A stretch of 64,000 bases of DNA from NCBI RefSeq assembly GCF_029227915.1, contig NC_079885.1:7316001-7380000 (forward strand), given 5' to 3'. Shown in pieces: positions 1 through 64,000 of the stretch; within the stretch, counting starts at the first letter, position 1, and each line of letters begins with the position of its first letter. This DNA comes from Hydractinia symbiolongicarpus (taxonomy: Eukaryota; Cnidaria; Hydrozoa; Anthoathecata; Hydractiniidae). Under the pieces are notes generated by a model. It was not told the DNA's origin and made no database searches. It saw nothing but the letters and a program-made list of their open reading frames with translations. The translations under genes and the position numbers were made by a program.

Positions 1-3000
1 CTTTCTCAATAGTCCAATCAGTTTTTTGCTTCGATTACTAAACTTCGCTTCATCACAAAGAGAACGAATTTAAAATGTATAGCTACAATTGTCTGATGCA
101 TTTTCAATCAATTCTTTTGTAATGTTATATAATCGTACGTTTTAAAAAATATCTCTGACAGCAACATTACACTCATTATTTCTTATAAGAATACGGGTAA
201 ATTTGGCTTAAGCTCAATATGCTTAAGATTTCCCCAATTTGAGCCTGAAATTATGCTTAACGCATGCTTAATTTCAAAACTCATTTTATGGTCTGATACA
301 TATTTCGTTTGATATGAACACTGTAATGGTCTCTTTAACATTCGAATCTTGTGAGTGGCTCAATTCGAATGTGTTAAAAGCATATTAATATTTACCTGTC
401 TTGCTAGCTCCTGGACTGAGTTAAACATTTTGTTCCATTTATTTGTACATAGTTTAGTTCAAAAGATTATTTCATGCAAAAATGCTGTTTCCTATCACTT
501 AACCTCGTCCTTTGTGTGAAACTATTTTTTACACTTGATTTGGGAAGAAATGGAAGTGAGGGAAAAAAATTCCAAGGCTGGGAAATATGCTTAGTATATG
601 CTTTTTTTTAAGCATGTGAGCTTAAGTATGCTTATAAGCTTTATGCTTATAAAAAATAACGAGTGTATACTTCGACAAGAACAGTTTGTTTTTTACATTT
701 AAGATTCGAATTACATTCATATTCGAATGCGATGCAACCTCCGTCCCAGAACACAAAAATGTAAAATATAGAAAAACATAGAAGCTTTAAGCTACTAACC
801 TCATGATGAGTAAACATTGTTTGAAGTAACTTTTTTAAGGATTAACTTGAAAAACAGACAACGTTCTTCGCTTTGGTTTCTTTTTCAGTTGATAAACAAC
901 TTGCTTTCGTGAGATACGGTGCGCACATGGTTAACCGGGGGTAAAATTATATTATTTTAATCGTAACGACCAATAACGGCGCTGTAGCATAAATGACAAA
1001 TGGACCCCCTGTTTTCTCATTTGGCGGCTTACTTATTTTTTAGTAAATTTTAGCGTACGGCAACGTCATAAGAAAGCGACCCGTGAGTTGCGTGTCGTGG
1101 ACTCACAATTTTACTCACGCAAGGGAATTAATATATAAGACTAGTCGTTAATCCGTGGAAAAATCCGCGGGGTCGCCGTCCTTTATGTACCGCATTTCGT
1201 ATGTCTCGCTACCTAAGGTGCCATCTTGCGCAGAGACAGACAGACGACGGCTATTATTATAGAGATAATATAATTCACTACTTTCGTTATCACTCGAGGT
1301 CAAAATTCGAAACAATCCTGTCTAAAAACAGAAACGTTCTATACAGAATTCTGCAACTTGACATTCTTGTTGTTTATTTCCTTAAGAATGTTTTTATTGA
1401 TAAATATATTGTAGAATAATCATTTCCAATGCTTCTTTGAACTTTTGTTTCGTGCTTGTTTACATATTAAGCTACCATTTTTTTGACGACCATACCGGAC
1501 CGTCGTCAAGAGGGCTAGTCCAATCAGATTGTCTAAAAACCCGTATTAACCGCTTGCAAAATCCAGATGGTTAACAATTTCCTTTTTTGATATCCAAGGC
1601 TGCGCGAAAAAGTGACCTTGGGCCAGACCTGTATGTTCTACTACTTAATTGGTCTTCCAAGTTACCGATAATTATAAAAATTAAATAATTTAAGAGTAAA
1701 AATAACAGGAAAACAATATTGGCGGTGAGCTTTAGTGCAAGAGAGATGCAGAAGAAGGCTTATGTTATTCTCTTGATGCATTTTTATAAAACAACATTTT
1801 TCGCTTTGTCATTGTAACGTAAAGTTTAAAGGAAATTTAAAAGTATCTTGTTATACATGTAGAGAAAGTTAAAGTAAGTTTCTCTTTTTTCGCAGGGACC
1901 TGATGTACTAGTGGAGACCTAGTGCCTCACGCTGAATTTAGGGCCACAGAAGAAATGTCTGCACTATCTTGGTTTCCTATTCCCTTTTCCATTAGATAAC
2001 TCTCAAAAGTCCAAAAACGTTCTTCGTCTCGATTGAGCGTCTCTGAGCCCATCAAGTGCAAAGAGGATTATTGACTTGAAAGTTTGCTTTTGGACCATTA
2101 TGAAGGATTTGACATAAAATTTGCTTCGTATTAACATATCTACTTGAGTTGCAGAATTTATGCCTGTTAAGGGTGGCCAATGAGAATAATTATAAATATA
2201 ATTGATTTTGACGGAATAACAAAGAAATGAGTACAATTTATATTGCGGAATGATATATTTAAAGCCTGTGCATTTGCTAAGAAAGTTCCAGACCAAATCA
2301 GCTTGTCGTTATCTTTTGGGCTAAATTTTGATTGAGGTCAGCCCAGCTTATTCTCATATTCTACAGAACAATATAAATAGGGTGATAGAGCCTAGCATTA
2401 TAGACTACTATTCAATTCATTTTGACTCTTACTTTTCGAAGGATATCAGATATTTACCCTAAATACTTTAACACACAGCTTATCAAACATATGAAGTATA
2501 TACAATAATCTGTCTTAGTCAAAACTTAGGTAATATTAGCTTTCGACGGATAACTTAATATTTCTCTGCAAACTGTTTTCGGCATTGATTAAAATAAAAC
2601 CTAAGCCGTCATGCTGAACATAACTGGCACAATGTGCTGCCATTTTTTTATCCGTTTACAAATACTACCCATGAACTGTTAGTTGTGTTAAATTACACTC
2701 AAAAAGTTTGCCTAGCTACGCTATCCAGCAAAAGCAATAAAATCACACGTCTAAGAGTTCCGTGGCTTGTTTTTTACTCAGCTATACTTTCACCATTACC
2801 CTAAAGATAAAATTATGGTAGGTAAAAATAATAAAGCACTAATATCATTTAGGAGCAAGGTTTATTGTTATGCAGGGGCAGAGAAATTTAGGACAATAAA
2901 GTTATCTTTTTGGTCCATAGATATATTTAGTTAAAGAAGCAAAATAAATACATTTAAGATTTGTTTGTAGCCATGACAAAGTGAACCTAAAATGTTGTAG

Positions 3001-3586
3001 CTACCCTTGTTAGCTAGCTAACTTTTAATCACAATGTAGGTTGGTGGAACTGGATTTTTTTAAATAAAAATAAAACTCTTTTCATTTTTGTTATCGATCA
3101 GATTAACATTGTTTGCGTAAATTATAAAATACGGTGTTCTGGACAGTACACATGCAATTTCTTTAAATCAAATTATAATAATACGCACAAATTCTGCTGA
3201 TTTTAACCAACCTGGCTCGAGGTTTAGGTTGCAGGCAAATGTTCTTGTTGGGTCATATTATCATACCGAAAATCGAAATTCAACAGAGTATAAATTTGCC
3301 TTTCTCTCATTCATAAACTTGTTTGCGTATACGCGAGTAATAACTTTAAGGAGAAACGAGAAATTTTCTTTTTCCATCTCGCTCCTGGTATTAAACTCGT
3401 GTTTTAAATTATTTTGGAATCCAGTTTAATTTTAGGGCATTATAACCATTCATGTTTCTGGCACTCAAAAGTATTTATCTCGAAGAGCCTTAGGGACGAG
3501 AATGTTCGAGAACATGCACATAGCAAGATTATGCTTTTTGAGGCCCAAATGCACAACACTACATGTACATTTTTGTCGTACTCACT
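1..3586. other. Noncoding, AT-rich; no convincing gene
   Basis: Short open frames occur on both strands (for example 2003-2296 minus), but none shows a recognisable domain or clear splice context. The stretch 200-660 is rich in GCTTAAG/AAGCATA-type inverted words that make small hairpins. A copy of the CCCGTGG-hairpin repeat family lies near 1137-1271 and is listed separately. Confidence 0.5.
1137..1271. repeat. Dispersed repeat with CCGTGG...CCGCGG hairpin
   Basis: The stretch begins CTAGTCGTTAATCCGTGG and continues through a short hairpin, then GACAGACAGACGACGG and a TATTATTATAGAGATA end. Related pieces occur at about 25185-25226, 27480-28010, 28635-28665, 43495-43625, 45855-45896, 51955-52005 and 63380-63415. 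Common words are ACTAGTC, CCCGTGG or CCACGGG, and GACAGACG. This looks like a short non-autonomous dispersed element; its class is not known to me. Confidence 0.5.
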
Positions 3587-3700
3587 TAGGCTGGTTTATA
3601 TTATGGGCTAACTATAGGTCAACCATAGTGCGCATGATAGGAATTTCAATATATGAGCTAACTGTGCTTGATGTATTCGTAAAACGTTTACACTCGTTTA
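3587..3700. repeat. Left copy of an outer inverted repeat (MITE-like)
   Basis: The words GGCTGGTTTATATTATGGGC and ATGAGCTAAC here match, in inverted orientation, GCCCATAGTGAAAACCAAGC and TAGCTCATTGTTAGC at about 9200-9314. The pair lies outside the DIRS terminal repeats. It may be the two halves of a MITE interrupted by the retrotransposon, or outer parts of a longer element. Confidence 0.45.
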
Positions 3701-3900
3701 CAATCGTAAGCTCTTTTATATCCTTATATAAAAAATATTATCGCCAATTCCCACATTTCATTCTTGATAAATTCTGGAGAATTAGCCACTTCTTCTTCCT
3801 ATGCATTTTCACACAGACTATCTTTGTAGCCCCTATCCGTTTTGTTAAAAAAGACGGGGGAAATCATTTACCCTGGACGTCCACTGTTCTTCTTCAATGG

Positions 3901-3926
3901 TTTATTTATTTATTTATTTATTTTAT
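3901..3926. repeat. (TTTA)n microsatellite
   Basis: A short run of TTTA repeats lies in the spacer between the outer inverted repeat and the DIRS left end. Confidence 0.7.
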
Positions 3927-4119
3927 CATTTTAAGTTTTAAATGACCTTTTACAACGAATGATATTATTTTTAAAAACACAAATTGCTTTGAGCACGATT
4001 TTTGTCGGCTACCTCTGAAGATTGCTGAAAGTGAGCTTATCTTACCGTTAGCCGATTTTTTAAAATTCACCAAATTAAACAAGCACAGTGCAGTTTGATT
4101 AGAATTATTTTTCCCTACA

Positions 4120-4175
4120 GGTTCCCCACCCTGGCAAGAGTTCATGTGAGATCGGTCCGGCCCCCCAAATATCCT
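4120..4175. repeat. DIRS left inverted terminal repeat (core)
   Basis: It pairs with 9107-9164 in inverted orientation. The shared words are GGTTCC, CACCCTGGCAAGA, AGATCGG and GCCCCCCAAATATCCT. Confidence 0.8.
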
Positions 4176-4285
4176 ACTTCCAAGCATGGTATTTAACCGT
4201 ATATCATAAAACACCACCATAGGGAGGGTGTGGTGGGCACATGAACTTAAATATACACCACAAAAAATTAAACCACCACTCTATA

Positions 4286-5233
4286 TCATACACATAAATA
4301 AAGTTTAATCAAATGTTGGATTCCACCAAAATATGCTGTACAAAAATTGGTCGTAACAGGCTCATTGTAAAACTTTGGAAAAGTGCTACCATTGGACCAA
4401 CCAGCCGCTTTTCCCATATTTAAAAGAGACAAACTAATTTGTTTTGATTTTGATGTAGAAGCAGCACAAGATGAGTGCGCCTTAAAAAAATTTGTGTCCA
4501 GCCCCGCAGCTTGCAACATTTTACAGGTCCACCTTGCAATAGTTGCAGATGTTACAGCTTTGTGGGGTGAAACATAACTTATGAAAAGCCTTTTCTCACT
4601 GTTGCTCAGACCATTAGTTCTAGCAAGGTATTCTATAAGGTTTTGCACAACACAGACTTTCCTGTTAGTGGGATGTGCAAGAAATTTCAATGGTTTCTGG
4701 TGATTTGTCGGTCTACTTTGTTTAAGTAAACTGTGAATAAAGATGCAAACCATCTAAAGACAAAACACTGAGTGTCTATGATCGTTGACCACTAAGAACA
4801 CACATCAAGACAACTAACGTTAATAATTGTAAGATAACTCTTCTGGTGGTGGCAAAGAGTCAAAGTACCTCAACACTACATCCACATCAAAAATTATTGT
4901 ATATCGAGGAAGAGTTGGTCGTTCCTTGAAAATGCCACGCAATAAACGTTTGATTATAGGTTGGTTGCCAAACGTTATCGCATGGTCAGGTTTGAGTATA
5001 GATAATAGAGCAGATCTGGCTGTATTCAAAGCAAAGTATTCTAACTTGGTGGAGTAAAATAACTCAGCTAAAAAATCTGCACCTGTAACTGTAGGAGCTG
5101 AGGTTGGATCAAGGTTTTTGGTGCTGCAATAATCAAGCCATTTCTTGATATAAGGTGCATAATGCTTCCTTGTTTTAGAAGTCCATGATTTAATAATCAA
5201 AGACTTTACCTTGTAAGAAACATCAAATTGCAC
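4286..5233 (-). pseudogene. DIRS tyrosine recombinase, inactivated
   Basis: The N-terminal core-binding half (4820-5233) has the typical SWTSKTRKHYAPYIKKWLDY beginning of DIRS recombinases. The catalytic half is at 4286-4753. The two pieces are in the same frame but are separated by a broken stretch in which the box I motif SGQR (about 4770) is readable only in another frame, with stops. In the C-terminal half the box II H-x-x-R reads AHSSCAAS: the catalytic Arg has become Cys, a single C-to-T change at a CpG. The nucleophile region FYN is kept. Tyrosine recombinases of this family cut and rejoin DNA through that Tyr. This copy cannot be active. Confidence 0.85.
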
Positions 5234-5235
5234 AA

Positions 5236-5590
5236 TCAGGTTCGAATCAACACTGCAAGAAAATCCAGGTTTTTGTGTAGTGGATGAAGTAACGACGGTT
5301 GATTTGGAAGAAATAGCTGCTCCCTAGAAGGTAAAATTACATAAGGATTTGTAACAGCAGCCTGGAGAAGTAATGGGGACCATAATTGGTTTGGCCAATT
5401 TGGTACAACAATCAAGCCTTCAATTTTGTCCTGAATGGCTTTTTGCACAACTGCACCTACACAGACGTATGGCGGAGTAAGGCCAATTCATAATGAAAGC
5501 ATATCAATGTGTAGCACAAGGGTCTGGTCTATATGAAACAAATGTATCCAGTTGAGTATTGATTCTACTGGCAAATAAATCAATATCAGG
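5236..5590 (-). pseudogene. DIRS RNase H/recombinase linker region
   Basis: Minus-strand translation gives DIDLFASRINTQLDTFVSYR followed by PDPCATH, a stop, and then a W..QLW.PLL piece in a shifted frame. This PDIDLFAS...PDP pattern is the conserved segment that follows RNase H in DIRS and related elements. It was joined to the RNase H at 6618 before the LINE inserted. At least one stop and one frameshift are present. Confidence 0.75.
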
Positions 5591-5593
5591 GAA

Positions 5594-6617
5594 TTTTTTT
5601 TTTTTTTTGTCTTTTTGTTTTGCCGTTGAAGAATTTACAGTTTTCCGTAAGAATAAAATACAAATGTTAAGCTATTATATCGTATAATCTAAAGATAGGA
5701 TTGCATATGCTGAAAATATTAGCTAGAGAGGTAAAAAAATGGCAGGAGCGAGAAGAAGGCTATAATAGCCTTATCACCAAGCCCCCAACCTATATAAAAG
5801 GTTAGCATTGAAGATGATGAGGAGTTGTGTTATATGTGTCGTATGTTGTAACTGTCGTGTGTTCTAAAATAAATATAGATTGTCAGTAGTCAATAGTTTA
5901 TGTTTTAGTTTATGTTTGAATTCGTTAAGTGATGTAATAGTTTTCATGTCGTTATCAAGAAATGTATTCCACAATTTAGGTCCTCTGCTAGTTATAGAGA
6001 ACTTTGTGATTGTATAATTAATCCTAGGTTGAAAAAAACTGTTAATTGAAAATCTGGATGGATATTTATGTTGTATCTTCTGAAACATATTATTAAATAC
6101 TCTTGGTAACATATTATTTTCAAGCTTAAACATAAAAATAAGAGTTTGATAAATGTTTAGTTGGTATACATTTAGTACACTGATCTTTCCTAATAACTCT
6201 CTGGAGTGAGTGTACCTGTCAACATTTAAAACAATTCTGATTACATGTTTTTGTTTATTTTGTAATTTTGTAGCATTGGTGCTGCACCATGCAATATTTG
6301 CATAATCTTGATAGCAGTGAATGAAAGAAGAATAAACAATTCTGATCTAGAACAAATTTTTCTTTAAATAGGATGCCAATATTCTTTGCGACCTTTTCTT
6401 CTAAAAAATTTATATGTTCTCTCCAAGTAACATTTTCATCAAGAATAACTCCTAAAAATTTCATGGATTGTGCTCTTTTTACACTTAAATTATTAATAAA
6501 AAAATCAGGAAACTTCAATGGCATATCATCTTTTTTATTTTTCCTGTGAAAAAGTGTGTACTTTGTTTTAGAAATATTTAGGGACAGTCTGTTTGCCTTA
6601 AACCATTCTGCCAGCAA
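5594..6617 (-). mobile_element. 5'-truncated LINE inserted in the DIRS element
   Basis: The C-terminal end of a non-LTR reverse transcriptase reads leftward. The stretch 6255-6617 holds AEWFKANRLSLNISKTKY and FLGVILDENVTWREHI, the thumb region of LINE reverse transcriptases. The stretch 5864-6133 holds the closing SRGPKLWN...LNEFKHKLKHKLL segment. The two are in different frames, and a single frameshift near 6330-6350 restores continuity of the pattern. The 3' end is a run of T at 5594-5608 on the plus strand, which is the poly(A) tail of a minus-strand insertion. The 5' end falls directly after the DIRS RNase H sequence, as expected for a truncated target-primed insertion. Only very short shared bases (AATT) flank it, so the target duplication is not proven. 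Confidence 0.85.
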
Positions 6618-7618
6618 TTAAAAGTGTGAAACAATGTGCAGAAAGATCTTTTCACTTAATTTCCATTCTGTTTCAATTTCATGCTTCCTAGATTCTATAT
6701 CAGCTTCTACATTAAGAAGCCCTGGAATGTGTGAGATAGTAAGCCAATGTCTAATGGCCCAATCCCAAATATGCTTGACAGCAATATCACAAGAGATAAA
6801 ACGGCAACTGCCAATGTTGGTTATGCAATGTACAGCTGTTGTATTATCACACAATACTTTGATGTGGGTGTTGAAAACTGAGTCACATAATGACCTCAGT
6901 CAAAAAAAAATAGCTTTCAGCTCTAATACATTTATATGCTGCTCAGACTCAACTTCTGAGAATAAGCCACTGGTTTGTGAGTTAGAACATACTGCACCCC
7001 ACCCAAGCTTAAAAGCATTAGTGGAAATAATCATTGTGGGGTTACCAAATGGGATATGACTGTATGATGAGGTAATATTGTCACACAACCACTGTATACC
7101 TGCTATTGCATTACCAGACAAAGTAGTGTATGAATCAAAATTGCCATAGTTTTTTCTTAATGAGTCTATCTTTATTGGGATGATCTTAAGACAGCAAGAG
7201 GTGGTTTAAGAAGCTACGTAAATTTTTGTGGTCCAGAACACAAACCATTAGGGAGACAAGTGAACTGGTTTAACACACCATCATCATAAAACTTTAAGAA
7301 TTTTTGATGTTCGTCATCTATATGAACAGAGTAATAAGCATCTTTGATATCAATTTTTGCCATAAAGCAGTTTTTTGTAACTAATTTCAAAACTGAAGAA
7401 ATTGTGTCCATTTTAAAATGTATATATGGCATATAACTATTACGATTTTTTAAATTCAAAATGAGTCTGAATGAACCACCAGGCTTTGGAGTGAGAAAAA
7501 TAGGAGATATAAACTCTCCAGCTACATGATAACTTTGTATGATTACTCCTTTTTTAAGTAACCTGGTGATCTCTGATTTGATAAATTTGTTTTTATCAGC
7601 AGAGAAAGAACAGTTCAT
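6618..7618 (-). pseudogene. DIRS reverse transcriptase and RNase H, deleted
   Basis: The N-terminal half of RT (7214-7618) is clear: LTPKPGGSFRLILNLKNRN, AKIDIKDAYYSVHI with the first catalytic Asp, and CLPNGLCSGPQKFT. The palm part that should carry the second Asp pair (xxDD) is absent: sequence jumps from this point to a piece read from about 7190 down to 6900 that is already at the start of RNase H (AFKLGWGAVCSN...EQHINVLELKA). RNase H ends at 6618-6854 (CDNTTAV, then HIPGLLNVEADIESR). An internal deletion therefore removed the RT active site, and the reading frame changes several times. Confidence 0.85.
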
Positions 7619-7662
7619 GCTTTCAGCATTACCAGGTTATAGTGGTTCCTTAAATTCTATTT

Positions 7663-8929
7663 TTAGACCAGAAACGGTTGACAACACCTCATGGTCTGAT
7701 GTGAATTCTTTCCATGCAGGCAAAATCTAGAAATAGCACCTGTCTGGAAATTTTTAGCATTTTCAGCTAACTTAGTTTTAAGGTTTGATATATACGTACT
7801 TACATTGAAGGCTGCAGTTCTTTTCTGCTTCTGTTGAAGGGCTTCCGATGACTTTGTTGTGGTTTCTTGCCCTTCTTTAAACATCCTGGATGTTGTCGTT
7901 GAGCTAGGGATTTTACTAAACCTCCCAACATAAGGATATGATTGATATTTCCTGCTATTGTTGTAGCTATATGTACTGGATTAGGACAAGGCAAGCTTCG
8001 AGGCTTCCTAGGCTTCTCTTATACTCTTTTGTAAATCATCCCCAAGCAGAAATTCATTGCATGGTCTACCCGGGTTACATAGAACCCTGTATTGAGGGTT
8101 CAAAGAGGTGCGAACATTTTGTTTTCTTTTATTATTTAGGTCTGTGTTGACTGAACCGAGTAATGTTATTGCATCGAAACAATTCATGACAACATTGTTC
8201 GAATTCAAGGGACAGTCAGACTGTAAAACTTTTTCAACCGCCTCAATAATGGCAGATGTTGCACTCAACATTGTTTGCCGTGTGTTGTACAAATTTCTCT
8301 CATTAAGTTTTTGAAATTCTGAAAAAACTTTTGAGATTAAGAATGCATTTGTTCATCTTTGGCACAGCCATTTTAGTACAGATTTTGTACAGCAGCAAGT
8401 GCCTTTTCCCTACCTTCTTTTTTACCTCTGGAATAAAACATTTTTCCAGGAAATGAGCCGTAACTCTAGTGGCAACATTTTCTTTGATTTTTTCACCAAG
8501 GTCTAGTGATTGTGGCATTTAATTATCCACTTGTAAGAGAATGTCTTCTCCACATCACGGTAGCTTTTTGCCACCATGTTTATTTGGAGTAAATAATACA
8601 TCTTACATATTATCTCCAGGGATAGTGTTCTCAAGGGAATGCCTTGGTAAGTTATTTTCATCACTGTTGTCATTATCATGCTCAGAAGAAGTATCTCCTG
8701 GTATATTATCCTCGTCATCAGAAAGACGGTATTTGTCGGCATGGACAGACAGGGAATCGTCAGATGGAGGCAGTGGTCTCCTCCTTTGTCCATGCAGTAA
8801 AGGAGATAACTCTTTTCTTATTGCACTGAGTACATTTGCAATAATTGCTTGTCTCATATCGTTGTCTGTGCCTTCGACATTTGTTGTAGTAGGAGAAGTA
8901 ACTGTAGTATCATTTAAATTTTCAGCCAT
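7663..8929 (-). pseudogene. DIRS gag-like ORF, broken
   Basis: The minus strand starts at MAENLNDTTVTSPTT (8929) with an acidic Ser/Asp-rich stretch. It continues, through stops and frame changes, into PQSLDLGEKIKENVATRVTA (8518), DLNNKRKQNVRTSLNPQYR and FLLGDDLQKSI (8008-8292), and a linker (7663-7884) that leads into the RT. The LNPQYRxLC and LLGDDL words are typical of the gag of DIRS elements. The pieces at 8929 and 8518 share a frame, separated by three stops. Its role would have been a nucleic-acid-binding particle protein. Confidence 0.7.
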
Positions 8930-9106
8930 GCTTTCAGCTGTATACAGGGACTAAAACTGTCAAAATACAATCAGTTGCAAATAAATGATGATATCAGAAA
9001 TCTACAAAAAATAAACTACAGTAAAATGTGGTGCAGAAATCCAAGATAAAAGTCAATAGAAAACTTATCTTATCTGTTTTTTTTTTTATTTCGGAAGAAC
9101 AGGTCA

Positions 9107-9164
9107 GAGGATATTTGGGGGGCTGGGCCGATCTTATATGAATTCTTGCCAGGGTGCCGGAACC
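9107..9164. repeat. DIRS right inverted terminal repeat (core)
   Basis: Inverted partner of 4120-4175. Confidence 0.8.
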
Positions 9165-9199
9165 GAAAGAGGAAAATAATCACAGTTTTTTGATATTTC

Positions 9200-9314
9200 G
9201 TTTCGGCTAATAATGAGCTAACGTTCGTTTTACGTTCACACTATGAGCTAAGGTCTTAACGCGTCATACTCCTATACCTAGCTCATTGTTAGCCCATAGT
9301 GAAAACCAAGCTTA
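9200..9314. repeat. Right copy of the outer inverted repeat (MITE-like)
   Basis: It contains TAGCTCATTGTTAGCCCATA followed by GTGAAAACCAAGC, the inverse of the words at 3587-3700. It ends just before the helicase fragment. Confidence 0.45.
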
Positions 9315-9488
9315 AACGATTAAATTATACAAAAACGAGTTTTTATCGCTACAAAAATAATTTATAATTTATGGAGAAAAAACAATGAACAACGGCTACT
9401 TTTATAATTTACGCTCATTGTAGCCAAAAGTCAGCTCCAGGCTTTATGGCTGGAAAAAGATTGAAAAAGAATTAAAAAGAAAGAAGTG

Positions 9489-9818
9489 TTACGACACATT
9501 CTCGACACCAGAGCCGTTGGAGATAAACTCAGACCTTAAAACATCACATTGTATAGTTAATTTCTTTAGACTGTTCATTTGATCTTCGATAATGGAATTT
9601 AACGGACATACGACAACAACAATATTATTCTTCCCAGTCAAAATATCAGGTAGAACTTGGAACAAAAAACCTTTCCCCAAACCAGTAGGCAAATCAGCTA
9701 TGTCATGTCTATGTATCAACTGTTGTAAGCACAAAATCTGTTTCAGTTTGAAGTTAAAGTCATCAAAAAAATTACTTTCTAATGCAGATTGAAGACGCTG
9801 CAACACTACAGGACCCAT
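9489..9818 (-). pseudogene. RecQ-like DNA helicase N-terminal fragment
   Basis: The open frame of 109 residues holds the start of a RecQ-type helicase core: an LKQxQ-like region (FKLKQILCLQQLI), Walker A DLPTGLGKGFLFQVLP at about residues 41-56, and motif Ia VVVVCPLNSIIEDQM at about 67-81. RecQ helicases unwind DNA with ATP. Here nothing downstream of motif Ia is present: the DEAH box and the second RecA domain are missing. The frame ends inside a stretch that recurs inverted at 9982-10013. RecQ-like fragments are scattered in cnidarian genomes, so this could be a duplicated gene piece or transposon cargo. It is unlikely to be functional alone. Confidence 0.7.
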
Positions 9819-10013
9819 GACGGCTTCAGAACAATGCTAAATCACCAACCCAATTCGTCCACACAAACAATAAGTCAAACTAGAAACGGTTACTTTTGCA
9901 ATAAGGGCGTCCGGCAATCGAGTCACAAAAATTACCACATATAGTGGCATATTGTGACCAGACAGGTCCGGAGCTACTTTTGAGTTTATCTCCAAGAGCT
10001 CTGGGGTCGAGAA
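9498..10013. repeat. Inverted repeat bracketing the helicase fragment
   Basis: The minus strand at 9498-9530 reads GAGTTTATCTCCAA, then GCTCTGG, then GTCGAGAATG. The plus strand at 9982-10013 carries the same string with a few differences. The arms are about 33 bases and lie about 450 bases apart. Confidence 0.65.
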
Positions 10014-11500
10014 TGGTTACGACAATAATCGTGAACACTACGACAGTTTAATATGCATGGCAGCGTAAATTATTAAACCGTAAATTAAACAAACAAAAAG
10101 AACAAATAAAAAAGAGAAGAAGAAAATAAGAGCGGGAAAATATCACAAGATTTCGTAGTATCTTGCTTATTACTAGCTGTATAAATCATTTTCACTTTAC
10201 TTTTCATCTTTTCTTCTGTACGCTGGATTGGGGTGATACAATATCATAGAAATGCTAAACATGTTGAACATTTTCATTTATTGTCTACGATACAATTTTG
10301 AATGTATGCATCAATCCCTGACAAAGTTGGCAAGTCCGAAGTTGGCCCTTACAACGAGTTATTTAGGCAATTTGAACATGTCAAAGTTCACTAATACTTA
10401 GATCTTACGGTCTTAGGTTTTTTAGTTAGGTTCCAATGGCCATTGGTCTCAAATTTTGGGGTTTTTGTGAGCCATGGCGTGGATATTTCCGTAAAGCGGA
10501 CATGTTAGAAAGTGCCACTAGCGCATTTTACACGCTACTCACCTGACTTAACGCATCAGAAAAAGGTAGCCTTTTTTGCAACCTACATGGTGCGCGGAAT
10601 TGCTATGTATTACACTATTGTTGATAACCTTTTACACGCTACGGAGAATTTGCAAGATGATGCTGTCGGCACGATATGTCTTAAAATGATACAAAAAGTC
10701 GTAATGTGTAATTTGGCCTTTAGCTTATTTAGATTATTCCCAAATAACGTATCTCGAGAGTGATTTTTAGTATTGTTGCGTGATTTTCACTGTATCCAAA
10801 TCGCACTGTACGCGCAAGGAAACTCGCACCGTAACCCCATAACCGTAACCGCTTATTCTCACCTTAAACTATCGCAGAATACTGAACAGTAATGTTAGAT
10901 ACGCGTGTTTTTTATGCCATCTATTACAAGAAACTTTTGGTCAACCTTGCCCCCAGGGCATCTTGTAACTTTTCTGACTTCGGAACGGCGATACGAACCA
11001 TGGTCCTGGATAAGACTGGACATAATCCGCGCAGATTATGTTGCTGCAAAATGTTTAGCGTCGATTTTTTGAACTAAAACTATTTTGTACTGATGTAGTA
11101 CAATTGTGTACTATTTTTTTGCGCTAATTTCCGAAAATTAATACTCGCGAAAATATATACGAGTACGGTATGTTAAATCTTGTTGCAAGGTTTTTAAAAT
11201 GGTTTAAAGAATTTATAAATTTTAAGTTCCACTAAGTGCATTACATATTTTCTAAATTGAAAGTATCACTTTCAGCTTGTTTAACTTGTCAAACTTACTA
11301 GAATAAACGCAGAATAATCTAAAAAAAAAAAACCGACCTATATTAACAATGATACTTCTTAAGCTAAATAAAAAAACAGGAGACAGAAGAGTCACAATCC
11401 GAAACCTCTCAAGGGCGGGTGGCGCTCTATTTATTGGCCCTTTTTGACATTATATCTTCTCTTCCAAAGATTTAACTAAAAACAGTTAGTGTGCTGGTAA
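10014..11500. other. Noncoding spacer downstream of the peroxidase gene
   Basis: Only short open frames without domain similarity are seen. A minus-strand AATAAA (TTTATT at 11502-11507 on plus) lies about 90 bases past the peroxidase stop and is a plausible poly(A) signal. Confidence 0.5.
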
Positions 11501-11597
11501 TTTTATTTATGAACTGTTATACAGATCTTATGTGCTAATTAAAATAAACAAGATTTAGATTTGCAGTCTTTCAGTGCAATGAAAGTTATGATGCATT

Positions 11598-14500
11598 CTA
11601 AAGATTCCAACGACCGAAATTCATTCCGGGAATCCTGCTGCAAACGACACGTGCTGTGCTGGATGTGGCAGCCTTTAAGGATTTTCTTTGAATTGATACG
11701 ATTCCGTGCAATGTATTGCATAACACTTCAGAAAAAGTCATCTTACGGATTTCAGCTCTTTGAGCTGTTGTGAAAACGCCGCGTGCTTCGTAGAAAAATC
11801 GATCACCGTCTCGTAGTCTCTCAAACTGTTTCCTTAAGATGCATTGAAAGGTTGGTCCCAGCATTTTACGGCCCGAATGGTGCTCCGCTATTCCGGCGGC
11901 AAAGATATCTATGTCGTTTGGACTTTTATATAATCTCTTGAATCCGGTAATCACAGATCGTGGCATTGAATGCCTTAAATCAGAGAATCCTTGTAACTTT
12001 TTCAATCCACACACTTTTCGCCACGCCCCATAGGTTCTTAGACCATGATCACGTCCTCTTTGTATGTTTAAAGCTGTCAAATCTTCATGTCGTATTTCTC
12101 CAACAGGAACGAATAAACGTCGAGCAATTCCGAAGGCAAATTTTGTATCAACTACTTGTGATTGATTTGCAAGCAAGCCAAATGCAGTTGGTTCTATACC
12201 GCGTTGACGAAGGCTGGTTGTGTTGAAAAATGAAGCTTGAAGGGAGATATCTGGAAATTGCTGGTCAAAATTTTTATTAAGCTGTGACCATGCGTTTGGA
12301 ACAAGACTGTGACCAAACCTAAAAGCTGCAGCTGAAAAGACATTAAGCAAACTTGTATCAACGTGGCTTTTGTATCCTGGATACCCAGATAAACCAACCA
12401 ATTCAGGCAAAAATTCTTTATAGACAATCCTCTGGTAAATGGCAATATTGATTTTTCTTGCTGTTTCAAATAGTAGATCTTCCGTCCAAGCTTTTCCTCC
12501 TCTTCTCCTCACTCTTCGAAGCCTGCGTGCTATGAAGTTGTGATTGCGTACCCAAATGGTATGCATGGCAGACAGGGCTATGTTTTCATCCCCTCTTTCA
12601 TCACCAACAAGGGAGCATCCCGCAGCATTGTCACATGATGTGTCGGATGCGGGTCTGGCGATGGGGAGTAGACCCGACCGAGTGACTTTCAGCTCACCTC
12701 TGCCTTTAAAGAATAATATAAGTCTTGTGAAAAAATATAATCCTTCAAGTTAAAGTATTTTCAACCTTAACAGTTTATATTTCAAAACTTATTGCAGGAA
12801 GTTAAAATGTCCTTAAGTTATTCTCTTTCTATTGTCAAAAGTAGGAAAAAAAGCGTGAGGGGTGAAAGGAAAAACGAAAAACGATAAAAGAAAAACGAAA
12901 AACAAAACAAAAAAAAAACAAAAAAGAAAAAAGTAAAAACCAAAAACTAAAAAGAAAAAAGTAAGAAGCCTACCATCTAATGTTCTTAGACTTTGAGCTT
13001 TTTTAAAACTATTGCTGTAAACTTGTGAGAGATCAAGATACGATGAAAGTACATTAATTTGTTGTCTTGTTTTTCTGCGACCGCTTTGGCAAACCGGAAT
13101 AGATCGTGCAAAACTAGAGCAGTTTGCTCCATTGTGTTGAAATCGGATAGGAAAGCAAGGATATCTGAACGCTGAGTTTGAAGCACAACTACAAAAAAGG
13201 GTTAATATCAGTATACACAAACTGTAGCAACAACGACAACAATTACGGTACCAACGACAAAAACAACGAAGGTCCATGGTTAGGGTGAACTTAACCGGCG
13301 TAGCTTGAACTTAAACGGGCTAGCTTGAACCATAGTCGCTTAAACAGCTCATGTAATTATCAAACTCGAAATGTGGTAGGTAGGTGAAATCTTACCCGGC
13401 AGAAACATTGCACGAAGGATGTGGAGTTGATCCTACATCGTGATCTATGAATTGACCAAGAGACATAAACATTGCTGACAGTCCCTTCGATGCTCTTTCC
13501 TTGTTTTCCATTTGCACTCTAAATACGGCAGCAGATACCTCATGCGGTGTAGGTACGACAGGTAGGGTTCTAGGGAATCCACGAGGTGTGTCTAATTTTC
13601 TTTTGTCGACATAATCAGCAGCTGCAAAAAAGAATGTTGTGATGACAATTAAAGTTGTCCTGGCGAGAACTTTACGAACCTATAATAATATACCAAACGC
13701 AAGTTAAAAGTAGCAAAATCGTTTTGGAGAGCAATCATATACTGTCTACCCGCAAAATATGCTCAAGTGATGACATGTTTTGTTAACAATTTATTTTACA
13801 ATACTCCCCCCCAAAAAAAATAAAAATAAAAAAATCAATAAAATCAATAAGATATATTAACCTAAATGTAGCGGAGTTAAAGATATCTATAAGCGTTTAA
13901 AGACCCTGAAACCTTAAATAATAACTCAAGGAACACAGAAAAATAGAATGTCGTTGACTTAGACAAAAAAGTGTGTTAACGAAAGTCAGTGTATGTCTTT
14001 GATAAGCTTTTATTTCTGAGTAAACTAATAAATAGATCCCTTAAAATAATTTTAAAACATATTTAGGTTTAATTAAAGGTTAGGGTTCAGCAGAAATAAG
14101 TCTTTGCGCCAATCGCAACTAACGCATATATAATAGTAATTTTTTATTCATTTTGTTATTAGCTGTATAACATCAAAGCCATGCTAAAAAACATGAAATA
14201 TTGATGGACAAAATTGCAAATGCTTCGTTATGCTACATAAGCACGAAATATCCTCGTTCATTTTTATAACAAGTTAAGAACAGGTCGTTATGGAAATATC
14301 GTTTATAACGTAACACTTACCAAGAAGTCTACCCAAAGGAGTGTTTGCTGCTCCCATTGTTCTTCTCTTTAAATTGTTGCATGTTCCATCAATCGTTCGA
14401 AAGGATGTAATATTTGTAAATCCAGTACAACTGGTACATTTTATAACTGGATTGCAGTTGTTTAATGTGTTCACTGTAAGGGAAATGGAGATTGGAAAAA

Positions 14501-14869
14501 GGCAATTCGATATATGGTTAAAAAAATAATATGTTATTTAGCAGCACATTCTCGCTTATAAAATGAGGTTGAGAACAATCAAAATAGAAATGATAAACAA
14601 AAAACAAAGAAACAAAAATAAGAAACAAACAAAAATAAACAGAACCCTAAATAAAAACAGAAGCAGACAAAAAACATTCTTAAGTGAGTATTGCGAGGCT
14701 TCGTGTTGATATTTGTCATTCTTCATTCTTTTATGATTTAGTAGAATGGCATCAAACTAAGTATGATTGGACTTTATAAACAGTTAGAAAACGAAGAATA
14801 CCCACCGTTTCTCTGTGCCAGCACCACAGATACTGATAAGGCAATTGCTAGTTGCAGTAAAATTGACAT
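11598..14869 (-). CDS. Secreted animal haem peroxidase, five exons
   Basis: Exons on the minus strand: 14869-14806, 14473-14321, 13621-13396, 13188-12974 and 12703-11598. All introns are GT/AG, phases agree at every junction, and the total is 1764 bases (587 residues). Residues 1-19 form a signal peptide (MSILLQLAIALSVSVVLA, cleavage before QRN). The peroxidase domain starts with FRTIDGTCNN. The distal haem motif GQFIDHD has Gln129, Asp132 and His133. GDERGDEN carries the distal Arg256 and Glu259, the latter being the usual haem-ester residue. FRFGH carries proximal His351, and RGRDHGL is present. Residue 260 is Asn, so the sulfonium-bond Met of myeloperoxidase is absent. The enzyme would use H2O2 to oxidise substrates outside the cell. 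It resembles peroxinectin/peroxidasin-type enzymes but has no Ig or LRR domains. The subfamily is not certain. The gene looks intact. Confidence 0.9.
12842..12970. repeat. A-rich (AAAAAC/AAAAAG) low-complexity tract
   Basis: It lies in the last intron of the peroxidase gene. A similar A-rich tract occurs at about 14577-14680 in its first intron. Confidence 0.7.
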
Positions 14870-17800
14870 CTTGTGTTCCTCTTTGTATCTTCTCAAGAAT
14901 GATGAGAACTGTGTCCTGGAAGCCGTATTTATGGACTTGACCCACCCCCTGAAAACAACTTTATCAATCAGAAACTAAAATGTATAATAGGTAATTAGCT
15001 GACACTGATCGAATCTCTACATCAAATTACAGAAGTATTGTTTGTTGTGTTGGTATTCATCTTTCAGGGAGCTTAGTTATGGATTATTAAAAAATGTCAT
15101 TTACGTCAGGAGTTTTGTTAGACTTTCTTAGTTGGTGAAGTGAAAGCAAAAGGATGCGACATACGCATGCTGGTTTTTTTAAGGCGTACATTTTCTGTAT
15201 TGGTTTTTGTTGTGGAGGGACAGGGAAATGAATTAAAAATTGTTATTTATATACCTGTTTGATATAAATTTTTACGGAGCCTCGACACTCCTTCCCAATC
15301 TTAGATTTTTAATCTGAAATGACATTTGGATGATTTTTAGTCAGGATTTGTTTTGTCTAAATTTTGTAAAATATCTCCGAAGCTTAATGGTGATTAGAAT
15401 ACAAATAAAATTTATGAATAAGGGAGCTTTTACCGCGGTAATTGCTTAGACACAAAACAAGAGTTAGCTCGGTGGAACGTATAAGCCTTAACATAATTCA
15501 ACCTCTCTAACTAAGAAATTTTATTCTAGTGATTCTTAAGGCGGAAGGTTCAAATATCCTTGGAGATTCTTGGAAGTTTCAATTTTATATCATTATATAA
15601 AAGGCGTACACATCATTGTGAGAGAGGAATTATGACTTTTGGTTATTATATGTTTCTATTAAAGAGTTTTAATATTTGATTCTTGTGTCATTTAGGAACA
15701 TATTTCGGACCAAAAGATGTATTGATATTTCTAAAAAGCAACGTTTTCCTTTCCGTTTCCTAATTTTTAAGACCTTTCCGAGGCTGTAGTCTGCATTACT
15801 GCATAATGCAGAAATAGGGAAATACGATGCTAATGCTTTATAAGAAAGCTTAGACGCAAAGAAATATCTTAGAGTAGACCCTGAATAAAAATCAACCAAT
15901 GAGTATAAAATCATAAGCATATCTTACTCCATGAAGCAGTCAGGGGATCAATTACGTTTATTTGGGTAGGTTAAATTATTTCCCTAAAACATAAAAGAGT
16001 TCTCCGATATGGACCAGGTGAGCAAATAAAATAAAGTAATCCAATCAAAAATGAAGTTCGTATCCTGACGTAGAAAATCTGTTTGCGGCTAAACGTTTTT
16101 TTCGTCAAGTGTTCCGATTTTTCGATGGTAAATCACATTGAGAACTGATATAAGGAAGTACAAAAAATATCAATACAGCTACCATTTATCGCACGATAAC
16201 TTTGCATGCGGTAGTCAATAACGCATACCCAGCAGTTTCGCTTCTTATACAAAAGAGAGATTACTTGCTGGCAAAGGGAATTCAAAAACCTTCGGTGTTA
16301 TTTGATTAATATGTCTATTATCAGGTAAATATAACTTATTAAATTGATCTACGATCAAAGTTCACACAGAGTCCGTGTTAAGGAGAACAAAATTAATTAA
16401 CCCATCTGAAAGTATCGTAAAAATTTCTATATCACATGTATCTATTAAATCTTAAGTTGGAAAATTTCGTCATTTAAGTGCGTTTCCTTGGAAAGGTAGC
16501 TATTGCTAAAAAAACTAATTTCTAGGTGTTTTTAAAAAAACATAGACTTCGAAGACTCTTTCTTCCTACGTTGTTTTATAGTATAACGTTTTAAAACACG
16601 CCCACCTGATCAGCGGGGTGTTTATGGTATTGATGTTTGACACTGATCGTATGAGAAACTTCATACAACAGAAAAAACAACAGGAAATTGTAACGAAAAA
16701 GCCCAAACAAATATAAAAACAATATAAAATTAATTTACGTAGGCAAGAGATGAGGCAATGTTGGAGGGGCGGAGAAAGGGGGAACAGGGGGAGGGGTGCA
16801 TAAATTTAGCTAAATTGGCTAATTTAGATGACATTACTTATTTATTTTACTGTTTTCTTTCAATAATTTAACCGGGTGTAATTCCCGCAAGTATCAACCA
16901 AAGTTCATTACTATACTGATAAAAAGTGTGTATATATGGTTACTGAGGTTAAATACGGTTCACAATTAATATAGTTACTAAAGGCCTGATAACCTTGTGG
17001 TTACGTTGTGTGCTGAGTTGGTCGTGACTGTGACTGCAATAATTTAATATGTTACTGTTCCGCCTTTAATGCTTGGTCAAAAAAATTGATGTCTCTGGCA
17101 CGCATTTTTTTTAGTGGCCGTATGTTTTGTTAATTGTGAAAACAGCTAACTTCCGTGTAAGGGTGTTGTATAATGTGATAGCTTTTTAAGTTTTTGTTCA
17201 ATATATTGCTTTATAGGCGATAAAAGAGCCGTGCTATGAGCGCTTCCTGGGAATAAAATACTGACCAGATTTGAAGGACGAATCTGTTTAAGAGAAGGAA
17301 GTCACTATATTAATTGTTTTTAGAGATGGTTCTGTTACCGTTAAAATGTTCTAACAACTCTACCGAGAATCTAGGCAATAGCACTAGTAGCATAAGGGAA
17401 ATTAAAAATAAATTTTGATAAAAAGTATAGCAATTTCGCGTAAGTATATTTTAGAATTGTTCCAATTTTATTATTCAGTTAGAAGAAGTTCAGAATGTAT
17501 GGACTATTGATGACAATGTTTCCAGGCGTTGATAAATTTCATGCTGTGAACTTTTATATAACGCTTTAGATATAGAATCCAGTTGCTTAAATAGTAAACA
17601 AAGACGTGTTTTTATTCTTCATGGGCACCATGTGCACAGTATAGTTTAAATATTTAGTCGTGGCATATATTTGATGATGCTTTAACTAAAAATGTGAAAC
17701 GACTAAATAGAAGCGATTCACATGTCCAAAACCGTCGGCAGAGGTATGAAAATGAAAGGAGATTATTTTAGTAACATGGGAGGACCCACTACGATTAGAT

Positions 17801-20140
17801 CCGATTTGCCAGTGAAACTATTTACCAATTTCATTTCTAGAGCTACATTAAACTTTTCACTCTCTTTATTCATTCTCTGGAGTCGAGATAGTTCACTTTT
17901 AGGCATTTACAATTCTTGTTACTTTCAGTTTTGACAAAAATTTAAAAATTTATAGTAAAAAAATAGGAAATGTGACAAATGTTGCAAAAAGTGGGATAGG
18001 TCTCTCTAGGTTTATATGACAAACTAAATTTTACTCGTTGATGTTAACACCACGCAAGAGATTTTAGGTGCTAATTTCTTATAAATTTTTAATTAATTTC
18101 CAAGTGCGTTAAAGCATTACTATCCGCCAAAACATCTAACCTGCAACAGTTTATGTGGAAAGCCACAAGAAAGACCACTTTTTAATTTAGGCATGAATTG
18201 TGACTTTATATATCAATAACAGAAAATAGGTCAAATTTAGGTTAATTCGAAAGTTCTTTATAATGTCTATCGTTTTGGCGTTCGATGATATGGGATAAAG
18301 TATAAGGCTAAATGTTACGGCTGTCAAACCACATAGATCCTGCAGGACTAAAATTTCACCTAAATAATACACATATGTAAAATCAGTTAAATATACATTT
18401 GATTCGGTGTAACCATAAGTATTTGGCAAAGAATGATTACCCAGTGAGAGAATCAGTGAGGTCCAACAAATTAATTGCTATACCATGGCTGTAACAACAG
18501 TTTAATGTTGATCAAGTCGTCATCATAAGCATCAATGTTTACATTCCACTGGGGAAGATATTTCGAAGCTTCCATAAATTTGTAAATTGAAGGTACGAGT
18601 TTTCCTGCTTCTTTTTTAGCGCAGTAAGGTTGTTTATTTTAAAATATTACCAACTAGTAGTGGCAAAGGATTAAAAAAATAGTTAAAGTTGTATCGATAT
18701 TAAATGTATAATCGAGAGACCAAGTAAATCTCTTAGGATTGTTTTAAATTTCCGTTTTAGATAAATGTTGATTTTACCTTAATCACTTCCTACTTGTGCT
18801 TTGATTGGTAGTTTTCCTGTTGTCTGCGGAAATCCTGAGAAATTTAATAGTTAGAGAGTAGACGAAGATTGAGATTATCCATTTTGAGAAAAAATCCAAA
18901 AGGTTTGTCTTAAAACTGGAGCCACCACGGACCAGGGTAGAAAATTTATCTTGATGTAATTTCGAGAAAATATAATGCAGGCGTTATTAATTCCATTATC
19001 TTGTATTACATATTAACGCTGTCATTAAGTTCTTGCTGTTTACCTATTGTTCTCTAATTTAAGATCTTATTAAAGGGCATGGGGATTCAAAGAAACAATG
19101 AAATTTATCAACCTGTTTGTGAATTAACTCGTATAGGTAATTCACCTACTTCTTTTTGTTTGTGCAATAATAATATGAAAGTATTTCGCGCGAATTAATT
19201 TTCTTTTACAAATGAAATGAGAGGAAAATATTAAAATGCAGGTTTTGAGACAATATAGAAGTGTGTTTCTTTTATATGGGCTGTACAATTCCTGTTTGAA
19301 GTTTTTTTTTGGAAAATTATCAAATAAAAAAAATTGACACTTTTGCCGCTCTTCGATCAGTTTTGGTTCTTACGAGGTTCTTGATAATGACACATTTCTG
19401 TCCAAGATTGCACGTGGACACAGCAAATTTCCTTTGCATACTATTGTATATAACATTATAAAAACATCATTAAAGCGAGTTTTTGCAGATTTCCACAAAA
19501 ACAATATGATTCTGCCAGACACATTGCTAAGTAAATTAGTCTGACCAATGGTTTTTTTACTACAGATATGCATTTTTTTTAATATTTTGCTTGCATGTTT
19601 ATCAATGCTGAAACAAACTCTTTCAGTGTCAATTTCTGTTTCATTATGATTCCACGCGATAAGAAGGTTAGTTTGGCTCTAAAAATAAAACTGATGCTTT
19701 ACTCGGCTAGCACGACAATGGCTGTTTATAAAAAACATCACTTTCTGTGTTTTAAAATTGTATTATTCTGTTTTTCATAATAACATAGAAAACGTGTTTA
19801 TAGGTGAAATACCTCCAACTGAGAGTCGATTAAGCATTTAACTAGTAAAAAATGATTCGAATTTTAACGTAACGTATGCTTAATTTTAAGTTTCACAAGA
19901 CCGAGCCAAAAGTCAGAGTACCAGGAAGTATGAGAAAATCACTTCAAGTATATTGAGCCTGGATAAGTCACGAGTCTCTAATTTGTCTTCACATTTAAGG
20001 TGTTTTTTAACGTTCTTTCTCGTTTCTTTCTTTTGACAAACCCACAAGTAAATATAACACCTCACTAATGAAAAAAAACTCCCACTTTTAAAATATGTAC
20101 CTTGCACTTTAAATTCGCCAGTCGTAGGCTTTATGTACCA
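14870..20140. other. Long gene-poor stretch
   Basis: This begins upstream of the peroxidase start. Open frames are short and unconserved in character, and I see no splice-framed domain. Small undetected exons cannot be excluded by eye. Confidence 0.4.
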
Positions 20141-20144
20141 ACTC

Positions 20145-20285
20145 GTAAAGTTAGTGTACAAACTCGTAAATTACAACTCGTAACTGGTGTTTTAAAAACA
20201 AAAATGAACTCGTAACTTGTGGATTTAATGTACCAACTCGTAACGGACAACTCGTAACTCGCAACTCGTAACTCGTAACTCGTGG
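20145..20285. repeat. Tandem AACTCGTAAC-type short repeat
   Basis: About a dozen copies of AACTCGTAA, AACTCGTAAC or AACTCGCAAC occur, at first separated by short unique pieces and becoming contiguous near 20235-20285. Confidence 0.75.
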
Positions 20286-20385
20286 TTTACCAAACAGCAG
20301 TATATTTTGCGACTTATCTAACGAGAAGGAAAACCTTAGACTTAAGATATTGCAAGAAAGGAACAGAGTTCGAAGGCTGTCTCTA

Positions 20386-20511
20386 CCAGGGACGGCGCCA
20401 CTAGGGGGCTGGGGAGGCTTCAGCCCACCCCGCTCCACTTTTGTGCCAAGTAATAATTTTTTATTTTCTGCCAATAAGTGTTTCTACCACTGCATGAAAA
20501 TTGATGTTATC
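20386..20511 (+). repeat. Dispersed repeat, copy 1 (GGCGCCACTAGG type)
   Basis: It starts CCAGGGACGGCGCCACTAGG, has a GGCTTCAGCCC segment and an AAGTAATAATTTTTTATTTT segment, and ends in AAAATTGATGTTATC. An inverted copy lies at 60268-60409. The class is unknown; it may be a MITE or the end of a larger DNA transposon. Confidence 0.7.
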
Positions 20512-21051
20512 TAGCTAGAAAACCTGCAGGCTATGTGATCGATTACATGTGGGTATTGTAGAAACCGCGACCAGCGCTTTTGTGAAGAAGTTAACTTGAC
20601 CTAGAAAAGTTAGCTTTTGCAGCCTAATGGTTTATACTGTAAAAACCCTGATGTTGCTTAGCGGTTTCGCAAAATACCTCTAAAACATTTATTTGCAGAA
20701 ATACTACGTCTATATATCTTATAACCAACGAAAAAATTCTAGATTTGAAGAGTTTGAGTTTTTTAAGAAATCGGGTTAGATTATATTTTCAAATCAACTC
20801 AAATCAAATTAGTGAGAAGATTTTGTCACTATATAAGCAGAACATGGACAGATTTTCACAATGCTTTGATTAAACGCTATTGTTTTAATTGGTCGCCCTT
20901 CTCTTCGAATAAACGCCCCTCTTTAAACTTTAAAAACAACCATCTCGATATTGAACCCCTTCTAAATATCCTTTCTTAAACGAATTCAAATCCAATCTTC
21001 TTCAGTGAAAACTAACACAAACACATTTTTTAATATTGTAGTCTACTAACT

Positions 21052-21150
21052 GTCAGCGTTGGTGTACAGCGTTTCCCTCGGAAGATCGTGGGTTTAATTC
21101 CTGGCCTAAATATGCTATAGATCATAAAGGAATAAAATGTTTTTATCCAT
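21052..21150 (+). repeat. Possible tRNA-derived SINE relic
   Basis: The stretch GTTGGTGTACAGCG resembles an A box and GGGTTTAATTCCTGG resembles a B box, about 40 bases apart. It does not fold into a convincing tRNA by eye, so a SINE relic is more likely than a tRNA gene. Confidence 0.35.
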
Positions 21151-22384
21151 AAAAACATTGGAATAGGAACAATTGAATAAGCACTTAATGTGGTCACGGA
21201 TTCTTTATCTCAAACAACAGCTTGAAATGCAAAAAGACTCCTCTTTACAGAACTGTAATTTATAACAGTGCCAATAAGCTTCGAAGAGATTTCCACCTGG
21301 GTAAGTAATCGTAAAAGCTAATAGATAATGTTTAATCAAACATGGCTCGCTGCAATGACTAATTGATTAGTCCGTAACACGGACAGAAATAATAATTTTA
21401 CTGACAGTAGTTAGTAATCAACTGATAATCTCGTGATTTAGCTAGCATGTACAAATTTACGAATCAGTATCGCTATTATTATTGTATCAATAACGAAAAT
21501 ATATATGATAACCAGCAAATCAAGTTTTAAAAAATGTGGGAGGTTACCACCAGAAAAACACTTTTTGCGTTTACTTACATCATAAAAAGGTTGATACCCT
21601 TTTCAAAAAAAACGCCCACCTCAAAAGAAAACGCCCCCTTAGCTTTCTGCTTTAGAGGAATGGACTCTAGGAAGCTGCGTTTTAAATGTCAAAGCTATTT
21701 ATGTGAGGACATGTTATGTATTTGCAGTTTTGTCTGCAACCTTTCAGCTAAATTTGGTTTTAGTATTCAAATAATGATGTCTGGTCTAGGTAAAGGGAAA
21801 AGATAACCTATCATTTTCAATAACATCTGATATGACGGTAATATTACATCTTTAACTTTTAATAGCAACTGGTTAGATAATATTTCTATCTTCTAAGTAA
21901 TCATATATTCAGCAAAAGCGGGACACTTGTCTTAATTAAGTTGTCTGGAACCTGTACATGGTTCACACATCATATACCATATGCCTTTTTATCTGTTTAT
22001 CTGTTTATAATAGACACTTTTTCAAAAATTAGCCGATATACGATAAAAGCTTTATAAAATTTTACTTTAAGGGAACACCTACATAGCAGCACTATACACA
22101 ATCCAATCTTTATTTTTAAAATGTTTTTTTTTTCAGGAAAGAGAGAAAATCCTTTTTTAAATAGTCCTTTTAATCGTAGCAGAACCAAATTTAACCTTTG
22201 TTTTAACAATTTCTACCTTGAAATTTGTGTTTGGTCACATCTACCCCGAGCACTGGGACCACCTTAGTCACGAAAACTGGGTCCCCACAATGTCGAAATC
22301 GTGGTTCCGGCATTGTAGTACAACAATCTTTACAGAGAGTACACATTTTTATGCTTTTAAAAACATATCAATCCTGAAAAGGTA

Positions 22385-22515
22385 AATTCGCGAAAGTTAA
22401 TCTTCGCGAAATGTTTGGAAAAACAAACCAAGGGCTCGAAACGAACTGAAAGTGCGGAAAAGTACTCTCAATTCGCTAAAATAACTCTGCGCCAAAATTT
22501 ATTTTTCGCGAAATG
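22385..22515. repeat. Cluster of TTCGCGAAA-type words
   Basis: Several TTCGCGAAA or AATTTTTCGCG words occur here. Similar words are seen near 11150, 32000-32260, 41280-41360 and 46370-46440. This suggests a dispersed A/T-rich repeat with a CGCG core. Confidence 0.45.
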
Positions 22516-22960
22516 AAAATTGTTAACTTTGAAAGCTGGTACGAATGCTCGAAAAACTTTAAGAATGAATTTTAAAAATGGAGTCTTTGGAGTGAACAAC
22601 AGTGAAAAGTTAAAAAGAACTCTACGTTACAACATATTTAAAGAAATTTACGAGCTTTTGATTTAAAAACCGCAAAATACAAAATCATGCCGCATTGAAC
22701 GCAATATTTCTCGTGTTTGAAGCTACACGATATGTTGAAAACTTTGACACCTAAAACTTTTCCGTCAAACCCCTGATAGTTTAAGTTATTAAAAATACAA
22801 CCATGTTGTGATATTATAACTCACAATAAAATAAGATCTAGCCACAGCGAAAGACATTCTGGACGGATTATATTTATCCAATTACGTTAATAAACATAAG
22901 GTTATATTGAAATCCATAGTCATATAAGTTTGTGGTCGTAAAGTTATTTAAAACAAGAAA

Positions 22961-23039
22961 AGTAGAAGCAATTTACTTCCTTTGAAATACTTAATTCATG
23001 TTGAATTAAGTATTTCAAAGGAAGTAAATTGCTTTTACT
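22961..23039. repeat. 79-base near-perfect palindrome
   Basis: The arms 22961-22998 and 23002-23039 are inverse complements over 38 bases with one mismatch, around a 3-base loop (TGT). A further direct copy of ACTTCCTTTGAAA follows at once. Confidence 0.9.
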
Positions 23040-23529
23040 TCCTTTGAAACATTCACACGAAACATTCTGCCTACTATAGTGGAGATTAGGAATTTAGCCC
23101 CATAATTTTAACAACTTGGATGATAAATTAAATCAAAAAGAAGGCATTTTACGTTTTGTTTTATAAGAAAAATTAAAGTTTAACTGAGACTGAATGTGCT
23201 TATTTTTTTTTTTTTTACACTTTTGGTGTGTCGAACGTATAACTAGAGATTTTATGCGTGCGCATGCGCTAACTAAAAAGCTTGCGAGCTTTTTTGCGCT
23301 AAAGCAGAAAATTTCAGTCAAATGAAAAGAAATCTCTAGGCGTGCTACAACATCAGGTAAAAATTAAAACCTTGCAGTTATGCTCTCGCGTTACGTCTAG
23401 TATGTCACGGGATTCCGGTAGGCTGTTGACTAGTTGGGCTGAAAAGAAACTTTGAAAATTTCAGAATAAATCCAATTCAGGAAACATAAAATAGATTGTA
23501 TCTTCTTCCCAAGCCGCCGTTTTGTTCCC

Positions 23530-23940
23530 AGGGCCTGTCGCTTAAAACTGTTAGAACAAGTTTATCAAATTGGAAAAAAGGGCTGGGAAATAGGTAGGGT
23601 CTACCTGCCGGTTCTCCATTGAAAAGCTTATGACACGTTTTCTCACACCCCTGCTTCCCTGTTTCTCTCTTTTTTAAATCCGTTAAAGCAAGTCCATCAA
23701 AACGGAAAAAAGGACATGGAATTAGGTATGGTCTGTCGGCTTGTTTTCCATTAGGCAGCTTATGACACGTTCTCTCACACTCCTACTTTTTTGTTTTCCT
23801 CTTGCTTAAAGCTGTTAAAGCAAGCTCATCAAATCGGAAAAGGACTGGGAAATAGGTACGGTCTATCTGCCTGTTCTCAATTAAACAGCTTATGACGAAT
23901 TCTCTTACACCACTGCTTCCTTGTTTTCGTCTCTGTTTGT
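23530..23940. repeat. Tandem repeat, about 131-base unit, three copies
   Basis: Each unit contains GTTAAAGCAAG, then ATCAAA..GGAAAA, then a GG..ATGG/TGGGAAATAGGTA segment, then CAGCTTATGAC, then CTCACAC and a CTTCCTTGTTT segment. The GCTTATGAC word occurs at 23626, 23758 and 23888, so the spacing is 132 and 130. The units differ by substitutions, so the array is old. Confidence 0.85.
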
Positions 23941-25270
23941 ATGCAATAGTGTTTTTGATATTGATTGCAACACACCGCCCGCGTAGTTTCCAATGTAATT
24001 TTCTTATCTACGATAAACTTTCTTTTCTTTGTGGCACTGGTTATTTACTCTCATGAACTCCTTCAACGTTGACAAAGGTAAAAAGTTAATCAGACATAAG
24101 AAGATTTGAATTAAATTACTATTTCAATAACTAATTTAATTCCATTTATTTGAGTGTCTATTTTTATTGATATCGCTGATAAGTAGTGTGAAGCCAATCT
24201 CACACACAGGGCTTTTTTAAAAGTTTTTTATAAAGCATTTCAATGTCACAAACCTAAAATGACCTGGAGGACAGGCTGAGGTAAAGCTGAAATCCTTTTA
24301 AATCTCCGCTACATTGGGAGAAAACAAAAAATGACTCATGTTTTCTTAGTTGATAGCTCAACATAATTAACCTAAACATATTATGTATTTGACACGGATA
24401 TCAATTATTCTTTGCATCCTCGTCCACAGAATTTGTTGCCTGATGTGTACAAAATCTTAACTTGATTTAACTTTAGAAAGACCAGCTACAAAGTTGTGTC
24501 CATTGCTGTTAAAAAGTTGTTTTTCTGGTTTACCATACCATGCCTCGTTTTCAAGGGGAGGTTCAAATATGGAAAATAAGCAAATGGCTGTAGCAAGTTT
24601 TTAAAAGAAATATTGTTTTCACAAGTTTGTAGTCAACACCTTCTAGGAAATTGCTTGCCGCAAAGTCGATAAAACAATATATCGCATTTGCTATTTTGTG
24701 TTTCCGTAACATGGCTTTTGCCTGGCTAGCAGATGCAAAGAATAGTCAGAATCGAAAGAACTTTATAAGCAGCTTTGCACTGGGCTGACTGTTATTCCAA
24801 TTTCTCCATTGTTCTACTCAAGAAGCCTATTGTATTAGACCTAAAGTCTCTTATAAAATACTGAGGATTTTCAACATAATCACTTATAAGATGTACATAT
24901 TTGAGATGGGTTATTTCTGACATTGTTATTATCCGTGTTGTGACTGTTGGTGTTCTTACTGTTGGTTTTGTGAGTATTGGTGTTGTGAGTGTCAATGGTG
25001 TGAGTGTCATTGTTGTAACTTTCTATCAACTAGATTTTGCACCTTGAAAGCTGTTCTTTTTTTATTTTGTGTAAGATTTGACATTTGACATTTTGTGTAA
25101 GATTTTAAGAACATTTTTTTTGTATATGCATTGCTTACGTCAGCAAAACATCTAAAGCAACTTATTTTTTAATGGCTTTTTGCCTAAGTGGATTTTTCCA
25201 CGGGCCTTATCGACTAGTCTCTATATAAAAAGCTTGTACCAGGTAATGATTTTGGCACTAGCCCTAACAG

Positions 25271-26208
25271 ATTAAATTCTCTAATTTTTCGAGTTTAAAA
25301 GAGAGCGTTAGAGGAAGGCGTTTAAAAGAGGGGGGGGCGGGGCGTTTATTTAAAAAAATAAATTTGATTGTTTTTTCTGAAATCACAGCTTTACAAAACA
25401 ATTAACAAAATCGTCCTCATTTGAGTTTTCGTCGAGGAGATTAAAAGAGATGTTTGCCTCTTTAATGTCAGATTCTGATCTCATTATCCAAATTATTGAC
25501 CAAGTTTGATCTTAAACTTATGTACCATATGGCACTCAATGCAGAGATGGCACAGGTAGACGAACCTCCTGGTAAATTCGAGCTTCTTCAAGTGTTGTCC
25601 GAGCTTAAAACGTTTTTAAAGCTCTAACTGGACATTTGTTTTGATTGGAACGTTATCTTCTAATCAAGGCTCGAGAGATGAAGCTAGAGAGTATGATAAA
25701 TTTTCAATCAGGATTTACAAAAGAAAAAATATGCAGAAAGTGATTTAGTTGGACGTATTGTTTGTATTGTTTGATGTATCATGTCTTGAATGCTGATCCA
25801 GCAAATTTCATAAAATCTATTGTCATTGGAAAGCGGAAAAGGGGATTGGTTTAGTTGTTCTTGCAAAATTTGACTATTATACCTCTTGTAAACGACCTTC
25901 TTCGATATTCGACGCGCAGTTAGACAAGAGAAAAGAAAAGTATAAGACTATGGAAGTTCATCACAACCAAAAAGACTTACCATAACCTTTCATTCGTTGT
26001 GTGATAAATAATATGGCAAAACAAGGCCGAAAAGGAATGATTTGTTTTTCTTTTCTTCTTACTTGTAGGATTCCTATAATATGCTTAGTAATTTTTTTTT
26101 AATAAACAAGAGGGACGTGTTTATTTATTTTTTTCAATTTATGGGAGGGGGACGTTATTTAGAAGGGGCGTTAAAAAGAAGATCCACTCCCTTATTAGAG
26201 AATTTACA
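25271..26208. mobile_element. Possible non-autonomous DNA element
   Basis: TTAAATTCTCTAAT at 25271-25285 is matched by ATTAGAGAATTTA at 26193-26205 in inverted orientation. G-rich GAGGGG..GGCGTTTA words lie just inside both ends. There is no coding content of note. The ends are uncertain. Confidence 0.35.
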
Positions 26209-27479
26209 GTAGTTTATACTACAGGCCTAGTAAATTTTTTTTAATGCCCATGTGCAGATCAGGCTAAAAGTTGTGGGTAGAGCGTCAGATTATTTGGTAA
26301 GATAAAAGTGATATAAAAAACACTGATAAAAGCACGCAAAAATAGAGAAAAACTAGGATTTTTTTTTAACTCTTGTGAGTTTTTCAGTTTCTGTTGGTCA
26401 CTTCCGCATTCTTTGCAGTGAAGTAGCCAAATCTGATTGATTTTTCTTTTCACGTCAACACTTTTCTTTAAAAATTTATTAGACTTTTCAAAAGGGTTGT
26501 GCACCTTTATTTTGGAAAATCCCAACAGAACCTGATTTTTACGGACTTTAGGAAGCCATCTATGTCTGCGTGATTACAGCTATTTTGAAAGTTTTGACGT
26601 TGAAGTTGGTAAATCTGCATTTATAAAGTTTTTGTCTTCTGAAAGTCGTTTACTTCTGTTTTTTATAGATAAAAAGAAGATAAATATTGTCTCGCCAATT
26701 TTAAGATTTTGGCTACAAACATAAATTTCGAGAAGACATACTAAAAATCCAACTAACAACTTGTCCCAACATATTGTGACCACGATTGTAGCTAACCATA
26801 TTATTTAGTTTTGTACAAGAGCTTTATATCCTGACTATTATTATTTCTTTTTGTGTTGTTTTCACCAATCTGATTTTTAACTAGCGGCAACTGTGTGGGC
26901 ATCGAGCTGTTAGCTACGCCTGGCTGAAAAGTTAAAAGAGCCAAATACAGTTAGTAATCAACTAAATTTAGTTTGTTAACTACACCTTATACTGTACTAT
27001 AAACTTTGTCAACAGCTCAAAGTTCATTGGTTCCATGAGAGAACAGCAACCTTTGATAATTAGCATTTATTGCTTACTGATTTTTAGATGGACGGGGTAT
27101 CGACGGGTTGTTTTCTGTTTTGTTATTTTATTTAAAGTAAAGTTTGGATACAGTTTTTTTTTGAAAAGGGTATTACAGTGGTGCGATACGGTTTACCTGT
27201 ACTAAGCACTCAGCCCGTGTCACGATTAATTTTTTGGCTTTTACGAAAACTTATCCGCAAAATAAAAAATATTAACCGACTGCTTTAGCTATGACAAGGA
27301 CACAACAGCTTAAAAACCGTGTTTTTATTTCAGCACCCTAACACTGTGTGTGCTCACTCGATCTACCACATACTGTGTACCTGTAGCTACTAAGGCGTTC
27401 CGCTCAACGAGTCCTTTATTGCCGGTTAATACGGTAACTGGTAGCTTAACCTAGCGTTTCAATCGCCGATAGGTGCTAC

Positions 27480-28010
27480 GGATGCATAAAATGGCGATGG
27501 AGAGAATAACGTACGACAGACAAAAGTCTGAGGATCCGTTTATTCTTTCACAGGCAGACGATAAGTCCCTATAATAATAGTCGTCATCTTTTCGTCTTAG
27601 AAAAAAATGGTACCACAGTAGCGAGACACAAGAAATGCAATATAAAAAGGACGGGCGAACCCGTGGCTTTATCCACAGGCCACCGATTAGTGTGTTTACT
27701 AATAGCTGTTGTCTGTCTGTCTCTGCTTAAAATTGTAGCGCAAGTAGTGAGCCACACGAATAAAAAAAGGGCGAATCCGTGGATTTTTCCATTGAGCTCT
27801 AACTGGTCTCTCTGTTGATCGTTTTTTACAGCAGCTTGCTCTGAACTCTGCTGAGTAATTTTAATACTTCATGCTATAAAATAGCGAACACGGATGCACA
27901 GAAAAGCGATGTGGGAAGTATGTACAACGGGCGAATTCCCGTGGAAATTAAAACACAGGCGAACCCGTTAATTTTGTCACGAGGTAACGACTAGTCTCTT
28001 ATAATAACAT
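27480..28010. repeat. Cluster of CCCGTGG-hairpin repeat pieces
   Basis: At least three partial copies of the family described at 1137-1271 lie here. They are marked by GGCGAACCCGTGGC, GGCGAATCCGTGG, GGCGAATTCCCGTGG and GACTAGTCTCTTA, with GACAGACAAAAG between them. No coding frame runs through the cluster. Confidence 0.55.
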
Positions 28011-29219
28011 TCGTATTTTGTTTGTGTATTCAAAATGGTTGCGTCGAAGCTTTATTTCGGACATCCACGGTAAAGATATCACTTCTTGCTAAGAGGAGAA
28101 CAAGGATGTACACAATTATGATGCGGAAAATATATGTACGATTGGAATACTCCTGTAGTGAGTATCTACTATGATTTTTCGTCATCAACTTTCGGTGCGT
28201 GTTATTATGTGATCTTACCCGTGACATTGCTAAACTTACTGTTATTTCTGTGACGTATGATATTTAAAAGATTTTTTTCACGATCGTACGAGATCATTGC
28301 AGCGGTGTCACACCTGATTTTAAACATCCTAGAATGTGTGAACATCCACTAAATTTTTCAAGAGTTTCGCGAAATGTTTCTTTTAGCTTGACACAGTAAT
28401 AGAGTAAAAAGATTCTGAAAAAAATATTTTATACAAAAAGGTCTGGTGACATCATCAAAAATTCCTTTAAACATGATATATCTTTAACACTTATGCAAAG
28501 CAGTGGATCCCATACGTTATTCGGATCATTGCTTTAACGTGAACACAATGGAAGGAACAACGCCACAAACTTCTGAAAAAAATTGTAGCGGGTCATTGAC
28601 ACCATTATCAAATATCCGTAACTGTTTTCCTCCCTAATAAAGTGGATTTGTCCACGGGCATACTATGCCTGTGGAAGAGGACGGTATGCAACAGACAGAA
28701 ATAACCGATTTTAGTTGTCTTATAATTAACCTTATTCCATGAAATTAACAAGTCATAAAATTAACCTTAATTAAGCTCAACCGAGTTCTCTTTATCAGCA
28801 ATCTTTTCTAAAATAGCTTTTGTATCATCTTCATACTCTTGATGCAAGTGGAAATTAACCAAAAGCATACTTCCTCTTCTAAAATTTTGAAATTTTTACC
28901 ATTGTCTTTCCAAACAAAGTAAACTTTTATTTAGATTTCCAAACGGCCTTGTAATAGAGGAAACCGCTTTACTACCGTGAAATCGACTGCTCTCGTAATT
29001 TTTTGCTTCATATGATATCGCATATTCTAAAATTCGCGATAATACACCTTTCCCGAATTTATATTTTGTAAAATTTTGCGTGCATGAAAACGAGGCAAAT
29101 CTTGGTAAACATTATTCGCGTTCATATAAACATGGAGGAACACAATACTATGAGAGATATTTTGCTTTAAATAATTGAGGAAAATATAGATTTAGTCTTC
29201 GATGAACTGAAGAAAAAGC

Positions 29220-29817
29220 GTGAGGGAAGACATGGAGGGAATGCCACCGTTCACGATAAAAGAAATTGAAATGCATCGACAAAATAGTGGTAAACAGCAC
29301 GGTGTGGCAATTATTAAGACTTTGGAGCGTGGCAGAAAGTTTAGGGATGAACTATACATATCTGCTGATAGCATTTTCACATCAACAACTACATTTGCTC
29401 CAAGTAAAAACAGAATTTTTAAAGACTTGTAAAAAGTAATGCTGACAAAAAGGTATCCATCTAACGGTATATGATCCTAGAATTAATGATAATTTGTGTA
29501 ACATAAATCCAAGAATATTAAAACTGCAAGAAGATATGCTTATGGTTGACAAACGGGTTGGTTTTACTCATTGTATTGACAGTACACGAAAAAGAAAAAA
29601 CAACATTAAATATGCGAGCTTTCTTGTCGGATCTACATTGTCACACCAGGTACTACCGTTAGAACATACCATCAAGATTGTTACTAATATTAATATATCA
29701 AATACTTCAAATAAATCAAAACATAACGAAACACAACCCTATGAGTTTATTGATGTAAATCCTGTATTAATCCCAAAAGATTGGGGTAAATTAAATCAAC
29801 ATTACACACACAGCTAG
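29220..29817 (+). pseudogene. Fragments of a second transposon ORF, family uncertain
   Basis: Two frames, 29220-29432 and 29494-29817, seem to be pieces of one protein. The first has MEGMPPFTIKEIEMHRQ, then an IIKTLERGRKFRDE and ISADSIF segment. The second has LKLQEDMLMVDKRVGFTHC. The first resembles the start of large cnidarian proteins that carry SWIM and YqaJ nuclease domains, but those domains are not visible here, so function is not assigned. The stop at 29430 and the frame change show it is not intact. Confidence 0.35.
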
Positions 29818-29992
29818 CTGTTCAGTAAAGTCGTTTATAGTATCATCAATTAGTTTTTCTTTTAACATTGAATTTTCAGTTTTCATAGTTTCTAATTCAT
29901 CAGGAATGAAAAAAAAACAGGTTGTTCTTCAGTGATCTCAGCAGAATCAGATGAAGAACTTTCATATGTGCTTTCAGAATCTGTTTCGACTA

Positions 29993-30290
29993 CTACTGGA
30001 AGGGCTCTTTTTTCAGACTTTTCCTTTTTTGTGTTGTATTATTTTGTTTAAACGTAAATATATATGGAACAGAGCCTTTGATTAATGTTTTCCGTTCACA
30101 ACCAAAACCTAATTTTACACAGTGTACTTCAAAGTGGACTTCGCATACTTTTGTGTTCTTGTTTACTGTGAACACATCACACCTCCCCTTCTACGATATC
30201 TTGAAATGATGCTTACCCATTGTTTTCTCAAACTTGGATCCGATGGAAATGAAAACATTCCAATTCCTGTTTAACTCTGGGTTTATTAAG
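29993..30290 (-). pseudogene. THAP zinc-finger domain, frameshifted
   Basis: The C-terminal half of a THAP domain is open at 29993-30175: NTKVCEVHFE (the Cys and His ligands), then KTLIKGSVPYIF, the closing VPxIF of the fold. Directly upstream another frame reads SDPSLRKQWVSIISRYRRRG, the central THAP helix with its invariant Trp. Two single-base frame changes, near 30180 and 30255, separate the parts. THAP domains bind the transposon ends in P, Kolobok and related transposases. This copy is dead. Confidence 0.75.
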
Positions 30291-31085
30291 AGTAGAACTT
30301 TTGCATAACAGTACGCAACAAGAGTTACCAGGTCGACAGGTCGATATGCCTGGATAGATTAAATTATGCTAAATTTCTTGCTGACCTTTCTGATTGCTAC
30401 TCGCCATCACAAATACATATTCTTCTTTTACAAGACAAGTATGTTTTTAAATATATTATAAGTAGTTTCGTTAAGAAAAACCTGCAATCCTTTAGAAAAA
30501 TACACAATAAAAGATCATTCACAACGCATAAAAGTATCACACTCACCAGCTGTATTTTTAATGTTTACAAAGTTTACTAAGAAGTGCCTCGTTTTCATGC
30601 CGATAATGTAATCGATATTTTAAATTCGGGAAAGGTGTATTAAATTCGAAATTCGAAATTTTTGGGTAAAGGGTAGAAATAATTTGATTTTGTAATTTTA
30701 CATTTTGTTTATGAAGGGAGAACAACACGCAATATTACCGAAAAAACTATTTTTTGTTTAATTATATTTTATACCATGCATGCTGTTATAAAATCCGCAG
30801 TGCTGTGTTGTTTGCTTTTTGATATACAGTCCTTCTCTTCAATTGTGTTTCTCTTTTTCTTTAAGAGATTTTAGGTTTCTCAACAATTGCTTGTGGTCGA
30901 TAAAAGATTTATCGAGTATCGACAATTATTGTTCTTATATTTACGACAAGATTCGTAATGTGTTTGCAGAGAATTGGATTGCTTTCTTTGTCAGGAAGGT
31001 TTTTTTCCTTATTATCGCTACGTAAAAGCGGTTCATTAACTAATCAAAGTTTTCGCGAGAAGAGAATTTCGTTAATTTAATTATC

Positions 31086-31953
31086 AGTCTACTCTTGATA
31101 AGTTTAACCCCCACGGGACCGAAAAAAATGGATCCATTTATCGAATATTCCACTTATCCGAATTACTCGATAAGTGGAACCTCTATGAAACCGAGAAAAA
31201 GTTCCACTTATCGAGCTTCTCTCTTATCTGAAATCTCGGGAGACCGAGGAATTTACGAATAATTAAAATGATTCGAACGTACTGTAGATGATTTTTCTTT
31301 TGAAAAGTTCCACTTATATAAATAAATATTGTTCAGGGGACCAAAAAAAATGGTTCCACTTATCGAATGTTCCATTCATCAAGGGTTCCACTTATCCGAA
31401 TAAGAAAACAGAGGTTTGTTAATGCAAATTCAAGGAACCGGGGAACTTACAAAAGTTCCACTTACCCGTGATTCCACTTATAGTCAGGGAGAATTGGGTT
31501 GCTAAAATGACGAAATTACGGAATTTTAGTGGACAAAGAAATGTTTTCAATTTTATCTCTTTTTGGCACAGTAACAGCACGACACAAAAAAATCTAATCC
31601 CCCGTCAAGACAAATTACGCTAGCGACAATGTTGGCGCTATTTCCTATTTTTGTATTTTTTATTGATGAAAATTAGTGACATATTTATTTCGAACGTTTT
31701 CAACTATTCAAATTTCACATTTACCATTTACTTTTCGATCGATATACACACAAGTTCTAAAAATGGCTGTCCTTATGACGTCATCAGTACCTAATTTGGA
31801 GTTTTTAGGCCTGGTAAGCACTTTTTTCTTAGCCGATCAAGTGATATTGTAAATATACGTTATTTTGATGATATTGGCGAAGGAAATTGTTCGCCCACTT
31901 TATTTCCAACTTCATAGTGCTCAGTTCTCCCTGACTTTATCAAGAGTAGACTG
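31086..31953. mobile_element. MITE with 18-base terminal inverted repeats
   Basis: CAGTCTACTCTTGATAAG at 31086-31103 matches, inverted, the sequence formed by C at 31477, TTAT and 31941-31953 once the nested element is removed. The interior (31100-31480) is built of repeated TTCCACTTATC words, some inverted. No coding capacity. No clear target duplication is seen. Confidence 0.7.
31482..31936. mobile_element. Nested MITE with TTAT target duplication
   Basis: AGTCAGGGAGAA at 31482 is matched by TTCTCCCTGACT ending at 31936. TTAT at 31478-31481 and 31937-31940 flanks both sides. The insertion lies in the right inverted repeat of the surrounding MITE, so it is the younger of the two. Confidence 0.8.
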
Positions 31954-32619
31954 TAGTTCCCATTCGCGAAAATTAACTGTGAAATTTTTGATGATTGATA
32001 AAGTAATGTTCATTTGACTACATATTTTATTTAAGACAAAATTTTGGCATCAGAATTATCCGTCGGGAAAATTCTGTTCACAATAAAAGAGCTTCCGGGT
32101 CCATTTGTGAACAGGCCTAAAATATAAAAAATGCCTGATTTTTAGAAATGTTTCTTTCGCCAAACATTTCTTCCAGATTGAACCGGCGAAAATATTTTTC
32201 AGAAAATTCGCTATTTATAGGCCCTTGATCGCAAAACTTTGTTCTCGCGAAATTTTCTTCACTGGAGGTAATAAGAAGTGAATGTGTGGGCTCCTCTCAC
32301 TTGAAATCCAACTTTGATGGTGTCAAAATTTACCGAACGGTTCGTTGTCGATAATATTCTTAATTTTGTATTGAAAATGTCTTGTTAAAAAAGATAGCCC
32401 TCTATTAAGGGTCTCGCATCGTGGGTAGTAGAATTCGGATTATTAATTTCTTCTTGGGATCTATCGTTTCCTTGTAATTTAGTTACAATTTTTACAAGTT
32501 TATTCATTTAAATGTGCGCTAGACATAGACAGTGGACGTCCTTGTTATTTTACCATTGCCTAGAGAAATCGCTTCCTATATACAGAAGTTGCTTTCAATG
32601 TGTCCATAAGCGGGAAAGT

Positions 32620-32697
32620 GGGTCACTAGTTGTAAATGAGTTGACGGGTCACTAGTTGTTAATGAGTTGACGGGTCACTAGTTGTTAATGAGTTGAC
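32620..32697 (+). repeat. 26-base tandem repeat, three copies
   Basis: The unit starts GGGTCACTAGTTGT and ends ATGAGTTGAC, with starts at 32620, 32646 and 32672. The last two copies are identical and the first differs by one base. Confidence 0.95.
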
Positions 32698-33118
32698 ATT
32701 TCTGATCGCAGTATTTTTAATTTCAAATTAGGTTGAGTTTGTAAATAAGCAAAAAAATATATAGTCAGTATCAAAGGCAAGAAAGTAGCCTTTGGTTGAG
32801 ATACTTGATTGTGAAAAGTGAAACTTTCCGTTTTCCCGCATTACTGAGGTGTTAAAAATATTTCTGTGCTTTAAGGAAAGGAAGGTACGTGGAGGAAACG
32901 TTTTTGGAAAATTTAGAAAGTTTTAAAACAAAATCAAATGGTCTCTGAAAATTGGTTTGCTGTTATAACACAAAACTTATAAAACTAAAGAGTCCCTCTC
33001 CAGCGAAAAATTTCCCGCAAAACGCAAAAATTTTGTGTCAAAGCTGAACCGCCAATATTTGCACTGCAAACGTAACGAGTAATCTGATGGCAGTCATGAC
33101 AGTAAAGACAACTAAGCC

Positions 33119-33899
33119 GGTGTCACTGTAAAATATACTCCCCTAAAAGTTTATTCCCCAGTAATAATTTACTAGGAAATAAGTACTCCCCAGTACTTAT
33201 ATCCCGGGATATTGTTACTCCCGGGACTATCTATTTACCAGAAAATTATTACACCCCGCAGGAAATTCTCACTACCCTATCTTAATAAATAAAAAAAAAA
33301 TGACCATTATAATGCTGTTTACAAAAAGAATTTATTAAGAGAACTTACAGTGGAATGCCGAAAGAGTTAAAAATCTGGTGGGGTGGGTCTGGCTTCTCTT
33401 TTTCAGTGGGACCAATAGAATCTATATATATACAAGTTTTTATAAGAAGCAAGAGTTGTTTAAAAAAGTGTCAATACAAAAAGCTTTCAGAATCAAATGA
33501 TTTTAATTGTTTCTTATAAATGGTTGGTATATATGCAGCTGAACTTGACTTTAGAATAATCATTTCACGATCATTTTCTCATAATATGGAAGGTAGTAAC
33601 CTTACAACGAAAAACTGTAATAAAATAAATAGAAAATAAATTTAACAAATACAAAAATGCACAATCGGTTTTGAGTTTAAAAACAAAATACTATAGCTAA
33701 CAAATCACGAGAGAAAAAAACTTTTCAAAGCTTGAAATTTTATAAAATCTTGAAAACATGAACTGCTTGAACTTAAAAATTCATAAATGAAATAAATAAT
33801 AGATTATTAGAGCTTTAAAGAATAGAAAAACAAACAAACTTAAGGAAATTATTACTGGGAGAGTACTTTTTTCAGGGAGTAATTATTTACGGTTACACC
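33119..33899. mobile_element. MITE-like element, about 50-base inverted ends
   Basis: The left end, GGTGTCACTGTAAAATATAC then TCCCCTAAAAG, is matched inverted by the right end, which reads TACTTTTTTCAGGGAGTAA and finishes ATTTACGGTTACACC at 33899. The interior near the left end repeats TACTCCC/CCCAGTA words. No coding frame is present. Confidence 0.7.
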
Positions 33900-34520
33900 A
33901 GATCCGAAGAATCTAAGTGTGTTCAACGAACAACGAAGATGCATAATTATTTAAAATATACCTTCCACACGACATACATATACTGCAAAAATAGAATAGA
34001 TAGATTAGTCTGTTCGAAACTTTAGTCGGTCTATACTTTTGACGGAAAAAAGCAAAACAATATTACCACAAAAAGGAAGATAGCTTTGTCATCGCACCAG
34101 ACAATTACTATTCTTTTTACTATACACACTTTATGTAACAGCGTGTTTTATAAAAAAGTGGCACTCAGCCTTTAAAACAGTCAAAAAGGTTCAATACTGG
34201 ATTTGATCGGACCTTTAAAAGTATATCGATTATAATTTCCGTAACACAATAGCTGTTGCGTTTTCTTTGACGTTATCAGTAATAGCTACAAATTTTTACT
34301 GTAAAAAAATCCTTTTGTGGGGACCTTTTTCAAATATTTTTGGAAAAAAAGCGTGTTTAGCCGCAAGAAATCCCAGATTAAGGTGATAATCACTTAAAAG
34401 ATCGACATAACATTACATATGTACCCTACTAATCAACTAAGGTAAAGATATGGAAATAATTACAAGGAAATAAATGTTATAATAAGTATTTTTTTGCTTT
34501 CGATTCCTCACTTCACTTCA

Positions 34521-36038
34521 TTAATCTTCTTCGTCCTCCACAACACATTTCACCAACGGTGTATATCGTGACAGTTTCAAACAAAGTTTCTCCAATTTTA
34601 AAAACGCAAACCAGTTCCAACGTATACATGCGAAATACAAAGGAAAACTTATTGACATGAAGGCTAAACATATACCAGCACTAATCGGTGCTTTTGTGGC
34701 TGAAGCAATAACTAACGCAACCGAAAGTACTACCATAAAGACGGGGGTTGAGATCCACGTTTTATACGTTCGTTCTTTACTAGGATATTTATATCTAAAA
34801 GCTATCACTGTAGATATCGTTACACCATATCCGATCCACAATGATAAATTAAAATAAAACATTGCTGTTTCTATATTCCTTGAAAACAACGTCACCAAAC
34901 AACCAATAAATCCAATAAATAAAATCGCAGGTATAGGAGCTGATGACTTCTTGTGGATCATTGCAAACACCGATGGAAAGTGTCCCTCTCTCGCACTTGA
35001 CAAAATAGATCTCGGCAAGAAGTAGAATAATCCATTTAAATTGCCAATGCAGCATATTGAAACCAATATAGGTATAACGTAAGTCATGGCTTTGCCTACA
35101 ACTTTCTCACCAAAGGTACTAATGACAACAGGAGAAATTGCCATCTCTTCCTTAGTTAATGCTGTCAGACAAGCTATATTCACCAACACATAGCATAAAG
35201 TTACCAAAGGCATCACAGTAAATGACAGTAATGGTATAGTCCTACTTGGTTTCTCGACTTCTTCAACAAAACTTGCAATGAACAACCACCCATCATATGC
35301 AAACAAGGCGTTGAACATAGCTAATCCAAGCGAGCCTACATCTTTTAGACCTTCCAGTGTATTATTGAACATAACATTTGGGCGAAGATTTGGTGCATCA
35401 CCCGTGTGGATAACTTGGTATACACCTAAACCGGCGATAAAGGCAATAACAGAGAACTGAGCAGCACTCAGAAACATTTGAACTTTTCCTGATGCTTTCA
35501 GACCGAAACAAGCAACAATAATGGTGAACAGTAAGGCAACTAGTGCAACAACTTTTGAGGTCCAAATATACGTAGTTGATGTGTGATCTGAGAAAAACGG
35601 TGCGCATGCGTACAAACCACATGTTAACGATAAGATACTTATATCAAATGGTGCAGTAATAAGATTGGTAGACCACAAGATCACAAACCCCATCACATCA
35701 CCATAACATTCAAATACGAAGATATAAGATGAGCCAGTCTTTTTTATGATTGACGCAAGCTCGCTGTAACAAAGCGAACCCAGAAGTGCACAGCCTCCTG
35801 CCAACATCCAAATCGCTATAGCGGTAAACATATTTGGAGATCTTTGCGCTACAAGTGCTGGCGAAACGAACATGCCTGATCCAATTAAGCTTCCCAGAAT
35901 CAATGCAAATGCATGTTTGAACTTTAACGAGCGTTGTAGAACTCGTGTTTCTGGAAGAACAAGTTCATCGGTTGTGTAATTGGGGACATCTTTTTTGCCG
36001 GATAGTAACAGCTCTGTTTCTTCCGTATGGATACTCAT
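34521..36038 (-). CDS. SLC7-like amino-acid transporter, single exon
   Basis: The protein has 505 residues from the chosen start at 36038 (MSIHTEETELL). An upstream in-frame ATG at 36068 adds ten residues, but a good 3' splice site (TTTCAG, at 36060-36061) lies between the two, so the upstream part may be intron. The first helix carries LILGSLIGSGMFVSP, the substrate-binding unwound segment typical of APC-superfamily light chains (LAT, xCT and b0,+AT types). About twelve hydrophobic segments follow, with the length usual for the family. Members exchange or import neutral or cationic amino acids at the plasma membrane, often with a glycoprotein heavy chain. LYACAPFF near TM3-4 may supply the linking Cys. 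Substrate cannot be read from sequence. No defects are seen. Confidence 0.9.
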   Translation of the reverse strand: MSIHTEETELLLSGKKDVPNYTTDELVLPETRVLQRSLKFKHAFALILGSLIGSGMFVSPALVAQRSPNMFTAIAIWMLAGGCALLGSLCYSELASIIKKTGSSYIFVFECYGDVMGFVILWSTNLITAPFDISILSLTCGLYACAPFFSDHTSTTYIWTSKVVALVALLFTIIVACFGLKASGKVQMFLSAAQFSVIAFIAGLGVYQVIHTGDAPNLRPNVMFNNTLEGLKDVGSLGLAMFNALFAYDGWLFIASFVEEVEKPSRTIPLLSFTVMPLVTLCYVLVNIACLTALTKEEMAISPVVISTFGEKVVGKAMTYVIPILVSICCIGNLNGLFYFLPRSILSSAREGHFPSVFAMIHKKSSAPIPAILFIGFIGCLVTLFSRNIETAMFYFNLSLWIGYGVTISTVIAFRYKYPSKERTYKTWISTPVFMVVLSVALVIASATKAPISAGICLAFMSISFPLYFACIRWNWFAFLKLEKLCLKLSRYTPLVKCVVEDEED

Positions 36039-36068
36039 TTTAACGTATATTTTTGACACCTGAAACAT

Positions 36069-39000
36069 AACATGTATTTATTAAAACAGTTTATTTAGTA
36101 GCAATGCAGATGTTGCGTATGTAAATTGTAGTATAAGACATTTCATGCTATTTCAGACGGCAAGATAATGCCGATATCAGGTACAAAATCAAAACACTGC
36201 AGAAAATAAACAAAAAAACAATGCAAAGACAATGTAACGTCTTCTTTCCCCAACATTCGGCATTTAGATATCCAGTTCTAGATATCCAGATCTAGACAAC
36301 AGACGTATGTTTACGGAACTGTAAGCCTTTTTTCGGTTGTTTTTGCATCACCTTCAGCGTATTCACGTACCGAATATGAGCAGAAAATCTGAAGAAGATA
36401 TGTGTTCAGTTTTCATGTTCATGCTCAATATGCGGTTCTCACATCTCTTCAATGCAAGGTTAAGGTAAGTTTCTATACGACTGCATTTTTCGCTTGAGCA
36501 GGTAAAACTCGGGAGCACTTGAGTTCGAACTTAATGGAAATCAATTTCCCGCTTGAGAGAAAAAGATGTTCAGAATAAAATGGCTGCCAGAAAAAACGTT
36601 TTGCTACGAAATTTAAAAATAATAACAACTTTGCTTTTATGGCAGCATATTAAAAGAATACGTAATAGGAAACAAAAACTAAAAAAGATGAGAAAACGTT
36701 TTCAGGAAAGAAGGGACAGTTATTTATTTACTGTTATTTTATGAATTTAAATACCAATGTTCTCCAACAAGTAGTTGATTTTTGTGTTAGTCAGGAAAAT
36801 TTAAAAAGAATCTATGAATCCATAACTTTTATTCATAAATTCAATGCTAACAGGTCTCTTTGCTCTGCTTACACTAAACACTTATTTCTGGTGTTGTTTT
36901 TTTATAAGTAAAAAAGTGCAGAAGAAATTTTGTTTTGTTTACATTTCCCTGAATTTTATTGCTTAAAACGCTCAAAAGAAAAAAAACGCGCTAAAAAGTC
37001 GAATAAGTTCAACTTTTTGAGAGAAACTCGCATCTTTTTACGTAAGTCAGCGGTCATTCTACTTCATTGTCCAAGGTTGTGCAAAAGCTCCCTAGCTCTT
37101 TCCACTCAGAGCGGATAGTGCAGTCGTATGAATACCTTCATTTAACTCTTTAACTATATAAATGCCCAAATACTTAAAAAGTTGTGTTCAATTGGGCCCA
37201 TTTTTTTATGTACACCCATCCCAACATTACCAAAATTCGTGGGGAATGTCAGACGATTGATTTTGTTTATAATGCTGATTCTGAAAGACAAATTTTATAA
37301 TGCGGAAAATGGCTGTTTAATTGTTGGATATTTTTCTTCACTTGCTTTTATTTATACGTCATATTAGTTTTAAGAGTTCTACAACTGCTGTCCCTTTTTT
37401 TAAGAGCAGAGTGTATACGGCTTGGTTATTCGAAGTTTATAAAAGTTTTCAGCAAGTCTCACTTGTTCAGGAGAAGTTGAAGAACATCCCCGCTAGTGCT
37501 ACAGAGTATTAAAAACAGAAGAAAAATTGCCTATTGGCGATTTGGCATACCAATTCTTTACCTGGATAATGACCAGGACTGGCGCAGCGCAAGTCCAAAG
37601 AGAGAATTTGCCTTAAACGTTGTTAGAGAGTGAAAAGTATAGAATTTTTTTTACTCTCCTTTTGGCGGTGCTGTTATTTTTATTGACAAAGAATATGAGT
37701 GGGTGTTTTTGAGTATTCTTAGGCACATCATAACTCGAGTTGTTTTTTTGTTTAAGGAACATTTTTACCTTTAAACAGGGATGGCGGCTAGGTACAATTC
37801 TCCATTTTTATGCTAAATTTACTAACAAGGGCATAAAATTACGTGAACATGATTAACTCTCTTACCGCCGTAAGTGGCTAAAAACATTTTATAAGTTTTA
37901 TAAGAAAAAAATTATGCACGATTTAACTCAACCCGAAAATATTCCATAAAAGTTGGGAAATAAATCGCCTTTCACCACAACACGAATAGGGTTTAAACAA
38001 ACAAAAAAACAAAACAAAAAGAAAGCAAACAGACAAATAAACAAATAAACAAACAAATGAAAACTCTATTAACAACAACATACTGTCCTTGAAGAATCGT
38101 TCCTCAAAAGACGAAAAAACAAGTGTAAACCTAACTTGAATTTACATTGTATTTATCTTACCACGTTGCCGCCCCTTTTTTCGTAAAACCTTCTTAAAGA
38201 GCAATTATAACGCGAACAAGCATTTCTTATTTCACTTTTCTCACGGAACTCAGTTAATGTCGTCGCTCTGACAATACTTTTATCCGTTTGTTTATATAGT
38301 AAGGATAAAGAATCGCCTGCTTATTCTGTAGTTCCCAGGAGGTAGGTATTTCTATACAAGATCAGCTGCCATATGGTCAGAAAGTACATTGCTTTAATTT
38401 GAAAGGAATCAATCTATTGTTCCAAAAACACGTACAATAATTTCATAAAAAAATAGGTACTAAAAAATGGTAATTAAGAAATAAAAGTAACACATTATAA
38501 TTCAAACATGTCATAATACTTTCGTCAGCTCCATTGTGAGTAATGATTCAGAAATTAAAAATGTATATTGAATATTAATTCGACGGTTAGTTTCAACCCC
38601 TTCCATCCCTGCACTAAAAATAAAATTAAAAACGCTTATTGTTCTATTATCAATTCCTGAAGTCATAACCACTGGGGCATACACCACTTAACTTTATTTG
38701 GTCCGGGGTATTTCGAACATATTATGGAAGAAAAAAATGGCAGCCATAAATTTTTGCTTAAGTCAGCATGTTTTCTGTGACGTCATCGAAAGCTTAAAAT
38801 TTGTCTAATATACCACTATCTGCTTGAAATTCAATTACTAACCTTCTAAAAGCGAATTTTAACATCCAGATAAAAGTTTCTGACAACTAAATAAAATTTA
38901 TTAAACATATTTCCTGGTTTGTACATAGATCGCATGAATAGGGAGCCGAAAAATGCCTGAAATTCCGACTTTTTTCTGTTCTTTTGGTAAAATTCCAAAA

Positions 39001-42000
39001 AATCGGGTAATTGGATCAGTAAATTTCCAGAAAGATTCCACTCAACGAAACAAAGCTGTCTTGTAAGTTTTAAGTACGAAAGTTATTTTCTTTTAAGGAT
39101 TCCATAGAGATTTTCAGGGGTCGTTTCGAGTAATAGCCAATATCTAAAGCTCTGAAGCGTATGGGACTAAATATTTGGCATACAGGTGCCCCCAGACCAA
39201 CTAGGAAAAGTATAGACGATAACTCAGTTTCAAATACTTTTCCTTCTTCAAAAAATAGATGTTTCTCTATTTAAAATAGTTGAACATTAAATGGTTAAAG
39301 CTTTCTTTCTAACGTTGGCTTGACGTTAAGTGTACGGTTTTCTATTTGGGAGACATTCTTAAAAGAACAAAAGAATACTTACCGAAAATGTCTCCCCTAT
39401 CACTCAGTCATTACTTCTGTCCCAATCGGTGATAAATACTACTTTTTCTACGTTAATAATCGAAAATCGAAAACCTTCCTCCTGCTGGAACGGTATTTTA
39501 TTTTCCTAAAGACACATTTAGACAGGAATTTATTTAAGCAAAGACAGCTGCGTGATATTTTAAGCGGAAGTTTATTGATTATTAGCCTATGCTTTACTGC
39601 GAGATCACCTTATCGCTAAAGTTATCAAATTTAGAAAATAATTATCTCACACGCCTCGTTTATTCTTTTACAATTATTTAATTTTTTTGTCTTTGTGATT
39701 TTTTAAAACAATACCAATAATCTGCTAAATAAGTTTATATGGACCAATAAAACTATTTGATCAATTATTTTCGTCATGGCAACCAATGTCGTGTTATCCT
39801 TCTCATATGTAAACTTTTTAAAAAACCCAAAAACGTTGTTCTTCTCTTAGAAAACTGTTAAAAAACTAATGCGTACAAAAAATGTAAACAAAGATGTCAC
39901 GTGACCCCACCAAATCACATGGCCTCGCGCAACTCCTTCTCCAGGACAATATACTAATAATATAACATATCAAACAAAAAAATTAAACAAACAAAAGATT
40001 AACTTAGAATAGTTCTCTTTTGAGCCAATCATTAAACCCAAAATAATACGTTACAATATGTTGTATTTCCTAGTGGAAATTCGACCATACCTGGCGAAGA
40101 AGAGACGTTTTATCAATCCCAACTCTCTGACAAAAGCGTACATGTGTACGTGTAAACTGTGGTTGAAACTGTTTTACTGTGTTCTTATTTGGAGTAGTCC
40201 TCGAAAAATGCAAAAACTTTTGTCCACTTGAGTTTTTTAAAGCACATATTTAATTTTTAGACGTGTTATGTAACGCAAAATGCTTAGCGTTTTCGGCTGA
40301 AGCGCAAAGGCGATTTTTATGCCGACTTGCATAAATTGCGGTGTAAAATTCGTAGCAGATCTCTTTATGGAAAAAATAATACTGTAAGTTTACACTAGTA
40401 TCCAAAAACGTCTCCTAAAAATACAAGCACTATAGGCGCTAGAGGTAGCAAAAGCGGTGTATACTTAATGTATATACTCGAACACATGACCCGCATGGCT
40501 ATATAAATATATAAGTGGCTATATAAATAAATATTCGGTATATTATATTATTTCATCACATTTCATCAGAATGGATCGTGAAAAGCTTATATTTTAAAAA
40601 AATCTAACTAAAATTAGGGCCTTCTTCCACAGGGTAATAGAAAACTATAAAGGGCTGAGATGGTGTGGTGGTAGCGCATTCGGCTTGTGTTTGTAAGGTT
40701 TCAGGTTCTAGTCCCCACTCCGGTGCACTTTAAATGTTGTGTTGTTCCACAAATAGTGCCATCTACTAACCACTAATCGGCTTGTGTGGCAGACAAGCAG
40801 GATAGAGCAATGTATCTCTAACGGTATTATAACATAGCTACATTCGGAAAAACATTAAAACTTCCTGTTACTTACCTACTTACTGATACGTGCATGCTTC
40901 CACCCAATAATGTTATTATTTTTATGTTTTGAGGTGAAATCCACACCCACAATCACTCCAACTTCAAAAAAACCTTGATGAGCACAAAGTTTCTCAGAGA
41001 ATTTGTTGGGCAAGAAACTTTTGATCAATCTCGGTTTAAACATCATAGTCGGGCTCTTTTCGCGGCCAACTATGAAATTAACTTCATGGTAACGGGTTTC
41101 TCAAGAAAAGATTCCGCATACAGCATACCAAATGAAGCAAATAATATAAGTAGCGACAAAGCAGATTTGATGGTGTTCCCTAAAAGTTTAACTCTTTAGA
41201 ATTTACTTACGTATCCGCTTTGAAGACTTAAGGACTTAGGAACTTAGGTGTAGAGTGCAACGAAAGACGGTAGTCGCAAATATATTCCGCAAAATAAAGC
41301 ATTTTGGGACCACTCATCCAAAAAAAATATGCCTCGCAAAAATTTTCTTCCGCAAATAATTATAAATAGACGTTTTTGTATAACAATATGCTGTATAAGA
41401 ATACCAGGCTGAGATTTCAGGTTAAAAGCAATAGATCTATTGTTTAGAACAATGGAGAAATTAGAAAAATAACCAGATTGGTTAGAATTTTAATATTCTT
41501 TTGAAAAAAGCGTCTAAAAAGACGATGAAATAAGCTAACCTGCGTTGTCACTAACCTTCTCCGTCACCACATGGCTATTTCTTGCTCCAAAGTTGAGAAT
41601 ATATAAACTTCAGAATATATAAACTTTCATGCAAATAAAGAACTGAATATATTACAGTTCATATATATAATCCCGAAAAAAAACTGCTTATTTACACGCT
41701 TTATCTTAAAAAAACACAATAACATGAGCAAAATCTAGCAAAGAAATCGGTTTCCTGTTTCAACGTGTTATTTTTTTGCACATATACACGTCATCACAAA
41801 GAATGACGTGCCATCCATGTGAGGATATCAGACAAAATTGAAGGAGTCATATATTGCACAGACGCACATTGAAATGATGCAGCTGAATGTCTCTTAGCAC
41901 AAAATATTCGTTTCAAATAAACGCCTTTCTTGAAATGAATGACGTTTCTACTTTTTTGTAGAGCAATGATATATATTCTCACAATTATGTTGAAAGTGAG

Positions 42001-42640
42001 AGTGATATAGAGGATACAGCAATAAGTTATTGGAAACAAACACTTCGGAATATATATTGAAAAAGAACATTTTGCTCTTAAAAACATTAAATCAAAAAAC
42101 GTAACAAAAGGCCCCGCGTTTATTTCCTACGATCGCAAATTTAAATTTACAAAAAAAGTAGATCTGACCACTAAGAAATTTCAATTTTAAACATGTTTGG
42201 AGTCACTTATCCCAACAAAACGTTATGCAGTAATTGACACAGTATATATCAGTATAGCGTCTAAACTTAAATATCAAGCTTTCAAGGAGTATACACACAT
42301 GGTCTTAAAGGCCTCTATGCAATGGTCTTGTCCAATCAATTTAAATAACCGCGTTACAGTGTGGGAAAGGGGCGCTGTTACTCGAAGTGAGAGGGTGAAA
42401 AAATGGCTTTCCAACGGCGATTAAATACGTCTGTGCAAAAAGGAGATAACCAAAATAAAATTTAAAAAGTTTTGCTCCAGTAATTCAAAAACGCGCAAGC
42501 CATAAAGGGTTTAGGCTTTATTAATAATAGGTTATCAAGCCGTAGTCATACTGAGAATGTATTAAGAATATACGAGGTTATTATTTGTCAACAAGTTAAG
42601 AATACCGACACTGAAATAAAAATCACTATTCATTTAAAAA
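36069..42640. other. Mostly noncoding spacer
   Basis: Only short open frames are seen, none with a recognisable domain. The contents include A-rich simple sequence at 37998-38060 (AAACAAAC/AAATAAAC) and a SINE at 40652-40853. The upstream side would hold the transporter promoter, which I cannot define. Confidence 0.45.
40652..40853 (+). repeat. tRNA-derived SINE
   Basis: The head has an A-box-like TGGTGTGGTGGTAGCGC and a B box GGTTCTAGTCC at 40704-40714, at normal tRNA spacing. It is followed by a non-tRNA body of about 130 bases. The A-box side has no complementary acceptor end, which argues against a real tRNA gene. Confidence 0.7.
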
Positions 42641-42648
42641 ACATTTTT

Positions 42649-45600
42649 TCAATGCGATTTATATTTCATGACAGCCATCTCCAACAGAAACACGATGCAC
42701 GATAACACAAACCAAAACATCAAAACCAAAAACAATCCTCCAAAGTAATTAATACTAAACTCAACAACATTGTCATTTTTTCCGTATAACACGTCAGTAC
42801 ACTTGTCGGGAAACCATTTCTCATTAATTTTTTTCAATATTCCATCGTCGTTATACCTTTGGATGGTTTCCGAGATAATATTAGTCAAATGTGAATTTTT
42901 TTGTACACCGAGGCTAAAACCAGATTCAGGGATGATTTCACCTGCAACTTTTAACCTGCAATCCTCGCTCATGTAATGCAAAGAACCATATATTGAATGA
43001 AAAATAGCGTCCAGTTCCCTATAAAAAGAGTACATGTCAATATTGAGGAAAATTATTCAAACAAAATCTAACGTAGTTGCTCGATAGACTGTTTATGCAA
43101 ATCCCGTTGTTACCATTCGGATTAAGTTTTTGGCTATTCTCACAAAGGTTTGCTTTCAAAGCGCTATATGAATTTTTAAAGAAAAAAAGCCGTAGAATTA
43201 AATCCAATAGCGAAAGTTTGAAAACAGTTTTAAAAAAATGTGAACGCCATACCAAAAAGTTTTCTTGTCGCAAAATACGTACTTAAATTTCGGTTTAGCT
43301 TTTAAATGTTTTAGAGTATCTATATTGTAATACTCGTTATCTGTAATTATAGTAACTACCCCCGTCCAGGTAAATTTCGTTACTTCATGGGAACACGTGG
43401 TAAGGGTGCACAAATTAACGATGCCAGAACGGGCGTTCCAACGTGGAATTTTCTACGAGCTAAGGATAAGTTTTCTTTTACTTCTTAAAAGTGATATAAA
43501 TCCACGGGAATTTACCCGCCGATGCCCGCAGGTACCATTTTAGATTACAGACGCACAAACGGACGGATAGATGGATGGACAAGCAGGCAGAGACGTATGG
43601 CAAGCATTATAATATAGATGTGCTTTAAAATATACGTACCCTGATCTAAGCTTGGCAAATGCTGCTTCGGAATCAATGTAGTTATAGTGTTTCATAAAGG
43701 CTCCGATCCGACTCCATGTGGGATCTGTACTATCAACGAACATTTGTGAATATAATGAGTTCTTTAACGTTCCAAATTTGAACTTGTGTGATGGATTAGT
43801 AACCTTTAAAAAACAAAGAATTATAAAATGGCTAGATAAAGCTGCTAAGGAAAAACTTTTTTGGAAGTAGTTATTGTCAAATTTAAGTTCGGTTATGGTT
43901 GCTGGTTCAAGAATTGTTCTACATTGGTTATTTACAAGTAAAGGTTGTTTTGGGGAGTTCTAAGCACTTTAGTTACATTACAAACAATTTCTCGCACTGG
44001 TCTTTAAAATAGTTTTAAAACAGAACAGGAAAAAGGTTTCGGTGCCAGAAATTATACTGTCATAACCCAAATCCTGCTCTTTTGTATTAGAAATTATTCG
44101 GTCCTTTCCCTGCCAATTTAACTATATAAAACGCGTTTTAAACAAAAATATGAACAGCAAATATTTATTTTAAGATTTTGTCTTAGTGAGCGAAAGATGT
44201 TAAGTAGGTGTCTGCAGTATTTTTTACCTAGGTGTAACGAATAATCTGCCTGAAAAACAAAAACCTTGTTGGAGTAAGAAAGTACACTTATTTCAAGATT
44301 ATTAAAGGTTAAGGTTAGCAGAGTTTTATGCATTTTTTGTTATTGGTAAAATAGAGAATTGATTTTTTTCGGTACAAAATAGACCAAAAAACCCTCTGTC
44401 GCGGTTTATTACATCCTACTCAAATTTCGTAGGAAATACAAATTGAAGATAAGCAATTCTTGATGATACGTACCTTTTTGTCGTGTATCCCTGTAATAGG
44501 TAGCTTACTTTCATAAGTGACTTTATTTGCAGTTAAAACTGCTGTGTAAGCGGACATTATAATCATCATTGATATTGCCAACAAAATCGAAAGAATTCTA
44601 GTCGTCAAACGTTTAGGATTTGCACCTGCAATGTCTTTTTGGAATACCAATCCAGCTAGATAGGTTATGCTTTCAGACCACGGATACACGGTTTTTTTAA
44701 GAGTGTAACCTTTCCTTTCGATGGCAACCAAAACAAAGCTAGCCAAAAATGCAACAACGAATGTGATTACCCATAATAAATTCGATAAAGGAGCAAAAGA
44801 GTCAAAGTTAAAGAAAGCAATGCTGCTGCGCTTCTCCATAACAATGAACGCAACACCCCCCGTTAAGTATGGGTGTGAGAAATCAATATATTCCCCTCTT
44901 TTTGTGTTCATGGATAAGCTTGCTAAAATTAAATCAGCTTTTCCTCTAACAATATCACCCACCATGCCTACCCATGACCCATTCACAATTTGACCATAGG
45001 TAGAATCTTCCACGATGTATATATCGGGTATCAAACTCAAATCATCTTCCAAGTGCTGAATAAGGTCAATGCAATATCCATAACAACAGTATGGCACACG
45101 TGCTGTTGTATTGTTCCGTGATTCGTTTCGCCAACATAATTTGCCAGAACTGCATTTCATCTCATCAAAATCTATGATATCATGTGAGTCCTCATGGAGG
45201 AGTGTAAAAGGACCATCAATCACTGTCACTACCCTGATATTACGCCGAAGCAGTTCATCTATTCTTAGGAATTGACTTTTCATCTTTTTTCCTTCAGAGT
45301 TAAACTTTATTATGTCTTCATGATAAGTGGCGATAATTTCTAATTTGTTGTCTATTCGCTTGTATATCCATCGCCCACCAATATCCATCAACATACTGTG
45401 ACTGGAATTATATCGAAGGGTAGAATAATTTCTAAAAAAGTTGAATACCCATCTTGTATAAAATTGCTGACCAAAAAAAGTAAAATCGAATAGAATTTAA
45501 ACTTATTTTTGTTGCCTTAACAGGCTTAAGATGTAATAATTTAGTATGTTTCTAAGCAGAACTTGTAAGAAAATAGCTAACTACATTAGTCAAAAATAGT

Positions 45601-48600
45601 TTAAAGTCTCTTTTACCAGAAACCTTGATTTAAAACCAAGGTACGTGTTTGTATAGAATAAATTTTGGATATGAAATATTTGTCAGGTACTTTTCTGTCA
45701 TTTTTAATTATGTTTATGTGTCCAATATGATATCCATGATAATTTAAGGTGTTGCTTTTGTCCTCAATGCTCATAAAGTTTCCCTCCACCCATAAGTTCG
45801 ACTTTCAGGAAGTCCCTAAAGTTTCAAATTAACAGCTCACATTTGTAGTCCGTCTAAGTGGATTTTTCCACGGGTTTGAACAACTAGTCTTACACATTAA
45901 TACGGTGCTTTCTTGTGTTTGTAACACTCAAAGCAAATCTGCTGTTGTTTTATAAGAAATAGGCGGTCGCATTTGGTAAGCGATTATATTTACTCTGTGT
46001 TTTGTTTGTATGTATAAATAGTTTCAAAGTTTTATCAACAAATGTCACAGGTAAATAATTTCTATTGTTCCCTCGATAAATCGTTGTCTATTTCGTTTAG
46101 AACGTTTTAATTATTCGCGCCTTTTTAACAAAAAATATAAAAACAATTTTATGATGAGAAGAAAAATAAATTTAAAAAAAATTCTGTAAGTGGTTTATTT
46201 CTTTATTAAGCTCTTTCATTTATGGTTTTTGGTTGTAATTGAAAAAATGTTTTGTAGTGAAAATTTTTTAATACTGTCTCTTAGTGGATTATTTTAACTC
46301 AACAGACCTTTGTCATATGTACTTTTTCTTGAGTATTAAAAAAGTAACAAAAATTATGTTAACGTGAAATTTTGCGAATAGGGGTCAAATTTGTAAAAAT
46401 AAGTTTCGCGAGAATTTATTACCGCGAAAATTTTCTTCTTTATGAAAGTTTATGCTTCTTTCTATAACGATCTGAGACAGATGGCGACTGTGGAATAATT
46501 TAATATGTTTTAATCTACGGCAGAGTGTATGGTAAAATCATTGTTGCTCCAAAAGTTCTCTACCGTACCTGGCCTAAGGGACTCGTCCACAAAAGCAACG
46601 TGTTACCAACTACAATCAGGGACAAAGTTTTTTTCGCAAAGCTCTTCTTTGCAAAATAACCTTGTTCCCGATTATACCAACAAATATATGAATATTTGTG
46701 GACAAAAATGTGTACATAATAAGAGTAAAGCTAAGGCGCCACGAGGAACATTTTCATGCGCGTGCTATGCAACATGTCCCATAGCATGCGCATGAAAATG
46801 TTTCTCGTGGCGCCACATCTTATTTGCTGCAAGATTATTTCGAAAATCGAAGTTAAAAAATCATGCTCAAAGGGTATACCGTATCCTTAAGTTTTTTATT
46901 GAGTTCATGTGTGATTAAAATATGGCAGGAATAAACAGAGAAGTTATTTTAGCTTTACTTTTGTTGGACGAAGAAGAAGAGGAAGATCGTGAAGAACCAC
47001 CAAGAAATTGCTGGGTGCAACCGTGGCTTGGGAATAGAGAGTGTCTTGGCGCTTTTCATACAATCTTCAACGAAATAAAAAACGATGAGAAGAAATGTAG
47101 AGGGTATATACGTATGAATAACGCTCAATTCGAATACCTAGTCGGTCTTCTTTCTGAGGATTTGCAGAAACAAGATACAAATATGAGGAATTCTATCACA
47201 CCAGCTGAGCTCGTTTGCGTGGCCCTACGTTACTTAGCGACTGGTGAGACTTTCAGGTCTTTAGAATTTCAATTCAGAGTGTCAAGAAAAAGAATTTCAG
47301 CAGCTGTTATGGAGGTATCTGAAGCTATCATAAAGAGGTTGGGTCCAACCTTCCTTTCAACTCCGAAAACACAGGGGGAATGGCTAGATATCTCCAGAAA
47401 GTTCAATGAGCGTTGGAACTTCCCAAATGGATTAGGTGCTCTCGATGGGAAGCATATCGTCATTCAGCAGCCCCCAAATTCAGGGTCTCATTACCGAAAC
47501 TATAAAGGGACAGACAGTGTAGTGCTCATGGCTCTTGTCGGGCCAGAATATGAGTTTCTTTATGTGGAAGTTGGAGCGAACGGTAGAAATTCTGATGGAG
47601 GTATATGGGACCAATGTAATTTAAAGAAGGCGCTAGACAGTGGATCGCTAAATTTACCAGAGGTTTGCAATTTACCAGGTCGAAACAACAAAGTGCCGTA
47701 TGTGATAACAGGAGATGATGCGTTTCCTCTTAAGAATTACCTGATGAAGCCTTATCCACAAAAAAATCTGACAGTAAACAAACGCATCTTCAATTATCGA
47801 CTGTCACGAAAGAGAAGAATTTCTGAAAACGGATTTGGGATATTGGCAAATCGGTGGCGCATTTTTCGTCGACCTATAAACTTAGAACCAGAAAAGGTTT
47901 CTACCATCACAATGGCAACAGTGGCATTGCATAACTGGCAGAGGAGCAAAAGTTCTGTGGGCAAAATTGAGCTACCAATTGGTCTTGTCGACCGAGAGAA
48001 TGAGCGTGGTGAAATTATCGAAGGTGCTTGGAGAGAAGATACTCCTACTGGCACATGGTTTTCACTGTCCAATGACATTTACGGCAATCGATCTAGTAAT
48101 CAAGCCAAAGCAATAAGAGACGAGTTCACGGAGTATTTCGTAATGGAAGGTGCTGTACGCTGGCAGTGGCATTGCGCTAGAGTTGACATTTAATTTTATT
48201 TTTTGCGAGGATAAATAAAAAATGATAAGATTTACTGAACGTTTAATATATTTTTCTGATTTATTTTACTCCAGAAAATGTCTGCCAACCATAACGTAAC
48301 GTATCAAAACGTATCGTTCGAACAGGATGAATTTGCGGGTGAATACGGCTGATTTTGAGAAGGTAGAGGTGGCGATTGCAGCATACCAGTATATGTATTT
48401 GCCATGGGATATGATGGGGTGTATGGAGTAAACGTTGAAGCTGCGAACATACGAGCATGATGGTTGGTAGGCATAGATTGGTGTTGTTTCTGCTCTTCAT
48501 ACTCGAAAAAAATATCCATGATTTTTTTCTTCAACCTTGGCCAATCTTTTAGTTAGCACTGGACCAAACTGTCGGCCACTGTACTTCCAAAAATTTGGGC

Positions 48601-51600
48601 ACGTTTTTCGACAGCAGATTGCGCTTCGCATCCATATGTAGAAGCTTGTTGCGGCCGGATTTCATGGTGATCAGCCCTTTGTGTGATGGAAGTTGTCAAC
48701 GCTTTCCACAGTTCGGCTTTGGCACACTGCTCCTCCGTCATCTTCTTCTCCCGTCGTTTTTTAGGAGCAGGGGTACGTGGTTCATCCTCGTTCATTGTAT
48801 CGACGGTCTCATCCATATCGCAAGTAATCTCAACGAAATCCATTTGATTATAATGGTCCCAGGTAGAAAAATATGCTTCGTTTACACCTGCACCAGAGGA
48901 TCTTGATCCAATCTCCCTATTGCGCTCACTTCTATACTTTGTCAATGCGTTATGCCATGACGTTTTGAGCTCGTTTACGGTATACTTCCCATCAAAACGC
49001 TCACTCAGTTTGACCATCAGAGCTTCGCGCAACACTCTGTCTCTATAATCTTGTAGAGTGTGGTTCCAAAGCGCGGGATTTTCACGATAAAAATCAATCA
49101 ATTCTTCCAACTCGTCGGACGAAAGTTGCGCTTTTTTCTTTTCTTTTGTTAGATCAGTTACGATAAACTCCATTTGTTCATAAAACTTCCACTTTTTCGA
49201 TGGAACTTCGCTTCCAGCATTACGTTTAACTTCACGGAGCATCGATGAACGAAGAGAATGGAATGCTTTTTCTAGAAAATCACAGCTATACGCCCCCTCA
49301 AATTCAGTGACAAGGTCTATTTTCGCAGCTTCTTTTTTGTCTTTATTTTTGTAATATATATTCCCACTGTCCCATAACGTTGGGTTCGCTTTATAAAAGT
49401 TTATTAAAGTAACTTTCTCCTCGTCTGATAGTTTTTTCTTTTCATCCGCCATTTTCGCTATTTTCTCACTAGCTACTCTTCACTTGCAGTTCAACTTCTC
49501 AAGAAAAAAACTTGTTTATATCTTTCTGTGATTTGATTGGTCAATAAAATAATGCCTCAAATAATTTTGTAAAATATTTGTTGCAGACACGTGCAACATT
49601 TGCTCCACAACAAATTTTTCAGCACATTTTGTCCCCGGAGCACGGGAGCAAAATAGATTCAGATCTATTTTGTCCCCGAAGTTGTGGAGCAAAATGTTTG
49701 CTCCATGCAACATTTTTTTGCTGCATTGCAGTGAAAAATAGGCATGGGACACGAGTAATTTTTTTTATGCGCGTGCTATGCAGCAATGTTGCATAGCACG
49801 CGCATGAAAATGTTCCTCGTGGCGCCTTAGCTTAACAAACAAATACGATGATACTGCAGTATTAGATTGATAAAAAAAATTTTTTTGGCTACGTTACGGG
49901 TTAAATAACAACATCAGATCAGCTCTATTGTATTTAAACAAATAGGTATTTAATCTGTATCTATGGTTACTGTTAAACTTTGTATATATTATATTTGTAT
50001 ATATAAGACAAAGAAAGAAGTTTCAAGAAATTGGCAGCTCTTTTTTTAAAAAAAAGAAAAAATACCCACCCGTCCAAATTTCTGCAGTGTAATAAGTCAT
50101 TCCGTTTTGCAGCGTAGTTATTTTCTTTGTTTCTATTTGAAATGAAAATAACATGTCCTGGTAACTTACCCAAAAGGTAATCAATTTCCACATAGTCTAC
50201 AAGCCACATGTATTTAGAAGCAAGAAAACCTACTTCTGCGGCAGCTTTTAAGACTAAGAAAGTACAATCAACAGAGCAGATCAGCGATACGACACGAATG
50301 TCAGTGGAGAGGAGGTACAAGAGTTGCGTTTTCACAAATGCAATGCCAAAACGTTCAGGTAGATAGAGGGTATGCGACCATGTTGGAGAGGGAATGTTGT
50401 TGATCGACTCTGCATGATTCTTATGCTTTTTGTAAGTGATAAGCAGTGAGTGGTGTCGTTTGAACTGATTCATCAAAGCTCCTTGGATTTTAAATGTTTG
50501 TTTCTTATCAGTGCGATGCTAAAGAAAATTTGATAGCAATAATATTAATAATAATAACTCAAGCATATGGATCTTCGTCTCGAAACGCGTAAATATATCT
50601 ATGAAATAGCGTATGCCTAAGTAATATAACAAATTAGAATAAAAACATTGCAAAAAAAAAACAAGGATTCGAATTAGATCATGGACGTGTAAATTGAACC
50701 AACAGGAATTGGTTATACGTCGTGATAACGGTAATTACAAACAGGAAAAAGAATATATATTAAATAGTATGCTTAAGTATGCTTAAGTATACGAAAGAAA
50801 TATTCACTTATAATAACAGATTGGTATGGCTAAAAAATAAGATCATAAGCGTACCGAGGAAGAGTTATATCACATTATTTAAAGCCCACGTTATAATAAA
50901 ATATTGCTTTTTAAAAAGCAGAAATGTAATTTAAGGTGAAATACTTTCGGATAAAAGTAGTTTTAAAAGCAGTTTAGATGTAACACACGCATTATCAGTC
51001 TCAGAATGTGTTAGGTTACTTAGCCTCGCAGCCTTAAACGATGCTAATTATTTCTATCGTCAGCGCGACGTCTTTCCCCAAATTAAAAAAGTTAGAAAGT
51101 TCTTGAGGGAAAGAGGTCAATTTTATTCCTTAGCGGGCATAAAGAATGTATAAAGTAGGCGTGGTAGCTCATAGCAAAGGTCTTCGTGGACAAGAATTGA
51201 ACATGTCAGGGTTATACCTATAAGAAAGATAATATTTGTATTTACTTCGTGTTCTATCTTTTTCGATTTTATTTCTAATGTGTGTGTGATTTGTCGTAAG
51301 CTTGATAAAATACTTTTGGCAGGTACACTTGACAACTTTTAATAGTCAATAATTTTTAATAGTTCAATTTGTGCTTATGCAGCATGGTTTATTTTACGCA
51401 TAATCCAGAATTCTATCATTCAATTTTTCAACTTTAACTACCCTGGGTGTCGCTCGTTTTTTAGTTGATCATAAACTCCAGTGACAATTTAATCACATGT
51501 TACACAGCCTTGTAACAGCTTGTTTTTGTATTGTCACGTGGTATTGAAAAAGCAAAGTGCTTATGTAGAATATACTATGAATATCGAATATTTGTAAGAT

Positions 51601-52372
51601 ACTTTTCTGTCGTTTTCAGTTACTTTTGGTGTCAATACGAATTACAAGATATGATATAAGACATTGTTTTGATCCTCATTGGTCAAAAATTTCGTGTAAG
51701 TCACTAAAAATCAACAGTTCGTTTCGTCTATTTTTTAGCTTCTTTGCTTGTTTATAGAAAATTGTTGTTAAAAAAAAAGTGTAAAATAATTCTAAAAAAA
51801 TTAATTCACAACTTTTTCCTGATATCCTTTTATTTCTTTATACTTATAATGCTTAAAAATAATAATAGATTTTAAAAACCTTACTCCAGCTATAGAAAAA
51901 ATAAATAAATAAAAATTGATAATGTAATCCCCGGAAATTGTAAGTGCAGTTTGCAACAGGCAAATTCCCGTCGCACTTTCCAGGGGATAATGACTAGTAA
52001 ATAAAACTAACCTATAGTAAAATTGCAAGGAACAGAAAAATCCGGCTTACCGGCAAAATAGTTTCCGTCCGTATCATGGACACTAACAACCTTTTCGTAT
52101 TGGGCTGCAATCTTTGATTCAGACTTTGCGAGGACAATGTTTGATTCCTACTTACAGAATCACAATAACATTTAGCAATTTCAAACAGTGATCCCGAATG
52201 GATGGAACATATATCTAGCATGTTTTCTGCTGTATAAAAGTCACGGCTTGAAGTTGAAAAGCTACCATGTGAAGCATATGTTTGTTGACTCCAGTTCTTC
52301 AGTAAAATGACTATAATAAACTGGCTCAACGCGAAATCATCACAGCTGAGCATAACTCCTTTTTTATCAAGT
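42649..52372 (-). CDS. Divergent ionotropic glutamate receptor (5' end missing)
   Basis: Exons read on the minus strand: 52372-52051, 50518-50070, 45431-44474, 43803-43640 and 43018-42649. All joins are GT/AG with matching phase and give 753 residues. The first two exons are amino-terminal-domain sequence (RVVSLICSV, then KYMWLVDY). The third holds the S1 ligand lobe, with the agonist carboxylate Arg at model residue 435 (TKRGEYIDFS), M1 (about 474-494), the pore loop with Gln521 at the Q/R/N position, and M3. The last two hold S2 (FKFGTL to WF) and M4 (about 722-746). S2 is closest to NMDA-type receptors. Two oddities: the acidic residue of the IWDS motif is replaced (IFHS), and the gating motif SYTANLAAF reads SAYTAVLTAN. 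It would be a cation channel in the plasma membrane. A start exon upstream of 52372 was not found, and the amino-terminal domain looks short. A Harbinger element sits in the third exon's upstream intron. Confidence 0.88.
45540..45860 (+). repeat. Dispersed repeat, copy A
   Basis: It shares ATATTTGT..G.TACTTTTCTGTC, CAATGCTCATAAA and a TCCC..CCATAAG segment with copies at 51590-51735 and 56560-56860, all in the same orientation. It is followed at once by a CCACGGG-hairpin repeat at 45855-45896. Confidence 0.65.
46726..46728. repeat. TAA target-site duplication, left
   Basis: It matches TAA at 49833-49835. A 3-base TWA duplication is the signature of PIF/Harbinger insertion. Confidence 0.9.
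46735..46814. repeat. Subterminal hairpin at the Harbinger left end
   Basis: The arms 46735-46769 and 46780-46814 are inverse complements over 35 bases with two mismatches, around a 10-base loop. The right end has a related fold: ATGCGCGTGCTATGCA, a 7-base loop, then its inverse, at about 49767-49805. Confidence 0.9.
46922..48193 (+). CDS. Harbinger DDE transposase (intact)
   Basis: The protein has 423 residues in one uninterrupted frame, about the usual length for the family. The N-terminal part carries an acidic run (EEEEEDREE, residues 17-25) and a helix-turn-helix-like region at about 93-135 (TPAELVCVALRYLATGETFR). The DDE nuclease follows: Asp175 in GALDGKH, Asp265 in ITGDDAFPL and Glu302 in SENGFGILANRW, all three present. 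NSDGGIWD at 223-230 is also typical. The enzyme cuts the element ends and inserts them at TWA. The start at 46922 follows 90-odd bases of left-end hairpin sequence and agrees with the length of relatives. AATAAA at 48214-48219 is a likely poly(A) signal. It is antisense to the host receptor gene. Confidence 0.95.
   Translation: MAGINREVILALLLLDEEEEEDREEPPRNCWVQPWLGNRECLGAFHTIFNEIKNDEKKCRGYIRMNNAQFEYLVGLLSEDLQKQDTNMRNSITPAELVCVALRYLATGETFRSLEFQFRVSRKRISAAVMEVSEAIIKRLGPTFLSTPKTQGEWLDISRKFNERWNFPNGLGALDGKHIVIQQPPNSGSHYRNYKGTDSVVLMALVGPEYEFLYVEVGANGRNSDGGIWDQCNLKKALDSGSLNLPEVCNLPGRNNKVPYVITGDDAFPLKNYLMKPYPQKNLTVNKRIFNYRLSRKRRISENGFGILANRWRIFRRPINLEPEKVSTITMATVALHNWQRSKSSVGKIELPIGLVDRENERGEIIEGAWREDTPTGTWFSLSNDIYGNRSSNQAKAIRDEFTEYFVMEGAVRWQWHCARVDI
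48304..49452 (-). pseudogene. Harbinger MADF-domain partner, one in-frame stop
   Basis: From the ATG at 49452 the frame gives 299 residues and then TAA at 48553-48555. The same frame continues open to 48304, reading LKDWPRLKKKIMDIFFEYEE and a Pro/Ser/Gln-rich tail. Two MADF domains are visible, at about 13-97 (ValThrLeuIle-NFYKANPTLWD) and 117-207 (LIDFYRENPALWN). A Lys/Arg-rich stretch PKKRREKK at about 229-236 may be a nuclear signal. MADF is a Myb/SANT-like DNA-binding fold; in Harbinger elements a Myb/SANT-type partner helps bring the transposase to the nucleus and to DNA. The WPxLKKKI segment after the stop looks like a conserved closing helix, so the TAA probably truncates the protein, though both MADF domains would survive. 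A TTTATT at 48260-48265 (plus) is a plausible poly(A) signal. Confidence 0.85.
49560..49765. repeat. Subterminal inverted words near the Harbinger right end
   Basis: Several inverted copies of TTTTGTCCCC/GGGGACAAAA-like, GAGCAAAAT and ATAGATTCAGATCTAT words lie between the partner-gene start and the right end. Such subterminal repeats are candidate binding sites for the transposase or its partner. Confidence 0.6.
49833..49835. repeat. TAA target-site duplication, right
   Basis: Matches 46726-46728. Confidence 0.9.
51590..51735 (+). repeat. Dispersed repeat, copy B
   Basis: A shorter copy of the family at 45540-45860 and 56560-56860, with GATACTTTTCTGTCGTTTTC and a TTCGTGTAAGTCACTAAA segment shared with copy C. 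It lies in an intron of the receptor gene. Confidence 0.65.
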
Positions 52373-55349
52373 CTGTACTATTTCTCATCTGTCGTCCATA
52401 GTATATCAGGTTTCTAAAAAAAGAAACAAGAAACTGTTACCAAGTCTCCTGCGACGATGTATTGGTTTCTAAATCGTTGAAAGCTGAACATGCTACGTAA
52501 AACCAAAAGTTTCTTTTCATGAATTAGATTTCTGTAATAGAAGAAAAAACAATTTAAGCATAGATCTTTCTATTATATCTCCCTGATTTAAATTCTTTAA
52601 TTTCACGAATTTTATTTGCAGGTAGCACCGTCCTCAAACAAGCAAAACAGCGTCTTTAGGCTCAACGTCGGCATGTTGACAATGCTTAGCTAATTCGCGC
52701 TAGATGTTGGCAAGTCGGTAGCTACCAACCAAAATCATTATATATAGTCAAACCAATGAATATTAAATTGTAATTTCCCAATTTTGCAATATGGTATACT
52801 CTATTATTTACACCACAGGATTAGCCTTTCAACCTTGGAAATAAAGGCACATTAATCAGAGAGGTGGCATTATTATAGAGGTGGGGGTATTAAGAACGAT
52901 TTCACTAAGCGAAATGGCCGGTGAAATGTATCTTAGCGAAATATTTCGCTGTAAACTTTTAACCAATTAGAACGCAATCTTTAGTGTTTAATCTTAGAAC
53001 AATTCATTGCTAAAGAGAGTTCAAAATAAACCAGCGGTTTTAGCAGGAGTTTTTACGGTGTGTTACTAAATGATTGCAATACCTCCACGGGTAGTATTTC
53101 CTTTAGTTCTCCAATTGTGCAGAAATGGTGATCACGTTATTATTAATTAATTATTTCAACTGGCACAGCAAAAGACGAAGGAAAAATGTGAAAGTAAAAA
53201 AATGAGTTTTAGGGGCTGTTCATATGGAGGCTGGCTGGCTCGGCTGAGCGGAATCTCGCTGTTCTTAAGAAAGACACAGAAAAATAAAAATGTGTTCATA
53301 TGGCAGGCCTAGGCAAGATGAAATTAACAATAGATTTAAAAAATTCTCATCAATTGTTTAAAGTTCGAAATATATTCTTTTGTCTTCATTGTTTATGAAT
53401 CTTTTGTGAAATGTAAACAACTTTTCCATCCCGGTTGGCCTGGATGTAAAAAACTTCATATGATAACGAGATAAAAATCACCCCAGTTAGCCGAGCCAGC
53501 CCAGCTGCTTTTATGAAAACTAGATGAAACGTAAAAATCAATAAAAACAACTATTGCTGATTTATTTTGCTTTTTAAAAAGAATTTTAGCCTGTTGAAAC
53601 TCCTTGTAAGCAAATAAAAATCTAGCTTTATAAAATTTCAGATCACAAAAAAAATGACAAACGACCGTTATAGCTTGGTGAAATTGGCGCAACCAACTGA
53701 ACATAAAATAATAATTCAAAATGATTATTTGTAAAAATAATAGGTTTTTGTACCTTTTGTACCGTTTAAACAGGGTAGTTCTGTTATCAACACTCAAAAA
53801 CTATTAATTCACGTACCGCTACACTAGACTGGTACCCTTCCGTGCTTCACTAGTCTCGATAGTAAAAACGGCGACAAAAAAGAATCCCATTTTGAAGTTC
53901 TACAGCTAAAGCCGTAGAACATTAACTACCTTGTTTTTAACATCGAAATGTGCTTTTTGTATTTTTAGTATGTAGTGTTTTGCAGCTAATTCGCCACCGA
54001 ATTCGCCATTTACAATTTGCTTTGCTAAAATCCCACATTAAAAAGTAGAAACTTTTTCTACTTTTTTCTTCCGCGAAGTGAATTTATTAAAGCAAATTCA
54101 AAACAAACAAAACTTTGTCGTCCAACTCGCTTCGTGAAAATTCCCCTATAGAGAGGTGGGATTATTTTAAAACTCATTTCAAAATACGGTAACACACGGT
54201 AATACAGAAATACGGTAACATTACAATTGTACAATAAAGTTTAAATTCCTAAGATTTAAGATACCATACTTATTCGTAGAGAAAACTCCCGACGTAACGA
54301 TTATACAGATTTTCCAAACTATCCACTTATGAAATCAATTTCAAAGTCCTGTAATAAAATGATACCGGGTTCAACAAACTGTACGTACTTTGAGGTTACA
54401 ATCATAATGAAAAAGCCAAAAAAAATATTTACCTAGACTCTGTAGAATTTAAAAGAAGATAAATTTCGAGATGTTAACACTTGTAAGATAATCTAAAAAC
54501 CTTTAAAACGTACCCTAAACGTTTTGCTAAATTGAGGTCTTAAGTCCATCTTCTTTTTTTACAAATATTATCTTTAATCTTTCCAACTTCGATTTTTCTT
54601 TTAGAATACTTTTACCTTTTTTGCGCAAAACATATTTCTATTGAAATATGTTTTGAAAGAAATAGACTGTGTAGTTAAAAACACCAAAAATGAAATAAAA
54701 TTTAACAAAAGATATAAATTAATAAAATAAATTAAAACAATAATAACAATGATAATTAAAGAACAGAAGTATAGGCGCAAAAACAAACGATTCTTCTTTT
54801 ATTTTAAGAATAAAACAAAACAAAAACAAAACAAACGCAAGGTCATGGAGAAAATTGGACGTATAGTTGAATTAAAATTGGACGCCTATTACATTTAATC
54901 AACAACTTCCTTGACGGGCATAGTATCCATAGTAACATTATAGTATCCATAGTAACAGTACTTTCTATCTAATTAGTTTCGGTAAGAATACGCCAACCTA
55001 TCAAAAAAAATCTGACAGAAAATATTTTAAATTATCTGTGTCCAAAAAAAAAACACATTTGCCAAGACCATAATAATGATTTATCAAATGTTTAGCCTAA
55101 ATATGCAGAAACGTTTTTCTAAATACTTGATCCAGTATTTTTTTAAACCAAGTATTATGATGTCTAATTGTACGTCGGTCGTTAGAACCTATGCAGAACA
55201 GTTTTTTTCGCATTATTGCGAACACCATAAACAATGGTACTTCAAACAGTCAACTTAATATATCACAATCATTTTTAACTGCAACTTTTACCTTTTTGAC
55301 ACAAAAAATTATATTATATAATATAGTATAATAATAATGATTATCGATT

Positions 55350-55442
55350 TGTGTTTGTTTTGTTTGTTTTGTTTTGTTTCTTTTTGTTTCTTTTTGTTTT
55401 GTTTTGTTTTGTTTTGTTTTGTTTTGTTTTGTTTTGTTTTGT
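55350..55442. repeat. (TTTTG)n microsatellite
   Basis: TTTTG/TTTTTG units run for about 90 bases. The adjacent 110 bases (55443-55560) could be the 3' end of a short retroelement ending in AAAAC units on the minus strand. Confidence 0.85.
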
Positions 55443-56559
55443 TTGTTGCTCGGTGTTGACTACGACTTCCATTATGAATCGCTTTAACACACGCAACATT
55501 TAAAAACGAGTGGCGACATCCTCCTTCTACAGGACGGAAATTTAAGATGCGTAAATCCATAATTACATAATAAATAACTTATTCATTCCCCGTTTGTAGC
55601 AATTTTTCTAAGTTCAAAATGGGATAGGTTGGCTTTGTTGCTCCTTACATTGTGGATATCTTTTAAAACAGCTTTCACAGCGCAGAGTTTAAGCTTTAAA
55701 TAACTCTAGCATATTGTTTTTTTTTGTTTATTGCTTTTTTATCGGTTAGAGGACATTGCTCGATTCTTGTTACGAAAATGTTTTGTATTCACCTTTGGTT
55801 TTCCTTTTTTTGCTGGTTGAAATTAAACTTAGCACAAATGTGGTATGTAAATAAAATGGAACGATAGTGTTAGTATTGATACATTTAAATCCCTTCACTC
55901 AACTGCCATATCCAACTTTTAATGTATTTGTTTAAAGTCTGGGGTAAAATGATTTGTCACGTTTTTTTCGTTTTTACATATTTGAAATGTCAAAATAGCC
56001 GTTTGCACCTGAATATCCAATTTCTAGTGTTTTTGGTTACAATATAAAAAGAACTGCGAAATCATTTTATTCGATCAACTATCGTAATTACCGGATGAAT
56101 TAGGATTGCCCTATTTTACCGGGAATGTTGTTAAAGGGGCTACAAAGCGGCTCAAGTAAGATCTCCGTCATTAAATCATGCACATTCTGAATAAAGTTGT
56201 GTAATAATGAGACCAGATCAAGGTACAAGAAATATACCCACTTTACTGCAACAATATGGACAACCTGTTAATAAATAATTACTTTTTTATGATTTGCCAC
56301 ATTTTTTGAAGGCAAAAATATACATATCATGTTTGGGTGAGGAAGCAATATAGAAAGTGTGGCAGAGAGATTGCTAAAGCAAAGGCAAAGCACGGCAAGA
56401 ATCCCATGATCTGTATTCCCCGGGAATCCCATGATCTGTAATAAGTGCCCTTATTGAAAATATCATGCTCAAAGCAAAAGAATATACTAAATATCCTTAA
56501 AAAGGTAATTAAAAAGATTTAAATGTCATCGTTTCTGCTTTAACTGGCAATAATTTAGT

Positions 56560-56860
56560 AGCTATGTTTCTATGCAAAATTTAGAAGAATATAGCAAGCT
56601 AACTAGGTCAGAAATATTTGAATATTTAAAGTTTAATTTACCCAGAAAACCTTATTTAACAGCAAGGTAAGAGCTTACACAAAAAAAATTAAGGTAATTT
56701 TCTATCGTTTTTTGTTAAATTTGGGTGTCAAATACGATATCTCAAAATGATTTGAGATGTTGTCTTCATCCTCAATGCTCATAAACTTTCCTCCCGCCAT
56801 AAGCTTGACTTTCGTGTAAGTCACTAAAGACGAAAATCATCAGCTCATTTTGTAGCCCCT
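56560..56860 (+). repeat. Dispersed repeat, copy C
   Basis: The longest match to copy A: TCCTCAATGCTCATAAA, then a TTTCCTCCCGCCATAAG segment, then TTCGTGTAAGTCACTAAA. Same orientation as copies A and B. Confidence 0.65.
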
Positions 56861-59173
56861 TAATTGCGCGCCTACTGATTAATGCCTACCTTTTAATTTA
56901 ACTCGTTGCCGGAATATCCAACCTAAAATTATGCCGTAAAAATAGAGCTAAGGTATAAAAGTATTTTAGCTATCGTATCTAGAAAAAAAAACAGCTATCA
57001 ATGTCAGCTCTTTTTATTCGTTAGGAATTGCAAGAACTATGTTAGTGTTTTACCGCAATGTGAATGCTTGCAATATGTGAAAAACTACAAAATACTCCAA
57101 ACAACAGAAGAAGCTCTCTACAACAACAAAGAACTGATCAAAATATACACAGAATACACAGACATCTCTTATGCAACTAAACACAGCAGCCGTAGTACGT
57201 GTTTCGTAAGTTTCGTTGAAAATCATGTACTAACAAACGCAAAGAAAATTCTTTCTCGCACTGTATACGTCAAAGCATATTTTCCAAAAACTCGAAATAT
57301 TCATAATTTTTTGCTAGCAATTTTTCGTCTTTGAATACGATTTCTCGACATGTACTAAACTTGAGCACAGACGAGGAGAGGAAAGTTAATTATCTTTTTT
57401 TATCGAACCCTTGATATCTCAAAGTTGAGTGATTATGAGTTATGGTTAATAGACAGCATGTCGGTATTTCGCCCTCGCTGCCACGACGTACTTCGGAGTC
57501 TAAGGATTAATGCAAAAAAGGAAAATACCGGTAAAAAGGATGTCGTAGATGACAATGATTTTAATAAGGGTGGAGTATGGCTACAACCATCTTTCGTACA
57601 CAAATGCCTAAAAAGTTATTTCCCCATATTTTTTGAAAGTCAGATAAACCTTTTATCGAATAGTATTATTTTTGTCATAAAATAATAAGGGGCTTATTAA
57701 CCGCTTTTTTTGTCCATTTTTAAGTCTAAAAAGGTGCAGGCATCTAAAGCTTACCGCATAAAAAGCATACCATTCAAATGAAGAACAAACAGACACCTAT
57801 AGAGAGCTCAGCATGCAGAACATTATTCACGAAATATTGTGGTTCAAACTTTGTAAACAAGTTAAAATGTAATGCAAAGAACCCTTGTTTTATGTTTTCC
57901 CATTTTTTATTTTTTTCAATCTATTTCCTGTCAATAATTCATGTTTTTCTTTTAGAATAAATATTCTACGAACTTTTCAAGCTTTTTATATAAATATAAA
58001 AATGTGAAAAATAACGATTTGAGTGTTTCGTGTATCCTTAAAACGCGCGATTGAAATTTAGGAAATTATAACAACCGACAATAAACAGAACCTTTCTTTG
58101 AAGTGCCAAAATGTTTCAGTAAGTTGTCTAAATAGTTCTCTTTGATCGTCTGAAAACTAACGAATTTGTGAAAGAGTTAATTCAATGCTATAGCTATAGG
58201 GAATAATTATCTATAAGAATTCGAATATTAGAGATTAGTTTTAATTTCTGGTCTAGTTTGAAAATACTGTACTATGTTGTGCAAATATGAAATGTTTACC
58301 TATTTGGCCTAAATGTTTTTTTACGTGACACAAAATCAACATCTTGATTATCATTACCAACATGATTTTTCTGTTTACATATACCAATTTTATTGAATCA
58401 AATTTTGACCAATTTTGACCTAAAAAAGTAATTAGGTAACGATTTATTTTTTATTGCCATCATCATGTTCAGCATATTTTTTTAGCTCAATGTTCTACGT
58501 TTTTTTAGCAAACAAAGCAAAATCGTCGTCATCCAGGATTATTTTTTTTGTTTATTATTCCGATATAATCGAAAACGAAGCATTTTCCATTTTTTTGGTC
58601 CAAGTTTGGTCTAAAATGTTTACCTGAAAAAAAAAATTTGTTTTTTTGTTCATTTTGTACAAAAACAAAATCAAGGTGACAAAAATGGGAAAAGATTTTT
58701 ACTTCACCGTCATTTTCAGCATACGTCTTGTTTTGTTTACTATTCCAACTTTCTTATTACGGTATAACAGTCATTATTATTGATCATATTCCCCGTAACA
58801 TATCTGTACCCTAATCCTGCACATTTGCATTAAAAAAATCATATTTTCGCTGTCACACATTGTCTCGTAAATTTTGATCATTTTAAGTGGTTACAAATAG
58901 GAAACAAAATCAGATCAGATTTTATTTTATATAAAGAGATTTTACGTCATTATCGCAAGACGTAAAATTTTCAGCTGAAAATAAGTTTTTTTTGTCAGGC
59001 GCAAAGTCATAAAAAAAACACCACTAAAAATCAAGGTTTTCCTTAAAAATACGCCATGTTTAAGCAATTCAAAGTTTGGTGGCGGAATGTTATTCTAAAG
59101 CCCACTAGCATTTGAGGATTTCATCTTTCGCCTTTGCACCTCACAAAAAAATTTCAAGATAAAATTTGACCCC

Positions 59174-59500
59174 ATGGCAATAATCAAATTTGGCATCAAA
59201 TTCATCATCATCATATTTATTTTATTTTATTTTGCTACTGATTGTAACATACTCCACAAGAGTATTTTTTTCGTGACAAGCCTTAACGTTATGTTCTCCC
59301 TTAGAAACTTGCAAAAGAGAAATATCTTAGCTGCCAAAGTCAAAGTGGTTGTAAACTCCACAACATTACACGCCTTTAAAAACTGTGTCTCCAATCTGAA
59401 GAGTTGGCTTGCCATTTATACCATCCTGTTTGCTTCATACAAAACCATACCATTACATCCCCGATATGCCGTGAAGCATGCAACAACAACATGCAAATAA
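59174..59500 (+). other. Possible exon with signal peptide, PAN-like, uncertain
   Basis: An open frame of 108 residues begins with a very hydrophobic leader (about residues 8-22) and continues with LQKRNILAAKVKVVV and NCVSNLKSWLAI. The second half resembles a PAN/apple domain in which two of the usual Cys positions are other residues. PAN plus kringle plus membrane anchor is a common extracellular layout, and the kringle exon starts 1.2 kb downstream on the same strand. No donor site was matched to the kringle phase. This could be a real or decayed first exon, or chance. Confidence 0.3.
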
Positions 59501-60267
59501 GTTGCTCGAGTTTACAACACTCGTTTTTTGAAATCATAAAACTGATGATACTATTGTCTGACAGAAACAGTCGATTTTGATCAACCAATCAGGCTGCTAG
59601 AACATTGTGGAAATTTTCCGCCGGCAGATATGAAATATATTCACCGCTGTCAGCTCATTTCTTGTAGGTAAAGTTTAATAGATGTAGAATCTATTTACAA
59701 ATGCATAGGAGACTTTTTTTAAGTTGAAATTTACTTCAGCTTTATAAGTAAATTAGCTTTCTAATGCGGCAAAGACAAATTCCTTCAAAATTTGTCGATA
59801 TAATTGTTTTCACTTACTCGCGAAAAAAATTAGAGCCAAAAAAATTAGAGCAAAATAGTGTCAAGGTAATGATTAAAGCCAGACTTATTATTTCGAATAA
59901 TATTTGGCAAAAATATTTTATTATAACTTTTTTGTGTAAAAAATGCTCAAATATACCACAAAGGTATCATTTTTCTTATTTTACCTTATTTCGGCTTCTC
60001 CATTTCTTTGCATCGTTGTATGTTTTTATGATCTTACTGACAAAACCTGTCTTTGATCAATAAGCTGCCTACCAAAATATTATAGGCATAGTGGTAGACT
60101 TTGAGATTTTAGTGACAATCAACGAGCAAAGCGAGTTGCCGAAGCAGCTGGGATCCAGGGAGCGCTGTAAGCCCCATGGTGGGGTCCTGGTAGCCAATGC
60201 AATTTTAGAGTCCTAAAAACGTAAAACGGCTTTAACTTGGGCTTCAGACTTGCATAACTTGGACTTG

Positions 60268-60409
60268 GATAACATCAATTTTTATGCAGTGATGGAGACA
60301 CTTATTAGCGAAAAATAAAAAATTATTACTTAGCAAAAAAGTGAGGGGCCTGAAGCCCCTTCCCCCTTCCCCCAGCCCCCAGCCCCCGCCTAGTGGCGCT
60401 GCCCCTGGT
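60268..60409 (-). repeat. Dispersed repeat, copy 2 (GGCGCCACTAGG type)
   Basis: Inverted copy of 20386-20511, with a longer G/C-rich segment (about eleven AGCCCCC/CCCCTTC-type units shortened and expanded). It lies just upstream of the kringle exon. Confidence 0.7.
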
Positions 60410-61689
60410 TTATTTGATTAAATCAGAATTTATAGCATTTACCGTTTTAGTGAGTTTACTATGGTGGTTTTAAACAATGTCTAATAGCTTGTAACGTCAA
60501 AAACGGGTAGAGTCAAAAGTTTTTGAAAAAATGCCACTCACAAAAAAGTTATTAGTCACAAAGTTCCTTAACAATTGAGCAAATAATTCAGAAGATATTA
60601 AAATTTGAATTTGCAGCTGGCACCAGGGATGGGTATACTAAATAGGATTAAACATCTATATTAACTTTTCTCAAGTCATAATTTTGTACAGAATGAATGT
60701 AATGTGACAATAAATTTATAAAAACGTATTTTTTCAGCACCTGATTTAAAAAACAACACTGAGAAGTGTTTCAATGGCAAAGGTGAATATTACAATGGTA
60801 CAGTATCTATCACATCAACTGGAAAGAGTTGTTTACCTTGGGACGTCAACCCGTTTTTAAATTCAAATGTCTACAATAACTTACACAAAAACTTCTGTCA
60901 AAATCCACAAAGTTATGGTAAGATGCCATGGTTATGTCGATCAGGAACAAAATTGGGTTTATTGTAACATCGAAACTTGCAAAGAGCTTTGGTGCAGAAA
61001 GAACAAAGGTTATAATCCAATTTTTTCAACATTTACACTTAATTTTGTGTAATATTTCGTCAGTAGGGTTTCACCACAAGGTTTTAATTGGTACTCGTCA
61101 ACTCAGACAAAAGCTCATTCAAAAAATCTTCTTCTGCAGAACAAAATTAAAAAAATGGATTCACAAATTGCATCATACAATAGTACAACAGATGTAAATT
61201 AAAAAAAAAATTCCAAAAAAAAAGGAATAACAATTCACAAAATATATTGCTGCAGGACAAAATTAAATAAAAATAGTCTTCAAATTCCATCATATTTAAA
61301 TTATAAACTAAAAAAAAGTTCGATAAAGAATATAAATTCACCAAAACCCGATTTTTTCAAGAAATAAAAAAAAACAGTCATATGCTACAATCGTGGACAA
61401 AAACATTGAGACTAAGGCTGTGTTTTACTCATTATCTAAATATGGACAAAACGGTCAAACAGCCAATGCTCTGCAGCCGACAGGCTGCCAAGTCGCTACT
61501 TTGGCACAAAGGTAGGCCACGCAGACAGGGTTTTAAAAAGTTGCTAGTCATATTCTTTAACACGCCCGCACACCGAAATAATTTACGTTGGAACCCCGTC
61601 AGTAACAATTAGCACATTTTAAGAATTTCGTAATTACCAAAAGAATTTCGTAATTACGCAATACTTGTGGTGGTGAACTTGGAAATTTG

Positions 61690-61730
61690 TTGTCTTGTAC
61701 CAACATATTGTGACCACGATTGTAGCCATT
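61690..61730 (+). repeat. Short dispersed repeat shared with 26760-26795
   Basis: CCAACATATTGTGACCACGA followed by TTGTAGC occurs at both sites in the same orientation, with unrelated flanks. It is probably the end of a dispersed element. Confidence 0.6.
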
Positions 61731-62257
61731 GTAAAAATCCGAATTTTAGTCAATAGAGAATTGGGGGAAATCGGGTAATGACAATAAAGTGAAGTAGAGC
61801 CATTTTAAAGCGTTTTTCAAATATTTTTAACATTACGAGGAGAAAAGTACAGTAAGAATTTTTTAAGGCTTTAAAAAATTTTATATACCAATGAAATTCA
61901 CCATTCTTTTTTTACCAGCAAAAGAAAGTCTTTCTACATTCGCAATTGGTACTGTTGCGACAGGTTCTTGCTTAACAATATTTATTATTATCTTATCAAT
62001 ACTTTATATAAGAAGGGAAAGAAAACGACAAGAGCAAGCAGAAGGTATTTCTTAGTTATCAATTTAACAGGAAATATACGTTTTTGTTAACATCGTCAAT
62101 TTATTTTGTTTAGGAATTGTGTAAGTAAAAAAAGGTTCCCTGTTTTTCTACGTCGCCCTCTATAACACTATAAGATTATACAAATTAATTTACGGTCTCT
62201 TTTTTTTAAGAATATATGCATGGTGTAAAAGATATTTAAAATAATATATATCTCATT

Positions 62258-62330
62258 GTTTGTACGATCGTTTTTACGATCATTTTACGGTCATTTTACG
62301 GTTATTTTAAGGTAATTTTATAGTCATTTG
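62258..62330 (+). repeat. Degenerate CATTTTACGGT tandem words
   Basis: Five or six variants of TTTTACGATCATTTTACGG/TTATTTTA words occur in tandem, within an intron of the kringle gene. Confidence 0.6.
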
Positions 62331-63049
62331 CGGCATATGTAGGATAAGCGAACAATCGCAATTACTATTATGACCTGAATAACAGAGCCAAACTCTTACA
62401 TATATATCGGTCCTTTTGATCAGATTAGTTAGTTGAAAAGACGCAAATTTACAGTAAGCACGCGCTCTATATTATAATCGTAAAACATTATTTACTGCTT
62501 GGCTAATACTAGGAGGCCCAGCAAAGTCGGAATAGGTAAAATGGTACAAAACACTAGGTCGCAAACGAATTTCCTGCGGTCAGAATACTCACCGAGCTTT
62601 TTAATTGATTACTTCTATTGTTCTTTACTCACGTGATAGTTGGAAATCCTTTATTCTTTAATATTTTGGACGGGCATTCACTCACCCGAACAGACATAAT
62701 TAATTTCCGTACTATACATGAGGGTAAAATGTAATCGCACTGACTTTGTGCCTATTCTTTAATTTTAATTGGAGGCTAGCTCTGAGAAATTATTTTGTTT
62801 TTGTTGGTGGATTTGAATTAGAGAATTGCTCTGACCATAGAGATCTGACACATTCGTCTGCGTCTAAGCTTTTATATGAGAGGAACTTAATTTTTTTAAA
62901 TCCTCGAAGAAAGTTTATTTAACTAAGCTACTTGACCAAGAACATTTACTATAGCGTTTTATTTTTAGAAATCGAACCATACAACAAAGTTACAGTTCAA
63001 ACATAGGCTCAAATACAAGCAGTGTTGCAACTGAAAGAAATGACAATAA

Positions 63050-64000
63050 ATAAGAAAAGAAAAAAAATCGGTCCCAGGGCGCGATTCCAAAAGACACAAA
63101 ATGAAGTCATAACGTAAAATGAGTTGTCACAAGCCATCTCCATCAGACTTAACAAAATAAATCTTTGCCAAAAATTCGCTAAGCATTTACGTTGGTAATA
63201 AAACCGAGTTTTGTAAATTTATTTTTTCTGACCTGGTAAATTTTCTACGTTTCAAAGAATGAAGTTGTGTGATGAGAGAAATCTAAAAGTAATCCACCAT
63301 TCTAAGTTGTCGATAAAAGTATTACTGAAAACTGAAACATTGATATAAATGCCTACATAAATTTTGTTTTTAATAAATACTAGCCGAATTCCCGTGGAAG
63401 AATCCACTGAATTTCTCATTAAACCGATATAAAGAGTACTAAACGAATACAACACACTAATGTGAATTTTCAAAACTCACATTTCAACCTCTACCCCGCT
63501 CCCCTTTGTCTCTTTTATAACGGGATGGCAAAGGAGAAAAAAGCCCTGGGATCGAGGTTGCTCACAATCTGCATTATTCTATGTTTATAAGCGCTGAAAC
63601 AAAACGTCTAAAAATATAAGCATGTGCAACAAAAAAGGTTTTAAAAAAATTATGAAATAAAAATGGCAAATGTCCAAAAAAATCAAAGGCGTCTAAAAAC
63701 CGAAATGCGCTAAAAACTATATACTTGCTTTGCAATTCCAGAAGTACACCAGGGAAAAAAAGGATACCAAACATTAAAAAAAATTCAAACATTTTTCGTT
63801 AAGTCATACAAAATCAGCTTTTCAGTCTATTGCATACAGCAAACCTTCCAAAGTTATACTCGAAATATAAGAAATTAATAGTTCGCAACACATAAAAATG
63901 AAATATAAGAACTTGAATCATGTTTAACGTTACCTTTTACGTTCACTGTATTTCCCTTCGTTGCAGAAACAAATTCCCCTATTTCAAAACGAATCCCATA
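63050..64000. other. Noncoding 3' spacer
   Basis: No gene is seen. A GAATTCCCGTGGAAGAATCC piece at about 63386 belongs to the hairpin repeat family described at 1137. Confidence 0.45.

Follow-up and report, generated by a model that had tools for sequence, protein, structure and literature searches.

Within a stretch of 64,000 nucleotides from Hydractinia symbiolongicarpus (the window), we very probably see a PIF/Harbinger cut-and-paste transposon that has entered intron 2 of an NMDA 3A-like receptor gene at a TAA, belongs to a family expanded very recently in this species and is most likely a non-autonomous, silent passenger of the intron. The structure of the element, its site, the copy family, the near-identity of the copies and the two-gene coding capacity of the sister copies were observed directly.

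Structure of the element and its insertion site

The element extends from 46729 to 49832 (3,104 bp), exactly as delimited in the initial annotation, and its termini read AGCTAAGGCGCC... and ...GGCGCCTTAGCT. The inverted-repeat search of the window yielded 51-nt arms (46725-46775 and 49786-49836, 98%), whose sole mismatch falls within the flanking TAA, a direct repeat outside the element. Thus, the element's own 47-nt terminal inverted repeats (46729-46775, plus strand, and 49786-49832, minus strand), which had been described as almost identical, are fully identical. The target-site duplication of PIF/Harbinger elements has the sequence TWA, and the TAA duplications claimed for both sides were found at 46726-46728 and 49833-49835. 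According to the available text of PMC4482050, PIF/Harbinger terminal inverted repeats are usually shorter than 60 bp with A or G as first base, and that of PMC9710019 gives a 3-bp target-site duplication; the repeats of the window element begin with A. The transposase gene (46922-48193, plus strand, antisense to the receptor) is an open frame of 423 aa with a match to PF13359 (DDE_Tnp_4, E 1e-30). Its residues D175, D225, D265 and E302 are invariant across 13 aligned transposases (a subset chosen from at least 120 relatives), in agreement with the reported open frame with a DDE triad and with the DDE_Tnp_4-type transposases of the superfamily. A PDB sequence search with the transposase gave no match at E <= 1. 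The second gene runs in the opposite direction (48553-49452, minus strand) and encodes a MADF protein (PF10545, E 5.5e-32, in two stretches) with an early stop at 299 aa; the rest of the frame past this stop (48304-48552, minus strand) is translated in sister copies, in which the second gene typical of the superfamily, coding for a DNA-binding protein of the Myb/SANT or MADF type, is intact with 382 aa. The Harbinger assignment was therefore confirmed by PF13359, the MADF gene, the terminal repeats, the TAA triplets and the exact boundaries. That the element is a truncated or old relic is ruled out by its intact ends, target site and transposase frame.

The host gene is annotated as an NMDA 3A-like receptor (isoform X2, P0121, 737 aa) and lies on the minus strand. 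By protein mapping, its coding exon 1 (52051-52353) covers residues 1-101 of P0121 at 100%. Protein mapping together with splice sites placed coding exon 2 at 50070-50518 (start approximate), and Pfam and protein mapping identified coding exon 3 (44471-45401; ligand-binding S1 and pore, PF10613 and PF00060) and coding exon 5 (42652-43017; S2 and last membrane segment), with coding exon 4 (43579-43806, ends approximate) given by the tblastn range; all five are on the minus strand. A PDB search with exon 2, whose best match (E 0.77) was to NMDA 1, was superseded by the annotated protein. The element sits between coding exons 2 and 3 and takes up 3,104 bp of the second coding intron (45402-50069, minus strand, 4,668 bp, GT..AG), which is numbered as intron 2 after the coding exons of isoform X2. 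As exons of P0121 lie on both sides, the location in a glutamate-receptor intron proposed in the initial annotation is supported, and so is the common direction of the MADF gene and the receptor, both on the minus strand. The isoform X2 protein joins exon 2 to exon 3 without element sequence at the junction. For the receptor, the result calls for caution: the element is an intron passenger rather than a known change of function.

A family of near-identical copies

The search for further copies sharing the ends, which had been suggested as a check on the youth of the element, was carried out on the genome; the resulting counts are lower bounds. The left end gave 82 matches (40 of 108 candidates scored). 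It is present with at least 98% identity at no fewer than 30 loci, 21 of which, including that of the window, show 100% identity across 102 bases. L029 and L030, which are among these 30 loci, are lone 94-bp tips adjoining nested copies. Since at least 30 loci share the left end at this level, chance is excluded as the source of the element structure, and the refuting result named in the initial annotation, a lack of further copies with similar ends, did not occur. With the transposase, 33 rows at 98-100% were obtained (99 rows scored of 1,156 candidates), corresponding to 32 places, as one copy is split into two rows by a frameshift; the remaining 66 scored rows are only 37-65% identical. The MADF protein led to at least 24 places spanning residues 1-382 at 99-100%, five of them, including that of the window, with an internal stop, and to three short matches (85-95%) in the deletion derivatives L044 and L050.

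For sequence comparison, 21 full-length copies of 3,094 to 3,113 bp, window included, were used; the plus-strand nested partner in L037, the tandem duplicate L038, L043, L044, L046, L050 and the pair L026/L027 were set apart. The 21 copies carry on average 5.05 substitutions against the column majority (0.162%) and differ pairwise by 0.30% on average (range 0.064-0.771), which bears out the claim of a young element. The window copy shows one substitution and one 9-bp deletion (at 49585-49586, on the stretch that separates the right end from the start of MADF), which is private to it and absent from 15 other aligned copies; its transposase half has no difference at all to the column majority. 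Six columns with shared changes suggest, from the alignment, three sub-families of almost no depth, with the window in the largest one. Matching TTA or TAA duplications flank 18 of the 21 copies; of the other three, L037 is nested, L047 has its right end doubled and L028 has lost a tip. The 21 full-length copies and the 32 transposase places agree with a recently active family, which has many near-identical copies at different sites. When joined-flank queries from 16 of the 21 copies were run against the retrieved loci, none of the 16 found a spanning match, i.e. a paralogous empty site. At general mutation rates of 1e-9 to 1e-8 per site per year, which are not specific to this species, a divergence of 0.162% would translate very roughly to an age of no more than 0.2 to 1.6 million years. 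With three shallow sub-families and near-identical sequence at about thirty places, so young a two-gene family is likely to be polymorphic between colonies even now. The movement of the family, its excision in stem cells and its silencing could therefore be studied where they occur, in colonies of Hydractinia, which serves as a stem-cell model.

The protein LOC130613611 of H. symbiolongicarpus (P0001) matches the window transposase at 100% (rounded). However, it does not stem from the window copy, since among the 21 copies its residue stretch occurs in L022 only, and by this sequence match it is assigned to the copy at C11:25.79 Mb (L022). Annotated genes of this kind, LOC130613611 among them, belong to the host in name only.

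It is conceivable that the family, instead of rising from a long-resident Hydractinia lineage, entered by a recent horizontal transfer that was followed by a burst. This would agree with the gap between at least 98% and at most 65% identity among the scored transposase matches and with the three sub-families without depth, and horizontal transfer of Harbinger elements is on record in the available text of PMC8437027. We nevertheless regard a transfer as unlikely, as the same genome contains older, non-autonomous relatives, derivatives of about 750 bp, which share the palindromic left tip with 75-90% identity depending on the stretch. Six of the nine that were retrieved (L056, L057, L060, L061, L062 and L064) show both the left tip and right-end sequence, and L056 has a TTA on both sides; no transposase match was found within the retrieved stretches of these six. 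Furthermore, identity to the top foreign transposases of the searched set is 70-77%, a Clytia fragment (P0071) reaches 71%, and no near-identical donor was seen there. Harbinger-Snek of sea kraits, as far as described in PMC8437027, resembles the Hydractinia family in its recent expansion, near-identical copies and solo-gene derivatives, but makes up 8-12% of the genome after horizontal transfer, compared to about thirty places in Hydractinia. In Hydractinia, the older relatives suggest a residence in the genome.

Coding state and capacity for movement

Of the 21 copies, 14 retain an intact transposase frame (423 aa) together with an intact MADF frame (at least 380 aa), the tip-damaged L028 among them. 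The MADF frame is broken in four copies, each time at a different length (window 299 aa, L042 179, L023 295, L025 322), and the transposase frame is likewise broken in four (L035, L036, L041 and L023). Private changes, counted without the six shared columns, amount to 23 nonsynonymous, 10 synonymous and 1 stop in the transposase (expected 22.7, 7.5 and 2.4) and to 14 nonsynonymous, 4 synonymous and 4 stop in the MADF gene (expected 19.6, 6.7 and 1.8). These counts are near the neutral expectation, as would be the case for copies that are not individually selected; the excess of MADF stops (4 against 1.8) could reflect a relaxed need for MADF or chance. Between this family and a second one in the same genome, the transposase has 61% amino acid identity over 397 residues, with 67/78/38% identity at the three codon positions, a dN of 0.33 and a saturated dS, and in this comparison the transposase is constrained.

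In the superfamily, cutting and pasting are the work of the transposase, which enters the nucleus with the help of a partner protein; this partner also binds the ends (available text of PMC9179366 and PMC9710019). By analogy, the MADF protein would bind the palindromic ends and guide the DDE transposase into the nucleus and onto these ends, the pair would excise the element and paste it at TWA sites, and the copy number would rise through repair or replication timing. The window copy keeps only one of the two genes intact, as its MADF frame ends at 299 aa instead of the 382 aa of most sister copies. Because of this early stop, it is probably not autonomous, provided that its movement requires a MADF partner, as in other Harbingers; it would then depend on MADF protein from sister copies, and since 14 of the 21 copies keep both frames it may be mobilised by them in trans. 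The truncated MADF frame weakens the earlier statement that the copy could be active.

It might be argued that the window copy is fully autonomous and active, with a 299-aa MADF protein being sufficient, since both MADF stretches precede the early stop, the transposase frame is intact and identical to the majority, and the ends are perfect. We consider this quite improbable, given that the lost C-terminal segment is retained in the relatives P0142 and P0143 (54-56% identity) as well as in 17 of the 21 full-length copies, and that the copy has lost 9 bp upstream of the MADF start, a deletion private to it. By eye, the lost segment resembles a BESS motif; a Pfam search of the intact MADF protein gave no BESS match. 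A co-option by the host, with the element exonised into the receptor or domesticated, is highly improbable: the co-directional MADF gene makes a hybrid transcript geometrically possible, but isoform X2 skips the element (mild counter-evidence to exonisation, for that isoform alone), the MADF frame of the window copy is truncated, the ends and target duplications are intact, unlike in domesticated genes, and domestication is rejected by the neutral private coding changes across the 21 copies. Most likely, the element is a silent intron passenger for the receptor.

Among described systems, the insect PIF elements with a MADF second gene (available text of PMC9710019) are alike in the combination of DDE_Tnp_4 transposase and MADF, in short terminal repeats and in 3-bp duplications. 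Their terminal repeats measure about 15 bp, compared to 47 nt in the Hydractinia element, which also differs from them in its palindromic ends, in two MADF stretches per protein and in its hydrozoan host. Teleost Harbingers with a Myb-like second gene (available text of PMC9179366) also carry two genes, one of them for a partner that binds the ends and brings the transposase into the nucleus; the Hydractinia partner, in contrast, matches MADF far better than Myb_DNA-bind_4.

Palindromic ends and rearranged copies

The left 94 nt of the element (46729-46822) fold as a single strand into a stem of 35 pairs (z -12.76). The right palindromic tip (49762-49810) consists of the arms 49762-49785 and 49787-49810, which are 92% complementary, and the right end (49762-49832) folds into a shorter stem (z -5.61). 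The second family of the same genome, represented by L065 and L066, shares a transposase of 60% identity, an opposite-direction MADF gene, palindromic ends and, in L066, the TTA duplication (2,981 bp between TTA and TTA). It differs in its end sequence, and the MADF frame of L066 is broken. Both ends of L066 are palindromic, with letters differing from those of the window, and of L065 the left tip alone was read. Outer and inner arms agree at 37/43 positions in the left end of L065, 34/39 in the right end of L066, 38/45 in the left and 22/27 in the right end of the window copy. Across ten left tips, 81.8% of the cells are paired compared to 81.0% in shuffles; the pairing exceeds the slid controls. 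In the same ten tips, three two-sided pair changes were found, a number reached by 113 of 500 shuffles, and no covariation went beyond the shuffles. The tips thus point to a pair of conserved binding sites more than to a hairpin under selection.

A possible, though doubtful, generalisation is that of a hydrozoan Harbinger lineage with two palindromic ends, each made up of two inverted partner-binding sites or a hairpin, which may let ends be shared, flipped or doubled. If true, this would account for copies nested head to head, for dimers in tandem and for duplicated right ends, which look as though they moved as units. The palindromic arrangement is kept in two families of about 60% identity and in the older short derivatives. 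The presence of the Harbinger superfamily in H. symbiolongicarpus is already known, since the available text of PMC10411563 lists 5,311 Tourist/Harbinger elements (0.28% of the genome); in the part of the literature searched, Repbase being outside this search, neither this family nor palindromic ends of Harbinger elements were described.

Several copies are rearranged. The deletion derivatives L043, L044, L046 and L050 all have a matching outer TTA or TAA (4 of 4), and L046 is a tandem dimer of one deletion derivative. In L047, an extra right end of 165 bp lies within the outer TAA. L037 consists of two copies placed head to head that have one left palindrome in common, and on the far side stands a lone 94-bp tip. 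This fits a course of events in which one copy inserted at the TTA within the tip of another and the palindrome then flipped.

Nested, duplicated and composite copies

Elsewhere in the H. symbiolongicarpus genome, at the loci L037 and L038 (G000:C10:3742000-3764399), copies of the PIF/Harbinger element are nested head-to-head, whereby one left palindrome is common to both and a lone 94-bp tip, i.e., a left palindromic end without the rest of a copy, is additionally present. Since this nested arrangement recurs 12.4 kb further on in contig C10, a tandem segmental duplication is suggested. At L026/L027, two left ends (C7:2537553 and 2539409) are spaced by 1,856 bp and have an identical 20-base left flank; thus, the element and its flank were duplicated together. 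Composite copies were identified at two further loci, each with matching target duplications on the outside: at L046 (2890-6583), a deletion derivative is present as a tandem dimer, whereas L047 (2840-6116) consists of a full copy plus an extra 165-bp right end. Both composites look as if they had moved as units.

Short non-autonomous relatives

The palindromic tip of the element is also carried by non-autonomous relatives of approximately 750 bp, which are located at L062 (1026-1807), L064 (1044-1795), and L056 (1066-1815). Between L062 and L064, the sequence identity amounts to 94.7%.

Receptor relatives and other features of the window

Two more NMDA 3A-like receptors of H. symbiolongicarpus (P0122 and P0123) are encoded on a contig of identical length and show 39-42% identity to the receptor query, which suggests a local receptor family. 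In the window, an animal haem peroxidase exon (11601-12749, minus strand; PF03098, E 1.3e-104), an amino-acid permease in a single long open frame (34524-36077, minus strand; PF13520, E 4.6e-45), and a Kringle domain exon (60722-60964, plus strand; PF00051, E 1.6e-10) were found, as well as a tandem array (23542-23935) in which a 132-nt unit occurs three times, with 64-75% similarity between the copies. Tyrosine recombinase and reverse transcriptase fragments were recognised by eye on the minus strand at 4823-7636, a region that, likewise judged by eye, probably represents a disrupted DIRS-type retroelement.
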